Shown piece by piece: positions 1 to 63,462 of a stretch of 63,462 nt of DNA. Where the stretch lies: the IMG/VR virus record IMGVR_UViG_3300021185_002499, positions 1-63,462 of that record. One strand, given 5' to 3'. A program made the position numbers and the translations under genes. The notes beneath the pieces are model-generated. The model was not told where the DNA came from, made no database searches, and was given only the letters and a program-made list of their open reading frames with translations. The DNA comes from a virus. How positions within the stretch are numbered: position 1 is the stretch's first letter; the number at the start of each line of letters is the position of its first letter.

Positions 1-473
1 GCACGTTCTGTAACGACATCACTTGGAATATCTACGTTTCTTTCTGACTTTCTAATTACATACCAATCAGTTGGTTTTAATAACCTTCCTGCTTCTTCGT
101 TTACTGCTTTCTTCTTATCTGACTTTAGTTCGTCAATATCGTAATTGTTTTCAGTAGTTACGTTATAGGTTGGATTTCCATCACTATCTAGTACAGCATC
201 TCCATTGTCATCTACAATAGCTGTAGATACGTCGTAAGTAGAAGCGAAGTCAATATCTACTACTGGATAGGTAAATACGCTGTTATCAGCATCCCACTCA
301 ATAGCACCTAACCTTTGACTTATATTATCGTAAGATGGCTTTACAACATCGTAAAAACCAAATGAGGCATGATTCGCTTTCCTGAAGTTTAAGTGCAAAC
401 CATTATCATCTCTCCATACACTTGGAAGTCTTCTATAAGTTTTAATTGTACCGTTAAAATCTTTTGCTTTCAT
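1..473 (-). CDS. Partial tail-fibre-associated protein (3' end outside window)
   Basis: An open frame starts at the ATG at 473-471 and runs off the left edge of the window after 157 residues without a stop. The visible C-terminal part has a run of Lys/Glu-rich helix followed by LLKPTDWYVIRKSER and IPSDVVTER. Segments of this kind end many phage tail-fibre assembly-type and DUF4376-like proteins (family impression, not searched). The gene is the last visible member of the minus-strand fibre cluster, one base from the gene that ends at 475. Function beyond fibre-associated is not known. Confidence 0.75.
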   Translation of the reverse strand, partial: MKAKDFNGTIKTYRRLPSVWRDDNGLHLNFRKANHASFGFYDVVKPSYDNISQRLGAIEWDADNSVFTYPVVDIDFASTYDVSTAIVDDNGDAVLDSDGNPTYNVTTENNYDIDELKSDKKKAVNEEAGRLLKPTDWYVIRKSERNVDIPSDVVTER

Positions 474-474
474 A

Positions 475-795
475 TTATGTTGCTTCTTGAGATATTGTAG
501 CCCACTGTTCTGTAGAGCCGTTAGTTGATGTTACTTGTATTAAATTGCTTACTGTACCGTCATAAGTTCCTGCAGCAATTTTTACTGAGCTAGGGAAAGT
601 TAAAGCAAAGTCTCCTGTTATTACTAAGTCCTTAACCATTCCAGTTGAAACATTTGTAAAAGTTAATGTTGCGTCTGCAGTAAGTGTTTTAGTAAATACC
701 TGAGCAGCTGAGAAATCAACAGCAGAAGCACTCATTGCTTCAATGGTTGTGAACTCATCTCCAAGTACTCCGCTTGATATTTTAGTTAATGCCAT
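475..795 (-). CDS. Small tail-fibre-like beta-structure protein
   Basis: A 106-residue protein rich in Thr, Ser, Val and Ala, with the alternating pattern of a beta-stranded virion appendage. Its body (an SAAQVFTKTLTADATLTFTN type of repeat, ending WATISQ) resembles the C-terminal part of the 478-residue fibre gene at 11484-12920, which ends YIYTISQA. The two may share one module. It sits in the fibre cluster with 10 bases to the upstream gene. No enzyme motif was seen. Confidence 0.7.
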   Translation of the reverse strand: MALTKISSGVLGDEFTTIEAMSASAVDFSAAQVFTKTLTADATLTFTNVSTGMVKDLVITGDFALTFPSSVKIAAGTYDGTVSNLIQVTSTNGSTEQWATISQEAT

Positions 796-805
796 TTTTA
801 TTTAT

Positions 806-1177
806 TTATTGTGTTATTAAATCCCAACTTGTTGTTTCTTCATTCCAGGTGTACGGTTGCCCATCATCTGGATAAGCTGTAGGAGCTTCCCATAAGCAGC
901 TAGTTTCGTTTAACATCCAGCTATCATATGGCTTTGGCGGAATAAAAGCATCACGAGTTTCATCGTATGTATACCCTATGCCAGCATAGTTTTTTCTAAA
1001 AGCAACACCTCCGTCTGAATGAACTCCGCCATTTGTATTGAAAGATGTTCTTTTACAAACTTGTTCTCTTATGTTTCCATAATGAATCTCCCAGTTTATA
1101 ACCCCGTCTGTTTCGTCTTTACCTACTATCACTTCGGTAACGATGTTTTGCATATTTAAAAAAGCGTAGTGTGCCAT
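806..1177 (-). CDS. Conserved phage structural protein, Trp/Tyr-rich
   Basis: A 123-residue protein that begins with a beta-stranded MAHYAFLNMQNIVTEVIVG segment. It continues through a conserved-looking core with RTSFNTNGG, FRKNYAGIGYTYD and FIPPKPYDSWMLNE, and ends with WNEETTSWDL. From memory, proteins with this core are common as unnamed genes beside tail fibres in marine cyanophages and related phages. The fibre-cluster position agrees with a virion or fibre-accessory role. Exact function unknown. Confidence 0.75.
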   Translation of the reverse strand: MAHYAFLNMQNIVTEVIVGKDETDGVINWEIHYGNIREQVCKRTSFNTNGGVHSDGGVAFRKNYAGIGYTYDETRDAFIPPKPYDSWMLNETSCLWEAPTAYPDDGQPYTWNEETTSWDLITQ

Positions 1178-1179
1178 AA

Positions 1180-2370
1180 TTAACTAAATGATATATTCCC
1201 TGTTCCTGCTGTGAAAGTTGTTACTTTGTAAGTTCCATCTGTGGATGTACTTCCTGTTAATCCAGACCCTATAGTGACTGCGTGCGTATTGGGATAGCGG
1301 ATAATTACAACTCCCGATCCTCCAGATCTTGCTACTGTTGAATTTTGCTCACCACCCCCAGCTCCTCCACCTGTGTTTGGAGTTCCGTTGGCAGCGTTAT
1401 TTTGAGCATTACCCGTTCCACCAGTTCCTCCTCCTCCGGAGCCACCAGATCCACCAGTGCTATAATAACCACCGCCACCACCACCGCCAGCATATGTGAC
1501 AGATGATCCAGTAATTGAAACAGCTAAACCAGCCCCTCCAACACCTCCTTGACTTGGATTGCTACCTCCAGACGAGTTACCACCAACAGCACTAGCACCA
1601 CCACCACCAGTACCAGCAACGGCTCCTGTATCTGGACCACCAGCATAACCTTGATCAGCGGTGCCTGAACCAGGTGTGTAAGATCCACTATTACCTCTAC
1701 CTACTCCTCCTCCAGATCCTCCTGCAGCACCATTTCCAACTCGATGTCCGCCACCACCGCCTATTGATGTTATTGTAGAAAAAACAGAATTAGATCCATT
1801 CAATGCACTGCCACCAGATGATACTACACCTGCGCCTCCAGCACCCACTGTAACTGTATAATTTGTTGCTGCTAATAAGCCTAAAGATGTTTCAACATCA
1901 GCACCTCCTCCAGAACTTGATCCATAAGACGTACGCAAACCTCCTGCTCCACCACCTCCACTTATGTCACTTGTTGCGCCAGCACCACCAGCAACCACTA
2001 AATAATCAGTATCTATAGACGTAGGAGCAATATCTTGTGATGTCCAGCCTTTTGTAACGTCTTGATATATAAGAGCTACTGTGGCATTGTTTATTATGCA
2101 TGCATAATTTTCTGTTGCTCCTTGAATCTTTTCAGAGCCATTTGCAGCCAGTATAATTTTATTAGTTGCAAATGTACCAGCATAATCTTGTATAACTATT
2201 TCAGTACCTACAGTACCTATAGGTAGAGTGACTGTGATTTCAGCGCTAGTCGTGTTAACAAAATAACCTTTACCAGCTTCTGCAGTAAAGTTAGCTGTCT
2301 TAATAGTGCTATCCCAATCTGTGCCAAAAGACGCGTCAATTAATTCTTTCTTTATTTTAGTTTGAGACAT
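1180..2370 (-). CDS. Glycine-rich tail-tip adhesin-like protein
   Basis: A 396-residue protein. Residues 1 to about 125 are an ordinary beta-rich head. From about residue 127 it turns into long Gly-rich stretches (repeated GGGGAGG, GGSGGGG and similar blocks separated by short polar segments), and it ends in a compact VVIIRYPNTHAVTIGSGL-type tail. Gly-rich repeats of this kind form polyglycine-II bundles in phage receptor-binding proteins such as T4-like gp38 adhesins, so host recognition is the likely role (inference). The smaller Gly-rich gene at 2732-3397 may be a companion. Confidence 0.75.
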   Translation of the reverse strand: MSQTKIKKELIDASFGTDWDSTIKTANFTAEAGKGYFVNTTSAEITVTLPIGTVGTEIVIQDYAGTFATNKIILAANGSEKIQGATENYACIINNATVALIYQDVTKGWTSQDIAPTSIDTDYLVVAGGAGATSDISGGGGAGGLRTSYGSSSGGGADVETSLGLLAATNYTVTVGAGGAGVVSSGGSALNGSNSVFSTITSIGGGGGHRVGNGAAGGSGGGVGRGNSGSYTPGSGTADQGYAGGPDTGAVAGTGGGGASAVGGNSSGGSNPSQGGVGGAGLAVSITGSSVTYAGGGGGGGYYSTGGSGGSGGGGTGGTGNAQNNAANGTPNTGGGAGGGEQNSTVARSGGSGVVIIRYPNTHAVTIGSGLTGSTSTDGTYKVTTFTAGTGNISFS

Positions 2371-2372
2371 AT

Positions 2373-2720
2373 TTAAGGTTTAGTAGGTTTTGTATCTGGA
2401 AAGTTATCTGTTGATGGCCAGTCTCTTAATTCTTGTCTGTAAGTCATCCAAGCCGCGTGATTTGGATAATCTGTTAATGGAACAATTGAATCAGTAATTT
2501 TAATTTCACTGTTTCTCCAGGAACGAGCCATTTCCTCTGTTTCTTCACTGGTTTGCACAGGGTGACTCCAGCCATTTGTTTCGCTGTAAATATCACCAAA
2601 TCCAAATCCTTCCGGTACTTCAATCCAATTTCCATTAAAACCAGAAATGTATATTTCTTCTACATTTTGTAAACCTGATACTTTCCCGTTTGCTATTTTT
2701 CCATATGTCTTTATTGCCAT
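2373..2720 (-). CDS. Tail-fibre assembly/chaperone-like small protein
   Basis: A 115-residue protein with a beta-stranded N-terminus (MAIKTYGKIANGKVSGL) and a C-terminal helix followed by YRQELRDWPST and a Pro/Lys tail. A small protein ending in a YRQxLRDWP-type motif next to an adhesin is a common layout for tail-fibre assembly proteins. It lies between two Gly-rich adhesin-like genes with gaps of 2 and 11 bases. Assignment rests on motif and context only. Confidence 0.65.
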   Translation of the reverse strand: MAIKTYGKIANGKVSGLQNVEEIYISGFNGNWIEVPEGFGFGDIYSETNGWSHPVQTSEETEEMARSWRNSEIKITDSIVPLTDYPNHAAWMTYRQELRDWPSTDNFPDTKPTKP

Positions 2721-2731
2721 AATTAAGTTTT

Positions 2732-3397
2732 TTAATAAAATAAAATAATTGCTCCATCACTTCCTTCAAATGCACCATAGGCTACGGTCATACCGCCAGA
2801 ACCTCCAACACCAAAACCATGAGCAACCCTACTGTTACCACCCATCCACGCGTAGGCATAGGATGCGTTATTCAGTCTAAACTCCCCGGCAGATGCACCC
2901 GCACCATAGCCATTAACCCCAGGCCCCGCCGATGCACCATATTGATATTTAGTTCCTGCAGTAGCTCCAAAACCTGAGCCATTATGACCATCCGCGGTTG
3001 TTAAAGACAAACCTCCTGTAATTGTTGATTGAAGTGCCGCCCCTGTAGCATTATAGTCATAACCTGCTGAGCCATTAACAGTATTTACAGCATGACCTAC
3101 TCCAGGTGTTAGTATTAGGTTAGTTGCTGCAGTTACTATGGTTGTAATTCCTTGAATTATCATACCACCGGAAGCACCCATGTCATTGTCGTTACTCATT
3201 CCACCGCCTCCTACTAGGAAATATCCTAATGAAGCGCCATCCTCTAAACCTAAATCAGTCGCGGGATTAACAGTGTAACTTGCTGCATTATTATAATCTG
3301 CATCATCTAAACCTCTAGCTGTAGTGTATTTTAAACGTTTTGTAAATCCTCCGCCACCACCGCCTGCTGCTGGAAAAAAATCTGATAAATTTGCCAT
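2732..3397 (-). CDS. Glycine-rich tail-tip protein
   Basis: A 221-residue protein with an N-terminal run of Gly (AAGGGGGGF), then beta-rich segments with many Gly and Ala residues, and a C-terminus ending DGAIILFY. Hydrophobic C-termini like VVIIRY and AIILFY are shared with the neighbouring Gly-rich gene at 1180-2370. It is likely a second adhesin or fibre-tip component. No catalytic motif was seen. Confidence 0.7.
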   Translation of the reverse strand: MANLSDFFPAAGGGGGGFTKRLKYTTARGLDDADYNNAASYTVNPATDLGLEDGASLGYFLVGGGGMSNDNDMGASGGMIIQGITTIVTAATNLILTPGVGHAVNTVNGSAGYDYNATGAALQSTITGGLSLTTADGHNGSGFGATAGTKYQYGASAGPGVNGYGAGASAGEFRLNNASYAYAWMGGNSRVAHGFGVGGSGGMTVAYGAFEGSDGAIILFY

Positions 3398-3409
3398 ATT
3401 ATATTTATT

Positions 3410-5206
3410 TTATGCTGCCGTACCTTCTACGCCAATTAATATCCACCCTTCTGCTGCTCCTGAGTAAATCATTTCAAAACCAGCATTTAATTTGTCTAAT
3501 GTTAAATCTGCCGCAGCACCCATTATTTTATTTCCATTTCTTGCTATAGTCGCGGTAGCTACACCACTTCTATTTGATATTTTTATACTATCTCCAGTGC
3601 TAGGAGAGCTTGGAAGAGTTAAAGTGCAAGTTCCTGTTAAAACGTATAGCTTACCAACCGTAGCTGCTGTATCTGAAGATATAACACTAACTGAGTATTT
3701 AGCATCATTAGCATTACCTAATATTGCTGTGCTAGAAGTCGTCATAACCTCTATGCTATACCCATTTTGTGGCGCGGTTAAAAAAGTTAATGAAGTGCCG
3801 CTTATACTATAAGTTGATTTTTCCTGATACACACCCTGTATAAATACCATAGTGTTATTTTCATCAGATATTGTTTCTGACAAAGTAAACGCTGTAGTAG
3901 AGCCATTACCTGTAAATTGATTTGAAGAATTAGTCGAATAGTCAACCGTCTTTAAATGAACTACCTCTATGTTCGATCCATTTGGTGGTGCTGTTGAAAA
4001 CGTTATAGTTTTACTAGATGTAGTATAGTTGTTTTTTGATTGATAAACACCATCAATATATATTTGAGTGTTGTTTTCATTCGTTATAGTCAACGCTAGA
4101 TCAAACGTAGTATCTGAACCATCACCTGTAAAGGTTTCTGTGTTTATAGCCGCTGCTAAAGAAGTTATATGAATAAGCTCAATACTTATGCCAGTAGGAG
4201 GTGCGGTCGAAAAGGTAACAGTACTTCCTGATGTAGTATAATTATCTTTACTTTGATAAACACCATCAAGATACACTTGAACATTATTTTCTGAAGTTAT
4301 TGTAGAAGTTGTATTAAACGTTGTATCTGAATTGTCACCAGTATATACGTTTTTCTCTATAGTAAGAGCACCACCGCCGCCACCACCAGAACCTGCAATT
4401 GCACCCCACTCGGTGGTATATCCTTCGAATTGATCGTCATCACTATTATAACGAAGCATTCCTGCAATACCCGTAGGTCGCTGAGCCTCAGTACCCGCTG
4501 GTATTTTTATTGCGTCGGTAGCATTGATATCTACAGATACACCAGGTGTTGTATCGTTTATACCTAATCTACTGTTTGTTTCATCTAAGTGAATAACAGT
4601 AGACGTAACTGTATTGCTATCACCAACCCATATTTTCCCAGAAGGTAAGTTAGGTACATCATTTGTTCTTAAAATAGCAGAAACTACCAAAGATCCATTT
4701 GAAGCATGCACTCTCGCTACTTTAGCTATGTTTTGTATTAAAGCTGTGCCTGTTGGTTTTGCAAGGGTTAATCCTCCTCCAGATTTAACGTAAACAGTAT
4801 CATTAGATGAAGCCGAAGTTCCATCAATAGTTGTTGTAGCTAAACCTTCTAAAAGGCCACTTTGGACACAAAAACCTTCAGCATCATCAGCTAGGGTACT
4901 TTCTAATAAACCTAAACAAGGCATTGTGGAAGATGTAGCTGAATTAGCTGGAGCAATTTCTATTTTTCCAGAAGCGCCTACTGATCCTGTTACATATACC
5001 GGTGTTCCTTTTAGTATTTGAGATCCAGATGCATTTTTTACAGGAATATGAACGCTTTCAGAAGAATCAGCACTTGATGCAACCGCACTTCCAAACGTCA
5101 GGTTTCCATTACCATCAGTTACTATTGCCTGTCCATCAGATCCATCGTTATCAGGAAAAGTGTAGGCGTCATTTATTCTTATATTATTTAAATAACGACT
5201 TGCCAT
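3410..5206 (-). CDS. Tail fibre protein with three tandem beta modules
   Basis: A 598-residue fibre protein. The N-terminus (MASRYLNNIRIND) matches the style of the next gene (MAINYLNNIDLNK), which suggests a common virion-anchoring head. After a Gly-rich hinge (about residue 275), three tandem modules follow. Each has TGDGSDTTF-like, ENNTQIYIDGVYQ-like and ITFSTAPPNG-like segments. The C-terminus is a beta module ending EGWILIGVEGTAA. Such repeats are typical of trimeric phage fibres. Confidence 0.8.
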   Translation of the reverse strand: MASRYLNNIRINDAYTFPDNDGSDGQAIVTDGNGNLTFGSAVASSADSSESVHIPVKNASGSQILKGTPVYVTGSVGASGKIEIAPANSATSSTMPCLGLLESTLADDAEGFCVQSGLLEGLATTTIDGTSASSNDTVYVKSGGGLTLAKPTGTALIQNIAKVARVHASNGSLVVSAILRTNDVPNLPSGKIWVGDSNTVTSTVIHLDETNSRLGINDTTPGVSVDINATDAIKIPAGTEAQRPTGIAGMLRYNSDDDQFEGYTTEWGAIAGSGGGGGGALTIEKNVYTGDNSDTTFNTTSTITSENNVQVYLDGVYQSKDNYTTSGSTVTFSTAPPTGISIELIHITSLAAAINTETFTGDGSDTTFDLALTITNENNTQIYIDGVYQSKNNYTTSSKTITFSTAPPNGSNIEVVHLKTVDYSTNSSNQFTGNGSTTAFTLSETISDENNTMVFIQGVYQEKSTYSISGTSLTFLTAPQNGYSIEVMTTSSTAILGNANDAKYSVSVISSDTAATVGKLYVLTGTCTLTLPSSPSTGDSIKISNRSGVATATIARNGNKIMGAAADLTLDKLNAGFEMIYSGAAEGWILIGVEGTAA

Positions 5207-5215
5207 AATTTTTTA

Positions 5216-6238
5216 TTAATCTATTTTAGTAACGAGCACCTTTATATCTCCTGAAGCAGGCGCGGTCGCAAATGTTATCGTAGCTGTATCTACGGTTGTT
5301 CTAACTACATCAGCATATACTGTGTCGTAAGAACTTGTGTCGTATAATTGTATAATAACGTCTCTTGTGTTTAAACTATGCGTAACTGTTATTGCTGTTG
5401 TTGAGCCATCTCCAATTGATCCGCTCCAACTTCTTGCAGCTAATCCAGAAGCTGTAACTGCTCGAGTTGTATCTGTACCGGCAAGAGCCTCAGCATCAGT
5501 TGCTAATTCAACAATACCTTCTGAAGTAGTGGTGGCTGAATTTATTGCGCCAGCTGTAGATATATCACCATATGTGGTTCCATCATTAGTTAACTGCCAT
5601 TTATCTGTTGATTCATTCCATCTAATGGCTACATTAGTAGAATCTCCTCTTTCGACCTCAATACCTGCATTCTCTGTAGGTACTGCTGCACTGTTGTTAT
5701 TTAAGACAATGATGTTATCGTCAACAGATAATGTTTCTGTATTAATAATGGTTTGCGTACCAGAAACTGTTAGATTACCATCTACTGTTACATTACCGCT
5801 AAACTGCATTGTATCACCAGAATCTGTACCTATTGTTATAGTTTCATCAGCTGTGCCACTCGTAGACTCTAGGTTTGATAATAAACTAAGCATTTTAGCA
5901 TTATCAATAAATCCATCTACAAAATCATATATTTGATCACCTGTAGCTAAACCTGTACCTCCATTTGTAACAGCACCTGTAGTAACCGCTATACTTGGAT
6001 TTGGTCCCGCTGAGTCTGTTATGGTAATAATATCACCACTTGTAGTAGTTACACTTTTAATATCACCGGACGCGTCAATCCAGTTTGTTCCGTCGTAAAA
6101 ATAAACTTTATTGTCTGTAGAGTTGTAATACACTTGACCTGCTTGAGGAGAACCAGGTGCGGTTGCCAAAACATGAAGCTTTGCATTCTGCAACTCATTC
6201 TTGTTAAGATCAATATTGTTTAAATAATTTATTGCCAT
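5216..6238 (-). CDS. Tail fibre protein
   Basis: A 340-residue fibre protein. It has the YLNNIDLNKNEL head, a module with AGQVYYNSTDNKVYFYDGTNW that is widespread in phage fibres, a middle part rich in Asp/Thr/Ser, and a C-terminal beta module (ITVTHSLNTRDVIIQLYD). The last module resembles the small protein at 6245-6583 (NISHTLGKFPSVTVVDSSD). It is part of the fibre cluster, with short gaps either side. Confidence 0.8.
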   Translation of the reverse strand: MAINYLNNIDLNKNELQNAKLHVLATAPGSPQAGQVYYNSTDNKVYFYDGTNWIDASGDIKSVTTTSGDIITITDSAGPNPSIAVTTGAVTNGGTGLATGDQIYDFVDGFIDNAKMLSLLSNLESTSGTADETITIGTDSGDTMQFSGNVTVDGNLTVSGTQTIINTETLSVDDNIIVLNNNSAAVPTENAGIEVERGDSTNVAIRWNESTDKWQLTNDGTTYGDISTAGAINSATTTSEGIVELATDAEALAGTDTTRAVTASGLAARSWSGSIGDGSTTAITVTHSLNTRDVIIQLYDTSSYDTVYADVVRTTVDTATITFATAPASGDIKVLVTKID

Positions 6239-6244
6239 TTTGTT

Positions 6245-6583
6245 TTAATTTAGGTATGCTTTGCCTGAAAACGCAGAAGCGAATGTTAATGTTATTGAGC
6301 TATTGCTATTGTAAAGTATTTCGCCAACCACTACGTTATCTGAACTATCGACTACAGTAACTGATGGAAACTTTCCTAGAGTGTGAGATATATTCCATGT
6401 AGTCGCTGCCACTCCTTGTTGAAATGTTGTTGTAGAAGCGTTAAAAGTTGCGTTGCTTTCAAACCAACTAAGCATCGAGCTTAATGGGTAATTTTTTGTT
6501 ATATTATTGGATACGTCAGTACCTATAAGTTCATCATTTCCGCTTATTACCGTATCTACGGTATACTTTGATATTCTAGCCAT
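6245..6583 (-). CDS. Small fibre-like protein
   Basis: A 112-residue protein. I start it at the ATG at 6583 (MARISKYTVD) rather than a longer frame that would run into the holin gene; this leaves an 8-base overlap with that gene's 3' end. The C-terminal half (TWNISHTLGKFPSVTVVDSSDN) is a beta module also seen at the end of the 340-residue fibre, so this may be a free-standing copy of that tip domain. Virion role inferred. Confidence 0.7.
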   Translation of the reverse strand: MARISKYTVDTVISGNDELIGTDVSNNITKNYPLSSMLSWFESNATFNASTTTFQQGVAATTWNISHTLGKFPSVTVVDSSDNVVVGEILYNSNSSITLTFASAFSGKAYLN

Positions 6584-7043
6584 TCTTATTGTCTTTTTTA
6601 ACAGCAGAACCAAAATAATATCCAAATATACTTAAAGCAACACCTTCTACGATTCCAATCATATGAATAAATATTTCTTTATTCGTTTCAGGAACCTCTG
6701 TAGTTACTACTGTATATACTAAAAAACCAAACGCAGCTAATCCAACAATACCTGTTAATGTCATCATCCAGTCTCTACCACCAGATGCAACAATAGCAGC
6801 TTCGCGTTTTCTAGCTGAATCTCTATCCTCCACTTCTAAACGATAAAGTTCAACAAGCTGGTCATGAGCTGCTGCTTTTTCATCATCTGTCATATCAGGA
6901 TCACCATCAATAAGATTTTTAAGCACACCCATCATACCACTATCTGGTAAAAATTTAGATGCACCTTTAACAACACCAGGCAAAACACCCGTAAGTATCT
7001 TGCCTAGCCCTGTATCTTTAAAAGGTTTTTTAGTTTCTTCCAT
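6576..7043 (-). CDS. Holin, GTA/3TM-type
   Basis: A 155-residue protein. The N-terminal half is amphipathic and helical. A charged ELYRLEVEDRDSARKREAA segment (about 66-83) precedes two membrane spans at about 93-113 and 124-145, with a Lys-rich end. The acidic/basic helix just before the spans is characteristic of the GTA-holin (3TM) family. It lies in the lysis block, one base overlapping the gene at 7043 and close to the M15 endolysin. Expected role: making inner-membrane lesions at lysis. Confidence 0.75.
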   Translation of the reverse strand: MEETKKPFKDTGLGKILTGVLPGVVKGASKFLPDSGMMGVLKNLIDGDPDMTDDEKAAAHDQLVELYRLEVEDRDSARKREAAIVASGGRDWMMTLTGIVGLAAFGFLVYTVVTTEVPETNKEIFIHMIGIVEGVALSIFGYYFGSAVKKDNKNG

Positions 7044-7321
7044 TATTTTTTCTTTCTACCTGCTCTAGTTTTACCCGCTGCAGCTGCTGGTAGATCACCT
7101 AATTGGTTTCCAACTTCTTTAACCGCTGCTCCAACGTCTTTCATTTCTTGAACTACTCGCTCAGCTCTTGTTTTGATTTCAGCAACTGCGTCTTCTGCAG
7201 CATCAGCAATCATGTCTTTATCTGCATCTTTAATTTTACCTGTATACATATATACTAGGTAAAAGTTTAATAAGATTGATAAAATGCAAATAGCGATTAG
7301 TGTAATAGTTAGTGTAGTCAT
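7043..7321 (-). CDS. Membrane-anchored coiled-coil protein (lysis accessory)
   Basis: A 92-residue protein with an N-terminal membrane span (about 3-25, TLTITLIAICILSILLNFYL), then a long charged helix with coiled-coil character and a basic tail ending GRKKK. It abuts the holin gene. A single N-terminal anchor with a helical ectodomain is the layout of an inner-membrane spanin or a small accessory holin. No lipobox partner was found, so spanin is only a possibility. Confidence 0.65.
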   Translation of the reverse strand: MTTLTITLIAICILSILLNFYLVYMYTGKIKDADKDMIADAAEDAVAEIKTRAERVVQEMKDVGAAVKEVGNQLGDLPAAAAGKTRAGRKKK

Positions 7322-7336
7322 AATATAAAATTTAAA

Positions 7337-7672
7337 TTAACAATTCCATCTTCTACGAGCCGCTTTACCTCTTTCGCCGGTCCAGCCTTTTGATCTCGCA
7401 CAAAATGATTTTCTTCTTTTAGCAGCTTTACTTCCTGGCTTTAATTCGCTAGGAGGTGTTGTTACAGCTGTTTTTAATTTACTGCCAGGATTATCTCTTC
7501 TGTATTTAGCAGTACCTTTTTTTGTCATACCACCACCTGCAGCCGCACCTGTACCAGTTGGCTTTGCTTCGTTGTAGTATCCTAATGATTTCTTTTTAGA
7601 TGGTGCTGGCGGCTTAGCTTTTTTTAATGGGCTGCCTGATTGCTGCACTATTGATGTAATTGGCTTATGCAT
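7337..7672 (-). CDS. Basic DUF6321-like protein
   Basis: A 111-residue, strongly basic protein. The C-terminal half (GMTKKGTAKYRRDNPGSKLK, then SKAAKRRKSFCARSKGWTGE, ending RRRWNC) matches what I know as the DUF6321 family of phages and large DNA viruses. The N-terminus carries SPLKK and Pro/Lys-rich stretches. High charge and virion-gene context suggest nucleic-acid binding, perhaps in packaged DNA, but the family has no established function. It overlaps the endolysin 3' end by 8 bases. Confidence 0.75.
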   Translation of the reverse strand: MHKPITSIVQQSGSPLKKAKPPAPSKKKSLGYYNEAKPTGTGAAAGGGMTKKGTAKYRRDNPGSKLKTAVTTPPSELKPGSKAAKRRKSFCARSKGWTGERGKAARRRWNC

Positions 7673-8129
7673 CTGTAATGTTTATGTATTTAGTTCTTCC
7701 GTTTTCTTTAATAGCTTTTAATACGCGCATTCTATTTTTACCTAAACGGTAACTTGCGTGTACCCAAGCAGGATTGTTATCATCTCCAAACTCCCATATA
7801 AGCTGATCAAATTCTAATTTATCTTTAATATAATTAAAAAAGTCAGCATTAGTTGCTTTGCTATACACGTCGTCAATATCAATTGCTTCCCCCTCGCAAT
7901 GCTGTGAGCTAGAGGATCCTCCAATAGCTTTGTTAAGTTCAGGCGATCTATAAAAAGAAGAAACATATATCTGTTCACCAAAATGATTTCTCAAAGGTTC
8001 AAATATATGTTCTGCGGTAATTTGCATGGTAATTAACGTTTCATTGTCAGGCATATTGTTTATACTCAGCCTTTGAGCCGTATTAGAGCGTACAGCCTCT
8101 TTTAAGGAGATATGTTCGCTAATGTTCAT
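7665..8129 (-). CDS. Endolysin, peptidase M15-type
   Basis: A 154-residue protein. It starts at 8129 (MNISEHISLK), because an earlier in-frame ATG would overlap the small zinc-ribbon gene that stops at 8131. The zinc-peptidase signature SSFYRSPELNKAIGG, then SSQHCEGEAIDID (ligands His77 and Asp84) and WVHASY (His124), is that of M15 D-Ala-D-Ala or L-Ala-D-Glu peptidases. It should cleave cell-wall peptide bridges at lysis, after the holin encoded downstream. No signal peptide, so it depends on the holin. Confidence 0.85.
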   Translation of the reverse strand: MNISEHISLKEAVRSNTAQRLSINNMPDNETLITMQITAEHIFEPLRNHFGEQIYVSSFYRSPELNKAIGGSSSSQHCEGEAIDIDDVYSKATNADFFNYIKDKLEFDQLIWEFGDDNNPAWVHASYRLGKNRMRVLKAIKENGRTKYINITDA

Positions 8130-8130
8130 A

Positions 8131-8250
8131 TTACTTCTTGTCACCTCTTTTAGAGCAACCACAGCTTCCTATGGGCTTCATACAGCTGTCACATACCTTA
8201 CTCATTGGTCGTTTTTCTGCGTGTACTTTTTTTGTGATAGGTAAATCCAT
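8131..8250 (-). CDS. Tiny zinc-ribbon-like protein
   Basis: A 39-residue reading frame from ATG 8250. It contains CDSCMKPIGSCGC, four cysteines spaced as in a small zinc knuckle, and a basic C-terminus. Its stop is one base from the endolysin start at 8129 and its start is two bases from the stop of the 107-residue gene, so it fills the gap exactly. Function unknown; zinc binding is inferred from the Cys pattern. Confidence 0.6.
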   Translation of the reverse strand: MDLPITKKVHAEKRPMSKVCDSCMKPIGSCGCSKRGDKK

Positions 8251-8252
8251 AA

Positions 8253-8576
8253 TTATTTTTTCTTTTGTTTGTTGTATGCTTCTTTTTCCCAGGGTAAATT
8301 TTTAGCTCCTTCTTTCATAGAGCTACGTGGATATTTTTTTCCCTTCCAATATACAAAATCATCATCATAAGATAAATCGCCACGCTTTATTTGATCAACA
8401 TGAACTTTCTCGTGACTTATAGCTATCTTTTGCTGTATAGGTGAAAGCTTTTTGTTAATCACAATAGTGCCGTCATTTAATGTTTCGCCATGAACATCCC
8501 CTGCTAAATTTTTTTTAACAATAACCGGTTCTCCTTTTATAAGAGAATCAACATTGCTTTTCATTTTGTATCCCAT
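8253..8576 (-). CDS. Small HExxH metallopeptidase-like protein
   Basis: A 107-residue protein. It has an HEKVH motif at residues 55-59 in the context KIAISHEKVHVDQIKRGD, and a downstream PWEKEAY (Glu97 or Glu99) that could supply the third zinc ligand as in minimal gluzincins. No signal peptide. Located in the lysis/chaperonin block, its start overlaps the stop of the upstream gene (TAATG). It could process virion or host proteins; the substrate is unknown. Confidence 0.65.
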   Translation of the reverse strand: MGYKMKSNVDSLIKGEPVIVKKNLAGDVHGETLNDGTIVINKKLSPIQQKIAISHEKVHVDQIKRGDLSYDDDFVYWKGKKYPRSSMKEGAKNLPWEKEAYNKQKKK

Positions 8577-9016
8577 TATCTTTTTAGATCTTTATTCATA
8601 TCATCTATAGCTGAATTATAAACTTTATCAGTATAGCTTTTGTTTTTATTGAACACACTACGCCGAGATATAGGTAAATCTTCTGTGCCTAGAAGTATTC
8701 TATATATTCTAGCTATTAGGTATTTGCACTTTGTAGATACCTTGTATACATTATATTTAATTGTAGTGTGATTTCTTTTTGAATAAACCTCTATCCAGCC
8801 TTCTCTTCGCAATCTTTCCCACCTATTTTTATCCCAAGAATATATATAGGTTCCTTTTATATAATCATTACGTGTAAAAGTTTGTAAGCAATCAAAATGA
8901 ATTAATAATTCTAATTCAGCATCCGTAAGCTTATAAGTCTTACAGGCCCATTTTCTAACGAGCCTATAATACTTAAATAATCCTATGTCACGTATGTCAT
9001 CTGGCTCTAGCCTCAT
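8576..9016 (-). CDS. Winged-helix-like (MarR-type) protein
   Basis: A 146-residue protein. The middle region (LTDAELELLIHFD, then FTRNDYIKGT, then NRWERLRREGWIEVY) has the helix-helix-wing rhythm of a MarR-like winged helix, and the C-terminus is basic. It lies directly downstream of groES with a 4-base overlap. It could be a late regulator or a virion DNA-binding protein. Only the fold is suggested by the sequence. Confidence 0.6.
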   Translation of the reverse strand: MRLEPDDIRDIGLFKYYRLVRKWACKTYKLTDAELELLIHFDCLQTFTRNDYIKGTYIYSWDKNRWERLRREGWIEVYSKRNHTTIKYNVYKVSTKCKYLIARIYRILLGTEDLPISRRSVFNKNKSYTDKVYNSAIDDMNKDLKR

Positions 9017-9273
9017 AACACTACGACTACATCTTGTTCTTTTATAACTTGCAAAAATTCACCATCGTAGTCGATACCATATCCAGCATGCTTGTCGTAG
9101 TAAATATTATTTCCAGGGGTAATTCCCTCAACGTAATTACCAACACTACGAACTTCAGCTTTTCTATATCGTATATCATCTTGATGTTTTTCAGTAAGGA
9201 TAAGCCCAGATTTTGTTGGCTGTACTTTTTCCTTAATAGGCTTGATTATAATGTATTTGTTTACAGCTTGCAT
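9013..9273 (-). CDS. groS: Phage co-chaperonin GroES
   Basis: An 86-residue GroES-like protein. MQAVNKYIIIKPIKEK is the first strand. TKSGLILTEK corresponds to the mobile loop, with a hydrophobic LIL tripeptide that would contact GroEL. VGNYVEGITPGNNIYYDK and QVIKEQDVVVVL follow the family pattern to the end. Slightly shorter than cellular GroES (about 95 residues). The gene follows groEL in the same operon, sharing one base at 9273, so the pair is likely made together to fold phage proteins. Confidence 0.85.
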   Translation of the reverse strand: MQAVNKYIIIKPIKEKVQPTKSGLILTEKHQDDIRYRKAEVRSVGNYVEGITPGNNIYYDKHAGYGIDYDGEFLQVIKEQDVVVVL

Positions 9274-10826
9274 TATTGTTCTCTTTTATTAGAAATTATA
9301 CAATCTGCTGACATAATAGTTGTTGCAACGGACACAGCATTCTTTAATGCAGTCTTTGTTACTAATACAGGATCTATAATACCTTCCTTAATTAAATTAC
9401 AAGGATCACCTGTTACAACATTAACACCCCATCCTTTTTTATAATAAGGACCATAGGTTATACCTGCGTTTTTCAATATAATTTTACAAGGAGCTTTAAT
9501 TGCTTCAAATAAAATATTATAACCAACCTTAGAGTCGGTGGCTATTTCTGATGCTGCATGATGTAATGCCATACCAGCTCCAGGAACAATACCTTCTTTT
9601 AATGCTGCTTTAACAGCATAAATAGCATCCTCAACTCTATCCTTCTTTTCTTTTAATTCTATTTTAGAATCAGCCCCTACGTATAACATTCCAACCGATC
9701 CTGATAACATAGCTTTTCTTTCCTCAAGTTTTTTAAGTAAGTAAGGATTCTTTTCATCCTTAAGCTGACCTTGAATAAGATCTAATCTTCCTTTTACTTC
9801 TTCAGAAATTTCCTCTATTGTTATAACAGTGTTCTGATCATCTGTAACAGCCTTTAAAGCTTCACCTAATACTGATTCATCAATAAGATCTAAATCATCC
9901 CCTAGTTCTTCTGAAATAACTTTTGCACCTGTTAAAGCAGCTAAGTCATCAAGCATTTCTTTTCTTAAGTTTGAAAAACCTGGAGGATCAATTACATTAA
10001 CTCTAATGTTATTGTTTACCTTATTCATTACTAAAGCTGATAAAACTTGAGGAGATACACTACCTATAATAAGTATAGCTCTCTTGTTTTTAATAGCATA
10101 TTCTAAAACAGCTTGTATTTTTCTTATTGTAGAAACTTCTGAGTCCACTAATAATACTAATGGATTCTCAAGTTCTGATTTATTTTTTTCTTTATCAGTT
10201 ATTAAGTGCTGAGACTTTAATCCTGAATCAAATTGAACACCATCAATTACTTCTACATACGTTTCATTAGTGTCTGACTCCTCCATAAGTATAACACCGT
10301 CTTTACCTACTTTATCATAAGCTCCTGCTATTAATTCTCCAAGAGTGCTATCGTTGTTTGTAGAGATGTTTGCCACATGCTCCAACATAGAATCTTTTAC
10401 AGGAGTTGATGAACTTTCTAAATAGGTTACAACTTTTTTGCTTGCTTCCAGTATTTCAGCTTTCACACGCCTTAAGTCTTTTGGAGCCTCTTTAACGTAT
10501 TGCTGTAAAATGGAGTGGGCGAGAACGGTAGATGTGGTCGTACCGTCACCCGCTTCCTTCACTGTTTTTTGTGCTGCCTCTTTAATGAGGGTTGCGCCTA
10601 TGTTCTCAACTGGATCCATAAGAACCACACTATTAGCAACAGTCACTCCGTCTTTTGTTACGATAGGTTTTCCTAAAGCGTCTTCATAAATAACACATTT
10701 ACCGGACGCTCCTAAAGTTGATGAAACTGCTTCTGCTAGTTTGTCAACCCCTACCATTATTTGTTTTTGAGCAGGATCGCCAAAAGATAAATCTTTGACA
10801 ATCTCACTAGGATGATTAAATTCCAT
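9273..10826 (-). CDS. groL: Phage chaperonin GroEL
   Basis: A 517-residue group I chaperonin (cellular forms are near 545). The ATPase signatures are present: TKDGVTVA (about 57-64), GDGTTTSTVLA (93-103) and RVEDAIYAVKAALKEG with GIVPGAG in the second equatorial half. The nucleotide-loop segment reads TLGASGK instead of the usual TLGPKG. The flexible Gly-Met tail is missing; the protein ends SNKREQ. The apical domain seems somewhat trimmed. groS follows directly. The late location suggests a role in folding virion proteins (inference). Confidence 0.93.
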   Translation of the reverse strand: MEFNHPSEIVKDLSFGDPAQKQIMVGVDKLAEAVSSTLGASGKCVIYEDALGKPIVTKDGVTVANSVVLMDPVENIGATLIKEAAQKTVKEAGDGTTTSTVLAHSILQQYVKEAPKDLRRVKAEILEASKKVVTYLESSSTPVKDSMLEHVANISTNNDSTLGELIAGAYDKVGKDGVILMEESDTNETYVEVIDGVQFDSGLKSQHLITDKEKNKSELENPLVLLVDSEVSTIRKIQAVLEYAIKNKRAILIIGSVSPQVLSALVMNKVNNNIRVNVIDPPGFSNLRKEMLDDLAALTGAKVISEELGDDLDLIDESVLGEALKAVTDDQNTVITIEEISEEVKGRLDLIQGQLKDEKNPYLLKKLEERKAMLSGSVGMLYVGADSKIELKEKKDRVEDAIYAVKAALKEGIVPGAGMALHHAASEIATDSKVGYNILFEAIKAPCKIILKNAGITYGPYYKKGWGVNVVTGDPCNLIKEGIIDPVLVTKTALKNAVSVATTIMSADCIISNKREQ

Positions 10827-10902
10827 TAAATTAAATTTTAGATTATTTTTAAATGTTTTTTGCTTTTCAGCTATATATTATATTACATTTAATTGTTTTT
10901 TT

Positions 10903-11484
10903 TTATGTTGTTTTTTTCCAATATTGTACAGGTACGCTTGAAGCTCCAACGGTTCCATCATTAATTCCTGAAGAAACAGTCCATCCTCCATAAAATCTAA
11001 TTGCATACTCTCTTCCAATAGCTGTAAACTCTTCAAGAGATATATAAGTGCTAACGGCTGCAGGCTCAAAATACGCAAATGTGCTACTAAAATTACCATC
11101 TCCATTAGTTCCTCCAGTCCCAAGCGTTAATCTAGTGAAATCAGCAGTTGATAAAGTATAGTTTGTAGATGTAGCTACATCGTTAACAGGTGTATCCGTA
11201 AGCCAACTCACTAAGTCTTTCACATAATTCAAAGCTCTCTCTTGACTATTAGCTGCCATACCTGGCCCAAATGATATATAATAATAAGGTGTTCCCACAG
11301 CGGTTAGGCCTGGGCCATTTTGCCACCAATCCTCATAAACGGATAAAGTACCGACAGGCGTATGAGTGTAATTGTATCCAAAAATAGGACCAGTGAACGG
11401 GCTTCCACCACCTTCTCCACCACCTTCTCCACCGCCACCACTAGTTACTCCATATGAACCTGGTAATATACTTGTTGGAAACAT
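10903..11484 (-). CDS. Tail appendage protein with Gly-rich hinge
   Basis: A 193-residue protein. Near the N-terminus a Gly/Glu hinge (SGGGGEGGGEGGGSPF) links a short head to a globular domain rich in aromatics (YNYTHTPVGTLSVYEDWWQNG) ending in a beta-rich WTVSSGINDGTVGASSVPVQYW. It lies directly after the 478-residue fibre gene (one-base overlap at 11484), so it may be the tip or a fibre attachment partner. No enzyme signature. Confidence 0.7.
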   Translation of the reverse strand: MFPTSILPGSYGVTSGGGGEGGGEGGGSPFTGPIFGYNYTHTPVGTLSVYEDWWQNGPGLTAVGTPYYYISFGPGMAANSQERALNYVKDLVSWLTDTPVNDVATSTNYTLSTADFTRLTLGTGGTNGDGNFSSTFAYFEPAAVSTYISLEEFTAIGREYAIRFYGGWTVSSGINDGTVGASSVPVQYWKKTT

Positions 11485-12920
11485 TAAGCTTGAGATATTG
11501 TGTAAATGTATTCAGAAGCACCAATTGCTGTAATTTGAATATAATTTACTGTTGAACTTGTTTGATCTAAAGTGCCACCTAATTTAGTACCAGTAATTGT
11601 TACTGTACCAGTACCACCTGATCCTGTTACTTTTAGTATTTTTGTTTGACCAATTGTTGTGTTTGAATACGTAATAGTAGTTGCTGTTGCATCACTTGCT
11701 AATGTTATTGGAAATACTGCAGCTGTACTAAAGTCGCTTGTAGCAGTTGTTGTACTAGATGATAATGTAACTGCTGTAGCAACTGTTTTAAATTCGTCTG
11801 AAAGATGTACGAAATCAACCGAGCCGTCCACATATTGATCAGAATCTACTGAATTTACAGCCATTTTAGCATTAGTAATGTTGGCGTCTAGTATTTTTAT
11901 CGTTGTTACGGCGTTTGAAGCTATTTCATCGTCTGTAATTTCATCTAAAGTAGCAATTGCCCCTAAATCTGTTATATCTGCAGCAACATGGTTGTGATCA
12001 CCTAGCGCAACAGTTGAACTTGTAGTTCCTGTGTCTAAAAAAGCGGCAGCCCCAAAGGTATAACTTTGAGTGGAGCCTCCTGATACAACAAAATTCAGTG
12101 TATTTGTTGTTTTAGTTATATTAGATAAGAAATAATTCTGCCCTGTAGGTGTTGACCAAGAAAATGTTCCATCTCCGTCCGATGCAAGCACCTGACCGGA
12201 AGTTCCATTACCAGATATAGCTAATTTTGCGGCAGTTACTTGAGAATCTTTAATTTTTGACGTTATTACAGCGTCGGTTTTTATTTCTAATGCTGAAACC
12301 TTGTCTAATGTAGCTAAATTACCTACTCCGGTTAGCTCTGAAAGAGAATGTACATGTCCTGCAACTGCAAAATATGACGTTGACTCATATGCTGCTGAAC
12401 CTAGCGTAACTGTTATTGTTGATGTAGGTGCCCCTGTGACACTAAACTCTAAATTATTACCATTTTTAGAAATACCGTCTAAATAAAAGTTAGTGTTTGC
12501 TGTTAATGCAGCGGCCCAAGAAAAACTTCCATCACCATCTGACACTAAATACTCTCCTGCGGATCCATTACCACTTACGTTTAAATAATCTGCAGTTATA
12601 TCATTAGTAGAAAGTATGTCTGATACAGTATGTGTATGTGTTGCTGCGGAAAAAAACGATTCAGCTTTTAAAGCAGCTGTTCCAAAACTTGCTGTTAAGT
12701 CTGATAATCCATTCCTCTCTATAGTAAGTAATCCCGCAGCACTTAAAGTTAATGTTTCAGGATAATTATTTACCGATGCTCCTCCTGATAAGCCATCTTG
12801 AAAAAACGTTCTTAAATTTTCAAGTGTAAATCTTTTTGTTGAATCATCTGAACCAGAACCTAGTAGAAAATCTGAATTTTCAGGTGTTGCGTCTATTGCG
12901 TATTCCTGTATTTGTGCCAT
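11484..12920 (-). CDS. Tail fibre protein
   Basis: A 478-residue fibre protein. The head (MAQIQEYAIDATPENSDFLL, then GSDDSTKRFTLENLRTFF) is of a type common in phage fibres. Repeated shaft units contain THTHTVSDI, GHVHSLSEL and DHNHVAADI, each followed by a beta strand; His-x-His motifs like these bind iron in trimeric T4-like fibre needles. The C-terminus resembles the 106-residue protein at 475-795. Part of the minus-strand operon, overlapping its neighbours by one base. Confidence 0.8.
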   Translation of the reverse strand: MAQIQEYAIDATPENSDFLLGSGSDDSTKRFTLENLRTFFQDGLSGGASVNNYPETLTLSAAGLLTIERNGLSDLTASFGTAALKAESFFSAATHTHTVSDILSTNDITADYLNVSGNGSAGEYLVSDGDGSFSWAAALTANTNFYLDGISKNGNNLEFSVTGAPTSTITVTLGSAAYESTSYFAVAGHVHSLSELTGVGNLATLDKVSALEIKTDAVITSKIKDSQVTAAKLAISGNGTSGQVLASDGDGTFSWSTPTGQNYFLSNITKTTNTLNFVVSGGSTQSYTFGAAAFLDTGTTSSTVALGDHNHVAADITDLGAIATLDEITDDEIASNAVTTIKILDANITNAKMAVNSVDSDQYVDGSVDFVHLSDEFKTVATAVTLSSSTTTATSDFSTAAVFPITLASDATATTITYSNTTIGQTKILKVTGSGGTGTVTITGTKLGGTLDQTSSTVNYIQITAIGASEYIYTISQA

Positions 12921-13156
12921 TATTTAGTGTTGTTTTTCTTTGTGCCTTTTCCAAAGCCTGATCTATTTCTTGCTGCAGATACGAATGACGATGTTGTATG
13001 ATCATAGTCCATACCATCTATATTCTTACCTTCTTTTTTTGCTGCTCTGCGCTTACGTTGGTTTTCAGCCTTCATCGCACGACGCCGAGGGCTCATAGCT
13101 ACGGCCTTATCTCGGACCTTCTTACGACGCCGCGCTTCAGGAGAAAGCTTTTGCAT
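12920..13156 (-). CDS. Small basic phage protein
   Basis: A 78-residue, highly basic protein. Arg/Lys-rich N-terminal half (SPEARRRKKVRDKAVAMSPRRR), then IDGMDYDHTTSSFVSAARNR and GFGKGTKKNN. The DYDH...F(V/I)S...NR segment recalls small phage proteins seen near structural genes; I do not know a function. Charge suggests nucleic-acid binding. Overlaps both neighbours by one base. Confidence 0.65.
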   Translation of the reverse strand: MQKLSPEARRRKKVRDKAVAMSPRRRAMKAENQRKRRAAKKEGKNIDGMDYDHTTSSFVSAARNRSGFGKGTKKNNTK

Positions 13157-13713
13157 TACTTTTTCTTTAATGCTTTTACACCTTTCATTTTAGCAGGTGA
13201 TTTGCCTTTATTTTTTGATTTAGCCTTAACAGTTGACTCAACTACAACCTTTGTTCCGTCAGCTAAAGTTCTATATTTAGTTCTACCAGACTTGTCTTTT
13301 GCTGTACCAGCTAATCCAGTTCCAGATCTTTTAGAGCTACCAGCTTCTATTGTAGTTTTAGTACCTATTCTACCTTCACCTTGTCTAGCTGCCATTGTGC
13401 TTTCAGATTTTCTTTCTGAAGTAGTTTTTTTCCCGGCAGAACGAGGTACTACTCTTTTTACAGTCTGCTTAGTTACTTTTTGTGTTGTACCACGACCTCC
13501 TTTTATCTTAACGTCTTTAGATTCAGCTTTGTCTATATCAACATCAACCACGTCAAGTTTCTTTTTTACAGGTGATTTGCCATATGACTTAGCTGGTGAT
13601 GATTCTGGTGCTGCTTTAATAGCATCCTGCAACTGTTGAGGTAAGTTACCCTGTTTACCCGTCAACGCTTTCATTAATGGCGTCTTCGGATTCATTTTAA
13701 ATGGTGATCCCAT
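13156..13713 (-). CDS. Basic SPxK-rich protein, possible virion DNA-binding
   Basis: A 185-residue Lys/Ser/Thr-rich protein, probably mostly disordered. It contains SPAK, SPVKKK and a C-terminal SPAKMK, motifs like the SPKK minor-groove-binding repeats of histone H1. The N-terminal MGSPFKMNPKTPLMKAL and GKQGNLPQQLQDAI form a more regular segment. It is the first gene of the left minus-strand operon, next to the divergent control region. DNA compaction or packaging is a reasonable inference, not shown. Confidence 0.7.
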   Translation of the reverse strand: MGSPFKMNPKTPLMKALTGKQGNLPQQLQDAIKAAPESSPAKSYGKSPVKKKLDVVDVDIDKAESKDVKIKGGRGTTQKVTKQTVKRVVPRSAGKKTTSERKSESTMAARQGEGRIGTKTTIEAGSSKRSGTGLAGTAKDKSGRTKYRTLADGTKVVVESTVKAKSKNKGKSPAKMKGVKALKKK

Positions 13714-13756
13714 AATTTTGTTTTAAGATTAATCTATTTTTTTTACATGTATCTTT

Positions 13757-13771
13757 GATAATGTTATTATC
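13757..13771. repeat. Perfect palindrome GATAAT-GTT-ATTATC
   Basis: Two 6-base arms with a 3-base centre, located about 45 bases upstream of the leftward gene start at 13713. It is a possible binding site for a dimeric regulator or part of the leftward promoter. Short enough to arise by chance in A+T-rich DNA. Confidence 0.4.
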
Positions 13772-13798
13772 ACATCATATATATAAGACTTAAAAAAG

Positions 13799-13845
13799 TG
13801 TGACGTTAGCCCCCTATTATATTATCTTAACAGGCTATTGTCGCA
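13799..13845. promoter_or_regulatory. Operator-like inverted repeat, copy 1
   Basis: Arms TGTGACGTTAGCC (13799-13811) and GGCTATTGTCGCA (13833-13845), imperfectly inverted, with a 21-base spacer. The same element, with the same arm length and spacer, recurs at 20112-20158, and in reverse orientation with a shorter spacer at 16899-16936. A repeated, spaced inverted site in gaps between genes fits a phage regulator or replication protein (inference). Confidence 0.7.
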
Positions 13846-13996
13846 TTACGCTGAAATTGTTATTAGATATATAGAGGTTTTGTATTACACATAACTATTT
13901 GAGAACCAGCCACTTAACTAAAACTCATATTCTAAACCCACCCCCCTACTGATTGGTAATCAAGCACTTAAGCTTTTGCCTTTTTGTTTTTGTTTT

Positions 13997-14035
13997 TTAC
14001 AGAGTAAGCACGAGGTAGTTTGGATAATATGGTTA
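13997..14035 (+). promoter_or_regulatory. 39-base phage promoter repeat, copy 1
   Basis: Matches the family consensus of three boxes in fixed register: TTACAgaG, then TAAGCACGA, eight variable bases, then GGATAATAT. No gene starts directly after it; copy 2 follows about 45 bases downstream, so two tandem starts may feed the first gene at 14132. Confidence 0.75.
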
Positions 14036-14074
14036 GGCTTTGACCTTTGTTTTGAGAAATTAATATTTTTATTT

Positions 14075-14113
14075 TTACAGAGTAAACACGAGGGATAATG
14101 GATAATATATATG
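14075..14113 (+). promoter_or_regulatory. 39-base phage promoter repeat, copy 2
   Basis: TTACAGAG, TAAACACGA, eight bases, GGATAATATATATG, gap-free against the other copies. Lies 18 bases upstream of the ATG at 14132, with an A-rich leader between. Confidence 0.85.
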
Positions 14114-14131
14114 TAACAAAAAAACAATAAT

Positions 14132-14302
14132 ATGAAAACTTTTATAACTTACAAAATTAATAATGATTTCTTTGAATTAGATTATAATAATTATAAAGAA
14201 GAAGAGAAAGAAATGTTAAACTATATTAAAGAAAATAATATAAAAGAATTTAAAAGATTAGAAAATAATAAAGGTTATAGGTTTAATGTTTTTACAAAGT
14301 AA
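14132..14302 (+). CDS. Small early protein, Lys/Asn-rich
   Basis: A 56-residue frame from the first ATG after promoter copy 2. Charged and Asn/Tyr-rich (MKTFITYKINNDFF...), no recognisable motif. Its last codons and stop (ACA AAG TAA) form part of promoter copy 3, so gene end and next promoter are fused. Function unknown. Confidence 0.65.
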   Translation: MKTFITYKINNDFFELDYNNYKEEEKEMLNYIKENNIKEFKRLENNKGYRFNVFTK

Positions 14303-14330
14303 ACACGACCTCAACTGGATAATATATATG
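14292..14330 (+). promoter_or_regulatory. 39-base phage promoter repeat, copy 3
   Basis: TTACAAAG, TAAACACGA, eight bases, GGATAATATATATG. The first box lies inside the end of the upstream gene. The downstream leader GAACATTAAAACACACAC repeats, at its start, the leader after copy 5. Confidence 0.85.
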
Positions 14331-14349
14331 AACATTAAAACACACACAC

Positions 14350-14484
14350 ATGAATAAATATCTAATAACACTTGCACTCGAAACATTACTTGAACAGGTA
14401 GTTGACTCAAGAGAAAACTCTAACGATTACAAAGATCGAATAAAAGAAATTGAAGAACAAATAAAAATAGTAAAAAAACTTTAA
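14350..14484 (+). CDS. Small early protein, helical
   Basis: A 44-residue frame starting after the A/C-rich leader of promoter copy 3. Leu-rich then charged (DYKDRIKEIEEQIKIVKKL), likely one long amphipathic helix or coiled coil. No known family; no Shine-Dalgarno. Confidence 0.6.
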   Translation: MNKYLITLALETLLEQVVDSRENSNDYKDRIKEIEEQIKIVKKL

Positions 14485-14495
14485 AACATACACGC

Positions 14496-14639
14496 ATGGA
14501 ATTTAATAGACTCGAACTCGAACTACTAAGATATGCAATGGAAGACTTTGCAAACAACGATCAACATACTGAATCAAGTCAATACAAAGCATTTGAAATT
14601 GTAACTAAAATAGATAAAATGATTAACAATATTAAGTAA
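14496..14639 (+). CDS. Small early protein
   Basis: A 47-residue frame (MEFNRLELELLRYAMEDFAN...), predicted helical, 11 bases after the previous gene, so probably cotranscribed from copy 3. No motif recognised. Confidence 0.6.
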   Translation: MEFNRLELELLRYAMEDFANNDQHTESSQYKAFEIVTKIDKMINNIK

Positions 14640-14717
14640 AATAAGTTAATTACACACATACACACACTGAACTACACCTATACCACTAAAAATACTAATA
14701 AATAAAACACATACCTT

Positions 14718-14894
14718 ATGACTAGTGAATTAAGTAAAAGAATAGCTAAACAAAATGCTAAAACTGAAAGACAAATGGGTTTCTATACTCTTGGTATGAA
14801 AAACGTTACACGAGTTACCTTCTCACGTAATGCTCAATGGAACCAAATAGACACAACTAAGGTTTACTATGCTCAAACCAAATTACAAGCTTAA
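14718..14894 (+). CDS. Small basic early protein
   Basis: A 58-residue basic protein (MTSELSKRIAKQNAKTERQM... then VTRVTFSRNAQWNQIDTTKV). Its final codons (TTA CAA GCT TAA) are the first box of promoter copy 4. No family recognised; the charge allows nucleic-acid or RNA polymerase binding, but this is a guess. Confidence 0.6.
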   Translation: MTSELSKRIAKQNAKTERQMGFYTLGMKNVTRVTFSRNAQWNQIDTTKVYYAQTKLQA

Positions 14895-14921
14895 TACGTG
14901 TTTAAACGGATAATATAAATG
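14883..14921 (+). promoter_or_regulatory. 39-base phage promoter repeat, copy 4
   Basis: TTACAAGC, TTAATACGT, eight bases, GGATAATATAAATG. The middle box is the most divergent of the seven (TACGT in place of CACGA), but the register is kept. It precedes the ATG at 14935 by 13 bases. Confidence 0.75.
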
Positions 14922-14934
14922 TAAAACAACTAAT

Positions 14935-15108
14935 ATGAAATACAATACTTCACTACATAACTACTTTAATCAACACAAATCACTTGGCAAACTATTCAAT
15001 GATATGAATGACGTAGACGTCGCTATTGATCCTGACCACAACACAAAAATGTACTTAAGAGGTTTGGGTATGAGTGAAGAAAAGATAAACAAAATAATAA
15101 ATAAATAA
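14935..15108 (+). CDS. Small early protein
   Basis: A 57-residue frame (MKYNTSLHNYFNQHKSLGKL...) ending in a helix LRGLGMSEEKINKIINK. First gene after promoter copy 4. Function unknown. Confidence 0.6.
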   Translation: MKYNTSLHNYFNQHKSLGKLFNDMNDVDVAIDPDHNTKMYLRGLGMSEEKINKIINK

Positions 15109-15109
15109 T

Positions 15110-15283
15110 ATGTTACAACAACTACACGAAATACATGGCAAACTAGATATGCTACAAGACTTAAAAATACAAGGTCTAGGATTATCACTCGATCAACAAC
15201 AACAACTACTTATCATTCACCAACAATTGCTCGATCAAAAGTTTCAACTAGAAAGACAAATTAAAAAAGAATATATACTATGA
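15110..15283 (+). CDS. Small Gln/Leu-rich early protein
   Basis: A 57-residue frame one base after the previous stop. Very rich in Gln and Leu (a DQQQQLLIIHQQLLDQKF segment), so a probable coiled coil that may oligomerise. No known family. Its stop overlaps the next start (ATGA). Confidence 0.6.
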   Translation: MLQQLHEIHGKLDMLQDLKIQGLGLSLDQQQQLLIIHQQLLDQKFQLERQIKKEYIL

Positions 15284-15387
15284 TGAATCAATACTACTTA
15301 GAAGAAATGCTTGCTAATACAAGCTACACTGAAGAACAGATAACTGAAATGGAAAACTGGGAAATTGAAATGCACTTAGGATTATGA
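15280..15387 (+). CDS. Tiny acidic early protein
   Basis: A 35-residue frame with two possible starts (15280 or 15283) and an acidic helix (SYTEEQITEMENWEIEMHLG). ATGA overlaps on both sides mean translation is probably coupled with its neighbours. Function unknown. Confidence 0.5.
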   Translation: MMNQYYLEEMLANTSYTEEQITEMENWEIEMHLGL

Positions 15388-15530
15388 AAACTAAAGATAA
15401 ATTATACGACTTACGTCAAGCTATTGATGACCTTGTTGCGATCGGTCCAGACTATGCACACTTTATGAATGCACAAATTGCACACAAAAATTTAAAGAAG
15501 ATTAAAAAACTATTAGAATACGTAGGCTAA
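15384..15530 (+). CDS. Small early protein
   Basis: A 48-residue helical protein (MKTKDKLYDLRQAIDDLVAI... HKNLKKIKKLLEYVG). Overlaps the previous gene by 4 bases. No family recognised. Confidence 0.6.
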   Translation: MKTKDKLYDLRQAIDDLVAIGPDYAHFMNAQIAHKNLKKIKKLLEYVG

Positions 15531-15543
15531 ATGCTATACACAA

Positions 15544-15582
15544 TTACAAGCCTAACACGAATAATATCGGATAATATATATG
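15544..15582 (+). promoter_or_regulatory. 39-base phage promoter repeat, copy 5
   Basis: TTACAAGC, CTAACACGA, eight bases, GGATAATATATATG. Lies fully in the gap between genes, 20 bases upstream of the ATG at 15603. The leader after it (GAACATTAAAACA) repeats that of copy 3. Confidence 0.88.
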
Positions 15583-15602
15583 AACATTAAAACAAAACAA
15601 AT

Positions 15603-15803
15603 ATGAAAACATTTGACAGATACAAACAAAACTTAAAACAAGTCGGTAACGACATCTATTCTTACGATACTGTTGTTGCACAAATAAAAGATAACAAGCT
15701 TCATTTGATGAACTGGCATGTACCCGGCGTTGGATCACACAGCGTTACAACGTCGAAGCATGTTAACTATGTAGCACAGCAACTTAATCTTGAAATAGCA
15801 TGA
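15603..15803 (+). CDS. Small early protein
   Basis: A 66-residue protein with alternating beta and helix segments (TVVAQIKDNKLHLMNWHVPGVGSHSVTTSKH). The NKLHLMNWHVPGVGSHSVTTS section looks like a small folded domain of a type met in phage genomes, but I cannot name it. Follows promoter copy 5. Confidence 0.65.
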   Translation: MKTFDRYKQNLKQVGNDIYSYDTVVAQIKDNKLHLMNWHVPGVGSHSVTTSKHVNYVAQQLNLEIA

Positions 15804-16006
15804 AGAAATTAATATTACAAAGACATGACATTTATAGTCATTACTACAAGGATTTTAATGATGGAAAATTTTACGAGGTTAATGCCTTTGACGTTGATCC
15901 AATAAGCAATAGAATTGTAAATAAAGATTTTAAAGATTCAGATTTCAGCAAAAGAAAAGAAATTAAAGATGAATTTAAAAACCCAAAATTTATAGAAACA
16001 ATATAA
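15800..16006 (+). CDS. Small early protein
   Basis: A 68-residue, charged protein (MKKLILQRHDIYSHYYKDFN...) overlapping the previous gene by 4 bases (ATGA). No motif recognised. Confidence 0.6.
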   Translation: MKKLILQRHDIYSHYYKDFNDGKFYEVNAFDVDPISNRIVNKDFKDSDFSKRKEIKDEFKNPKFIETI

Positions 16007-16010
16007 AAGC

Positions 16011-16211
16011 ATGACAAACACATGGATATTTTATGGTAACAACCATAGCGGAATTAAAACAATTCACTACATTAAACAATGTAAACGTCCTGAAGCGACA
16101 AGTGAATACAAAGAAATGATGCACTTATTAGAAAACAATACTTATTACACAACAGGATATATGACTAGTAAAGCATGGAATAAAGAAAACCAATATATAA
16201 AAGTAATATGA
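16011..16211 (+). CDS. Small early protein
   Basis: A 66-residue protein (MTNTWIFYGNNHSGIKTIHYI... EYKEMMHLLENNTYYTTGYM). It looks folded, with aromatic residues and one Cys. No family recognised. Four-base overlap with the next gene. Confidence 0.6.
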   Translation: MTNTWIFYGNNHSGIKTIHYIKQCKRPEATSEYKEMMHLLENNTYYTTGYMTSKAWNKENQYIKVI

Positions 16212-16387
16212 ACAAACTAGTACAACAAATAGCAGATGAGTGTATTGATATAATTGATGAACAAATTGACAATACAATCCACTGGGAGTTAGATGTTAAT
16301 GACCTTGAAGGTGATGATCTAAGCAAATTAGAATTAAAAATAAAACAACAAATATTATTTACATTAATTAAAAAAGTAACAAAATGA
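16208..16387 (+). CDS. Small acidic early protein
   Basis: A 59-residue protein with an acidic middle (ECIDIIDEQIDNTIHWELDV, then NDLEGDDLSKLELKI), mainly helical. ATGA overlaps at both ends put it in a tight translational chain. Unknown function. Confidence 0.6.
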   Translation: MNKLVQQIADECIDIIDEQIDNTIHWELDVNDLEGDDLSKLELKIKQQILFTLIKKVTK

Positions 16388-16704
16388 ACGACATTTACAC
16401 ACAACTAGCACAAATTTTAAACGTATCTAAAATTACTGAAGACTATACAACCACCGCTGATCTACAAATTAGCGAATATATGACTGCTGATAGCTATGAC
16501 GTACACGTTATGACCAACGAACCCATGTCACTAATGTGGGATACTGATGTGTATCAATATCAACCATCATTCAACGACATTATCGATCGCATTAAAGATT
16601 TAGACGAAGATGCTATTGTATATGTAAGCGATTTTGAAACATACTTACCAGAATATGAGGTTGATGATTATCTTGAACAACACGAAGAAGAATTACAAGA
16701 TTAA
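16384..16704 (+). CDS. Acidic early protein
   Basis: A 106-residue strongly acidic protein (many Asp/Glu, ending VDDYLEQHEEELQD). Highly acidic small phage proteins may act as DNA mimics or inhibit host enzymes; nothing in the sequence proves this. The end of the gene carries the first box of promoter copy 6. Confidence 0.65.
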   Translation: MNDIYTQLAQILNVSKITEDYTTTADLQISEYMTADSYDVHVMTNEPMSLMWDTDVYQYQPSFNDIIDRIKDLDEDAIVYVSDFETYLPEYEVDDYLEQHEEELQD

Positions 16705-16731
16705 CACGAAGTATAACGGATAATACTAACG
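16693..16731 (+). promoter_or_regulatory. 39-base phage promoter repeat, copy 6
   Basis: TTACAAGA, TTAACACGA, eight bases, GGATAATACTAACG. Starts inside the end of the acidic gene and serves the ATG at 16752. Its leader GAACAACAAACA is shared with copy 7. Confidence 0.87.
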
Positions 16732-16751
16732 AACAACAAACACAAAATAAT

Positions 16752-16898
16752 ATGACCTTACGAGACGTAAATATATTAGACAAAATAAATCAACACAAAA
16801 CGCATACAATGCGTGAGAAAACTTTTATTGCTAAAAATAAATATCAAATAAAGTTACCAACTGAAACATTAAATGATTACTTTTACAATAATAAATAA
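16752..16898 (+). CDS. Small basic early protein
   Basis: A 48-residue protein (MTLRDVNILDKINQHKTHTM...), helical then basic. Ends at the edge of the second inverted-repeat element. Function unknown. Confidence 0.6.
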   Translation: MTLRDVNILDKINQHKTHTMREKTFIAKNKYQIKLPTETLNDYFYNNK

Positions 16899-16936
16899 CA
16901 CGACAATAGCAATTTAAATAACAGGCTAACGTCACA
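16899..16936. promoter_or_regulatory. Operator-like inverted repeat, copy 2 (reverse orientation)
   Basis: Arms CACGACAATAGCA (16899-16911) and GGCTAACGTCACA (16924-16936) with a 12-base spacer. The second arm is the exact reverse complement of the first arm of copy 1. The first arm is the reverse complement of copy 1's second arm at 10 of 13 positions. Lies in the gap before the gene at 16951. Confidence 0.65.
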
Positions 16937-16950
16937 TAAAACAAATTGAT

Positions 16951-17100
16951 ATGGGCAAACTAACCGTAACATATAAAGGAAAACAAATTGAATACTTAAT
17001 CAATACAGAAGTTGAAGAGCATGTAACTATGAAAGCTATAAATGATATATTAAAATACTTCCCTAAAGATGCACCTGTAGATTTTGTTGAATTATATTAA
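16951..17100 (+). CDS. Small early protein
   Basis: A 49-residue protein with a beta-hairpin-like start (MGKLTVTYKGKQIEYLINTE) and a helix. Located right after the second inverted-repeat element and before promoter copy 7. No family recognised. Confidence 0.6.
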   Translation: MGKLTVTYKGKQIEYLINTEVEEHVTMKAINDILKYFPKDAPVDFVELY

Positions 17101-17101
17101 A

Positions 17102-17140
17102 CTACAAGATAAACACGAAGCATAACGGATAATAATAACG
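17102..17140 (+). promoter_or_regulatory. 39-base phage promoter repeat, copy 7
   Basis: CTACAAGA, TAAACACGA, eight bases, GGATAATAATAACG, in the gap 21 bases before the ATG at 17162. Last copy that I found in the window. Confidence 0.87.
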
Positions 17141-17161
17141 AACAACAAACAATTAAATATT

Positions 17162-17392
17162 ATGAACACACAATTACAAAACTATTTAGACTTACAAAAC
17201 AAAATTGCTCGCATTGAAAAATTAACTAATGCTAGCTGGGATACAAAATATATGCTTGAAAAGTTTGTACCCACTGTATGGAACGACGGCTTTGACGTAC
17301 AAGATATAATTGACTATATAACAGTTAAACTTCACGAGGTAATAACAAAGCTTGAAAACGAAAAACAAATTGAAACAACAAATACAAAATAA
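17162..17392 (+). CDS. Small early helical protein
   Basis: A 76-residue, mostly helical protein (MNTQLQNYLDLQNKIARIEK... VKLHEVITKLENEKQIETTN). Served by promoter copy 7. No known motif. Confidence 0.6.
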   Translation: MNTQLQNYLDLQNKIARIEKLTNASWDTKYMLEKFVPTVWNDGFDVQDIIDYITVKLHEVITKLENEKQIETTNTK

Positions 17393-17393
17393 T

Positions 17394-17540
17394 ATGGCTG
17401 GTAATAAATTTGACACACAGTTTGCTATACACAAGCCAAAGTTTTATAGCTTAACATTCAAAGATCTATATGACGAAGAACGTACGATGACTGGCACACC
17501 AAGTCAAGTTATAAACTATATACTTAATCAACAATTATAA
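17394..17540 (+). CDS. Small early protein
   Basis: A 48-residue protein starting at 17394 (MAGNKFDTQFAIHKPKFYSL), one base after the previous stop. An in-frame ATG further upstream would overlap the previous gene by 41 bases and is less likely. The gene ends exactly where the G+C-rich structured region begins. Unknown function. Confidence 0.6.
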   Translation: MAGNKFDTQFAIHKPKFYSLTFKDLYDEERTMTGTPSQVINYILNQQL

Positions 17541-17871
17541 CAAAAATGTTATGAGAACCGTGTGGCAAAGCATTGTCCAGAGAAGCATAACATTTATGAT
17601 GGTCCTCTACCCCGTTGGCTTCGGCGAGGATAAGGAGTAATTACCTGAAGAACCCGCACAAGGGACACCATCATTATAATATTTTTTGTGTGTTTGTATG
17701 ACCAAAAAACCGTCGTACCTCTGCAGGGGTGAATAAAACCGGCGGTGAGGTCTTCACACAAATTAAAATCTACAGGGGATTACCGACGGGTAAATATAAT
17801 CTCGAGATGAAGTAAGGGTAATGTTCCTTCTCCTCTGTACCATATTAAATAATAACTTTAAAACAAACACT
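17541..17871 (+). ncRNA. Candidate structured RNA region
   Basis: About 330 bases without a convincing gene. G+C content is near 50% in the two 60-base stretches I counted, against about 30% next door. Helices visible by eye: 17544-17553 with 17586-17595 (10 pairs, no mismatch), 17596-17603 with 17667-17674 (8 pairs) followed by six U, 17685-17692 with 17755-17762 (8 pairs), 17709-17714 with 17741-17746 enclosing a hairpin at 17717-17730, and 17771-17779 with 17831-17839. A possible pseudoknot pairs 17560-17565 with 17654-17659. A 29-codon frame (17551-17640) overlaps the first part and cannot be excluded as a peptide. Family not recognised. Confidence 0.6.
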
Positions 17872-18036
17872 ATGACTAAACAATACAAAAACAAAAAAGC
17901 TTTAATCATATCAGACTCTTCTAAATTTCCTGAAGACTTCTGGAACTACTGGGTAAATCCTATTGTAGGTTATTATATACCTAGCACAAGATCAAAACAA
18001 TATAAACGTAAAGATAAAACAAATGAATTATTATGA
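17872..18036 (+). CDS. Small basic early protein
   Basis: A 54-residue protein (MTKQYKNKKALIISDSSKFP...) starting at 17872. A longer in-frame start at 17821 lies inside a helix of the structured region and gives an unrelated-looking extension, so I prefer the later start. Directly downstream of a possible alternative-pairing leader, so its expression may be controlled by RNA folding (inference). Confidence 0.6.
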   Translation: MTKQYKNKKALIISDSSKFPEDFWNYWVNPIVGYYIPSTRSKQYKRKDKTNELL

Positions 18037-18170
18037 TTGTAGATATACGCTCTAACAAATCAGTATTTATAACTATAGGCACTGAAACATATTATATAGA
18101 TAACTCAACTAATGAACATATTATGGAACACTGGCAAACAGATCCTGAACACACTAATCCCTTATACTAA
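18033..18170 (+). CDS. Small early protein
   Basis: A 45-residue protein with short beta strands (MIVDIRSNKSVFITIGTETY). ATGA overlap with the previous gene and a one-base overlap (TAATG) with the next show a coupled chain. Unknown function. Confidence 0.6.
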   Translation: MIVDIRSNKSVFITIGTETYYIDNSTNEHIMEHWQTDPEHTNPLY

Positions 18171-18370
18171 TGACTTATAAAGAACTAAAAGAATACGTTG
18201 CTAATAACAAAAAAGCAAAAGCAATTGAATGGAAAAAAGAAATTGCTATACACGGACACTGTAAGCCTTTCACTGACAAAGAATATAAACAAAACAAAGA
18301 CTTAATATTTACTGGTAAAAAATCACACACTAATAAAATAGCAAGTACTAAACTATGGCAAACCTATTAA
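18170..18370 (+). CDS. Small basic early protein
   Basis: A 66-residue Lys-rich protein (MTYKELKEYVANNKKAKAIE...). Overlaps the next gene by 16 bases. No family recognised. Confidence 0.6.
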   Translation: MTYKELKEYVANNKKAKAIEWKKEIAIHGHCKPFTDKEYKQNKDLIFTGKKSHTNKIASTKLWQTY

Positions 18371-18543
18371 CTACATCCGACGACCTATGGGCTTGTATTA
18401 ATGCAATCCTTGATGATCAATTTGATAGTAACAAACTATCTTATGCTGAATCTGTAGCTTTACGTAAATTGTATGACGGAGCTAAAGAATTAAATGAAAT
18501 GAATGACAAAATTGAAAAACTTTTATATAACCAATACAAATAA
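18355..18543 (+). CDS. Small early helical protein
   Basis: A 62-residue acidic helical protein (MANLLTTSDDLWACINAILD... LRKLYDGAKELNEMNDKIEK). No motif recognised. Confidence 0.6.
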   Translation: MANLLTTSDDLWACINAILDDQFDSNKLSYAESVALRKLYDGAKELNEMNDKIEKLLYNQYK

Positions 18544-18546
18544 ATT

Positions 18547-18759
18547 ATGAATAAAATTAAAAAAGAAACAATTAAAGTAAAATCAACAGCAATTAAAAAA
18601 GCTAAATACAACCACAGAAAAAAAATATTATCAATTAAATTTCATAATGGTGATATATATTACTATCCTGAAATTGAACCATTTATATTTGAAGGATTAA
18701 AAGCATCTGACTCTGTAGGTAAATTTCTAAATAAATATATTATTCATGCAAACAAATAA
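18547..18759 (+). CDS. KTSC domain protein
   Basis: A 70-residue protein that fits the KTSC domain: VKSTAIKKAKYNHRKKILSI, then FHNGDIYYYPEIEPFIFEGL and ASDSVGKFLNKYI. The family is common in phages and bacteria, often beside nucleic-acid enzymes, and is thought to bind nucleic acid or regulate an enzyme; its role is not settled. Overlaps the next gene by 14 bases. Confidence 0.8.
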   Translation: MNKIKKETIKVKSTAIKKAKYNHRKKILSIKFHNGDIYYYPEIEPFIFEGLKASDSVGKFLNKYIIHANK

Positions 18760-18961
18760 AATAAATGCACTAAATAAAATACACACTAAACTTATCAATT
18801 GTACTAGAAAAGTACGTGAAGCTGAAGAGTTTAAAGGTTTCTGGTCTGATGATGATGCAGATGATGTTGAATCATCCAGGCAAATGCTACTAACCAGTGC
18901 TATTAAAGAACAAGAAATATATGAATATATTTATAAACTAATAAAAAATGACATTAAGTAA
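18746..18961 (+). CDS. Small early helical protein
   Basis: A 71-residue protein (MQTNKINALNKIHTKLINCT...) with an acidic WSDDDADDVESSRQM middle and a C-terminal helix. No family recognised; 14-base overlap with the next gene. Confidence 0.6.
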   Translation: MQTNKINALNKIHTKLINCTRKVREAEEFKGFWSDDDADDVESSRQMLLTSAIKEQEIYEYIYKLIKNDIK

Positions 18962-19229
18962 CGAAGAAATTGAACGCATTGCAGAATTAATATTTAAAAA
19001 AATATTAGATAAACAAGCTGCACTTGAAAAAGAATCTGAACACATATATCATATATATGACGATGTAGGTAATGTATCCGTTGTTAATGAATTAGCATTC
19101 TTACAAGTTGAATTAGATAGATGCAATGAATTAAAAGATAAATACGTTAATGAAGAGCAGTTTGAAAAAGCTATGCTACTTAAAGATAAGATAGCAGAAT
19201 TAGAATTAAAAATTAAAAACATAAAATAA
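18948..19229 (+). CDS. UVR-motif-like helical protein
   Basis: A 93-residue protein. The C-terminal helix pair (LDRCNELKDKYVNEEQFEKA, then MLLKDKIAELE) resembles the UVR motif of UvrB/UvrC and ClpC adaptor proteins, which mediates protein-protein contact. The N-terminus is acidic and helical. Resemblance is short, so treat as tentative. One-base overlap with the DnaA-like gene. Confidence 0.6.
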   Translation: MTLSNEEIERIAELIFKKILDKQAALEKESEHIYHIYDDVGNVSVVNELAFLQVELDRCNELKDKYVNEEQFEKAMLLKDKIAELELKIKNIK

Positions 19230-19639
19230 TGATAAAAAAAACAATACCCACAATATCTTTATCAGCTTTAAAACAATTAGTTGAAAAAGAATTAAAGATA
19301 AAAGACATAGCAGATAAGTGTAGATCAAGAGAGTTGGCTCAAGCAAGATTTATATACTATAAATTAAGTAAAAAGTTTCAACCCTTATCTAGCTTAGCAT
19401 CTATAGGTAAGCACGTTAAGCGTGATCACGCTACGGTTATTAATGGTTTAAACAAATGGGATAGTGAAATTATATATGACCCTTATATGGAAAAAGTATA
19501 TGATAGGATTAGCCTAACATTAGTTGAGTCTGCTACACTAATAGATCAAGATGAGAGTGCTTTATCACTACAAGCCTTAGAGTCAAGGATATCTGATTTA
19601 GAAGCTTCTTTAATTAATTATAAGTTACAAACCGCATAA
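19229..19639 (+). CDS. DnaA domain IV-like DNA-binding protein
   Basis: A 136-residue protein. The segment SRELAQARFIYYKLSKKFQP, then SLASIGKHVKRDHATVINGL, follows the C-terminal domain of DnaA: the Arg-containing basic helix, then the DHATV signature that reads the DnaA box. The AAA+ ATPase part is absent. The C-terminus is a probable coiled coil. It may bind host-type origin boxes, the phage's own origin or operators. It starts the replication/regulator part of the plus-strand block. Confidence 0.8.
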   Translation: MIKKTIPTISLSALKQLVEKELKIKDIADKCRSRELAQARFIYYKLSKKFQPLSSLASIGKHVKRDHATVINGLNKWDSEIIYDPYMEKVYDRISLTLVESATLIDQDESALSLQALESRISDLEASLINYKLQTA

Positions 19640-19641
19640 TT

Positions 19642-20010
19642 ATGCTATACACACACATTTTTGTATTATATTTGTTCTCTTTGTTTTCACAAGAAACAAC
19701 AGTTACAGCCACAATATATCACGCTGTAGCGGAACAAACGGATTCAACACCAGACACAACTGCAAGTATGTTTAAACTTGATTTAAATAACCCACGTAAG
19801 CATAATATAATAGCTGTGTCAAGAGATCTTGAAGCACTTGGTTTTAAATTAGGAACTAAAGTAATAGTTACGGGTGCAGGTGATTTAGACGGTGTATGGA
19901 ATATAGAAGATAGGATGAACAAACGTTTCACAAAACGTATTGATTTCCTTGTTAACACATCACTTAAGGGTGGTAAATGGGAAAACGTAAAGATTAAAAC
20001 AATCAAATAA
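19642..20010 (+). CDS. Exported double-psi beta-barrel (3D-domain/RlpA-like) protein
   Basis: A 122-residue protein with a hydrophobic N-terminus (MLYTHIFVLYLFSLFSQETT) that looks like a signal peptide. The mature part fits a small double-psi barrel: VTATIYHA, HNIIAVSRDLEALGFKLGTK, GVWNIEDRMNKRFTKRIDFL. Known relatives act on or bind peptidoglycan (RlpA lytic transglycosylases, 3D-domain resuscitation factors). In the early block it could modify the envelope during infection (inference). Catalytic residues not assigned. Confidence 0.7.
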   Translation: MLYTHIFVLYLFSLFSQETTVTATIYHAVAEQTDSTPDTTASMFKLDLNNPRKHNIIAVSRDLEALGFKLGTKVIVTGAGDLDGVWNIEDRMNKRFTKRIDFLVNTSLKGGKWENVKIKTIK

Positions 20011-20132
20011 TGGGAAGAACAAAAGATTTGCTAATGCAAATGAATGAAGCGGAATTAAATAATTTAGAAATTATTTACGAGGTTATCCAACCAATCGATA
20101 ATAGTTCGAAGTGTGACGATAGTCAGTTATAA
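20010..20132 (+). CDS. Tiny acidic protein
   Basis: A 40-residue frame starting by TAATG overlap with the previous gene. Acidic helix, one Cys. Its final codons lie within the third inverted-repeat element. No family recognised. Confidence 0.5.
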   Translation: MGRTKDLLMQMNEAELNNLEIIYEVIQPIDNSSKCDDSQL

Positions 20133-20158
20133 TGTTATAGTAATAAGCTAATGTCACA
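20112..20158. promoter_or_regulatory. Operator-like inverted repeat, copy 3
   Basis: Arms TGTGACGATAGTC (20112-20124) and AGCTAATGTCACA (20146-20158) with a 21-base spacer, the same geometry as copy 1. The right arm covers the ATG (20151) of the HTH gene. A protein bound here would block its transcription or translation, so autoregulation is a natural hypothesis. Confidence 0.7.
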
Positions 20159-20765
20159 TAGAAATACAAAATACCTTGATAATAAAAGAATAGTGTACAG
20201 GAGAAATCCTATTACAGATGTACCTACTGTATCTTTTGATTGGGGTAATTTTTATAAAGACGGTACTTATGAATGTTATGAGCTATTCAGAAGTAAAGCT
20301 AAGATTACAACTTATAAATCACTAAAGTGGCATGTATTAGTATTATGGTACTTAAACCCTTCTTTAAATAAAGAAGACTTTGAAGAGCTAGTATATTTTA
20401 TAGCAGATAAAGAAAATGGATTTGTTACATTCTTTACGCCTGAAAAAGTTATAAAAGATATAGTAAGCACTGTTATGCTACATGATTTAGAAGATCCACC
20501 TAAAAACAAACTCAGAAAAATAATTTTTAAAGATAATTCAGGTTTACTTATTTCACAAAAGATGTCTATAGTTGGGACATTGATTGGAAAAACAAAAAAA
20601 GCAGATGCTAGTGATATTTACGAAACAATGTTGTATCTTCACGATGGTAATGAAAAGATTACTATAAAAAAGATAGCAAATGTGTTAGATGTATCTACTA
20701 GAACCATATACCGAAACATGGATGCTAAGTTAAACCAAGAAAAAGAATTATTAAATGAGTTATGA
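20151..20765 (+). CDS. HTH regulator-like protein
   Basis: A 204-residue protein. The C-terminal segment (EKITIKKIANVLDVSTRTIY then RNM, about 171-193) is a clear helix-turn-helix with the pattern of a sigma-4 or replication-initiator type. The N-terminal 150 residues are unassigned, with many aromatics. It overlaps the sigma gene by 4 bases and its start codon lies inside the third inverted-repeat element. Candidate regulator or initiator acting on that element; unproven. Confidence 0.7.
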   Translation: MSHRNTKYLDNKRIVYRRNPITDVPTVSFDWGNFYKDGTYECYELFRSKAKITTYKSLKWHVLVLWYLNPSLNKEDFEELVYFIADKENGFVTFFTPEKVIKDIVSTVMLHDLEDPPKNKLRKIIFKDNSGLLISQKMSIVGTLIGKTKKADASDIYETMLYLHDGNEKITIKKIANVLDVSTRTIYRNMDAKLNQEKELLNEL

Positions 20766-21517
20766 AAAAATATAACATACAGAACTATGTAAGATATAAA
20801 ACAGACACCACAGAATGCATTGAATCAATACAAGAAAAAGATTACAATGAATACGAAAGAAACGAGCTGATAACAATATTGATGCCGCTCGTTGAAACTA
20901 TAGCTAGAAAATTCTCCACAGGAGAACAAGCCTCAGGCATACTTGACATTACAGACTTAATACAAGAAGGAGCCGTTGGATTAATATATGCTGTAGATAA
21001 AATTGAATGGGATGTAATAAATTCATCCACTGACCCTGAAAAAACTCTTAAATCATTTGTTTCAAAAAGAATTAAGGGTGCAATAAGGAGAGCTATTGAT
21101 ATAAATAGAGGTAACATACGTATTCCTGAGCATAAGTTAAATGAAATGCGAAAAAATACAGGAGAAGATAAACGTATTGTAGAAATGTTCTTTAATAGTA
21201 TATTTTTAAGCTTAGACAACACATTAAATGAAGACGGTTCTAGTTATGATGTGATTGATTCTAGTAAAGATTATAATATAGATTTAATGAATAAATACCT
21301 TTTAGGTATCATGGAAACTTTCTTAGATATAAGAGAGTATGATGTTCTTAGAATGAGTTACGGTTTAGACTGTGATAAGATGTCGGCTAAAGATATTGCT
21401 GAAAAGTTAAATATTAAAGGTACAGCATCATTTGTAAGAATATCACAAATAAAAAGAGAAGCTATTGATAAGCTAATCGAAAGTGTAGATCCATCACAAG
21501 TTATTGATTGGCAATAA
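20762..21517 (+). CDS. Phage sigma-70 family RNA polymerase sigma factor
   Basis: A 251-residue sigma factor. Region 2 (about 38-115) has MPLVETIARKF, DITDLIQEGAVGLIYAVDK and KRIKGAIRRAID. Region 3 includes IRIPEHK (119-125). Region 4 (about 188-240) has REYDVLRMSYGLD and an HTH that reads SAKDIAEKLNIKG then VRISQIKREAIDKL. Region 1.1 is missing. It should redirect host RNA polymerase to phage promoters; the GGATAATA family upstream or unidentified late promoters are candidates. Cotranscribed with the HTH gene. Confidence 0.9.
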   Translation: MKKYNIQNYVRYKTDTTECIESIQEKDYNEYERNELITILMPLVETIARKFSTGEQASGILDITDLIQEGAVGLIYAVDKIEWDVINSSTDPEKTLKSFVSKRIKGAIRRAIDINRGNIRIPEHKLNEMRKNTGEDKRIVEMFFNSIFLSLDNTLNEDGSSYDVIDSSKDYNIDLMNKYLLGIMETFLDIREYDVLRMSYGLDCDKMSAKDIAEKLNIKGTASFVRISQIKREAIDKLIESVDPSQVIDWQ

Positions 21518-21572
21518 TTTATGAATCTATATCCATTTAAGAAATGAGTATTAACAAATAATATAATATAAT

Positions 21573-22133
21573 ATGACAATTCAAGAAAAATTAAGTTTAA
21601 TTCAGCAAGAGTTCAAAGCTAAAAAGTCGAGATATAATTCTTTTGGTAAATATAATTTTAGATCTGCTGAAGACATTTTAGAAGCACTTAAACCTATCAA
21701 TGAAAAGTATAAAGTATATTTTACTATTGAAGAGCGTGTTAGTGAAATAGCAGGCTTACCCATCATTCATTCTGTAGCAACTATGCATGATGGTGATTTA
21801 AGTATCTCTGCTACAGCTATAGTAGGTGTTGATTTAAATCAAAAAGGTATGCAAGTACCACAACAATTTGGATCAGCATCTTCTTACGGTAAAAAATATT
21901 CATTAGGTAATTTATTACTTATTGATGACACAGCAGATGCGGATGCTACTAATTCAGGTGCTGCTAAAAATAAACCTAAACTACTAAAAGGCTCAGAAAA
22001 CTGGGGTAAAGCTTTAAGCTATATTAATTCTGGAGGTGATATGAGTGCTATATTGAATAAATATACTGTTTCAATAGAGGACAAGTCAGAATTAAAATCC
22101 TATGAAGTAAAAGCTCGTAGTAAAAAATCTTAA
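21573..22133 (+). CDS. ERF-family single-strand annealing protein
   Basis: A 186-residue protein typical of ERF recombinases: LSLIQQEFKAKKSRYNSFGK, YNFRSAEDILEALKPI, a central beta section, then QQFGSASSYGKKYSLGNLL and an acidic DDTADADA tail. ERF proteins anneal complementary single strands. The exonuclease gene follows 1 base later, forming the usual annealase/exonuclease pair for phage recombination and concatemer formation. Confidence 0.85.
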   Translation: MTIQEKLSLIQQEFKAKKSRYNSFGKYNFRSAEDILEALKPINEKYKVYFTIEERVSEIAGLPIIHSVATMHDGDLSISATAIVGVDLNQKGMQVPQQFGSASSYGKKYSLGNLLLIDDTADADATNSGAAKNKPKLLKGSENWGKALSYINSGGDMSAILNKYTVSIEDKSELKSYEVKARSKKS

Positions 22134-22134
22134 A

Positions 22135-22866
22135 ATGACTAAAGATAAAATATTAAATAAATTAAGAGACGATGCACACTATTATGGGGACTTTGGCAAA
22201 CAATATCTTAGTAATTCTGACATTCAATCTTTAATTAATAACCCATTAGACTTCAAGAAGCCGATGCAACCAACCTCGGCTTTCTTGGTGGGTGGGTATT
22301 TTCACACTTGTATACTTGAACCAGATAAATTAAAGAAGTATAAAGTTGTGCAGGCCTCAACGAGGAACACAAAAGCATATAAAGAAATATCAGAAGGAGA
22401 GCTTTGTTTATTACAGCACGAGGTTGATATGATTGAGGTGCTTAGAGATAAGATGTTTGAAAATGAAATTTGTAGAGATTTTATACAAAATGAAACAAAC
22501 GATTACGAACAACCAGGTATTGTTGAATTAGAAGGCAATATGTGGAAAGGAAAAGCAGATATTATAAACCATGACGAAAAATTAATTATTGATTTAAAAA
22601 CAACAAACGATATTTCAAAATTTAAATGGAGTGCTTCTCGCTATAATTATGATAGCCAGGCTTACATTTATAGAAAAATGTTTGGATATGATTTTTTATT
22701 CTTAGTAATAGATAAAAATACGCAGCAAATTGGTATCTTTGATTGTTCAGACAGATTCTATGAGTCAGGAGCAGACAAAGTAAAGAAAGCAACTGAAGCT
22801 TACGAATTATTTTACAAAACCGAAGGGTTTGATCCTTCACAATATTTTTTAACTAAAACACTATAA
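22135..22866 (+). CDS. PD-(D/E)XK exonuclease (RecE/Cas4-like)
   Basis: A 243-residue nuclease. Motifs: NSDIQSLINNPLDF near the N-terminus, GGYFHTCILEPDKL, then the catalytic GKADIINHDEKLIIDLKTT (Asp and Asp-x-Lys) and YDSQAYIYRKMFG, the QxxxY-type motif. It probably resects double-strand ends to give the substrate of the ERF protein encoded just upstream. Length agrees with phage PDDEXK_1-like exonucleases. Confidence 0.85.
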   Translation: MTKDKILNKLRDDAHYYGDFGKQYLSNSDIQSLINNPLDFKKPMQPTSAFLVGGYFHTCILEPDKLKKYKVVQASTRNTKAYKEISEGELCLLQHEVDMIEVLRDKMFENEICRDFIQNETNDYEQPGIVELEGNMWKGKADIINHDEKLIIDLKTTNDISKFKWSASRYNYDSQAYIYRKMFGYDFLFLVIDKNTQQIGIFDCSDRFYESGADKVKKATEAYELFYKTEGFDPSQYFLTKTL

Positions 22867-22867
22867 A

Positions 22868-23188
22868 ATGGCAGGAATTTTAAAAGGAAGCATTAATCTT
22901 AGTGCAATCCCAAAAGACAAAATCATTCCAGGTAAGAAAGGACAGTACTTACCTGTAACAATTACTTTTAATGATGAAGTAGATCAATTTGGTAATCAAG
23001 GACCTATCATCGTTGAACAAACTAAAGAAGAAAGAGATAGCAAAGCGGCTAAGACCTATTTAGGAAACATTAAAATTGTTTGGACTAATGGTCAAGTTGA
23101 AGCAGCGCCAAGACAAGACCAAGGTATGCAACAACAAATTAATGCTGCAGTGCCTCAACCACCTTCAACACCAGATTTACCATTCTAA
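22868..23188 (+). CDS. Single-stranded DNA-binding-like protein
   Basis: A 106-residue protein with a beta-rich body (AGILKGSINLSAIPKDKIIPG, QYLPVTITFNDEV, TYLGNIKIVW), a disordered Gln/Pro linker and a C-terminal STPDLPF that resembles the acidic SSB tip (DDxPF), which recruits partner proteins. The position between exonuclease and primase-helicase fits an SSB. Assignment is by tail, size and context. Confidence 0.7.
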   Translation: MAGILKGSINLSAIPKDKIIPGKKGQYLPVTITFNDEVDQFGNQGPIIVEQTKEERDSKAAKTYLGNIKIVWTNGQVEAAPRQDQGMQQQINAAVPQPPSTPDLPF

Positions 23189-23253
23189 TGGATGAGGATT
23201 ATATAAGCATTGTAAAAGATGATAATGAACAAATAACTTTAATAGAAGATTAA
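23188..23253 (+). CDS. Tiny acidic peptide
   Basis: A 21-residue acidic frame (MDEDYISIVKDDNEQITLIE) starting by TAATG overlap with the SSB-like gene and ending 4 bases before the primase-helicase. Could be a real micropeptide or only a coupling device; no other evidence. Confidence 0.4.
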   Translation: MDEDYISIVKDDNEQITLIED

Positions 23254-23257
23254 TTAA

Positions 23258-24967
23258 ATGAACACAACGGAGATCAATGGATTCTTGATTGATAATTTCA
23301 ATCAATATGATCTACCAGAAGGAAAAACACAAGGTATATGTCCATTGTGTTCTTCTGATAGAAAACCCAAAAATCAGAAAGCAAACTGTGCTTCTTATGA
23401 TTGGGAACGTGGTCTTGGCACTTGTCACAATTGCAATAAAACATTTCAACTACATAGTTATCAGCGTAAAGGCGCATCTGACAAAGTATATGTTAGGCCC
23501 ACTACTCCTGATTTTATAGAAGAAGTTAGTACCAATGTAGAGAAATGGTTTGATGGTCGAGGTATATCTAAAGAAAGCTTAAGGCAACTTAAAGTTACTG
23601 AAGGTTCTGAATTTATGCCTCAGACTGGTCAAATGGAAAACACTATACACTTTAATTATTTTATAGGAGATCAGCTAATAAACGTAAAGTATAGAGATGG
23701 TCGTAAAAACTTTAAATTATATAAAGGAGCAGAAAAAATATTTTACAATATAAATAGTGTTGTAGGATATGATTATTGTGTTATAGTTGAAGGCGAAATG
23801 GATGTGTTAAGCTTACACGAAGCTGGAATTGAAAATGTAGTATCTGTACCTAACGGTGCAACTCTGAATAACAACAACCTCGATTACTTAGACAATTGTA
23901 TTGATTATTTTACCGATAAAGATAAGATAATAATTGCAGTTGATGATGATGATGCAGGACAAGCTCTACAACAAGAGTTAGTTAGAAGGCTAGGTGCTGA
24001 GGTTTGTTATTTGGCTACATTTGAAGATTGTAAAGACGCAAACGAATACTTATTAAAACATGGAAAAGAAAAACTGGCAAAGCGTATTACCCAAGCGAAA
24101 CCAGTCCCACTGGAAAATGTTACGACGTTCAGGGACATTGAAGGAGAAATTACAGATTTTGTGCAAAATGGTTTTAAACCCGGTTACCAAATTGGATTAC
24201 CTAATTTCGATAGTATTTTCAGTACTTATACTGGTCAGTTTATCACTGTTACTGGTATCCCTTCTAGTGGAAAGTCTGACTTTGTTGACCAAATGGTGGT
24301 TGGGTATAATGTAAATTATCAATGGAAAACAGCATTTGCTTCACCTGAAAATGCGCCCACATATTTACATGCACACAAACTAATGCGAAAAGTATGGCAA
24401 GATATGCCAACTAAAAAAGATATTGGTACAGATAAATGGAATCAAGTAGCGGAACACGTTAATGATAACTTTTACTTTATCGATATGGATAAGTATAGTT
24501 TAGAGGCTGTATTACGTAAAGGAGCTGAACTGGTTAAGCGAAAAGGTATTAAATGTTTAGTTATTGATCCATTTAATAAAGTAAGATCTAATGACTCTTC
24601 AGGAGATGTTAATGTATATACACTTGAATATCTTTCTAAAATAGAAATATTTGCAAAGAAATATGATGTATTAGTTATTGTAGTTGCTCACCCTACTAAA
24701 ATGTATAAAGATGCAAATGGTAAGATAGAGGAACCTACAATGTATAATATTAAAGGAGGAGGTGAATGGTATGATGCAAGTTATCATGGTATATTAGTTC
24801 ATAGAGATTATGAAGAAAGAACTGTTAAAGCTAAGATATTGAAAGTTAAGTTTCAAAACCTTGGCGAGAATGGTGCGGAAGCTCATTTTAAATGGGAACC
24901 TAAGTCAGGTTGCTTTATACCTCATGAACCTTTAGACTTAACTACTGAAGCAATGCCTTGGGAATAA
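23258..24967 (+). CDS. DNA primase-helicase, T7 gp4-like
   Basis: A 569-residue bifunctional replication protein. An N-terminal zinc ribbon (CPLC at 28-31, CHNC at 56-59) recognises primer sites. A TOPRIM primase domain follows, with VIVEGEMDVLSL and AVDDDDAGQ. The C-terminal RecA-like helicase has Walker A GIPSSGKSDF (about 333-342), Walker B CLVIDPFN (about 431-438), a VVAHPTKM motif and NIKGGGEWYDASYHGILV. The hexameric helicase unwinds the fork and primes the lagging strand. No DNA polymerase gene accompanies it. Confidence 0.92.
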   Translation: MNTTEINGFLIDNFNQYDLPEGKTQGICPLCSSDRKPKNQKANCASYDWERGLGTCHNCNKTFQLHSYQRKGASDKVYVRPTTPDFIEEVSTNVEKWFDGRGISKESLRQLKVTEGSEFMPQTGQMENTIHFNYFIGDQLINVKYRDGRKNFKLYKGAEKIFYNINSVVGYDYCVIVEGEMDVLSLHEAGIENVVSVPNGATLNNNNLDYLDNCIDYFTDKDKIIIAVDDDDAGQALQQELVRRLGAEVCYLATFEDCKDANEYLLKHGKEKLAKRITQAKPVPLENVTTFRDIEGEITDFVQNGFKPGYQIGLPNFDSIFSTYTGQFITVTGIPSSGKSDFVDQMVVGYNVNYQWKTAFASPENAPTYLHAHKLMRKVWQDMPTKKDIGTDKWNQVAEHVNDNFYFIDMDKYSLEAVLRKGAELVKRKGIKCLVIDPFNKVRSNDSSGDVNVYTLEYLSKIEIFAKKYDVLVIVVAHPTKMYKDANGKIEEPTMYNIKGGGEWYDASYHGILVHRDYEERTVKAKILKVKFQNLGENGAEAHFKWEPKSGCFIPHEPLDLTTEAMPWE

Positions 24968-25225
24968 ATGGCTAAAAAGAAAGAAACGGTTTGGATGCCA
25001 GAGTATATGACTTCTAAGAATGAAAATGAGTGGTATGCTTGGGGAATTAATAATGGAATTAGAATATCACCTAAACCGGTAACTCAAGGCCCTAATCCTA
25101 AAGAATGGTATTTAGAAGTTTTTAATAATAACAGGTGGTATAAGTCACCTAACATTTATGGGCCAGATGAAATTTGGCACGAACTTTACTTAATGTATAA
25201 ATTTTATTATGATAAATATAGATGA
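24968..25225 (+). CDS. Conserved small protein, Trp/Tyr-rich
   Basis: An 85-residue protein starting directly at the primase-helicase stop. Many Trp, Tyr and Pro residues (WYAWGINNGIRISPKP, EWYLEVFNNNRWYKSP). Overlaps thyA by 17 bases. No family recognised; coupling suggests a replication or nucleotide role. Confidence 0.6.
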   Translation: MAKKKETVWMPEYMTSKNENEWYAWGINNGIRISPKPVTQGPNPKEWYLEVFNNNRWYKSPNIYGPDEIWHELYLMYKFYYDKYR

Positions 25226-26036
25226 AGAGTACAGAGGATTATTGTCAGGTGTATTTCACGCTGGCAAGCCTAAAGAAGATAGAACCGGTACAGGCACAAA
25301 GTCTGTGTTTGGTAGGACAATAAGGCATGATATGAAAGCTGGATTTCCTTTATTAACCACTAAAAAAATATACTTTAAAAATGCAGTCACAGAATTATTA
25401 TGGATATTACAAGGGCGCACTGATATGCAATATTTGCGTAACCATGGTGTTAGTTATTGGGATGCTGATTATGAAAGATCCAATAGAACCGACGGCACTC
25501 TTGGTAAAGTTTACGGCCACCAGTGGAGAGATAGTAATGGTGTTGATCAGTTGTATACTTTACTTCAGGAAATCAAATCAAGACCATATTCAAGAAGACT
25601 TATGGTCAATGCGTGGAATCCTAGTGACCTCGATGATATGGCATTACCTCCTTGTCATTACGGCTTTCAAGTTTATATAAATGATGGTAAATTGGATTTA
25701 ATGTGGCAACAAAGATCAGTAGATGTATTTTTAGGTTTACCTTATGATATTGCCATGTACGGATTATTACTTTTAATGCTAGCAAAAGGATTTGGATATG
25801 AGCCTGGACAATTAATAGGACAATTAGGTGATTGCCATTTATACAATAATCACTTAAAACAAGCTTCATTGCAATTATCAAGAGACTTTAAACCTTTATC
25901 TACAGTTGATATAGACTTTGGATTAAAAATAGTCGAAGGAGCCTCTAATTTTGTATTTATACCAACACATAAAATGATTAAATTAAACAATTATGAGTCA
26001 CACGGACCAATCAAAGCCCCTCTCTCAGTCGGATGA
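25209..26036 (+). CDS. thyA: Thymidylate synthase ThyA
   Basis: A 275-residue ThyA. Converts dUMP to dTMP with methylenetetrahydrofolate. Key motifs present: GRTIRHDMKAGFPLLTTKK, SYWDAD, GKVYGHQWR, SRRLMVNAWNP, catalytic Cys149 in LPPCHYGFQ, RSVDVFLGLPYDIAMYG, and the C-terminal end PIKAPLSVG. Full length for the family. Part of the nucleotide supply set with nrdA, nrdB and the MazG genes. Confidence 0.95.
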   Translation: MINIDEEYRGLLSGVFHAGKPKEDRTGTGTKSVFGRTIRHDMKAGFPLLTTKKIYFKNAVTELLWILQGRTDMQYLRNHGVSYWDADYERSNRTDGTLGKVYGHQWRDSNGVDQLYTLLQEIKSRPYSRRLMVNAWNPSDLDDMALPPCHYGFQVYINDGKLDLMWQQRSVDVFLGLPYDIAMYGLLLLMLAKGFGYEPGQLIGQLGDCHLYNNHLKQASLQLSRDFKPLSTVDIDFGLKIVEGASNFVFIPTHKMIKLNNYESHGPIKAPLSVG

Positions 26037-26121
26037 GTTGTGGTTTAAAAAAACAAATTATCCCGACAAATGGCTTAGTGCCAAAAGCAAAGAAATAATT
26101 AATAAAATAAAACAAAAACAA

Positions 26122-26541
26122 ATGAAAAAATTAATTTTTACACTATTATTACCTTTAATGTCATTCGCTCAAACGGACGCTTTAGATGCTTTAATTTTCC
26201 AGAACAGTATAAGAAGCTACTTTAATGTAGATAACTTAACATACAGCCCCGAATTAGCCACAGAGGCTCAATTTTGGGCAGAACACTTAGCTGATGTTGA
26301 TGATTTTGTTGTAAGTGATGATCCTTATGGTGAAAGTTTATATTGGATTGAAAAAAATCATTTAAAAAACAAAAAACAAAATGTTTTATTATCAGCATCA
26401 ATGAATTGGATATTAGAGTCAGAAGACATGAACACTTATAACCAAATGATATATAGTAAAGCTTCACAAATAGGCTTTGGTATTGCGGAGTCAATTGATG
26501 GAGTGTATGTAGTTGCTAAATACGATAAGTTATATGAGTAA
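26122..26541 (+). CDS. Exported CAP (SCP-like) domain protein
   Basis: A 139-residue protein. The start at 26122 gives a signal peptide (MKKLIFTLLLPLMSFAQ, cleavage likely after FAQ, typical of Bacteroidetes); the upstream in-frame extension overlaps thyA and is not signal-like. The mature part follows a minimal CAP fold: NSIRSYFNVDNLTYSPELAT, EAQFWAEHLA, PYGESLYW, then a C-terminal IGFGIAESIDGVYVVAKYD. CAP proteins are secreted and diverse in role. A phage-encoded periplasmic or surface CAP could affect envelope or superinfection (inference). Confidence 0.72.
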   Translation: MKKLIFTLLLPLMSFAQTDALDALIFQNSIRSYFNVDNLTYSPELATEAQFWAEHLADVDDFVVSDDPYGESLYWIEKNHLKNKKQNVLLSASMNWILESEDMNTYNQMIYSKASQIGFGIAESIDGVYVVAKYDKLYE

Positions 26542-27295
26542 TAAGTATTATATTTACCATATACCAGGTAAAAAAATTGGTGTAACACGTAATTTAAAAG
26601 ACAGAGTTACGCTGGTGCAGGGTTATAAGCCTAATGAATATGAAGTTCTTGATTCTTCCGATGATATAGATTATGTGTCTCGCAAGGAAATAGAACTTCA
26701 AAAGTCTTATGGCTATAAAATAGATAGAGGATTATATAAAAATTTATTTAAAAAAATGAAAATAAACGCTACAGAACAGACGTCAACTTTTCCTTATTCC
26801 ATGCTTGAATTAAAAGCTCATTTAAGTAATGATATTGGGACTAAATGGGAAACATCATTAGGTGAATTTGAATTAACAAAAGAAACTGTTAATTGGATTT
26901 TAGCTAATGCTAAAAAATCAATGTATAATGAAAATCGTTCATTCATTTATAATAAAGCTTTTTATGAAGCTTTTTTGGCAGAACCATCATACAACAAAGA
27001 AAACGTATTTGGACTCATTAGACAATGGGCACAAGAACGTGGTATATATGATAAGGGAGATTCTAAAACTCAATATATAAAATTAATGGAAGAGTCTGGT
27101 GAATTAGCACAGGCTATATTGAAAAACGATGAATCTGAAGTTATAGACGCTATAGGTGATATGGTTGTTGTTTTAACAAACTTAGCTAAATTGCGTGGTC
27201 ATAATATTGAAGATTGTATACAATCTGCATATGATGAAATAAAAAATCGCAAAGGTAAGATGAATAATGGAACTTTTGTTAAAACTACACTATGA
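26534..27295 (+). CDS. MazG-type pyrophosphohydrolase with N-terminal GIY-YIG-like domain
   Basis: About 253 residues from the ATG at 26534 (MSNKYYIYHIPGKK), which overlaps the CAP stop. The N-terminal part (KYYIYHIPGKKIGVTRNLKD, then VSRKEIELQKSYGYKID) resembles a degenerate GIY-YIG module. The C-terminal part (IRQWAQERGIYDKGDSKTQY, KLMEESGELAQAIL, EVIDAIGDMVVVL) has the EExxE...ExxD signature of all-alpha NTP pyrophosphohydrolases. It may hydrolyse dNTPs or (p)ppGpp-type nucleotides as proposed for cyanophage MazG. Whether the N-domain cuts DNA is doubtful. Confidence 0.78.
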   Translation: MSNKYYIYHIPGKKIGVTRNLKDRVTLVQGYKPNEYEVLDSSDDIDYVSRKEIELQKSYGYKIDRGLYKNLFKKMKINATEQTSTFPYSMLELKAHLSNDIGTKWETSLGEFELTKETVNWILANAKKSMYNENRSFIYNKAFYEAFLAEPSYNKENVFGLIRQWAQERGIYDKGDSKTQYIKLMEESGELAQAILKNDESEVIDAIGDMVVVLTNLAKLRGHNIEDCIQSAYDEIKNRKGKMNNGTFVKTTL

Positions 27296-27522
27296 GAGAT
27301 AAAGTAATACAAGATGTAGTTGAAAAGTTTCAACAACGTTCAGACGTTGGATATAAAAAATATGGCGTTACACTTCATGATGATGAACCTAACTTACACA
27401 AATGGCTTAATCATCTTCAAGAAGAATTAATGGATGCAGTAAATTATATTCAAAAGCTTAAAATGGAATCAACTACGGCATTAGAAGAAAAATTACTTAA
27501 AGATTTTGAAGAAGATGCTTAG
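27292..27522 (+). CDS. Second MazG-like (DUF550-type) small protein
   Basis: A 76-residue protein overlapping the previous gene by 4 bases. RSDVGYKKYGVTLHDDEPNL, then HKWLNHLQEELMDAVNYIQK, fits the small MazG-like/DUF550 group with the EExxDAxNY metal-binding helix. It lacks other domains and may act as a dimeric nucleotide phosphohydrolase or partner of the larger MazG protein. Confidence 0.7.
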   Translation: MRDKVIQDVVEKFQQRSDVGYKKYGVTLHDDEPNLHKWLNHLQEELMDAVNYIQKLKMESTTALEEKLLKDFEEDA

Positions 27523-27973
27523 TAGAAATAGAAAAGGAAGAAAGAAGAGAGGTCCTGTTAGAGCTAAGAAAGTTAGTTTTGATGGGATTGACTTTGCTTC
27601 AGGTTTAGAAAAGTATATGTATACTGCTTTAAAGAAAGCAAAGATTAAAAATAAATATGAAGGAGAAACTTTTGTTTTAGTAAATGGTTTTCATTTTGAA
27701 AATGAAGCTTATGAAAGGCAGTCTAATGGTAAAGGTGAATTGGTTAATAGAGGTAGTAAAAGAATATTACCAATTAAATATACGCCAGACTTTATTGGAG
27801 AAGACTTTATAATAGAAACTAAAGGTAGAGCTAATGAATCATTTCCAATAAGATGGAAGCTTTTTAAAAAATTAGTTACTGAACAGTTCCCTCAATACAC
27901 TTTGTATAAACCACAAAATCAAAAAGAATGCGACAGAGTAATAGAAATAATCCTGAGCAAGAAAAAAAGATAG
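27506..27973 (+). CDS. Endonuclease I-type Holliday junction resolvase (T7 gp3-like)
   Basis: A 155-residue nuclease. After a basic N-terminus, SGLEKYMYTALKKAKIKNKY matches the first helix of T7 endonuclease I (catalytic Glu). KYTPDFIGEDFIIETKGR holds the catalytic Asp and Glu-x-Lys, and PIRWKLFKKLV resembles the family's end. It should resolve branched DNA before packaging and may break down host DNA. The start could also be 27518; both overlap the previous gene. Confidence 0.87.
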   Translation: MKKMLSRNRKGRKKRGPVRAKKVSFDGIDFASGLEKYMYTALKKAKIKNKYEGETFVLVNGFHFENEAYERQSNGKGELVNRGSKRILPIKYTPDFIGEDFIIETKGRANESFPIRWKLFKKLVTEQFPQYTLYKPQNQKECDRVIEIILSKKKR

Positions 27974-28101
27974 CAAGACTTAGATATGCTCAAAGACAAA
28001 TTGAAAAGTGGATTAAGTGGTCTATTGAAAACAGAGGCTACGTAAAGTACAGAGAAATAGTAGAAATACACGATAAATACAATATAAAATGTTATGAGTA
28101 A
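27928..28101 (+). CDS. Small basic protein
   Basis: A 57-residue basic protein (MRQSNRNNPEQEKKIARLRY, then AQRQIEKWIKWSIENRGYVK) overlapping the resolvase by 46 bases and the next gene by 8. Helical, DNA-binding plausible. No family recognised. Confidence 0.55.
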   Translation: MRQSNRNNPEQEKKIARLRYAQRQIEKWIKWSIENRGYVKYREIVEIHDKYNIKCYE

Positions 28102-28237
28102 AGGATGGGAAATAAGTGTAGGGATGTATCCTGGTGCTTTAATAGGTGCTAGAAGTTATGTGGAACCTCACCAGGTAGACCATGTTTTGTACATACCTTT
28201 TTTAGAATTATGTTTAACTATATATTATGAAGATTAA
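28094..28237 (+). CDS. Small conserved-looking protein
   Basis: A 47-residue protein (MSKGWEISVGMYPGALIGAR, SYVEPHQVDHVLYIPFLELC) with a one-base overlap to nrdB. It looks folded, with Gly/Pro turns; similar small genes precede phage nrdB genes in my experience. Function unknown. Confidence 0.6.
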   Translation: MSKGWEISVGMYPGALIGARSYVEPHQVDHVLYIPFLELCLTIYYED

Positions 28238-29205
28238 TGGGATTATTTGATGAAAGAATTGCATACAAACCGTTTGAGTACCCAGAGTACTATACTGAGG
28301 GATGGCTTAAACAAGCTCAAGCTTTCTGGTTGCATACCGAAATACCAATGTCAGGTGACGTTAAGGATTGGAATGAAAAACTAACACCAGAGGAAAAAAG
28401 TTTAGTAGGTAATATACTATTAGGATTTGCACAAACAGAATGTGCAGTTTCTGATTATTGGACACAAAAAGTTGTTGGTTGGTTTCCTAAACATGAAATT
28501 CAACAAATGGCTATGATGTTTGGCTCACAAGAGACTATTCATGCTGTGGCATACAGTTACTTAAATGAAACACTAGGCCTTGAAGATTTTGAAGCATTCC
28601 TTCAAGACGAGGCTACAATGGAAAGATTTGATAATTTAGTTAGTTATGATGGAAATGATAAAACCCGAATCGCAAGAAGCCTTGCGGTCTTTAGTGCTTT
28701 TGCAGAAGGAGTTAGCTTGTATTCTGCTTTTGCTGTGCTTTATAGCTTTCAATTACGTAACCTCCTTAAAGGTATAGGACAACAAATGAAATGGAGTGTA
28801 AGAGATGAATCATTACATTCTAAAATGGGTTGCAGGTTGTTTAGACATATGTGTGAAGAAGATAGTAAACTTTTAGATGATTGTAGAGAAGATATTGTTG
28901 CAGCCGCAACTTCAATGCTTAAAGCCGAAGAACGATATATTGATAAAATGTTTGAAGCAGGAGACGTTGATGGTATTAAAGCCTACGACCTCAAACAATT
29001 TATTAGAAAGAGACTTAATGAAAAATTACAAGAACTTGGTTACTTCGACCTCGGGCTGTACTTTGAATTTAATGAAGAAGCAGCAGCAAACCTTGACTGG
29101 TTCTACCATCTTACTGGCGGGCATACTCATACTGATTTTTTTGCTGTTAGATCAACAGATTATTCTAAAGCTAACGAAGGAGAAGATTTTGAAGATATTT
29201 GGTAA
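28237..29205 (+). CDS. nrdB: Class I ribonucleotide reductase beta subunit NrdB
   Basis: A 322-residue beta subunit that holds the radical or metal cofactor for NDP reduction. Metal-ligand positions by spacing: Glu68 (QTEC), Glu99 and His102 (QETIH), Glu157 (AEGVS), Glu191 and His194 (RDESLH); Tyr106 is at the usual radical-tyrosine position. The first ligand is Glu where class Ia/Ib enzymes have Asp, with the same 31-residue distance to the next ligand. No N-terminal ATP cone. It pairs with nrdA downstream. May be of the dimanganese class Id type known from Flavobacteriia, to be tested. Confidence 0.93.
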   Translation: MGLFDERIAYKPFEYPEYYTEGWLKQAQAFWLHTEIPMSGDVKDWNEKLTPEEKSLVGNILLGFAQTECAVSDYWTQKVVGWFPKHEIQQMAMMFGSQETIHAVAYSYLNETLGLEDFEAFLQDEATMERFDNLVSYDGNDKTRIARSLAVFSAFAEGVSLYSAFAVLYSFQLRNLLKGIGQQMKWSVRDESLHSKMGCRLFRHMCEEDSKLLDDCREDIVAAATSMLKAEERYIDKMFEAGDVDGIKAYDLKQFIRKRLNEKLQELGYFDLGLYFEFNEEAAANLDWFYHLTGGHTHTDFFAVRSTDYSKANEGEDFEDIW

Positions 29206-29555
29206 TGAGAAAATGCAATAAATGTCATAAGCCTAAAAATGATAAAAAGTTTAGATATGGCAAAAGAACTTGTATTAAATGTGAGTATAGATTTAAACAA
29301 CGTTTTTTAAGATCTTTAGTATTAGATAAAAGATTATCCGCTAAAGAACGAATTGCAAATAGACTAGGGTATATGGGGACGGCATTTATAATAATGTCGC
29401 CTCATTTATTACCCTATGGAAAAATAGGAGGATTTACTTATGTTATTGGTGGTATATTATCAATAGCTCAAGTTTTTGTAGCTAAACAATGGAACTTAGT
29501 AATAGTAAATTTAAACGTAGTAATTGGATATTTAATTTATTTATATAACACTTAA
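29205..29555 (+). CDS. Zinc-finger membrane protein
   Basis: A 116-residue protein started at 29205 by TAATG coupling. CNKCHK and CIKCEY form a four-Cys zinc finger at the N-terminus. The C-terminal half has two or three membrane spans (LGYMGTAFIIMSPHLLPYG, FTYVIGGILSIAQVFVAK, LVIVNLNVVIGYLIYLY). The membrane part vaguely recalls PnuC or SemiSWEET-type small transporters. It sits between nrdB and nrdA. Function unknown. Confidence 0.6.
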   Translation: MRKCNKCHKPKNDKKFRYGKRTCIKCEYRFKQRFLRSLVLDKRLSAKERIANRLGYMGTAFIIMSPHLLPYGKIGGFTYVIGGILSIAQVFVAKQWNLVIVNLNVVIGYLIYLYNT

Positions 29556-29568
29556 ATGCAAAACAAAA

Positions 29569-29778
29569 ATGAAAGAAAGCAAACTAATAGAGATGTGGAA
29601 CAGGATAGAAATACTGGGTCAAAATATGCAGACAATAATACAAGAGATGGGGAATTTAAAAGACCTCTCAGTTGGGACGCTAGAAACATTAAAACGAACC
29701 CCGGGTTACGAGGAGGCACTGGAGAGTATGAAAACAGATTTTTTGAATAAAAATAAAGAAGAAAAGAATGTGGAATAA
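29569..29778 (+). CDS. Small helical protein
   Basis: A 69-residue protein (MKESKLIEMWNRIEILGQNM, QTIIQEMGNLKDLSVGTLET) overlapping nrdA by 11 bases. I prefer this frame to a competing 64-residue one (29556-29750), because its amino acid use is that of a regular helical protein whereas the other is low-complexity. No family recognised. Confidence 0.6.
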   Translation: MKESKLIEMWNRIEILGQNMQTIIQEMGNLKDLSVGTLETLKRTPGYEEALESMKTDFLNKNKEEKNVE

Positions 29779-31513
29779 TGAATGGGTAAAGGGTAAAGAC
29801 TACCCAGAATGGGGTGATACCGAAGTGTATAAGAAAACCATCGCTGGTGGTTACTTATTGCAACAGGAGACGCCTAGAGAAGCATATGAGCGTGTAGCGA
29901 ATGCTGTAGCTAAACGTTTATATAAGCCAGAACTAGCTGATACATTTTTTGATTATATTTGGAAAGGTTGGTTGTGTTTAGCTTCACCAGTTTTGTCAAA
30001 TACAGGCACAGATAGAGGTTTACCTATAAGTTGTTTTGGTATTGACGTAGCGGATAGCATAAATGATATCGGACAAAAGAATTTAGAAATGATGCTCTTA
30101 GCCAAGCATGGAGGCGGTGTTGGCTTAGGAATTAATATGATAAGACCCGCTGGTGCTAAAATTACAGGTAATGGAACAAGTGATGGAGTGGTCCCGTTTT
30201 GCAAGATATACGATTCAACAATACTTGCCACTAATCAAGGATCTGTCCGCAGAGGAGCTGCGTCAGTTAATATCAATATTGATCACGCCGACTTTGAAGA
30301 ATGGTTGGAGATCAGAGAACCAAAAGGAGATGTTAATAGACAGTCACTCAATCTACACCAGTGCGCTGTGGTCGGTGACAAGTTTATGCGAAGACTTGAA
30401 CAAGGAGATTCAGATGCTAGAAGGAAATGGGGAAAGTTATTACAAAAACGTAAAGCAACTGGAGAACCTTATATCCTCTTTAAGGGAAATACAAACAAGA
30501 ATAATCCAAAAGCGTACAAATCAAATGGGCTCAAAGTTCATATGACAAACATATGCAGCGAAATTACATTACATACTGATGAATCACATTCTTTTGTTTG
30601 CTGCTTATCTTCACTTAACTTAGATAAATACGATGAATGGAAAAATACAAATTTAATATATGATGCAACATGGTTTTTAGACGGAGTACTGGAAGAATTT
30701 ATTCAGAAGGCAAAAAACATGAAAGGGTTCGAAAACTCTGTCCGCAGTGCGGAGAAAGGACGTGCCCTTGGGCTGGGAGTATTAGGATGGCACAGTCTAC
30801 TCCAAAAGAATGGCATTGCGTTCGAAGGTTTATTAGCTCAGTTTAAGACACGTGAAATTTTTAGTAAAATTCAGATTGAGTCTGAAAGAGCATCGCGAGA
30901 TCTTGCAGAGGTATATGGGGAGCCGCTCTGGTGCGTCGGTACTGGTATGCGCAACACTCATCTTCGGGCAGTGGCCCCTACTGTCTCTAACAGCAAGCTT
31001 AGTGGAAATATATCTCCTGGAATTGAGCCTTGGGCTGCTAACGTATTTACAGAGCAGTCAGCTAAAGGAACGTTTATTAGAAAGAATAAGGAACTTAAAA
31101 AAGTATTAAGAAAAATTGGAATCGATAATAAAGAAACTTGGGATAAAATTTTGGAAGATGGTGGATCCATTCAAGGAATTAAAGAATTCGATGGATGGGT
31201 TTATGATCACACAGGAAAACTTACCCAAGGAGAAGAAGGAGAACCTCTAAAGAATGTATTTAAAACATTTAAAGAGATTAATCAGCTAGAGTTAGTTAAT
31301 CAAGCTGGTATACGTCAAGATTATATAGATCAATCTGTAAGTTTAAATTTAGCTTTCCCATCTGAAGCAGATCCTAAATGGCTTAATAAAGTACATTTAG
31401 AAGCATGGAAGCGAGGAGTTAAGACTTTATATTATATGAGGACTGAATCTGTATTAAGAGGTGATATTGCAGCTAAAGCAATGGATCCAGATTGTTTATC
31501 CTGTGATGGATAA
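29768..31513 (+). CDS. nrdA: Class I ribonucleotide reductase alpha subunit NrdA
   Basis: A 581-residue alpha subunit, shorter than cellular NrdA (about 760) because the N-terminal ATP cone is absent. Active-site Cys residues: Cys89 (LPISCFG), Cys263 (TNICSEI) and Cys278/279 (FVCCLSSLNL), plus the C-terminal redox pair Cys576 and Cys579 (DCLSCDG). A PTVSNSKLSGN segment matches the substrate-phosphate loop. It reduces ribonucleotides for DNA synthesis. Without an ATP cone on either subunit, dATP feedback inhibition is not expected. Last gene of the plus-strand block. Confidence 0.93.
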   Translation: MWNNEWVKGKDYPEWGDTEVYKKTIAGGYLLQQETPREAYERVANAVAKRLYKPELADTFFDYIWKGWLCLASPVLSNTGTDRGLPISCFGIDVADSINDIGQKNLEMMLLAKHGGGVGLGINMIRPAGAKITGNGTSDGVVPFCKIYDSTILATNQGSVRRGAASVNINIDHADFEEWLEIREPKGDVNRQSLNLHQCAVVGDKFMRRLEQGDSDARRKWGKLLQKRKATGEPYILFKGNTNKNNPKAYKSNGLKVHMTNICSEITLHTDESHSFVCCLSSLNLDKYDEWKNTNLIYDATWFLDGVLEEFIQKAKNMKGFENSVRSAEKGRALGLGVLGWHSLLQKNGIAFEGLLAQFKTREIFSKIQIESERASRDLAEVYGEPLWCVGTGMRNTHLRAVAPTVSNSKLSGNISPGIEPWAANVFTEQSAKGTFIRKNKELKKVLRKIGIDNKETWDKILEDGGSIQGIKEFDGWVYDHTGKLTQGEEGEPLKNVFKTFKEINQLELVNQAGIRQDYIDQSVSLNLAFPSEADPKWLNKVHLEAWKRGVKTLYYMRTESVLRGDIAAKAMDPDCLSCDG

Positions 31514-31583
31514 AATTAATATTTATTTTTTATTACGTAAATATATTGTATATTCACAACGTTTTAATCTAGTTCATAAGAAG
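31514..31583. other. Short intergenic stretch between convergent blocks
   Basis: Seventy A+T-rich bases after nrdA with no gene seen; they lead into the terminator hairpin. Confidence 0.6.
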
Positions 31584-31617
31584 AAAAGGGGAAGCTTAAT
31601 CGCAACCCCTTTTTTTT
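31584..31617. terminator. Bidirectional intrinsic terminator
   Basis: Stem AAAAGGGG (31584-31591) with CCCCTTTT (31606-31613), a 14-base loop and T-runs outward on both strands. Lies between convergent blocks ending with nrdA (plus strand) and the 98-residue gene (minus strand), as expected for a shared terminator. Confidence 0.85.
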
Positions 31618-31912
31618 ATTTACTCTTTTTTCTATCAATATCTCGCCTGAGATATTCAATGTCTTTCATAAACGCTCGCATTTCTGCTTCCAACGTTTTA
31701 ACTTCCTCTTCTGTTTTTCTTTGGCTAGGCCATGTGTATTTTTGTTCGTTTTCCTTTAATTTTTTAGCCTGTACTTCTACAGCTTCAACCCTAGCGTTTA
31801 GAGTATAGTAGGACCCTACTATTGAAGCAAACATAGCTGCTATAGTTATTATTTGTGGAATGCTAATTGAAACATCAGCTTTCCCGTCACCGTCTAAATC
31901 AATTTTTGCCAT
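31616..31912 (-). CDS. Membrane-anchored coiled-coil protein with Ca-loop-like N-terminus
   Basis: A 98-residue protein: MAKIDLDGDGKADVS, with the DxDxDG spacing of a dockerin/EF-hand loop; one membrane span (about 18-38, IPQIITIAAMFASIVGSYYT); then a long charged coiled coil to a Lys-rich end. Proteins with this same start occur in marine phages from memory. It could be a holin- or spanin-like lysis component or a virion-membrane tether. Last gene of the right minus-strand block. Confidence 0.65.
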   Translation of the reverse strand: MAKIDLDGDGKADVSISIPQIITIAAMFASIVGSYYTLNARVEAVEVQAKKLKENEQKYTWPSQRKTEEEVKTLEAEMRAFMKDIEYLRRDIDRKKSK

Positions 31913-31914
31913 AT

Positions 31915-32058
31915 TTATTTTTTTAATCGTTTATAAATCCCGATTGAAGTATATATGATTGATAATATTAAAACTGTAGTTTGAAGTTGTGGGTCTATGT
32001 CCGTAAAGCTAAAAATTAAAGCCCCTAAATTTACTGAATATATTTTCAAATCTTCCAT
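31915..32058 (-). CDS. Tiny membrane protein
   Basis: A 47-residue frame (ATG at 32058) with hydrophobic segments VNLGALIFSFT and TVLILSIIYTSIGIY and a basic end YKRLKK. It starts 3 bases from the stop of the 95-residue gene and stops 2 bases from the next start. A small holin-like peptide is possible; not proven. Confidence 0.55.
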   Translation of the reverse strand: MEDLKIYSVNLGALIFSFTDIDPQLQTTVLILSIIYTSIGIYKRLKK

Positions 32059-32061
32059 GGT

Positions 32062-32349
32062 TTAATATTTGCAGGAAGCCTTCATTGTTAAAGGGCTTAC
32101 TCTTTTAGGCTTACCCGCAGGTTGTCCTAGTTGTTTTTTTTCTTTTATTTTTTTACTTTTTTCAGATGAAGACATTTCACCTGCTGTTTTAGGTGTTTTA
32201 GAAGATATTCTTTTTTTAGGTCTGCAATAAGGCACGCCTCTACTTTCTTCTTTGCTTCTTCCGCAAGCTTTTCCTGTGCGTACATCTGTCCATTCTTCTT
32301 TAAACCATCGTTTAAGAGAAGCCCCTTTTGCAGTTTTTCTTACAGCCAT
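32062..32349 (-). CDS. Basic virion-type protein (DUF5872-like)
   Basis: A 95-residue protein with the start MAVRKTAKGASLKRWFKEEW, then GKACGRSKEESRGVPYCRP and a long Lys/Ser tail. This kind of ASLKRWFKEEW...CGRS...PYCRP protein is found in cyanophages and in large eukaryotic DNA viruses (recalled as DUF5872 or a close group; name to be checked). Two Cys could bind metal. Probably a DNA-associated virion component. Confidence 0.65.
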   Translation of the reverse strand: MAVRKTAKGASLKRWFKEEWTDVRTGKACGRSKEESRGVPYCRPKKRISSKTPKTAGEMSSSEKSKKIKEKKQLGQPAGKPKRVSPLTMKASCKY

Positions 32350-32492
32350 TACTTAATATTTCCCCCTCTTTTACGGCATTTAGCAATATAACCAGAAGCA
32401 TATGCAGATGGAAATACTCTGTATTTAGCTTTTGCTTTATTATAGCAAGCGTCTTTCTTTTTAAAAGGGGATGTTACAATGTTATATTTCAT
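32349..32492 (-). CDS. Small basic PSAYASG-motif protein
   Basis: A 47-residue frame (ATG at 32492). It contains KKKDACYNKAKAKYRVFPSA and YASGYIAKCRKRG, a motif set (KKDACY...PSAYASG...KCRK) that recurs in short proteins or domains of marine phages and giant viruses. It overlaps the 95-residue gene by one base and the giant gene by 4. With its neighbour it forms a small basic pair, perhaps packaged with DNA. Confidence 0.7.
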   Translation of the reverse strand: MKYNIVTSPFKKKDACYNKAKAKYRVFPSAYASGYIAKCRKRGGNIK

Positions 32493-35400
32493 TTTCTTTT
32501 GAATTTTTTAGTTTTAAGACCAGTTTTAAACTTTTTAGTTTTAATAAAAGTTTTAGCTTTGCTTGGTTTTTTAGTATTTTTTTCAATCATTCCTAAATCC
32601 CATTCTGAATAACCTAAAGCAAGTGCTATTGATTGCCATAATTCAGTTTCAGATTCCATTGCAGTTTTTAAATGATCTGCCTTCATTATAGCTCTATCCG
32701 CAGGAAGATTAGTTAATGCGGAAACTATTCTACCTCCTGCTAAAAAAGCTGGATTGTCTAAGCTGAATCCCTCTGTTCTCATTTTTTCCTTATCTTGTCT
32801 ATAAGTAAAAGCTTTTGCAGCGGAGTTTAATTTATTTAATTTAGAGTTTATTGGCGGAGATAAAGAAGTTGCTTTCATAACAGCTTTTGTGTAGTCTGTT
32901 CTTTTAGCTTTGTTCTGTTTTATAATTTCAAGAATAACATTTTTAGATGTTGATGCTATTGCTCCGTACAAACCAGTTCCGCGTAGCAGAGTGTCCATTG
33001 ATCCATTTGCTATATTCCACAATCTATCTTTTTCTTTTTCATCTTCTTCATCGGAAAATAACAAAGCAAATAAAGCTTGTTGCAAGGCAGAGAACACTAT
33101 GTTTTGTATTACGCTATAATACATTAACTTACTCACATTTGTTTTCCAATCACCCCGACCTGCTATTAAATCTTTCATTGCCTTTTTAGTTAGTCTAGCA
33201 TATTGCATCGGTGTGTTAGCAAAAGCTAATATAACTCTTCCTAAGGAGCTCGCTTGTTGCATACTTATTCTATCAGGCCTAGAAGACTGCTGCGATTCTT
33301 CTGCAGTTTCTGCAAAATCTAAGAATGCTTGTTCTTGTGCAGCTTTTGGTTCCATTCCTTCTTTTACATATCTATTCAGTCTGTTTCTATAAAATGAAGC
33401 ACCTCCAACAGCAATAGCAAAACTATCAGCCATTTGAGTAGGTAAGAATCCAAACTTTAATATAGCATTGAAAGCAGCCCTAACTTTATTATCAGCAGTT
33501 GAAGCAGCACTAGCAATTTCATCAGCATTAACATCTGTTTTTAATCCTGCTCTTCTTTGCTTCAAAAAGTCTGAATTAAATAAAAATCCAAAATCATCCC
33601 AAAATTGTTTTTGATTAGCAAAAGACTTTGCTGCCATTAATGGGTTATTATCGGTAAAGTTTATAAAGTTTACTGCTGATATGGTTTGTAGTAAAGCAGA
33701 TCGAGCATTTAAGAACATGATAGACCCTACTGATCCATTAACCCACTCTAACCAAGCCCTTTCTAATTTATTACCACCTTTTCTACGGTTTCTTCCATCT
33801 TTCATTCTGTACAGAATGTCCGTAAGTGATTCTATATATTCTTTACCATATAAAGCACGCAGTTTATTAATATTAGGTCCTTCAAGTTTACCTTGTTTAA
33901 ATTCACCAAATATCTCCTCTACATTATCTATCCATTCGCTCATATACTCAGAACGCTTTACTTGGTTAACGTAAGAAAGCATATCTGTTGTTATTGTACC
34001 TTCCATCCAATTACCACTTGGATTTGAATATTCTCCAGGAGGCGCTAATGTAATAAGCTGATTAGCAAAATCTTTTAAAGCTTCGTTCTTATTTATAAAT
34101 TTAATAACCTCATTTACATCTTGTCTACTAGAACCTTCAGGTAAAGTATCTTGTTTATTCCAAATATACAACCTAACAACTTGTTCGTTTGTGTATCCAG
34201 TTTCGTTGGTTTTACCAAGTTTAGCAGGAGTATTGTTTATTCTCTTTTTTAATTCCGCCCATGCATTCATAGACATTTGCTTATCTGTCTCAAATTGACG
34301 GATAGCTTTAGCGAACGGAGTCAAAAGATTATCCTTATAAAACTGCATTTGTTGATCTCCTTTTTCTTTTCTAGCTAAAGTTGTATATAATAAGCCTACA
34401 AAATCTTCTGCAGAATATGGTACAAAGAATTTATATTTACCTTTACCTTTGCCTATTATAGATGCTTTATCGGCTGAATATTCTTTTGCAAATTCTACAC
34501 CTGAAGATAATTCAAGAAATTTGTTAAAGTCTGTACTTAAAGATTTAGAAAATTTAATCTGTACGCCTTTGCTATTGTATTTTTCAAAAGGATTTTCTGA
34601 TTCTAATAGCCATTTTTGATTGTTAGGATTTATTCCATTATTTATTTTTGCTATTTCAGGATTTAAATATCTTTGCCACCAAAAATCATTATACACATTC
34701 CATTCTTTACCATTTATTAAGGGCATGGACGAAGTATATTCTCTTAACTTTGCATTATCTTTTATTGAAAGAGCTATTAAAGTATAATTATCTTTTAAAG
34801 CCTTAAGTGCTTTTTGAAAATTAATATTTTTATCTAAAGATGCATTAATTAAAAAATTAAAAGCCCAAACATTAGGCACTGCATGCTCCCATTCTGCTTT
34901 TCCATTATTTATATTGTCAATAGAAGCAATTTTAGCACCCATTCTATGAGGATGTGCTTTTTCATTTGTGGATGCTTCTAGCATGTAATAAATTGCTAAA
35001 AGATCTTTTTTATATTCTAAATCATTAGAAACTTTATTTATAAAATTCCAAAAATCAGTAAACATTATATCTACTTTTTGATTATAAATGCTAATAGCCT
35101 CTTTTGTAGCTTTTTTTCTAATTGTTTCAAGTTTTCCAGTAAACTTAGCACTATGATTAGCCGGCACTTTAGAATATAACTTGTTTTTACCAAGTACAAT
35201 TTTTAATTCATTAAATTTTTTTCTAGCATAAAGATCTAAGCCATAATATCTTTCTTTATCTAATGCCATCATGCTTGGGCTAAATAAACCGGTAGGATAA
35301 TCAAGCCTTTCGGCTATTCTCTTTATAGAATCAAAATATCTATTTATATTTTTTTCTGAGTTTAAATCATAATATTCAATATTATTTTTATTTGCAAATG

Positions 35401-38400
35401 CAATTGCGCTATTTTTACTAAATTTAAAAGACACAGGGCGGCCAACCTTTAAACTTATTTGATCAATAAAATTATCAGAAATTGGAATGCCTTGCAGTTC
35501 CGCTATAGCTTGTGCTTTTTCTAAAACCTTAGGATCAGAAACAACTTCCATAGTAGCATCAAAAGCAAAGGCTTCCGCCACCGCCTCAACTATTGCTGTT
35601 TTTCTTGCACCTTTTGTTGACCCACCAACATCATTACCTAAAAAATATTTAATAAATTCAGCTTTTGAAATTTTCTTTTTAGTAAATACTTTATTTCCTT
35701 CTGCGGTACGCTCACGTAATTGTTTTCCTTCTTTATCTAATACAGGCTCAGCAAAATCTTTTAATCTTTTATTAAAAATAGATTGAGGCAAAGCTTCATA
35801 TATTGATTCAAAATTATTAGCAAGAAAAGATCTATAATCTTCACCTTTACCAAATAATTTAGAAATAGGTTTTTTAAGTTCTGTTCTAAAACTTTTTTCT
35901 AATTCTTTTTTAAAAGTTTTTTCGGTAACATTTGGTAACTTTGTACCAAAAGTTTTTCTTACAGCATCAAATACTACCGGCTTTATTTCATCGCTAATAT
36001 TCATTTTTTTACGTAAGCTTTGCAGTTCTTTAGTTGGTTTTTCTTCAACTATTTCACTTGTCTCTTCTGTTGTTGTATCAGTAACAGCTTTAGCTTCTGT
36101 AACATCTAGTTTAAACTCTGTATCTAATATACGATTGGCCGCTTCAATAGATCTGTTAGCTAATTGACCTTGCACGTATGTATTTAAAGTAGCTCCTTTA
36201 GAAGGATCATATGCATTGATAAGATCTAACAAACCGCGTTTTCCAATTTCAATTTCACTTTGAAGTAGCTCAAAATCAAAGCCGGGTACATCTCTGTATT
36301 TATTTGTAAGTCTTGTAGTTAATGGCTTATAAGCTTCAATTATTTCAAACGCGCCATCTTTACCTTTTTCTTCATATATTTTTTGAACTTTATTTGGAGG
36401 TATTTTTCGAGATTCTTTTCTTACTATTCCTTGTGTCTGTTCTTTTTCATCACCTATTAATTCTTTAGATAATTCTTTTTCAATAATACTTCCTTCAAGC
36501 TTATCAAATCCTTGAGCTATTCTTATTTGTTCCTTAGTAAGAGTACCTTTATCTACACTTTTATTTATGTCTCTTATAAAGTCAATTACATCTTGCCCTG
36601 TATTAAATTTTGTTTTTATTCCAAAAGTCTGCATAACAGATCTTATTCCATCTGATATTTTATCTTCATTTAACGTTATATCTCCTGATTTTAATGCATC
36701 AGAAAACAAAGTTAAAGCCTCTTCCGCTGCCTGAGAGCTGCTTACATCGGGGTCTTGTAAATATTCTTTTAATCTTTCTCTATATATTGAGTTATTTATT
36801 TGGTCAATATCTATTTTATTTAATTCTTCATTTAAAGCTATTGCTAGTTTTTTAGAAGCAGCTGGATTTTCTTTTAATGCTTTAAATAGTAAAGCATGCA
36901 TAAATTCATGATTTGCCACATTAACCCCCTCAGCGGTTTTAGATGCTTGACTAGAGTTTATTACTATTGTTTGCTTATCTGTATTTGGGTCTTGTATTAT
37001 AAAACCATAATCACTAGATTGTTTTTTAAGTCTATTTTTATCGTCTGTGTTTAAATACCCTTGTTTATCTAAAAATTCGTTTATTTGCTCTTCATTATCA
37101 AATTTTTCTATTTCTAAATTATCAACATATTGAGCCGCTCTTTTTACTTTTTCTGTTTGTTTAGTTAGCTCTTCAGCATTTTTTCTTATATTAAATATTC
37201 CTGTTTGGGCCTCAGCTATTCTTTGCTCAAGACCAAGTAATATTTCTTTTTTTGTATTGTTATCTAATGATGTATCATTATTTACCGCACGAGCTGTTTT
37301 ATTAGTTTGTTGTATTATTTCAGCTTTAGAGTTAATTTCTTTAATTTGATCATCAGTTAAAGAAAATAATATTTGATTATTTTTTTCAACATTTGATTTT
37401 ATTTCAGATATTAATTTATTTTGCTGTTCAGATATGCTATTAATAGACTCTTCCGAAAGCCCCTTTTTAAGTTTTGCTCTTTCTAAATCACCAATTTTAG
37501 TAATTTTTTTTCTTAAAGCAGAATAATCATCTTTATTTCTTAAATTAGCAGCACTTTTTATTCCTTTTGCTCCAAGCACAATGCCTGTTGATCCAAAAGC
37601 TCCTTGCAAAAAACTTTCATAACCTTCTTTAGAAGTCATAAACTTCCAAGCTTCTGCTTCCGCTTCTTGTTGAGTCTTACCCTCAGCTAGTGATGTGTTT
37701 ATTGTTTCTAAACCTACATCTACCCATTCTTGTGTGCCGTTAAATCCGGTTGTAAAAGTAAGGTCTATTATATTTTTTGTAATAGATGGGTTAGTTCCTA
37801 AAATAGATTTAGAAAGCCTATCTAGTCCAATTTTTTCTAATTTATATCTAAGTGCACCTATAGTTAATGGGGTTACTACATCAAACATGCCGCTTGCCTG
37901 TAGCTGTTCTAAATTCATGCCTTTTGTTTGCGCTAATATTCTATTATGTTCGGCAATAGTTTGACCTATTATTTCAACCCCTAATCCAACCCCTCCAGTA
38001 GAAGCGGATAAGATAGCACTAGAACCAACATTCATTATAGCATTAATTGCACCCCCCGCGCCATACGCTATATTTTTACCAATACTTTCATTTTTTGAAA
38101 TATCAGTAAAACCAAATGCAGGTTTTGTTAAAGTAGCATATTTTTTAAGTTTAGCTTCTTGCTTACCTAATTCAACTCTATTGTGTTTTAAAACTTTATT
38201 ACCAAACTCTTCACCAAATATATTGTAGGCTATATCTGTATCAGATAAAACCATATGATATAGATACTGACCATAATCATCTATTTGAGCAAATCTATTC
38301 ATAGCTTGTCCTGTACTATTAGCTATAGATTGCATTAAAGTTTTAGGTTTTTCTGGCGCTTCTTTTCTTCGCTCTATTTCAGCTTTAGATATTCTTTGAG

Positions 38401-38851
38401 TTTCTTCAAAAGCGGTTATAGGCTTTAATTCTCCTGCACTCTTTTTTTCTATTTCAGGTATTCCAAAATCAGTTAATATATTTCTAGCAACTTCTGACTC
38501 TTTTTTAGAGTACTCATCAGCTGTTACAATAACTTCTTCTAGCGGAACACTTGTTATAGCCCAACCCCCCTTTTCAAAAGGCTGGCCTGTTAAAAGAATT
38601 TCACCTTTTTCTGTAAAACCCGAAGAAGTAACTCCCGGCTTGGAATCCGTATTGGGCGCTGCATTTCCCTCCACAACCGCACCCGGTATTGTGGGGTCTG
38701 TCTTTCCCGGCTTTTTAGTTGATTCTCTATTATCAATTAATCCGCTTTCTTTAGAAGCTTTATCTATATAAGAATCAATATCCATACCAGATGCTTCTGC
38801 AGCTTTTTGTATCTGCTCTAGAGTGTATTCTTTTTCGTTTAGTTCAAACAT
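32489..38851 (-). CDS. Giant internal virion (ejection) protein with HExxH and sigma-2-like segments
   Basis: A 2120-residue protein, third of a 215/447/2120 trio arranged like T7 gp14/gp15/gp16, which are ejected into the host. Residues 1-50 form a small helical unit (LEQIQKAAEASGMDIDSYID). Hydrophobic stretches lie at about 255-300. NVANHEFMHALLF (HExxH at 648-652), with Glu710/711 downstream, suggests a zinc metallopeptidase. Residues about 835-905 (IIEAYKPLTTRLTNKY, then GLLDLINAYDPSKGATLNTY) resemble sigma-70 region 2. The C-terminal end (ALGYSEWDLGM) is a segment seen in related phage giant proteins. Likely DNA-ejection and host take-over protein. Confidence 0.8.
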   Translation of the reverse strand: MFELNEKEYTLEQIQKAAEASGMDIDSYIDKASKESGLIDNRESTKKPGKTDPTIPGAVVEGNAAPNTDSKPGVTSSGFTEKGEILLTGQPFEKGGWAITSVPLEEVIVTADEYSKKESEVARNILTDFGIPEIEKKSAGELKPITAFEETQRISKAEIERRKEAPEKPKTLMQSIANSTGQAMNRFAQIDDYGQYLYHMVLSDTDIAYNIFGEEFGNKVLKHNRVELGKQEAKLKKYATLTKPAFGFTDISKNESIGKNIAYGAGGAINAIMNVGSSAILSASTGGVGLGVEIIGQTIAEHNRILAQTKGMNLEQLQASGMFDVVTPLTIGALRYKLEKIGLDRLSKSILGTNPSITKNIIDLTFTTGFNGTQEWVDVGLETINTSLAEGKTQQEAEAEAWKFMTSKEGYESFLQGAFGSTGIVLGAKGIKSAANLRNKDDYSALRKKITKIGDLERAKLKKGLSEESINSISEQQNKLISEIKSNVEKNNQILFSLTDDQIKEINSKAEIIQQTNKTARAVNNDTSLDNNTKKEILLGLEQRIAEAQTGIFNIRKNAEELTKQTEKVKRAAQYVDNLEIEKFDNEEQINEFLDKQGYLNTDDKNRLKKQSSDYGFIIQDPNTDKQTIVINSSQASKTAEGVNVANHEFMHALLFKALKENPAASKKLAIALNEELNKIDIDQINNSIYRERLKEYLQDPDVSSSQAAEEALTLFSDALKSGDITLNEDKISDGIRSVMQTFGIKTKFNTGQDVIDFIRDINKSVDKGTLTKEQIRIAQGFDKLEGSIIEKELSKELIGDEKEQTQGIVRKESRKIPPNKVQKIYEEKGKDGAFEIIEAYKPLTTRLTNKYRDVPGFDFELLQSEIEIGKRGLLDLINAYDPSKGATLNTYVQGQLANRSIEAANRILDTEFKLDVTEAKAVTDTTTEETSEIVEEKPTKELQSLRKKMNISDEIKPVVFDAVRKTFGTKLPNVTEKTFKKELEKSFRTELKKPISKLFGKGEDYRSFLANNFESIYEALPQSIFNKRLKDFAEPVLDKEGKQLRERTAEGNKVFTKKKISKAEFIKYFLGNDVGGSTKGARKTAIVEAVAEAFAFDATMEVVSDPKVLEKAQAIAELQGIPISDNFIDQISLKVGRPVSFKFSKNSAIAFANKNNIEYYDLNSEKNINRYFDSIKRIAERLDYPTGLFSPSMMALDKERYYGLDLYARKKFNELKIVLGKNKLYSKVPANHSAKFTGKLETIRKKATKEAISIYNQKVDIMFTDFWNFINKVSNDLEYKKDLLAIYYMLEASTNEKAHPHRMGAKIASIDNINNGKAEWEHAVPNVWAFNFLINASLDKNINFQKALKALKDNYTLIALSIKDNAKLREYTSSMPLINGKEWNVYNDFWWQRYLNPEIAKINNGINPNNQKWLLESENPFEKYNSKGVQIKFSKSLSTDFNKFLELSSGVEFAKEYSADKASIIGKGKGKYKFFVPYSAEDFVGLLYTTLARKEKGDQQMQFYKDNLLTPFAKAIRQFETDKQMSMNAWAELKKRINNTPAKLGKTNETGYTNEQVVRLYIWNKQDTLPEGSSRQDVNEVIKFINKNEALKDFANQLITLAPPGEYSNPSGNWMEGTITTDMLSYVNQVKRSEYMSEWIDNVEEIFGEFKQGKLEGPNINKLRALYGKEYIESLTDILYRMKDGRNRRKGGNKLERAWLEWVNGSVGSIMFLNARSALLQTISAVNFINFTDNNPLMAAKSFANQKQFWDDFGFLFNSDFLKQRRAGLKTDVNADEIASAASTADNKVRAAFNAILKFGFLPTQMADSFAIAVGGASFYRNRLNRYVKEGMEPKAAQEQAFLDFAETAEESQQSSRPDRISMQQASSLGRVILAFANTPMQYARLTKKAMKDLIAGRGDWKTNVSKLMYYSVIQNIVFSALQQALFALLFSDEEDEKEKDRLWNIANGSMDTLLRGTGLYGAIASTSKNVILEIIKQNKAKRTDYTKAVMKATSLSPPINSKLNKLNSAAKAFTYRQDKEKMRTEGFSLDNPAFLAGGRIVSALTNLPADRAIMKADHLKTAMESETELWQSIALALGYSEWDLGMIEKNTKKPSKAKTFIKTKKFKTGLKTKKFKRK
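36137..36349 (-). other. Sigma-70 region-2-like segment inside the giant protein
   Basis: Encodes about residues 835-905 of the 2120-residue protein. Order and spacing follow sigma regions 2.1-2.2: AYKPLTTRLTNKYRDVPGFD corresponds to the first helix. LLQSEIEIGKRGLLDLINAY corresponds to the DLIQEGxxGLxxAxxxF helix that binds the RNA polymerase clamp, and DPSKGATLNTYVQGQL matches the ...GxxFSTYAxxxI part. No region 4 follows. Compare the full sigma factor at 20762-21517. Confidence 0.6.
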
Positions 38852-38861
38852 GTTATTATAT

Positions 38862-40205
38862 TTAATTAAATGTTGGTAATCCTAATATATCACTAGGTGT
38901 AATATCATTATTTTTAGTATTAAAAAGATCAGGTCTTTCTTTCACCCATTTTCTAGCTGCTATTAACATTTTACTTTTTTCTGAAGAAGTGTGAATATTT
39001 TGCGTTATTACAGTCTCTATAAAGCTCATATAATCAGACGCATTTTTTAAATCATATTTTTCAGGTTCTATAGGATTACCATCATCATCATTTCCAAACG
39101 TTAAAGTGATTATTTTATTAACCTTATCATATTGTATAGGCGTATTACGACTAACTTCTTTAAATTGAGAAACTGGATCTTTAAGAATATTCTCTGCTAT
39201 TTCTTCTCCCATTAACTCAAAATCGTTCTTCTTTTCAGTATCAGCTGGATCCGGTTTAAACCAGTTTTTATACGTTTTTTGAGCAGCCTGTTTTAGTTGG
39301 CCTTTAAGCCATTCGTTTAATTCATCTTCAGTATTAATGCCATCGCCGTTTAAATCCGCACCAGCTAAATCAGCCTCTGTTTTTCCTAACTGATCATAAG
39401 CAATAGATCTTGCTTGATCTTTTGTAAACTTTAAGCCTCCTACATAATTTTCCATTTCTGAATTAAATTGACTTTGAGTCAATCCTTTTGTAGCCATATT
39501 TTTAGCGGCAGAATGCAGATTTTCTTGTGTTTCTTTAAATCCTTTCCAATCTTGAAGAATTGGTTTGTGCATTTTTTCAAGCTCATCTAAAGGTATAACA
39601 ATAGATTCTCCCTGCTTGTAGTTCTTAACCATTTCTTTAAAATCAGGATCCTCAGGGTTATCTTTATCAAATCTATCCATGCTAATAACCGCATTGTCTC
39701 CAATAATACTATACCCATCAGGGTCGTGCTTTATATTATCAAAGTGTGTAACAAACCCACTATTAGCTTTACTTAGTAAATCACCAGAGTCCAAATATTC
39801 TTCATCAGCTTTGTATAACTGTATGCTTCTTTGACGCATTCGGCTGATAGGCTCGTTAACACGCTCTTGTATTTGAAGACTTCTTTCTGCTTCTGAAAGA
39901 TTTGAATCATTAATGATTGATCTAGCAATATTTCTCACTTCGTGCATACTCATAGTTGCACTTGCTAAAAGTTTAGGGTGAACTTTTTCAAAATCATATG
40001 ATTCAATAGACTTTACTAATCTTGCGTTAACTTCCTCTTTTTCTTTTAAAGCTTTTTGATTAGCGGCGGCCTCCATCGCATTTCTCTTATTCTGCATTAA
40101 AGCGGCTCGCTCTCCTCTTATAACGGCTGGCCTTACAGCTTTCGCTAAATCTAACGGGCGGCCACCACCCATTGCTTGTCCAATTAATTTTGTATCTATT
40201 GCCAT
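38862..40205 (-). CDS. Internal virion protein (gp15-like position) with EF-hand loop
   Basis: A 447-residue, mainly helical protein. It is placed between the 215-residue and 2120-residue internal proteins, as T7 gp15 is. Residues 284-295 (DLNGDGINTEDE) form a canonical EF-hand calcium loop followed by a helix (LNEWLKGQL). The N-terminus is Ala/Lys/Glu-rich helix. It likely forms part of the ejected channel; calcium could stabilise it in seawater (inference). Confidence 0.72.
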   Translation of the reverse strand: MAIDTKLIGQAMGGGRPLDLAKAVRPAVIRGERAALMQNKRNAMEAAANQKALKEKEEVNARLVKSIESYDFEKVHPKLLASATMSMHEVRNIARSIINDSNLSEAERSLQIQERVNEPISRMRQRSIQLYKADEEYLDSGDLLSKANSGFVTHFDNIKHDPDGYSIIGDNAVISMDRFDKDNPEDPDFKEMVKNYKQGESIVIPLDELEKMHKPILQDWKGFKETQENLHSAAKNMATKGLTQSQFNSEMENYVGGLKFTKDQARSIAYDQLGKTEADLAGADLNGDGINTEDELNEWLKGQLKQAAQKTYKNWFKPDPADTEKKNDFELMGEEIAENILKDPVSQFKEVSRNTPIQYDKVNKIITLTFGNDDDGNPIEPEKYDLKNASDYMSFIETVITQNIHTSSEKSKMLIAARKWVKERPDLFNTKNNDITPSDILGLPTFN

Positions 40206-40216
40206 AATATTTTATT

Positions 40217-40864
40217 TTACCCAATGCCTGTCACAACCCTAGCGGCTCCAACTCCAATGTTTGCAATTCCCCCTACTAAACCTTCAGTTGCTTGTTTTCT
40301 AGCCTCATCTGCAGTTGCTTTTCTAGCCGCAGCTGTTTCGTACATTTGTTCTGTTCTGCTAAATTGCTTATTCTGCAAGTCAGCAGCGCCTCTAGCTTGT
40401 GCTGCTTCTAAGTTTTGTTGGCCTTGTGCTCTTGCCATTTGATTACGAGACTCTTGTTGACCTATATTTGCTGCAGACTGCTGTAGATTAGCTGAGGATT
40501 GTTGAGCAAGTGTTTGCGCTAAAGCAGCAATACCTGAGCCTCCTGCTGTGCTTCTTAACGACCCTAAGGTTCCAGCTAGAGCCTGTTGTTGTTGTTGCGC
40601 AGCAAAATCAGAAGCTTGAGTGCTTACTTTTAAATCTTCAAAAGCGTTAGTCATATTTGCTGTAGTATCTTCAAATTGAAACTGCTCATAAGCCTGCCTT
40701 TGTTTTCGTAAATCCGCCTTTGCTTCTCTCTGCTCTCGCCTTCTAGCTCCACCGCCTATGATACCGCCCGCAACGCCAGCTAATCCTTCCGCAATTTGAC
40801 CAAAAGCTCCTGGATCTGATTTTGCTACTTTCCCTAAAGATTGTCCAAAAGATTGTTCTTCCAT
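40217..40864 (-). CDS. Internal virion protein (gp14-like)
   Basis: A 215-residue Ala/Gln/Gly-rich protein. It has a small-residue hydrophobic segment AGVAGGIIGGGARRREQREA near the N-terminus, long Gln/Ala helices, and a second hydrophobic GLVGGIANIGVGAARVVTGI at the C-terminus. This matches the T7 gp14 type, which inserts in the outer membrane on ejection. Upstream of the 447- and 2120-residue partners. Confidence 0.75.
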   Translation of the reverse strand: MEEQSFGQSLGKVAKSDPGAFGQIAEGLAGVAGGIIGGGARRREQREAKADLRKQRQAYEQFQFEDTTANMTNAFEDLKVSTQASDFAAQQQQQALAGTLGSLRSTAGGSGIAALAQTLAQQSSANLQQSAANIGQQESRNQMARAQGQQNLEAAQARGAADLQNKQFSRTEQMYETAAARKATADEARKQATEGLVGGIANIGVGAARVVTGIG

Positions 40865-40866
40865 AA

Positions 40867-41190
40867 TTAATTACTGCTTAAATGTGCTTCTGTATTTACT
40901 GCAAATAGTTCAACTTTATCTGTTGATGTATTTATTAGTTTTACATTGGCATAATAGCCAATAATACCAGAACTGTTAATTTTATTGTTTTTTCCAAAGA
41001 ATATATAAGACTCTTCGGTAGGCCTAATAGCCTTATCCTCAATATCTGCTACAAAACTTTTTCTGTCTGTAGCTATTGATTTACATTCACCTACAACTGA
41101 AGTTTTACTGTTCAGCTGCTGATATATAATATCACCTGTTTGTAGTGAAGAATTAAGTTTATTTGTAAACGTTATAGTTATATCTGCCAT
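40867..41190 (-). CDS. Small beta-rich structural protein
   Basis: A 107-residue beta-rich protein (MADITITFTNKLNSSLQTGD, YQQLNSKTSVVGECKSIATD, EESYIFFGKNNKINSSGIIG). Sits 2 bases after the giant tail gene and 2 bases before the gp14-like gene, so almost surely a virion component. Family not recognised. Confidence 0.65.
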   Translation of the reverse strand: MADITITFTNKLNSSLQTGDIIYQQLNSKTSVVGECKSIATDRKSFVADIEDKAIRPTEESYIFFGKNNKINSSGIIGYYANVKLINTSTDKVELFAVNTEAHLSSN

Positions 41191-41192
41191 AA

Positions 41193-44100
41193 TTATAATT
41201 TAAAATTCATATTGCCACTATCCCAATCATTTCCCCGTGTAACAATAGGTATTTCAATTTTCAAAGTATCTGGTATATTTTTTATAAAATTTGTAATATT
41301 ACCAGAAAAAGAAGTATTATTTAATAAGTGATCTTTATTAACTGTCATTATTACTTTATCTACTGTTGTAATTGAAGGCTTTTTAGAATCGTCAAATGAA
41401 AATATATTTATACCACCTTGCCGTGTTATTTTAGCATTTGTTGCTGTATAATTATCAATTATTTTGTAACCATTTTCATAAAATACATTTATTTTATTTA
41501 CATAATCAGAATCTAAATAAAATGTCGCTTCTGATATGCCTTCTGGAAAAATTCTATATTGATAAGATGGCTTTTTACGATATGGAATAGGTGGAACCCA
41601 AACTAAAGGCTGGCTATATTGTTTACCAACATTATTTTCTATCCAAAATTGAAAAGCTATAATTTCTGTTTCATTTGATTGATTATATGAATCTTTAAGT
41701 TCATACGATATATTATTACCATTTTTAGTAAAATATTTATTTTTATAACCTTTATCATAAAAAAGAACCTCAAACCCCGTTTTTTGAAGATCAAATGAAT
41801 AAATTGAAAGACCTATGTTAGAAAAAGAATCCGTATTAGAAATTACAGCATTTATTTTTAAATCAACTTCTCCGTACCCGGTAACATTTTGCATATCCAA
41901 TGGCTGCATTGTTATTGCAGGAAGCACTAATGATTTGTTTGTAGTAAATGTTAAAATTTCATTACTATAACCATAACCACCTGAATTTTTAGCATAAGAT
42001 CTAAAAGAATACGTTGTATTTTCTGCTAACCCAGAAATTGCTTTTGAAAAATTACCTGAAAAATCAGTTGTATCAGCAATTTTAACCCCAGCGTAATTTA
42101 TATCAAAGTTAGCTGTATTTAAACCGGTTCCTGCAAAATATATAAACCCAGACTCTGTAACCGAAGAATTACCTCCAGATATTATTTCTCCATTTAGTAT
42201 TCCAGAATTTTCAGTTAAAGATGTTGCTGCTGATATATCTACCGAGGGCACAATAGAATCTTCTAATGTAAATGTTTTAATGTCTCCGTAAGAATATCCC
42301 TTTTCTCCTTCACCAAATGCTCTGTATCTATAATTAATGTTAGTTAATAAATTGTCTACTGTCTTATTAAACGCGCCAGTGTTTTGTCCGCCAATGCTAA
42401 AAATAAAGTCGCTGTTTATAATGTCAGGAATTCCTTGTGCTGATAATACAAATCCTTTGCCGAATAATGTAGCTCCATTAATGTTTGTTATATTACCGTT
42501 TAACTCAACACTGCTATTTGTTTTATCGGTAGCGTCATTAGTTACAACAGTCGGCAAACCAAATGTTTGAGTAGTTATACTTTTTGAAGTGCCATAATAT
42601 ATTGTAGTGCCAATTCCTTGCCAGTTGTTTTTTAAAGTAACTCCATAGGGATACACTTTTGCGTTATTGTCTGAAATATAAGGAATTGCACTAGCTGTAT
42701 TACCTTTTATCCAAGCAAAAGCTTTATAGTAATATGTAGTGTCAGGGCTTAAGTTGTATATACTAGAATTGCCAGTAACTGCAGTACCTACGTTGTTATC
42801 AAAAACAAACATTTTTGTGTCTGAAGGTAGTGTAAAATCTTGATTAAAAGAAGGATTGCTGTTTTGGTCTGAAACTAAAACTCCATAAGATATATAATCG
42901 GTATTTATTTTAGAAGTGTTAGTCAAAACCGCTCCAAAATCAGCTTTATATCCTTCCTGCCAATTACCAACTTGTAAATTGCTAGATAAACTATTTTTCT
43001 TAATATAGCTAGAGTTATTAGCTGTTGTTGTTGTCACCCCTAGAGATATAGATTTATTATAAACTATAGGCACTTGTATTGTGTCTGAATAGCCAACGTT
43101 ATTTGATGTTTTGGTATTAGAAGCATATGCTTTTAAATAAAAAACAGGAGTGTGCTCATAAAGAGGATTTAAAGATGTCACTGCTCCACCGTCTTTTGTT
43201 ACAAATAAAGGCCCTGTGTGATCAGTTGGTTTCTGAACAGTTATTTTTATTGTAGCTCCATTAGTATCAACATTTAGACTAGGTATATTCATACTGCTGT
43301 ACCCATCAACATATTTACCTTTATTTATTGTATTAACAGGTAAGTTTATAGATCCGGTTAACCCATTAGGTACTTGATATATAGTGTCGTAAGTTACATT
43401 AACGTCTGCAATATCTGCTCCCCCAGAATAAGACAATTTTATTAAAGCTATAAAATAAGTGTATTCATTTTCTATTATTTGAATGCTATCAATTATTGGT
43501 TTTGTACCTTTATCAATTTTACTTTTATTTATCACAACATTTACTGATCCCCCACTAACTTCAATAACATCGTTTCCAAAAGAATAATATAAATCATCTA
43601 ACAATATTGCTCCATCTTCGTCTTCAAAAAATTTGTCTCCAGGCTGTGGATCATTAGGATCTCCATTTGTATAAACGGTGGTGGTCGTTGAAACATTATC
43701 AGATGCAGCATCTTTTTTGTCGTTAAAACCTACAGATATAACAATAGGTGTTATTTTCCTAATTGGGTCTGGAGCTTCTATAATAATGTCTAATCTTGCG
43801 TTTTCTGCTGTTGGAGTATATGGTATTCCGCAAACAATTTGTCCGGCGCTATTTACAGTAGCAGTAACCCCGCCGCTGCCAATTGTAATATTTGTTGCTG
43901 ATGTTGTTACAGAAATTGTACCTGCTCCGGTAAAAGTAAATCCATCTAATGGAACAATTGTTTTTGTGATTGTTTTAGCTACATTGACTTCAGCGTTATC
44001 AGAAAAAGAATCATTTAAGTTAGCATTACTACCTGCTGTAGATACATATGGAATGCTACCAACAGGGTTATCATCCGAGTCTTGTACGTAAATGTTTATT

Positions 44101-47100
44101 AAAGAATTAGATATAACTTTATTAGCAGCATCAAAGGTTGATGACGTTTTTGGTTTAAAAGTTACTGTTGAATCTGTTGAGGGGAATAAAACTGATTTAT
44201 TAATTTTAAAACCTACAAATATACTTTTATCATCATTTTCTTCATAAATTAAAGAATCAATATATTTAGATGTAACATCAGTAGAGTTTTCTTCTAAAAT
44301 AAAATTATCAGTTAAAAAAGTTTTTATATTAGTTGGCCTTTCAAAACTAAAACTAGATGTAGATATAAGTTTAAATAGCAAAAGATTAGTTGCGCTATCT
44401 CCTATTGATGATCCAGCATTACCTGTAACATCTATATCATTAGCAGATGAGTAGCTGTAATTTTTACCGCCTGGGACACTAAACGTAAATGTTAAAGTAA
44501 CTTGCTTACTTACTATATTGTCTATGTTCAAAACTATCTCTTGGTTGCCAACAAACTCTTCAACATACACATCTGCGGTCACTTTTAAATATCCTATATT
44601 TCCTGAAGTCAACACTTCATTTGTTAAATTAGAATACTTTATTATGTTAGCTTCTCCAGATATAGATACAAAGTCATCACTGATAATATCTCTAACTTCA
44701 TTCCATGAAACTCCTGCAGGTGGACCAATTTCCCATGAAACCGTTTTAATGCCATTGGAGCTTTCATCTTTATAACCTGTTATTACTTGAGTATTTGATG
44801 TAGAAGCTGGATATATTATACCGTTTGTAAAAACATAAGAAGTTGCTGATATTTTTATTTCGCTAATATCGTTTTGCTTCTGCTCTACTGAAAAAGGTTC
44901 ACCTAATTTAATGCCCGGAGCTGTGTCTGTATTGTCACCTGTATCTATTTGTACAGAAAGAGTTTTGTCATCAGTTGATGGTGGGGCAATGAAATCTACA
45001 TACGCTTCGCCCTCTTCTGGAATTATAGCTTTTTCACTTGCGATTAAATCTCCATCTTCATCAAGTAATAACACATCTACTTCCGCGCCTTCATCACCTA
45101 TTATTTCAACAGTAATTTCACCACCAATTAAAGGAATTACCGGTTCTAAAACTGTAAAGCCTTCTATTACAGGATTAGGTATTACTTTTTCAACAGCATC
45201 TAAAGATATTTCATAGTCAATGTTTGATTCATTAATCCCGTCAATTGAAACAAACTCTGTTACAGTAATGCTTCCATCATCATTTTTAATAGCTTCAAAA
45301 GTTGCTCTATTACTATTAGTAGTTATGTCATCTACAAATATGCTATACCCGTCGTCTGGAGTAATTTTTCTAATTACAGTTTGTACTTTCCTGTTTTTTG
45401 TATTATTTATAGTGTAATCGCCTGTATCAATATTTATAGAGCTATTTGTTAAAGTTGCATTATAACTTCCGGATACTGTAAAATCTTTTTCTTTAGCTTC
45501 ACCCTCAAAAGGTATTTCAAATATTTTATCAATACCATCCTCAACCGGCCCTGATTCATCACCTAAAGGTTTTCCATCACCGTTTGTAGATTCCACTTCA
45601 TCTATTATTATAGTATCGTTTTCTTTGAAGTTACTATCTTCATTTTTATTTTCAATTTCTTCTAACTCTTCTACTGGAATCTCTGCCACAAGGTTATCTC
45701 CATCTTTTGTCCAATCAATTCCAGATGTTTTAAAGTCGTCTGGATCTAATTCGTACCCATCAGTTGGCTGAATTTCTATTTTAGCTAAATCATTAGTGTC
45801 ATTAAATGAAATAATAGTTTCTTTTGTAAAAATACCATTTGTGTTTACTATCGGCTTATTACAGCTAAAACCAGCAATTGTTTTGGGTTTTAATTTTACT
45901 TTAAAAGTTTTCTGTTGCTTTTCTGATACTGAAGAAACATTGCTAGGCTTTCCAATACCTTGAACAGAGAAGTTTTTTAAATCAATATTTGATATTGTTT
46001 TTTCTTCCCCTTGTATATTGCTAAAGTATTTGTTTTCTTTTTCAACAAAGGATAAAGTAGTGCTAGTGTTTTGATCTGTTACTAGTTTAGCTTGCCAATC
46101 TTTTGTGCCTTCATAGCCTATAGTTCTAAATCGCTTAACTACAGAAGATTCTTGGTTCGCTACATATTGAATAGAAGACAAATATTGAACCCCATAAAAG
46201 TTGTTTCTTAAAGCTTTCTTAGAATCTTGTAAATATAATTCACCATTATTATATGTATAAAATTTACTATTTAAAGAAATCCCTGTGTCTGGGACGAATG
46301 ATTTTCTACTTGTCCAGCCTCCAGAAGCCTCGTCAAAACAAACAGTGTCTAAACATGGGATACTTACATTATAACATCTATTATACTCATCATAAGATCC
46401 TAAAAAAGTGTTATAAGTAGAAAGCCTATTGTTGAAAAAGTCAGACATTCCTGTATTTGATATGTCTGTAAGCCCATCCATAGATAACCTTAATATTGCA
46501 CCTCTAACTTTATCTACAAAATATACTCGATAACCATAAACAGCAAATGATTCTGGATTTAAACCAATACCATACTCCCCATTGAAAGGGATTGCTGAAC
46601 CTAACACAAGATTTGATGCTGATAGGTTGCTGGAGCCGTCAGCGTTATAAAGCATGTCCTTATCTGCTAAAACCTTTACAATTTTATCTTCACACAAGGC
46701 TATTAAATCACTGTCTCTACTATATAGTTTTTGAATACTACCATAAGAGGGTAGCAAGTTTTTGGTAATACTAAGGGCTTGTATAAATTGATTTGATTCG
46801 TTAACACCGTTTTTAGAGTTAATTATACCAGACCATATAAGTCCATTAGACACCCTGTCTTCTTTGTATTTTTCCTCAAGTGTTGTTGACACTCTAACCC
46901 CCTTACCTATAGTGGGGGCATTGAAATCGTCTCTTATTCTGTTTGATTCAACACCATTAAAATTAAAAGCATTATACCACCTTAAAGTTTGTTCTTTTCC
47001 GTGTTGCTCTATAGAATAACTGTCTTGAGTTTCGTAGTATAAGTCAAGGTCTGTTACGTTTTCTTTAGGCTCTGTTTCAAATATAGCTGGACTAAGACTG

Positions 47101-50100
47101 CTAAATTCACTGTCTTGCGTTATTTTTTCTTTTAAAATAGAAAATCCAAATTCAGGAGTATCATTACCAAAGGTGCATAAATCTTCTTTTAATCTTTCGG
47201 TAAACCTAATGTGTAAGTAACTTTGTTTTTCTCCACCTAAGAATTGGGTCCAGCCATGATCGGTTAGTTCAATAATTTTATAATCTAAAACCTCATATAA
47301 GTGGTCATGTGTACTAAATCTAATTTTAGAACCTGGTTCGATTATACTTAATAAAGTTTCGTCTGTATAAGAGCTTGACTGAGTTATTGTTATGTCATAT
47401 TCAGTTTTAGATTTTTTATCTTTATATCTTTTACCGTCTCTACCTCTTTTTCCATCAGTTGTTTTACCTCCACCATTTTTCAATCCCCCATGAGAAACAA
47501 AGTATGGAAATGAGCTTTTAGCCGCCCGTCTAGATCCAGTGTTTCCGTTTTCAACGTCATTACCAGCTATTCCAGACTCTGTGTGTATTGATATATACTC
47601 TTTTTCGTCTTCTTTTGTTAATTTTTCAATAATGTTCCGTTCAAAAACATTGTTGTTTTTAAATTTAACAAAAAACCTACCTGCAAACTCAGCTGTGTTA
47701 ACGTTTGGCTCTTTTTCTGATACTTGTAAAGTGATATTGCTTTTTATAGGACCAGCATTAGTATATAGTGATAATACATCAGTGTCAAAAGAACCATATA
47801 CAGTGACCTGAATATAGCTTTCAGTAGTTGATCCAGGGTAAGTTTTTATGTTTTTTATCTTGTATTCTTTACTTTCAGACCCATCACTTTCAGCTACAAA
47901 CTTAATGCTTTGACCTATTGCAAGTAACTTTGATTTAGAATCGCTTATACCATTTGACCCATCAGCTTGCCCTATTATAAAAGAAATTCCACCGCTTAAG
48001 GGAGTTTGATTCATGCCTTTGGTTGACACACTACCAGCAGTGTAAGCTCCTAATCTTTGTAAGAATGTCACTGAAGAAAAGTTTGTTACAACTTTTTGTT
48101 TAGCTGTTATAAACTCAGGTGGTTCGTTTTGAATATCTAATACTTTAAATTTATTATCAGCATCTACAACGGCTTCATCAGAATCATGCGCTTTTTTAAG
48201 AAGCAAATAATCTTCTTTATTTATCTTATTTACATCTGCAGATGAAAACGAAGCCCATACAAAGTTGGGGTCATCATCTTCTTGATAAATTCTATCTAGA
48301 GCTAAATTGTAGTACTCATTACTTGTCTCTTTGATGAAGTACTTAAAGTGAGTGGCCCACGCGGGCGCAGGGCTTGTAATTTTAGATTTTATAGCATTGT
48401 TTTTGCTAGAAAACTTTTTATTTATAGGTAAACTTCCTGATGGATTGGAAATAACAGGCGATTGTCTGTTAAATTCGTCAAGGTACACTACGCCTATTTG
48501 ATAATTTCTATTTGACTTTACCGTTCTTTGCCCAGCTACTGCAGCATTTTTAGGATAATCTCCTCTTGACACTGTAAAATTTACATCATTTGTTATGTTG
48601 TAATTTTGCAAATAATTAGCATATATTACCCTATTGGAAGATACCTCTTGTGCTTTAGCTTTCCTAGGTACATTATCCCATTGTCTTAACAGTTGATTGT
48701 TTTCAATTACAGAATGTATAATTTCTTTGTTTAATTCATACACTCCATTAAAATCTTTTTTCTTTTTTTTCTCAACAACATATAGGTTAGCGTTGCTGCT
48801 ATCTTTGTACACAATCTGTATTTCTTCAACATCATCATCTCCTAGCGATATGTCAGTTAGCTTTATTTTTCTAACGTTGTTTGTCATAGCTAGGTTATAG
48901 CCTTCTTTATTGTTATAAGAAAACAAGGTACCAGGTAAAAATGCGGCTTCGGAGAATGGTGCTAATACAGAATACTCCCCGTCAATGTACTTCCATCTAT
49001 AAGAAAAATGGGGAAATTTAAACTCATATAATGTTTTTTCTAAATCTTGCTTTAATTCAAAAACAAAATCTCCATCGTCTGGAGTAGAATATAATCTTAA
49101 TATTTTTAATACAATAGTTTTTTGGACGTCGCCTGTTATAGAAACAACTTCAAGCTCTCCTTTCAGTAAAGTTGATTGCCCAGACCTAGGTGTTAATGTG
49201 ATAGTGCTACCTATTTCCCATTGAATATTACTTGCATTCCAAGTTATGGTAAACTCATTATTATCATTTTCATCTAATCCAAACAAATTTAAGCTTACAG
49301 ACCTTATATAATCCCCTAATTCTACAGGATTGGCGTTTAGATCTAGTTTAGGAGCTGATAGAGGGGCTTTTTTCGCAACAGCTATATCTTTTTCAGAAAA
49401 AGATTTTCCATTAATCTGGGTGCGTATATGATCGTTCCCATCTGTATATTTTTTAAACTTAGCTATGTCTATTTTTCTTGGCTGATTGAAGTCATCTGTC
49501 CAAAAAAGAATACCATCTATTATATTAATTCCTGTAATAAAAGAATTTTTATTAAAATTTAATATAGTATTGTATATGTACTCAGCGTCTAAATCTAAAA
49601 CCTCAAGCGTGCTTCCTAAATACTCAATATCATAAAACACTAGTTCATTCCCCGCTGTATACTCTATTATAGTATTTTTAGGAATTTCAATGTCTATACC
49701 AAAAATATCATTTTTTAAGTATATTGTATTTTTTATAAGAGTTTGATCTCCTACCGAAAAAGTCTTTAGCTCCGCTCCTATTATTAACTCTAATTCTCTT
49801 TTTATATAATGCTTAACTACCAGTTCAGAACTTTCATTAGATCTTATAGTTACGCCGCCTAAGGTAGCGTTGTTTTTACTTTTTAAATCGGTAAGTATAG
49901 GCGTTACTTTGTTTTGAATTTCATTATATTCATAAATAGCGTCTACATAGTCGCTTGTAACAAACCAATATATTTTTTCTTGCAAGTCCCACTTTGCAGT
50001 ACCTATTGTTTTAGAATTCTCAAGAGTGCTGGTAATTTTAGAAACCTGCTCGTTACCTAGTAAATTTTCTATTGCGCCAACATCAGAGCCTTCAGAATTT

Positions 50101-50207
50101 GTAATATTAACGTTAAGAGCATCACGGTATTCTCCATTGGGAACTAATCTTTCATCAAGATCTTTATTCATTCTCCCTGAAGTGAAAGTATTTTTAATTT
50201 CCGCCAT
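41193..50207 (-). CDS. Giant tail stabilisation/appendage protein
   Basis: A 3004-residue protein, the largest in the window. The N-terminal part (to about 1420) starts MAEIKNTFTSGRMNKDLDER and has repeating beta units with DKVRGAILRLSMDGLTDIS and GVNESNQFIQALSITKNLLP segments; it resembles the stabilisation (P22 gp10-like or crAss muzzle-type) proteins that close the podovirus tail. From about 1450 on, it continues as many beta-sandwich modules, the last ones FN3/Ig-like (NTTYSFRSYAKNSGGYGYSN). Probably a tail hub with built-in host-binding arms. Confidence 0.8.
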   Translation of the reverse strand: MAEIKNTFTSGRMNKDLDERLVPNGEYRDALNVNITNSEGSDVGAIENLLGNEQVSKITSTLENSKTIGTAKWDLQEKIYWFVTSDYVDAIYEYNEIQNKVTPILTDLKSKNNATLGGVTIRSNESSELVVKHYIKRELELIIGAELKTFSVGDQTLIKNTIYLKNDIFGIDIEIPKNTIIEYTAGNELVFYDIEYLGSTLEVLDLDAEYIYNTILNFNKNSFITGINIIDGILFWTDDFNQPRKIDIAKFKKYTDGNDHIRTQINGKSFSEKDIAVAKKAPLSAPKLDLNANPVELGDYIRSVSLNLFGLDENDNNEFTITWNASNIQWEIGSTITLTPRSGQSTLLKGELEVVSITGDVQKTIVLKILRLYSTPDDGDFVFELKQDLEKTLYEFKFPHFSYRWKYIDGEYSVLAPFSEAAFLPGTLFSYNNKEGYNLAMTNNVRKIKLTDISLGDDDVEEIQIVYKDSSNANLYVVEKKKKKDFNGVYELNKEIIHSVIENNQLLRQWDNVPRKAKAQEVSSNRVIYANYLQNYNITNDVNFTVSRGDYPKNAAVAGQRTVKSNRNYQIGVVYLDEFNRQSPVISNPSGSLPINKKFSSKNNAIKSKITSPAPAWATHFKYFIKETSNEYYNLALDRIYQEDDDPNFVWASFSSADVNKINKEDYLLLKKAHDSDEAVVDADNKFKVLDIQNEPPEFITAKQKVVTNFSSVTFLQRLGAYTAGSVSTKGMNQTPLSGGISFIIGQADGSNGISDSKSKLLAIGQSIKFVAESDGSESKEYKIKNIKTYPGSTTESYIQVTVYGSFDTDVLSLYTNAGPIKSNITLQVSEKEPNVNTAEFAGRFFVKFKNNNVFERNIIEKLTKEDEKEYISIHTESGIAGNDVENGNTGSRRAAKSSFPYFVSHGGLKNGGGKTTDGKRGRDGKRYKDKKSKTEYDITITQSSSYTDETLLSIIEPGSKIRFSTHDHLYEVLDYKIIELTDHGWTQFLGGEKQSYLHIRFTERLKEDLCTFGNDTPEFGFSILKEKITQDSEFSSLSPAIFETEPKENVTDLDLYYETQDSYSIEQHGKEQTLRWYNAFNFNGVESNRIRDDFNAPTIGKGVRVSTTLEEKYKEDRVSNGLIWSGIINSKNGVNESNQFIQALSITKNLLPSYGSIQKLYSRDSDLIALCEDKIVKVLADKDMLYNADGSSNLSASNLVLGSAIPFNGEYGIGLNPESFAVYGYRVYFVDKVRGAILRLSMDGLTDISNTGMSDFFNNRLSTYNTFLGSYDEYNRCYNVSIPCLDTVCFDEASGGWTSRKSFVPDTGISLNSKFYTYNNGELYLQDSKKALRNNFYGVQYLSSIQYVANQESSVVKRFRTIGYEGTKDWQAKLVTDQNTSTTLSFVEKENKYFSNIQGEEKTISNIDLKNFSVQGIGKPSNVSSVSEKQQKTFKVKLKPKTIAGFSCNKPIVNTNGIFTKETIISFNDTNDLAKIEIQPTDGYELDPDDFKTSGIDWTKDGDNLVAEIPVEELEEIENKNEDSNFKENDTIIIDEVESTNGDGKPLGDESGPVEDGIDKIFEIPFEGEAKEKDFTVSGSYNATLTNSSINIDTGDYTINNTKNRKVQTVIRKITPDDGYSIFVDDITTNSNRATFEAIKNDDGSITVTEFVSIDGINESNIDYEISLDAVEKVIPNPVIEGFTVLEPVIPLIGGEITVEIIGDEGAEVDVLLLDEDGDLIASEKAIIPEEGEAYVDFIAPPSTDDKTLSVQIDTGDNTDTAPGIKLGEPFSVEQKQNDISEIKISATSYVFTNGIIYPASTSNTQVITGYKDESSNGIKTVSWEIGPPAGVSWNEVRDIISDDFVSISGEANIIKYSNLTNEVLTSGNIGYLKVTADVYVEEFVGNQEIVLNIDNIVSKQVTLTFTFSVPGGKNYSYSSANDIDVTGNAGSSIGDSATNLLLFKLISTSSFSFERPTNIKTFLTDNFILEENSTDVTSKYIDSLIYEENDDKSIFVGFKINKSVLFPSTDSTVTFKPKTSSTFDAANKVISNSLINIYVQDSDDNPVGSIPYVSTAGSNANLNDSFSDNAEVNVAKTITKTIVPLDGFTFTGAGTISVTTSATNITIGSGGVTATVNSAGQIVCGIPYTPTAENARLDIIIEAPDPIRKITPIVISVGFNDKKDAASDNVSTTTTVYTNGDPNDPQPGDKFFEDEDGAILLDDLYYSFGNDVIEVSGGSVNVVINKSKIDKGTKPIIDSIQIIENEYTYFIALIKLSYSGGADIADVNVTYDTIYQVPNGLTGSINLPVNTINKGKYVDGYSSMNIPSLNVDTNGATIKITVQKPTDHTGPLFVTKDGGAVTSLNPLYEHTPVFYLKAYASNTKTSNNVGYSDTIQVPIVYNKSISLGVTTTTANNSSYIKKNSLSSNLQVGNWQEGYKADFGAVLTNTSKINTDYISYGVLVSDQNSNPSFNQDFTLPSDTKMFVFDNNVGTAVTGNSSIYNLSPDTTYYYKAFAWIKGNTASAIPYISDNNAKVYPYGVTLKNNWQGIGTTIYYGTSKSITTQTFGLPTVVTNDATDKTNSSVELNGNITNINGATLFGKGFVLSAQGIPDIINSDFIFSIGGQNTGAFNKTVDNLLTNINYRYRAFGEGEKGYSYGDIKTFTLEDSIVPSVDISAATSLTENSGILNGEIISGGNSSVTESGFIYFAGTGLNTANFDINYAGVKIADTTDFSGNFSKAISGLAENTTYSFRSYAKNSGGYGYSNEILTFTTNKSLVLPAITMQPLDMQNVTGYGEVDLKINAVISNTDSFSNIGLSIYSFDLQKTGFEVLFYDKGYKNKYFTKNGNNISYELKDSYNQSNETEIIAFQFWIENNVGKQYSQPLVWVPPIPYRKKPSYQYRIFPEGISEATFYLDSDYVNKINVFYENGYKIIDNYTATNAKITRQGGINIFSFDDSKKPSITTVDKVIMTVNKDHLLNNTSFSGNITNFIKNIPDTLKIEIPIVTRGNDWDSGNMNFKL

Positions 50208-50212
50208 TTAAA

Positions 50213-51103
50213 TTAGTGTTTGATGTGTTTAGACTTACCTCTCATTAATTGCGTCATTTCAGCTAAATTCAATCTTGATAATCTTAATTTGGCTGCTCTT
50301 ATAGCCGCTCTCTTTTCTTTTTTGTATCTATTTATTTGATACTCAGGTACATTTTCTTTTACAGAAATTATAGAATGCATGATACTTTTATACATAGCTT
50401 CTTCTGCAAACTTGTGAACTATCATATCCCCGTCAATAGCTAAACCATCTGAAATATATTTAATTACAATAATTCTACCCGTAAAGTCGCCACTAAATGA
50501 TATAAGCCCATTAGCTTCATCAATGCTATACACGCCGTTTTTAGTAGCATTAACCGAATCTAATCCATATCTTTTTCCATTATTTACATTATAACCAAAC
50601 CCTTCTTCTAATGCGTTTATATTCGAGTTAGCTGTGGTGTTTGGTGTAGAGCTGCTTGCATGCCACTTTTTTTCTGTTTCAGATTTAGTTGCAAAAGCAA
50701 TATTTTGATCAGCATCATATATATAATCGTAGTTGCTGTCTTGAAGTACTGGTCTAGGTGTGCTAGATAATCTGTTTGGCAAAACAAGCATCTCCACCCC
50801 GTCACTATTCACCCATGTAATCTTAGCTATATTAACACAATCATGTGGTATAGAAACAGATAATGATGGCGGTATTTCAAGCTCTTGTGATTTTGCCGAC
50901 TTTAAAGTGTCATAATTTAATTCTTGAATAGCTCTTTGTGCGTAAAATGCAACGTCTGTTCTTTTAGCCTTCTTTATAATTCTTTCTTCACCTGTATATC
51001 CCACAATAAAGTTTGAAATAATATCAGGTAATGTTATAAATTTATAATTGCCTTTGTCTTGGCTATCATAATATTCTTGTGGAGTGTTTGTTAAAAGAGC
51101 CAT
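50213..51103 (-). CDS. Tail tubular/adaptor protein
   Basis: A 296-residue protein. YAQRAIQELNYDTLKSAKSQ, then LEIPPSLSVSIPHDCVNIAK and ITWVNSDGVEMLVLPNR, match the head-tail adaptor (tail tubular A or ring) proteins of podoviruses, which connect portal and tail. The C-terminal helix is basic. Neighbouring order (capsid, 277, 224, 296, giant tail protein) agrees. Confidence 0.75.
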   Translation of the reverse strand: MALLTNTPQEYYDSQDKGNYKFITLPDIISNFIVGYTGEERIIKKAKRTDVAFYAQRAIQELNYDTLKSAKSQELEIPPSLSVSIPHDCVNIAKITWVNSDGVEMLVLPNRLSSTPRPVLQDSNYDYIYDADQNIAFATKSETEKKWHASSSTPNTTANSNINALEEGFGYNVNNGKRYGLDSVNATKNGVYSIDEANGLISFSGDFTGRIIVIKYISDGLAIDGDMIVHKFAEEAMYKSIMHSIISVKENVPEYQINRYKKEKRAAIRAAKLRLSRLNLAEMTQLMRGKSKHIKH

Positions 51104-51106
51104 TTA

Positions 51107-51781
51107 TTATGATTTTTCTTGATTTATTTTTTTGTTGCTGACACCTTCAATTACTTGTGTTATATCAGTTTGCTTAATTGAAACTCCAGCGTAAGAAAGT
51201 ATTTTTAAAACTAAATTAGTTTCGTCGGATTCATGCAACTCAAAATTTGTTGAATTAGATGAATCATATAAAGCTGTGTTGTTTATTTCGGTATAAGCCC
51301 ACTCTACTGTTTTAGGAATTTTAACGTAGTTTATACTTATTGAGCTTAAAAAAGGGAATGTAAATATAGAAGTTCCTTTTTTAGTGTAAACCGGATAGGT
51401 TTCCGTAGGCGCAGTCAAGGGTGATGCACTTATTTCTTTTAATTCTTTTTCACTAACATAACCAACTTCTATGTTCCCAAGAGTAATAGATCCTATCCTA
51501 TATAAATCCTCAGGAGTAACGTGAGATAATTCGTCTGTAACAACATTAACTGTTGTTTCAAGTAGACTTATTTTATCTTCAATGTTGTTTATAATGTTTG
51601 CGTATTCTGAGCTATTAGAACCAGCTCTTGTAAATTGATTTAAATCATAAAAATATTGTTCAAATATTTCTAATTGACTTTGATTAGCCATAAGATTAAA
51701 CTCTTGAGGAGTAATGTAACCTCTATTCTCTTTGTTAAGAATAGCTAGTACTCTTTGATATACTGTATCTATGCTAACCAT
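51107..51781 (-). CDS. Tail ring/adaptor-like protein
   Basis: A 224-residue protein with a helical N-terminal half (MVSIDTVYQRVLAILNKENR, FNLMANQSQLEIFEQYFYDL) and a beta-rich second half (TSIFTFPFLSSISINYVKIP). The layout is that of connector or ring proteins seen next to tubular A in crAss-like phages. No gene name assigned. Confidence 0.7.
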   Translation of the reverse strand: MVSIDTVYQRVLAILNKENRGYITPQEFNLMANQSQLEIFEQYFYDLNQFTRAGSNSSEYANIINNIEDKISLLETTVNVVTDELSHVTPEDLYRIGSITLGNIEVGYVSEKELKEISASPLTAPTETYPVYTKKGTSIFTFPFLSSISINYVKIPKTVEWAYTEINNTALYDSSNSTNFELHESDETNLVLKILSYAGVSIKQTDITQVIEGVSNKKINQEKS

Positions 51782-51793
51782 ATTTTTTTTGTT

Positions 51794-51834
51794 TATAGGA
51801 GTAAGGCCACCTATAAGATGGCCATACCACTATA
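51794..51834 (-). terminator. Long imperfect hairpin between structural genes
   Basis: Stem arms TATAG/CTATA, GTA/TAC and GGCCA/TGGCC, interrupted by small symmetric mismatches, with a 9-base loop. It fills the 58-base gap between the 277- and 224-residue genes. No immediate U-run on the minus strand, so a processing site or weak attenuator is as likely as a terminator. Confidence 0.5.
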
Positions 51835-51839
51835 GATGA

Positions 51840-52673
51840 TTACTTAATTTTCTTTTCTATTGATTTGTAAATTTCAACACCTTCATCTGTTTTTAAATAT
51901 GCTGCAAATGCAGAATATGGATTTTCATCAAAAGGAATTGACATTAACTTTTTATTATTACTAGCCCAATGAAAACTTCTTTGATCACCTGACAGACTTA
52001 TTATACCTGCTTCAGCTGCTTTAATACCAAAGTTTCTTAATTGAACATTTTCGTCATTAACTAAACTAATGAATAATTCCGGATCTCTTCTTGAGAATAA
52101 TAATAAATCTCTTTTAATTTCAGATGATGTCATTTTAGACACTCCAGAACCTTGTTCTACTCTTAAAACCGCTTCAGCATGATCAATATCTAAATCTCTT
52201 GCTAAGTTTAATGCTTCGATTTCAAGCTCAATATCAGCTAATTCATCCTTTGCTTCAGCTATGTTGTCAAGTTCATAGTAAGTCAAATTATTTTGTGGAT
52301 GATATAGCGATAATAGTTTTTGTAATGATTGCTTAGACTTTGGAACAAATAAAGTTCCATCTCTAAACACAATGTGGCTTAATGTTGAATAACCACTCTG
52401 TTCGTCTCTAAAAGGAGACCTCTGATTAGAGGCATACCTCAATTCTCTTTCTTCATTCTTACTTTCATCCCACCACATTAAAGGGTTTTTTGAATGATGT
52501 CTAGACGCTAACGTATATGTTATTGGAGACTTATCACCAGTTAAGACATATGTGCGATCTTTGATTTCCCACGAGTCTTTTGGTTTTTTAACTTCAACTG
52601 GAGCTGCTGCTACAGGAGTTATTTCTTGTTGAGGCATATCTTCAACTATTGCCTCGGCTTTCTTTTTTGCCAT
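51840..52673 (-). CDS. Conserved structural protein downstream of capsid
   Basis: A 277-residue protein. Basic/Pro-rich N-terminus (MAKKKAEAIVEDMPQQEITP), then LYHPQNNLTYYELDNIAEAK and helical parts with EAVLRVEQGSGVSKMTSSEI. The mature region begins after a linker at about residue 30. Location after the capsid gene suggests a head decoration or completion protein. Family not recognised with certainty. Confidence 0.65.
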   Translation of the reverse strand: MAKKKAEAIVEDMPQQEITPVAAAPVEVKKPKDSWEIKDRTYVLTGDKSPITYTLASRHHSKNPLMWWDESKNEERELRYASNQRSPFRDEQSGYSTLSHIVFRDGTLFVPKSKQSLQKLLSLYHPQNNLTYYELDNIAEAKDELADIELEIEALNLARDLDIDHAEAVLRVEQGSGVSKMTSSEIKRDLLLFSRRDPELFISLVNDENVQLRNFGIKAAEAGIISLSGDQRSFHWASNNKKLMSIPFDENPYSAFAAYLKTDEGVEIYKSIEKKIK

Positions 52674-52700
52674 GATATAATATAATAAAATTTGTAAAAA

Positions 52701-52738
52701 GTAAAGGTAGGGACGCCGTTAAGCGCCCCATTCTTTAC
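52701..52738 (-). terminator. Hairpin after the major capsid gene
   Basis: GTAAAG/CTTTAC outer arms and GGG-CGC/GCG-CCC inner arms with one mismatch, in the 73-base gap after the capsid stop (minus strand). A short CUUUUU follows on that strand. A partial terminator behind the capsid gene is common and would raise its relative expression. Confidence 0.65.
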
Positions 52739-52746
52739 ATTAGTAA

Positions 52747-54177
52747 TTATGATTGAGTAACAGACTTAAACAAAGTAAAGTTGTTCGCTCCTTGTACACA
52801 TAAACATCTTTCAGACAAGAAGTGTACGTTCATTTCATCCTTGTCAGTTGTGTAAACTCCACCTACAGATCCAGTGATCCAAGATTTCATTTTTCTATCA
52901 TCTGCTTCAGATGCACGGTAACGTACATGCAAGAAAGGACGCTTAATGTTCTTACCTAACTGCTGATCGTATACAGTAGAAGTACCAGCTGGTACAAGTA
53001 CACCATCAATATCAGAAGTAAGACCACGTGTAGCAGCATCATTTAAGTATTTCCAGTCAGTTTTGTAGAAGTCATAAGAACCTCTGCGGAAACCACTAAA
53101 TCCTAAGTTAAGTGCCATATCCTCACTGTTGTTGAATACTCCGAAAGAAGATCCACCATTATAGTGAGCATTAACAGCTCCTAGCATATCATCAAAAGCA
53201 AGCGCAGTTGTACGATTTAAGAAAAGCATGTTTTCCTCAATAGCTCCTTGCTTGTCAAGATTCTTAAGAATTTCATCAAAATCTTGCATTGCAGATCTGT
53301 TTGCTCCAGCATCTGCTAAAGTAGCTTCACCTGAATTGAAGTTTTGATAAATATTTCCTCTTGATTCAATAGCAGCAAAAAGACCTTCAGTACCTTTGTA
53401 GCTAGCACCAATTGCTCCAGAACCTGTAGCAGCTAGTTCACCTTCTACCATAGACATTTCTAAGTAGTCTTCAAAACGTAAACGAGTTTCGTGCTCAGAC
53501 TTTAAGTACCATAGGTATCCTCCAGCTCCATTTTCAGTAGTTACTTCAACCCACCCGATTTGAGCAGCGTCAGAACCTGAAATTGAATACTTATCTTTGA
53601 TGATGATTGGAGAATTGCTAAACTGTTGGAAACCAGCATCTACAGATCCTTCCATTCCATTAGTTCCTTTCTTAAATTCAGAACCATATACAAATACTTT
53701 TACAGCTACCGCAGTACCTGTAGAAAGTCCAGCAGCATCTAATGTTGCTCCAGCATAAGCTAATACAGTGAAAGTGTTTGTTGTTACAGCACTTACAACA
53801 CCTTTAACAGTCGCTAACCCTTCAGCAATAGCTACAGTTTGTCCAACGCGTACAGCGTGTCCATTTTCTGTAATTACTCCTGTAGCAGTGTTTGCAGCTG
53901 CATTGTCATAAGCAATGTGTAATCTTCCTTGTTCTGACCAGATAACTTGATCTGACGCAGAAGGAATTTCAGCACCTACCATACGTAAGAAAGACGATAC
54001 AGAACGATTTCCGTATCTTTCAACTTCCTTTTCGTATACGTCTGGTAAAAATTGTTGAGCAAAAGTTCCTCCTCCAGAACCAGAGTCGAATGTTAGATAG
54101 TTTGTTCCAAACAAACTTTTAGTTGGTGATGGTGTTAATCCCGCGGGAAACGATCCACCTGTTTCAAATAATCCCAT
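52747..54177 (-). CDS. Major capsid protein
   Basis: A 476-residue protein after the scaffold and portal genes. N-terminus GGTFAQQFLPDVYEKEVERY, then GNRSVSSFLRMVGAEIPSAS (N-arm and long helix of an HK97-type fold). Central beta part with ENGHAVRVGQTVAIAEGLAT. C-terminal part RPFLHVRYRASEADDRKMKS. Length fits the crAss-like/Cellulophaga podovirus capsid group. Forms the head shell. Confidence 0.87.
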   Translation of the reverse strand: MGLFETGGSFPAGLTPSPTKSLFGTNYLTFDSGSGGGTFAQQFLPDVYEKEVERYGNRSVSSFLRMVGAEIPSASDQVIWSEQGRLHIAYDNAAANTATGVITENGHAVRVGQTVAIAEGLATVKGVVSAVTTNTFTVLAYAGATLDAAGLSTGTAVAVKVFVYGSEFKKGTNGMEGSVDAGFQQFSNSPIIIKDKYSISGSDAAQIGWVEVTTENGAGGYLWYLKSEHETRLRFEDYLEMSMVEGELAATGSGAIGASYKGTEGLFAAIESRGNIYQNFNSGEATLADAGANRSAMQDFDEILKNLDKQGAIEENMLFLNRTTALAFDDMLGAVNAHYNGGSSFGVFNNSEDMALNLGFSGFRRGSYDFYKTDWKYLNDAATRGLTSDIDGVLVPAGTSTVYDQQLGKNIKRPFLHVRYRASEADDRKMKSWITGSVGGVYTTDKDEMNVHFLSERCLCVQGANNFTLFKSVTQS

Positions 54178-54196
54178 TTTTAAATGTTAATTAGTG

Positions 54197-55396
54197 TTAA
54201 TTTTTAATTTTAAATTTTAAACGACTCGCATCATCACCGCTAATTGCTCTTACTTTTAGACCACTAGTAGCTGTTACTTTTTCATGAGATCCCCTAGGGT
54301 CCATGTCTATGTTTTTGGAATTCTTCATTTGGCTTTTAACCGCATCAGCTTTTCCTTGTTCATAGAAGTGATTAGCTATAGCATCTGAGTTCATAGCTGT
54401 AAACAAAGCTTTGTGATATCCCTTAGCATCCGTCATTTCGTTGTTATCATTAACAAATTTGCTAACCAACGTGTTTATGTCAGATTGAGATCCTTTTACT
54501 TTATCTACATCTTTAACGTTAAATCTATAATTTGAATCGCCTACTTTATATTCAAAACCTTTGAAATCAGTAGAAAATAACTCATTCGTTCTTTGTTCAA
54601 ATACAGATCTTTGTTCTTGCTTAGATGTTTGATTCGTTTTATAATCATTGTAAAACTCAACCGCTTCTTTCTGTTCGGGATTTAACTTTGAACTTAACTT
54701 AAGATCTCTGTAATATTTATCCTTTAAATTGGTAAGACTCGATTTTGCTTCAGCTATTGATTCCTTGAATGCAAGTTTTTTGCGTTTTATATCACGCTCA
54801 TCATCCACCTCTTCATCATAAGCGAAATTGTCTTCTATTAAAAATTCAACTTCGTCTGGTGCTAAATGAGGTTTTGTTTTCCGGTAGTATTCGCGTAACA
54901 ACTCAGTGTCATTCATTTCACTGTAATCTTTGTTAAGATTTACATAGTCTTCAACGGTACCGCCGGTCTCTTCTAGAAAGCTTACTAGCTTGTCTATATT
55001 GTCAGGAAGCTCTCTATTACTATTTACATCTTCCTCTTCTTCTTTAAGCTTATTAGGAATATCTTTTATCTTATCTGCTAAGCTAGTAGGTTCCTCTTCT
55101 ACTTGTTCTTCTTGTACGAGCTCGACGATTGGACTTTCATCGTTATCGGGCCGTACTTCTTCGTCCACTTCTTCGCTATCTGTGGTTCGTTCGCCCACAT
55201 CCACGCTTGTTGTTTCTTGCTCTTGAATGGCATCTTCTTCTTGTGTTTCTGGTTGCTGTCTTAAGTCTAGCTTTATAGTGCCATCTTCATCAACACTAAC
55301 ATTGCTAGGAGCTTCTTCTTGTGTTTCTTGAGCAGGAGCAGTTTGATCTTCCACTACTTCCTGTACTGTTTCTTCTTGATTTGTTTCTTCTGACAT
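54197..55396 (-). CDS. Scaffolding-type head protein
   Basis: A 399-residue protein. The first 125 residues are extremely Glu/Gln/Asp/Thr-rich and disordered, followed by long charged helices (KRKKLAFKESIAEAKSSLTN, LKDKYYRDLKLSSKLNPEQK) and a basic C-terminus (KVRAISGDDASRLKFKIKN). This is the profile of a capsid scaffold, between portal and capsid genes. Probably lost from the mature head. Confidence 0.75.
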   Translation of the reverse strand: MSEETNQEETVQEVVEDQTAPAQETQEEAPSNVSVDEDGTIKLDLRQQPETQEEDAIQEQETTSVDVGERTTDSEEVDEEVRPDNDESPIVELVQEEQVEEEPTSLADKIKDIPNKLKEEEEDVNSNRELPDNIDKLVSFLEETGGTVEDYVNLNKDYSEMNDTELLREYYRKTKPHLAPDEVEFLIEDNFAYDEEVDDERDIKRKKLAFKESIAEAKSSLTNLKDKYYRDLKLSSKLNPEQKEAVEFYNDYKTNQTSKQEQRSVFEQRTNELFSTDFKGFEYKVGDSNYRFNVKDVDKVKGSQSDINTLVSKFVNDNNEMTDAKGYHKALFTAMNSDAIANHFYEQGKADAVKSQMKNSKNIDMDPRGSHEKVTATSGLKVRAISGDDASRLKFKIKN

Positions 55397-55429
55397 GATA
55401 AAATATTATAAAATTAATTGTGGGTGTTA

Positions 55430-57853
55430 CTATCTTGGCTCAAAAGCCTCTAAGTTGAATCCACTACCCATGGTGTCATTACCGGCAGATTCAAATGTTT
55501 GTTCGCCTTTTTTATCTTTGCGCTGTTCTATTAGTTGAGATTGTTGCGAAGCTTGTATTCTAGTTCTTTCGTCTTTTCTATCTTCTTTATATTTTTCTTT
55601 ATTATTAAAAGCTTCACCTTCTTTATCTTTAAGAGCCATATTAAGATCAAACTCGTATTTCATAAGTTCTTTCTTAAACTCTTTTTCTTGTTGCATTTTT
55701 TGCATTTCAAGATCTAATTCAATTTGAATAAGCTGTGCTTTCTGACCTGTTATAGCTTCATTCTTTTGAATTTCCATTTGTGCAGCAACTTGAGTGTTTT
55801 GAGAATTTGCATCTGCCTGAGCTTGAATATTCGCTTGTTGTGTCTCTCTATCTAATTCTTGTTTCTTACGTCTGCGGACTTTTATTAATTGATTAGCTAA
55901 CTTGATATTTTTTATTTCTCTAATATCAATTGCATCCTCTAAGTATATCTGATCTTTAGATAACGCTTGCTGAATATTGTTTTCCAGCATTGCTTTCTCT
56001 TCTTCATCAGGTGACAACTCGATGAAAATACCAAAGTCATGCAGATGCATGTCTTTTATATCATCAAGTGTTGCTACGTTAAATCTTCCTATACTAGATA
56101 TGAATGCGTCTCTGGTTGGTGAATACTCAATAACATCTGATATTCTTAAGCTTATTGCTTCAGCAGTCTTTGCTGTTAAATATAAACTAGATTGTAATAT
56201 ATGTCTTGTAGCTGTGTTCGAGTTTGCTGCAGCTAGCTTTTGAATTCCTACCAAAGCATTTTGATCAGGCATAGAACCATCCCGAGCTTCATTTAATCCA
56301 GTTACATCGCGAATCATTTGTAAGTAATAATTATACGTACTTATTAATGATGATATTTTATTGTTACCACCATTTGATGTTAATTCTTGAATAGGAACTT
56401 TACCTGGATTCATATCACCATCCTGCGTTAGTGATCTACCTATAACAGATCCTGTTTGGAAAAACATGTTTAAAGCTTCCTGAGGATTATAATTGGTTCC
56501 ATTACCCAAATCTATTTCAGCTAAACCATCTGCATCTAAATAAACCCCATCAGGTATCATTCTTGACATTACCTGTTGAAGTTTTAAATGAGTTAATTGA
56601 ATCATATCAGCAAAGCTTGTTACTCTACTTACTAAAGATTCAATTTTACCTTTATATATTCTCGGAGCAACAATATTGTAATTCATCATTACTTTAGTAG
56701 TATCACTCTTAGGTCTTACCATATTCTTAGCAAGTTCCCATTTAAGAAGTTTTCCTGTACCTAAAACAAAAGCTCCATCATATACAACCTCTAAAGATCT
56801 AGATTCTTTGGTAAATGGAAGTTCTTCATCTGCAGGAGGATTAAACTGATCGTCTTTTTGAATAGCTTTATCAGCGCCAGATGCTGTTTTCTTTATTTTA
56901 TATACTTCATTATTATAAGTCTTATAATTAAAGTATAAAATTTGTATTGTATTTGCATCTAATACACTATCCTCATTTATAAATTTATTATGCGAAGCTG
57001 CTGTTTGAACACCTTGTTTAGTTAAAGATTTAAGCTCTTCATCTGATAAATTAGGAAATTGTTTCTTTATCTCATTGATTGTCACGCTTTTAACTTCTCC
57101 TACGTAGTATATGTCATCAAAATAAGGTGAATAAGTGTAAGAGTAAACTAAGTCTGCAGGGTCTACATATTTTACTCTTATCCCCTCAGAATGATTAAAC
57201 TCATGTTTACTTGCACCAATTCCAATTACTGCTAAATCATAATTAAACCTTCTTCTGGTTAGATCGTAATCGTTTGTATTAAACACGTGATTAACTGCTT
57301 GCTCTTCTGCAATTTCGATAGCTTGTTTATATTCAAGCTGCATTTGTAAACTTAATTCTTCTTCGTTCTCTGGTAATTTTGAAGGATCATTGCTATACAC
57401 GTTGATACCAAGGTCATTCATTATTTTATCAGAAATCTCTTTTGTTTGCATATCAGCTAATACTGATTCAACATAATCTGTTCTTTTCTTTACAGATGAT
57501 GGATCTTGTGAAAATGCTTTAATATCATAAAGTCTATCCGACATTCCATTAACTACTATGTCTACAAACTTTGGAATAATAGGCACAGGCTTCCAATCTA
57601 AATTTAAATAAGACAAATCACCATTAATAGATAATTCATCTTTATATTTCTTTATAGACTGCTCTCCTCTAGCATATAATCTTAAATTGTGATATTCATC
57701 TCTGTTAGAATAAAAACGGGTGGCACCAGAATCTTTTTTGAACCACTCGTGTTCAATAGCTCTAGCTACTTTTAATCCGTACTCTGAACTTGCTTTTTCA
57801 GCATCGCTCGCTATCTGACTTGGAAATGAACTTTTTAATATTGTTTCAGCCAT
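55430..57853 (-). CDS. Portal protein
   Basis: An 807-residue portal. Beginning: HEWFKKDSGATRFYSNRDEY, then NGDLSYLNLDWKPVPIIPKF and VDIVVNGMSDRLYD, typical of large podovirus and crAss-like portals. ITGLNEARDGSMPDQNALVG is the conserved core segment. From about residue 650 to the end the protein becomes a Gln/Lys/Glu-rich coiled coil (the internal barrel). One base separates it from the terminase gene. Forms the 12-mer DNA channel. Confidence 0.88.
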   Translation of the reverse strand: MAETILKSSFPSQIASDAEKASSEYGLKVARAIEHEWFKKDSGATRFYSNRDEYHNLRLYARGEQSIKKYKDELSINGDLSYLNLDWKPVPIIPKFVDIVVNGMSDRLYDIKAFSQDPSSVKKRTDYVESVLADMQTKEISDKIMNDLGINVYSNDPSKLPENEEELSLQMQLEYKQAIEIAEEQAVNHVFNTNDYDLTRRRFNYDLAVIGIGASKHEFNHSEGIRVKYVDPADLVYSYTYSPYFDDIYYVGEVKSVTINEIKKQFPNLSDEELKSLTKQGVQTAASHNKFINEDSVLDANTIQILYFNYKTYNNEVYKIKKTASGADKAIQKDDQFNPPADEELPFTKESRSLEVVYDGAFVLGTGKLLKWELAKNMVRPKSDTTKVMMNYNIVAPRIYKGKIESLVSRVTSFADMIQLTHLKLQQVMSRMIPDGVYLDADGLAEIDLGNGTNYNPQEALNMFFQTGSVIGRSLTQDGDMNPGKVPIQELTSNGGNNKISSLISTYNYYLQMIRDVTGLNEARDGSMPDQNALVGIQKLAAANSNTATRHILQSSLYLTAKTAEAISLRISDVIEYSPTRDAFISSIGRFNVATLDDIKDMHLHDFGIFIELSPDEEEKAMLENNIQQALSKDQIYLEDAIDIREIKNIKLANQLIKVRRRKKQELDRETQQANIQAQADANSQNTQVAAQMEIQKNEAITGQKAQLIQIELDLEMQKMQQEKEFKKELMKYEFDLNMALKDKEGEAFNNKEKYKEDRKDERTRIQASQQSQLIEQRKDKKGEQTFESAGNDTMGSGFNLEAFEPR

Positions 57854-57854
57854 G

Positions 57855-60062
57855 CTACTTAATTATTTGAGAATGCATTCCTTTATTGTTAAATCTTTTT
57901 ATTTGTATACCCACTGCTTGTTTTTCGTATTTAGGTTTAGGATGATATAAATGTCTATTGCAAGCCATTATAGCTAGCCCTGAACTTATTGTTGCATCAA
58001 ACTTGGTTCTTTTGTTTATATCAAACCTAGCCCAATCATTCAGTGTTCTGTTAAAATATATATTACCCCCGCCATCTTCATTAATACCTACATACTTTTC
58101 TATATAAGTTTCAATAGCAGCCGCGTGAGCTTGTTTAATATCTTCAGATGTATTGGGTATGCCTCCAATTTCTTTTTCGGTTACAGATAGTTTGTTCCAA
58201 ACCTTGTCTGGTCTATTCATTGAAAAATTCCTATAGCCTCTTCGCTTAATATGATATAACAATCTAGGTTTGTTATTCTCACATAGTATTGGCATACCAT
58301 AAAATATAATTGCCATTAGCATATCCTCAAAAAACATTTCTGCTGTCTGTGGACGTGCTACGTATTCTAAAAAGAATGAATTAGGCGGAGCATCTTCCAT
58401 GCTAAACTTAGTTAGTCCGTGTAATGCACCTTTAGATCCAACACCATCAACTGTTCCTGATATATCATAAGAGTCACATCCAAAAGCTCCCATATGATCA
58501 TTACCAGGATGTTTCACTCCATTCTTTACTATTACATTGTTTTGCAGGTTCTTAGGAGGAACCCATGAAACAAGAAACCTCCCTGAAGGGTTTGGGCTAA
58601 AAATAACTTTACTATCTTTAATACCATTCTCCCATGAGAAAGACCCTTTTGTTACAATCCCTTGTCTAACAAGGTCTTCGTTAAAGTCTATTTGCTCGTA
58701 TATTTTAGTTAAATTGAATATACTGTTTTTAGCTTCATCTCTAAACGCATGCTCCTCTGTTCTTGGAAATTGTCTATAATATTCATTTAAACCGTCTGAG
58801 TCGTGCTTAAGCCCATCAACTTCATTTTCCCAAAAGTCAATTACGCCTGTGTCGATATAATCTCCGGTATTTCCAAGGAGGGGTTCTTCTGGAGTATCAA
58901 ATACAGGGTATCCATGAGAATCAATGTATCCTTCGTAGTTCCATTCCATAGGGATGAACAAACTATATAATCCCGAGCTAGTCTGGCCATTCTTATTTCT
59001 TCTTGTGACGTCTGAGTCTCCATATAATTTTTTAAAGTTTCCTCCTCCTTTTTCTAAAGCATTTGATGTTGATCCCATCATACACTTTCCTATAATTCTA
59101 CTTCCTAATCGTAACGTAGTTTTTGTTACCCTCCAGTTATTTAATATATTATCAGGTCTTTCCCATTTACCAGATTCATCATGCACCAGTAATTTTAACT
59201 TCTCACCATCATAACTGTTATCTCCTGTGTTTTTCCAATCAATAGTGGTATCTAGTCCCTCTAGTATTTGCTTTTCAGTATTTGAGGTGATGGATTTCTT
59301 GGTAAGCTTGGAAGCGGGGACTCTGTAGGCAAGTTCCGATTTAGGCCGGTCCATTCCGTCTTGTATTGGTTTAAAGAAGAAGGGGTAGTTAACCGATATT
59401 GGCACGACTTTGTCAGTAAACATCTTTTTCGCATCCGCTCCAGTCTTAGAAAGAATTCCAAATCTTGAATCGGATGATATTGTTGCCTGGTTAACGGTCT
59501 CCCCTGACGCCATAAAACTAAAACCTGATCGTCTGTTTTTGAGGTAGCAAAGTCCGTAGCATCGTTTATCAGCTTTGCAAGCTTCCCAGAAGATAAAGAA
59601 TAATCTGTTGGCTTCTCTAAAATCCGGTCTCCCCACATCAATCTTAGTCCACTGCAGGTACATGTAGTGAGTGCCAGTAATATAAGTACTAACGCCTTTG
59701 TTATTGAACCAATGACCATTTTCACGCTTAGTAAACTCTTCGTCAATATATTCATACCAATTTGATTTAAATGTTTCTGGATAGCTTTCCCAATCAAATA
59801 TACTCTTAATTTGTTTTAACTCCTTAGGGTACTCGTATGGTGTCCACCTGTTGTTTGTTTTATCTATTGACTTGGGTGTTTCTGGTAATGCTATACATAA
59901 GTTTTGTATTTCAATGATCTCACCTATCTTACCAGTCTTACTTATGACCACTATGTCATACTCCTTGTTGTGCCCATATTCCCATTTGCTATAACGATTC
60001 ATTCGTTTTATAACATTTGGTTTTATAGGTGTTACAGTCTTTACTAAATATTGTTCGTACAT
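57855..60062 (-). CDS. terL: Terminase large subunit
   Basis: A 735-residue packaging motor. ATPase: CYLKNRRSGFSFMASGE (173-189) at the Walker A position, an R-R-x-G-x-S form seen in crAss-like terminases rather than GxxGKS. Walker B LLVHDESGKW (about 291-300). Nuclease part: FGCDSYDISGTVDGVGSKGA and RTKFDATISSGLAIMACNRH with acidic residues. Packages DNA into heads through the portal encoded next. Overlaps the small-subunit candidate by one base. Confidence 0.9.
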   Translation of the reverse strand: MYEQYLVKTVTPIKPNVIKRMNRYSKWEYGHNKEYDIVVISKTGKIGEIIEIQNLCIALPETPKSIDKTNNRWTPYEYPKELKQIKSIFDWESYPETFKSNWYEYIDEEFTKRENGHWFNNKGVSTYITGTHYMYLQWTKIDVGRPDFREANRLFFIFWEACKADKRCYGLCYLKNRRSGFSFMASGETVNQATISSDSRFGILSKTGADAKKMFTDKVVPISVNYPFFFKPIQDGMDRPKSELAYRVPASKLTKKSITSNTEKQILEGLDTTIDWKNTGDNSYDGEKLKLLVHDESGKWERPDNILNNWRVTKTTLRLGSRIIGKCMMGSTSNALEKGGGNFKKLYGDSDVTRRNKNGQTSSGLYSLFIPMEWNYEGYIDSHGYPVFDTPEEPLLGNTGDYIDTGVIDFWENEVDGLKHDSDGLNEYYRQFPRTEEHAFRDEAKNSIFNLTKIYEQIDFNEDLVRQGIVTKGSFSWENGIKDSKVIFSPNPSGRFLVSWVPPKNLQNNVIVKNGVKHPGNDHMGAFGCDSYDISGTVDGVGSKGALHGLTKFSMEDAPPNSFFLEYVARPQTAEMFFEDMLMAIIFYGMPILCENNKPRLLYHIKRRGYRNFSMNRPDKVWNKLSVTEKEIGGIPNTSEDIKQAHAAAIETYIEKYVGINEDGGGNIYFNRTLNDWARFDINKRTKFDATISSGLAIMACNRHLYHPKPKYEKQAVGIQIKRFNNKGMHSQIIK

Positions 60063-60337
60063 TACTTAGATCTTCTTTCTGCAAAACCACTGAAGCTTTG
60101 TTTGTCTTCAATAGGTTTGTTTTCCATTAAATTCTTTTCTGCTTCAATACGAGTTAGTATTTCGAAAGCATCGAAGATTGCTAATTTTTTAGTAGCAGCC
60201 GCATTCTTTAGTCTATCAGCGGCTAATTCATCTTCACCACCCTCAACTATAATCTCTTCTTCTGCTACTCTTATTAATTCGTGTACCGCTTTATAACCAG
60301 CTTGGATTATATTCGGCTTCAGATCCTTTACGTCCAT
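60062..60337 (-). CDS. Terminase small subunit candidate
   Basis: A 91-residue helical protein upstream of terL: MDVKDLKPNIIQAGYKAVHE, then a charged helix and KNAAATKKLAIFDAFEILTR, ending SGFAERRSK. Size, helical content and location suit a terminase small subunit. No HTH can be drawn with certainty. Its 5' end overlaps the upstream gene by 47 bases, an unusually long overlap for this genome. Confidence 0.62.
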   Translation of the reverse strand: MDVKDLKPNIIQAGYKAVHELIRVAEEEIIVEGGEDELAADRLKNAAATKKLAIFDAFEILTRIEAEKNLMENKPIEDKQSFSGFAERRSK

Positions 60338-60890
60338 ATTTAATTGAAATTGAATTTAGTGGTACTCTGTATAATTTATCTCCATCTACAACAAACTCAT
60401 ATTCGCTGTTTGGTGTGAAACCTATTAAATCATTGTCTTCTAAGTTAAAGCTTCTTAAATCTTGTCCTAGGTGCTTTAAAACGCCCATAAGCGGCTCTTC
60501 TTGATCTACTGTTAACTTATTTAGACTATGAATGGGCTTTACAAAACAAAACCCTGGTGGTGTGCACCACTTTCCGTTTCTTTTGTATAAAAATATTTGG
60601 TCGCTATAACAAAAATACTTATCTTCTTGAAAATAACTTCTACTGTTTTTTTCGTCACCCCTCATGTCATAAAATCTTCTAAACACATTGTGGTGTACAA
60701 TAACTTCATCACCTATCTGTAGATATTCATTATCATTGACTAAAGGCAATTCTTTTATTACACCATTTCTGTTTACAAACTTATGGTCTTCTATTGAGGT
60801 ATTTAATATAAGTTCTTTATCATCAACACTTTTTTTATTATTGTATCTACCGTTAATTGGTTCAACAATATAAGCGTGAGTGTTTCTCAT
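60291..60890 (-). CDS. Conserved phage protein, possible GroES-like fold
   Basis: A 199-residue beta-rich protein. QIGDEVIVHHNVFRRFYDMR is like a GroES-type strand pair, and SEYEFVVDGDKLYRVPLNSI near the end may be the final strands. The middle has RNGKWCTPPGFCFVKPIHSL. Proteins of this kind appear near terminase genes in related phages. The GroES resemblance is weak and the function unknown. Confidence 0.55.
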   Translation of the reverse strand: MRNTHAYIVEPINGRYNNKKSVDDKELILNTSIEDHKFVNRNGVIKELPLVNDNEYLQIGDEVIVHHNVFRRFYDMRGDEKNSRSYFQEDKYFCYSDQIFLYKRNGKWCTPPGFCFVKPIHSLNKLTVDQEEPLMGVLKHLGQDLRSFNLEDNDLIGFTPNSEYEFVVDGDKLYRVPLNSISIKYGRKGSEAEYNPSWL

Positions 60891-61109
60891 TTAGTATTGT
60901 AAATTATATTCAATTGAGATAGCCATGTTTTTATTAAACTGCTTCCATGGCAAAGCTTCATCAGCTTTATTAATATATATTCTATAACTATCTTCTTCTT
61001 CTATTATTTCTGATATAGTGTGTCCGCCAAAGACTTCTTGGCCTACACTGTAGTGCATCGCATCGTTCTTGTAATCTCTACCAATGCTAATTTTTCTTAT
61101 TAGATTCAT
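60891..61109 (-). CDS. Small protein
   Basis: A 72-residue beta-rich protein (MNLIRKISIGRDYKNDAMHY, SVGQEVFGGHTISEIIEEED, SYRIYINKADEALPWKQFNK). The stop directly precedes the 199-residue gene. No family recognised. Confidence 0.62.
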   Translation of the reverse strand: MNLIRKISIGRDYKNDAMHYSVGQEVFGGHTISEIIEEEDSYRIYINKADEALPWKQFNKNMAISIEYNLQY

Positions 61110-61236
61110 TTTTATTATTATTTGATTCTTGCAAAATTGTAGAGATAGCTTGTACTTTAGCTAGCTCTTTAATTGGAAACTCATTTAATATTTGAGTTAT
61201 TTTATTAATTTGTTCTTGATTTAATTTAATTTCCAT
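61087..61236 (-). CDS. Small helical protein
   Basis: A 49-residue frame (ATG at 61236): MEIKLNQEQINKITQILNEF, then PIKELAKVQAISTILQESNN and an Asn/Lys tail. Overlaps the next gene by 23 bases. Similar short Gln-containing helical proteins sit near phage terminases, but function is unknown. Confidence 0.6.
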   Translation of the reverse strand: MEIKLNQEQINKITQILNEFPIKELAKVQAISTILQESNNNKNESNKKN

Positions 61237-61295
61237 TTTATTTATATTTAGTTAATTATATTATTACGTATTAGTTATTATCTTCAAATCTTGCA

Positions 61296-63462
61296 TTATG
61301 CTATTGCTAAGTAAATGTAAGTGCTACCACTCGCATTTGAATTTCCAGAATCTCCGCTAATTGTAAAGCCATCAACATCAAAACTCATATACCTGCCTGC
61401 ACCTGCATCTGCTTCAGCAGCGTTACTGTTTGCAAATAAAGTGTCGTTATTATTGTTGTCAGCACTTGGATTTCTTAAAGAATCCCAGATTTCCCAATTT
61501 CCCACTGCGTTTGTTCTTTTTACCATTACAAATCTTGGTTGAAATCCTGTATCTACTTCTCTGCTTGTGTTATTCCCCGTATAACTCCCCACCTTCTGAT
61601 AACCATCTACTGAATGGAAGGCGTAAGATATGTATTCGTTACTGTTATTTTTATTCATCTCATTAGCACTAGAAACTCCTACTTTAAAAGTACTATCTCC
61701 GTATGACTGGTAGAACGTAGATGAACTACCCTTTGCAGCAGTCGTAAACGTTAAGTAATCATTAACACCAAATCCAGAAATTCCACCTATCCCAATAACC
61801 CAACTCGTAGGGTTACTTAACCCTTTTGTTATTATTAATTCTGGGTTATCATTAAGTCCGTGACCTATTGTAGAACCAGACACTCCATTTCCTGTCCACT
61901 TCACAACACTAAACCCACTTGCAGGATTCGCACTAACCACACTTGATATACTACCGTCATTATTTATAGTACTGTCATTAGATGCTTTCCAAGCCCAAGC
62001 GACGTAATCTTCGTTATTAGTATTTGTGGATAATGCTGTTCCTACTGTAAATCCATCAGAATCTAATGAAGAAAAATTAGCCGAAGAGTTAGTTTGAGTA
62101 TTAGTTAAATTAGGTATTATATAATTTGTCGCTCCCCTTATTGAATCTACTAATCTATGGTTGTCTGGTTGGTCACGATTCTTTACCCATAAAAGGTCTG
62201 GTTGGAATCCTAATCCAGTTATAGATTGAGTACTACCATTCCCTGTATAAGTAACTACGTTAAAACTATTAGCTAACTTTGGTTCTGGTTGTGTGTTCTC
62301 TTCTGCTATTGCTAAATAAATATAGTTTTTACCAGAAGCGTTAGTTGTTAACCCTGTTTCTGGTAAAGTAAAACCGTTAGAAGCAAAAGAAACACTATTA
62401 TTTCCATTTGCATCAGCTGAGGTTGCATCTGCTCTTAACATTAAGTCTCCCCCTCTTTTATTATCAAATAGTCCCCAAGAAGCACTATCATTTGTTACTT
62501 TAATCATAACAAAAGCAGGTCTAAACCCTGTTACAATACTATTCCCGCTTGCTCCAGTCCCTGTGTAAGAACCTACTTTAGACATTCCCTCTACGCTGTG
62601 GAAGCAGTAGTTGATATGGGAATCAGAGGAACTATTTTCATTCGTATATTGGTCTTTTGTTATATAAAACACATCTTGTGTTGAAGGTGGTTGACTAGCA
62701 TTTCCTTTTGCCGCTGTAGTATTTAAAAAAAGAAAATCATTACTTCCGTCTATTACTGTAGTAAGTGCTGCCCAACCTCCTGTTCCATTTATTTTTTTTC
62801 TTATCACTAATTCAGGAGCTTGAGATAATCCGTGTCCCACAGAAATATTTCCACTTACGTCATTTCCTGTATACTTCACAATACTAAATCCTGCCTCTGT
62901 AGAAGCTGATACTTGACTTGTAATTGTACCGCTCGTGTCTGTTACTTCTGCCCCTCCTGCTTTCCAGTTCCAAGAAACGTAATCTTCTCCGTTTTGATTA
63001 CTACCATTATCTGCCCCAACTTGAAATCCGTTATCAAGAAGCACCTCACCTGCTGCAACCTCGCTTTCTGCGTTGGTTACATTTGTAAATATTCTTTTCT
63101 TGTCACCCCTTACGGAATCAACTATCCTATGAGATGAAGTACTTGTTCTTTCTTTTATCCAAACCATATCTGGTTTTAGACCTGTATTGACAGTTATGTC
63201 TGTACCATTACCAGTATATAAAACAGGTTCAAAATAATCTGTCGGTACAATAGTAGGTTGACAATAAACCTCGTCATAAAGTGTAGTTACTTCGTCTGAT
63301 GTTATTGCTCTGTCGAATATGCGTACTTGGTCTAGTTTGCCGTTTAAAGGTCTTGTTGTATAAGCGCCTGATCTACCAAAAGTAAAGTTTGTACTGTGTG
63401 TTATAGCTGCATTACTTGCTGATACGGATGTGCCGTTATTAACATATAAATAGTTAGTTCCA
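61296..63462 (-). CDS. Tail fibre protein with LamG and repeated YTGNG modules (5' end outside window)
   Basis: The reading frame is open from the right window edge; the first Met inside (63167) is internal, because upstream codons encode a continuing fibre sequence. Visible order: the end of a LamG/concanavalin-like domain (YLYVNNGTSVSASNAAITHS, then LDQVRIFDRAITSDEVTTLY), then four or more repeated units. Each has YTGNG or KWTGNG, a GFQPDLLWVKNR-like and a YIYLAIA-like segment (DUF7483-type, from memory). Probable receptor- or glycan-binding fibre. At least 720 residues seen. Confidence 0.82.
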   Translation of the reverse strand, partial: GTNYLYVNNGTSVSASNAAITHSTNFTFGRSGAYTTRPLNGKLDQVRIFDRAITSDEVTTLYDEVYCQPTIVPTDYFEPVLYTGNGTDITVNTGLKPDMVWIKERTSTSSHRIVDSVRGDKKRIFTNVTNAESEVAAGEVLLDNGFQVGADNGSNQNGEDYVSWNWKAGGAEVTDTSGTITSQVSASTEAGFSIVKYTGNDVSGNISVGHGLSQAPELVIRKKINGTGGWAALTTVIDGSNDFLFLNTTAAKGNASQPPSTQDVFYITKDQYTNENSSSDSHINYCFHSVEGMSKVGSYTGTGASGNSIVTGFRPAFVMIKVTNDSASWGLFDNKRGGDLMLRADATSADANGNNSVSFASNGFTLPETGLTTNASGKNYIYLAIAEENTQPEPKLANSFNVVTYTGNGSTQSITGLGFQPDLLWVKNRDQPDNHRLVDSIRGATNYIIPNLTNTQTNSSANFSSLDSDGFTVGTALSTNTNNEDYVAWAWKASNDSTINNDGSISSVVSANPASGFSVVKWTGNGVSGSTIGHGLNDNPELIITKGLSNPTSWVIGIGGISGFGVNDYLTFTTAAKGSSSTFYQSYGDSTFKVGVSSANEMNKNNSNEYISYAFHSVDGYQKVGSYTGNNTSREVDTGFQPRFVMVKRTNAVGNWEIWDSLRNPSADNNNNDTLFANSNAAEADAGAGRYMSFDVDGFTISGDSGNSNASGSTYIYLAIA

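What the first reader, a model, noticed from the sequence alone, without database searches (positions are those of the whole stretch)
13997..17140. Seven gap-free copies of a 39-base, three-box promoter-like element unlike the usual Bacteroidetes promoter
Copies at 13997, 14075, 14292, 14883, 15544, 16693 and 17102 align without any gap: TTACAaG, TAAnCACGA, exactly eight variable bases, GGATAATA, then A/T-rich bases to a start codon 13-30 bases downstream. In copies 3, 4 and 6 the first box is built from the last codons and stop of the preceding gene. The known Bacteroidetes primary-sigma promoter (TAnnTTTG at -7) is not present in them. They therefore look like a phage-specific early promoter family with an unusual extra box (CACGA) and fixed spacing, recognised either by the phage sigma factor or by another phage protein.
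Basis: partly seen in the sequence, partly recalled or inferred. Interest (0 to 1): 0.85.

Follow-up and report, generated by a model that had tools for sequence, protein, structure and literature searches.

The report
Phage promoter family with matching sigma
A group of uncultivated viruses of marine Bacteroidota drives its cluster of small genes from a repeated 40-base promoter unlike the host's own, very probably read by a promoter-choosing (sigma) protein that the virus encodes itself, which raises the question of how these viruses make their very first RNA.

Summary
Confirmed and extended. The seven gap-free copies are real, and the element recurs in a clade of uncultivated phages: 583 unique sites in 149 loci, none in reversed controls over 5.0 Mb. 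Consensus: TTTACAAAC-TAAAYACGA-N7-T-GGATAATA. With GATAAT as -10 box (-12 to -7), the base at predicted +1 is a purine in ~100% of sites although the scan did not use it; start codons lie exactly at +1 (72 sites) or mostly 10-24 nt downstream. It is very probably a sigma70-type promoter. It is not the Bacteroidota primary promoter: TAHHTTTG is enriched in sigma-less relatives but not in this clade. The phage sigma factor (20762-21517) co-occurs with the element in 50 of 53 testable loci; the other three hold diverged versions. Base -13 covaries best, of 351 protein columns, with sigma residue 120, though with few independent origins. Timing ('early') and real 5' ends are untested. Puzzle: no host-type promoter was detected, yet the sigma must first be made. 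A sigma-region-2-like domain in the 2120-aa late, possibly injected protein is a candidate starter.

The parts
13997..14029 (+). promoter copy 1 (predicted +1 at 14035); first of a tandem pair 78-80 bp apart that recurs in relatives; no ORF of its own
14075..14107 (+). promoter copy 2 (predicted +1 at 14113), 19 nt before the start of ORF 14132
14292..14324 (+). promoter copy 3 (predicted +1 at 14330), 20 nt before the start of ORF 14350; overlaps the end of ORF 14132-14302
14883..14915 (+). promoter copy 4, weaker (predicted +1 at 14921), 14 nt before the start of ORF 14935; overlaps the end of ORF 14718-14894
15544..15576 (+). promoter copy 5 (predicted +1 at 15582), 21 nt before the start of ORF 15603
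16693..16725 (+). promoter copy 6 (predicted +1 at 16731), 21 nt before the start of ORF 16752; overlaps the end of ORF 16384-16704
17102..17134 (+). promoter copy 7 (predicted +1 at 17140), 22 nt before the start of ORF 17162
20762..21517 (+). phage sigma70-family factor, 251 aa, probable reader of the promoter; residue 120 covaries with base -13
   Evidence: phrog_351 8.5e-24; best PDB match sigma-28/FliA 1.6e-8; co-occurrence; covariation
20151..20765 (+). HTH204, putative DNA-binding partner or regulator, overlaps the sigma gene by 4 nt
   Evidence: weak C-terminal helix-turn-helix matches; co-occurrence
36125..36397 (-). sigma-region-2-like domain (aa ~819-909) of the 2120-aa late protein 32489-38851; candidate injected starter (hypothesis)
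   Evidence: phrog_351 E 0.0029; profile's best PDB hits are sigma factors, E 0.05-0.16; AlphaFold pLDDT ~90 in this part; Foldseek top 50 are sigma factors or sigma-containing models, prob 0.75-1.0, best E 0.14

Best explanation
The 39-base element is a phage-specific sigma70-type promoter. Its -10 box is GGATAATA (G-12 A-11 T-10 A-9 A-8 T-7), its upstream part is one conserved block TTTACAAAC-TAAAYACGA (-38 to -22), and transcription starts at a conserved purine 7 nt after T-7, giving leaderless mRNAs or A-rich leaders of about 10-24 nt. Host core RNA polymerase carrying the phage sigma factor (20762-21517) recognises it and transcribes the cluster of small rightward genes (14.1-17.4 kb and possibly beyond). 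Shown: the element, its conservation, its geometry, its position before ORFs, its absence from sigma-less relatives. Inferred: that it is transcribed, that this sigma reads it, and when in infection it fires.
For: Seven copies, never reached by shuffles. 583 unique sites in 149 loci, 0 in reversed sequences. Per genome the copies cluster in one region, nearly always on one strand. Unbiased purine at predicted +1 (A 0.43, G 0.57, C and T 0.00) and ATG exactly at +1 in 72 sites. 83% of sites have an ATG-ORF within 40 nt versus 20% of random points. The sigma is present in near-complete carriers and absent from six reference phages that lack the element. 50 of 53 sigma loci with enough upstream sequence carry the element; the other three have diverged versions. 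Sigma residue 120 tops 351 columns of sigma and HTH204 for covariation with base -13: K with T in 14 of 15 phages, R with T in 5 of 71. Host-type boxes are not enriched in this clade but are in sigma-less relatives. The motif is near-absent from 400 Flavobacteriaceae genomes (17 hits against about 5 control). No Rpb1-type RNA polymerase found.
Against: No 5' end, expression or binding data. HTH204 and the ERF/exonuclease block co-occur just as well, so co-occurrence alone does not single out the sigma. The covariation rests on about three separate origins of K120 with T, one exception (L400) and several origins of T without K; an earlier candidate residue (118) failed out of sample. The sigma gene lies downstream of these promoters, so the first sigma must come from elsewhere.
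Confidence: 0.75

Rival explanations
1. The element is an immediate-early promoter started by a factor injected with the DNA: the sigma-region-2-like domain of the 2120-aa late protein docks on host core polymerase; the phage-made sigma then takes over or serves other genes.
For: The clade shows no enrichment of host-type promoters, so something must start transcription. The domain looks like sigma region 2 by sequence and predicted fold. The protein is found in all nine motif-bearing relatives searched and not in MW202828 or the part of elemoA held. Injected multidomain proteins with zincin domains that jump-start transcription are a known theme (PMC5512222).
Against: No region 4 or other upstream-box-reading domain was seen; the segment was not found in 3 of 10 genomes; profile-profile match to the phage sigma is weak; virion location is inferred from gene position only.
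Confidence: 0.12
2. Host RNA polymerase with a host sigma factor reads the -10-like part and a phage protein (HTH204 or another) acts as activator on the -38 to -22 block.
For: The upstream block is long and strongly conserved; HTH204 co-occurs with the element as tightly as the sigma; rare near-perfect copies exist on flavobacterial contigs.
Against: The Bacteroidota primary box TAnnTTTG is absent from the element; the motif is not a host regulon; a different inverted-repeat element lies before and across the HTH204 start, a more natural operator for it; sigma residue 120, not an HTH204 column, tops the covariation with -13.
Confidence: 0.1
3. The repeats are not promoters but another cis element (operator, replication or RNA element).
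For: No expression data; copy 1 has no ORF of its own; the clade also carries other repeated elements.
Against: Fixed orientation, position before ORFs, invariant A-11/T-7, purine at the position 7 nt after T-7, and ATG exactly at +1 in 72 sites are promoter geometry; no Rfam match.
Confidence: 0.03

Closest known systems
Promoters read by phage-encoded sigma factors (for example SPO1 gp28 middle, SPO1 gp33/gp34 late, T4 gp55 late; from general knowledge)
   Same: A phage sigma plus a dedicated promoter class distinct from the host primary promoter, recurring before phage genes
   Different: Different boxes; a conserved block from -38 to -22 besides the -10; Bacteroidota phages; host-type promoters not detected in the genome
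Sigma-28/FliA-type promoters (GCCGATAA -10; from general knowledge)
   Same: A GATAA-containing -10 box; FliA is the closest solved structure to the phage sigma
   Different: The TAAA of the upstream block lies about 4 nt closer to the -10 than in FliA promoters, and the block is longer
Bacteroidota primary-sigma promoter TTTG / TAnnTTTG
   Same: Read by the same host core polymerase (inferred)
   Different: No TAnnTTTG and no -33 TTTG in the element; not enriched in the clade (PMC6847099, PMC9723704)
Virion-RNA-polymerase early promoters of N4-like and crAss-like phages
   Same: Phage-specific promoters before small early-region genes; the 3004-aa protein carries a crAss muzzle domain
   Different: No Rpb1-type polymerase domain found and a sigma70-like -10 geometry; absence of a single-subunit polymerase could not be validated

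Membership tests
sigma70-family promoter | -10 box with A-11 and T-7 | tested here: met
   A-11 1.00 and T-7 1.00 in 583 sites; these positions were in the scan matrix, so partly by selection
sigma70-family promoter | purine start about 7 nt after T-7 | tested here: met
   A 0.43, G 0.57 at that position, which was not used in the scan
sigma70-family promoter | -35 element at the usual spacing | tested here: inconclusive
   conserved ACA at -36 to -34 inside a block that runs on to -22
sigma70-family promoter | RNA 5' ends at +1 | not testable with these tools
   no transcript data
Bacteroidota primary-sigma promoter | TAnnTTTG at -12 to -5 with TTTG near -33 | tested here: not met
   absent from the consensus; not enriched upstream of genes in seven genomes of the clade
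phage-sigma-dependent promoter class | phage encodes a sigma factor with regions 2 and 4 | tested here: met
phage-sigma-dependent promoter class | promoter class and sigma occur together | tested here: met
   50 of 53 loci, other three diverged; six reference phages lack both
phage-sigma-dependent promoter class | specific recognition by that sigma | tested here: inconclusive
   covariation of residue 120 with -13, few independent origins
phage-sigma-dependent promoter class | transcription depends on the phage sigma | not testable with these tools
   needs in vitro transcription or a reporter
single-subunit or virion RNA polymerase promoter | phage encodes such a polymerase | tested here: inconclusive
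   PF00623 absent with working controls; PF00940 absent but its control rang nowhere

The most novel reading that the evidence does not exclude
A phage clade that has given up host-recognised promoters: it injects a giant protein bearing a sigma-region-2-like domain to start transcription on host core polymerase, then runs its own sigma and a dedicated promoter class.
Probability: 0.12. Interest if true: 0.85.

Novelty: new variant of a known kind. Interest (0 to 1): 0.6.

Why it matters
It gives a sequence-defined promoter class, with its probable cognate sigma, for a large clade of uncultivated marine Bacteroidota phages: a way to find their transcription units, a possible orthogonal promoter-sigma pair for Bacteroidota, and a testable case of sigma-promoter coevolution. 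The lack of detectable host-type promoters makes the question of how infection starts transcription concrete.

Tried and rejected
Covariation between the two bases before TAA and the two after CGA (direct repeat 11 bp apart): not supported. Sigma residue 118 (N/D/E) dictating G at -13: looked good in 21 phages, failed in new ones (p 0.52). A host regulon using the same motif: 400 Flavobacteriaceae genomes give 17 hits against about 5 control; only G032 and G033 stand out. Structured RNA: no Rfam match; the 280-nt gap at 17541-17820 folds little better than shuffles (z -1.1). HTH204 fold: low confidence, no informative structural match. Direct sigma-to-virion-domain profile comparison: weak (hhalign probability 3.8). 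Literature searches found no description of this motif in the papers held; the Drobysheva phi14:2 paper was not held.

Full report
Observation. The seven copies are real and gap-free. TAANCACGA-N8-GGATAATA with up to three mismatches occurs eight times in the window (seven copies plus a weak hit at 1097) against 0.86 in shuffles, with no shuffle reaching eight. Every GGATAATA in the window lies in a copy. Copy 1 lacks an ORF of its own and forms a tandem pair with copy 2; the pair's spacing of 78-80 bp recurs in several relatives.

The phage. The window is a 63,462-base virus record. TerL is 63% identical to MW202828 and about 45% to the Flavobacterium elemo phages; weaker relatives infect Cellulophaga, Maribacter and Tenacibaculum. 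The 3004-aa protein carries a crAss muzzle domain. A Bacteroidota host is inferred from these relatives and from six Flavobacteriales among eight genome-collection hits. No cultured phage in the collection searched has a close relative of the sigma or of HTH204.

The element is family-wide. An exact-pattern scan of IMG/VR hit 76 stretches, some of them chance single hits. Whole-record scans gave 3-10 copies in most carriers, nearly always on one strand, with one control hit in all 34 records. A weight-matrix scan of ten genomes found 6-9 copies each, clustered, and none in reversed sequence. With a matrix cut at -6, all loci held give 583 unique sites in 149 loci and no control hit in 5.03 Mb. 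These sites come partly from overlapping or related contigs and are not all independent.

It behaves like a promoter. Consensus TTTACAAAC-TAAAYACGA-N7-T-GGATAATA-TAAnTR. Taking GATAAT as -12 to -7, the base at +1, which the scan did not use, is A 0.43 or G 0.57 and essentially never C or T. Start codons fall exactly at +1 in 72 sites, never at -1, -3 or -5, and mostly at 10-24 nt otherwise. About 30 sites have an ATG at -2, -4 or -6, which may be chance ATGs inside the motif. 83% of sites have an ATG-ORF within 40 nt, against 20% of random points. The A-rich leaders fit Bacteroidota translation (PMC6847099).

It is not the host's primary promoter. In 85-nt upstream regions TAHHTTTG is over-represented in sigma-less relatives (MW202828 14 against 1.9, elemoA 14 against 4.0, Panino 14 against 4.0, phi46:3 9 against 4.0, phi38:1 9 against 1.9) but not in seven genomes of this clade, for example 2 against 2.2 in the window. 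None of the six sigma motifs described in the text for F. psychrophilum resembles the element (PMC9723704).

Who reads it. The gene at 20762-21517 is a sigma70-family factor. It and HTH204 are present in near-complete carriers; six reference phages lack both sigma and element. The one long carrier without it, G008, has its contig break where the gene would be. Of 80 sigma-anchored loci, 53 have at least 6 kb upstream; 50 of these have the element and three have diverged versions. Across 86 phages, sigma residue 120 (R in RGNIRIPEH) is the column most associated with the majority base at -13 among 351 columns of sigma and HTH204 (z 19.3, next 12.5): K with T 14 of 15, R with T 5 of 71. By recall, not tested, it aligns near E. 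coli sigma70 R451, next to the extended -10 contacts. On the tree K120 with T appears in a clade of twelve and in two separate rows, with one exception, and T without K arose several times; so this supports but does not prove recognition. An earlier residue hypothesis failed and is reported.

Starting problem. If the phage sigma reads these promoters, its own first expression needs another source. No TTG-N18-22-TAHHTTTG promoter was found before the HTH204-sigma operon; instead a conserved inverted repeat lies there. The 2120-aa late protein has a segment that looks like sigma region 2 in sequence and predicted fold. The Foldseek E-values are weak (best 0.14) although the 50 listed matches are sigma factors or sigma-containing models. 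An injected starter is a hypothesis, not a result. Iyer et al. (PMC5512222) describe injected multidomain proteins with zincin domains that jump-start transcription; the word sigma does not occur in that text.

Verdict. A real, well-conserved, very probably functional phage promoter class with a probable cognate sigma: a new variant of the known theme of phage-sigma-dependent promoters. Timing is unknown.

Noticed in passing
window 7859, 15532, 17423, 18244, 19643, 50524, 57391 (+ strand): TGCTATACAC is the most over-represented 10-mer (7 copies against 0.1 expected), all on the + strand irrespective of gene direction; with one mismatch 10 on + and 0 on -. Conserved with the same polarity in most of the clade (absent from G011), absent from MW202828, the held part of elemoA, Panino and phi38:1. 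Possibly a Chi-like, replication or packaging polarity signal.
   Followed up: partly
window 13799-13845 and 20112-20158, single half-site at 16924-16936: Conserved inverted pair of half-sites GGCTAnnGTCRCA about 21-22 AT-rich bp apart, in the divergent region before the leftward genes and overlapping the HTH204 start codon; candidate operator for HTH204.
   Followed up: partly
window 36125-36397 (-): Sigma-region-2-like domain inside a 2120-aa late protein that also has an HEFMH (zincin-like) motif.
   Followed up: partly
L237, L239, L240, L241 and G032: Near-perfect copies of the element on flavobacterial contigs that look chromosomal, before ORFs (two copies in G032); could be host genes that respond to such a sigma, a cassette family, or chance.
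   Followed up: partly
L165 + L272 (MW202828): Nine copies of the palindrome TGTCGTTAACGACA (one variant) upstream of genes, alongside host-type promoters.
   Followed up: no
L268-L271 (Cellulophaga phage phi38:1): ACACTATCAAA recurs shortly upstream of start codons, 5 full copies.
   Followed up: no
window 17541-17820: 280-nt gap of higher G+C without a listed ORF; no Rfam match and folding little better than shuffles.
   Followed up: partly
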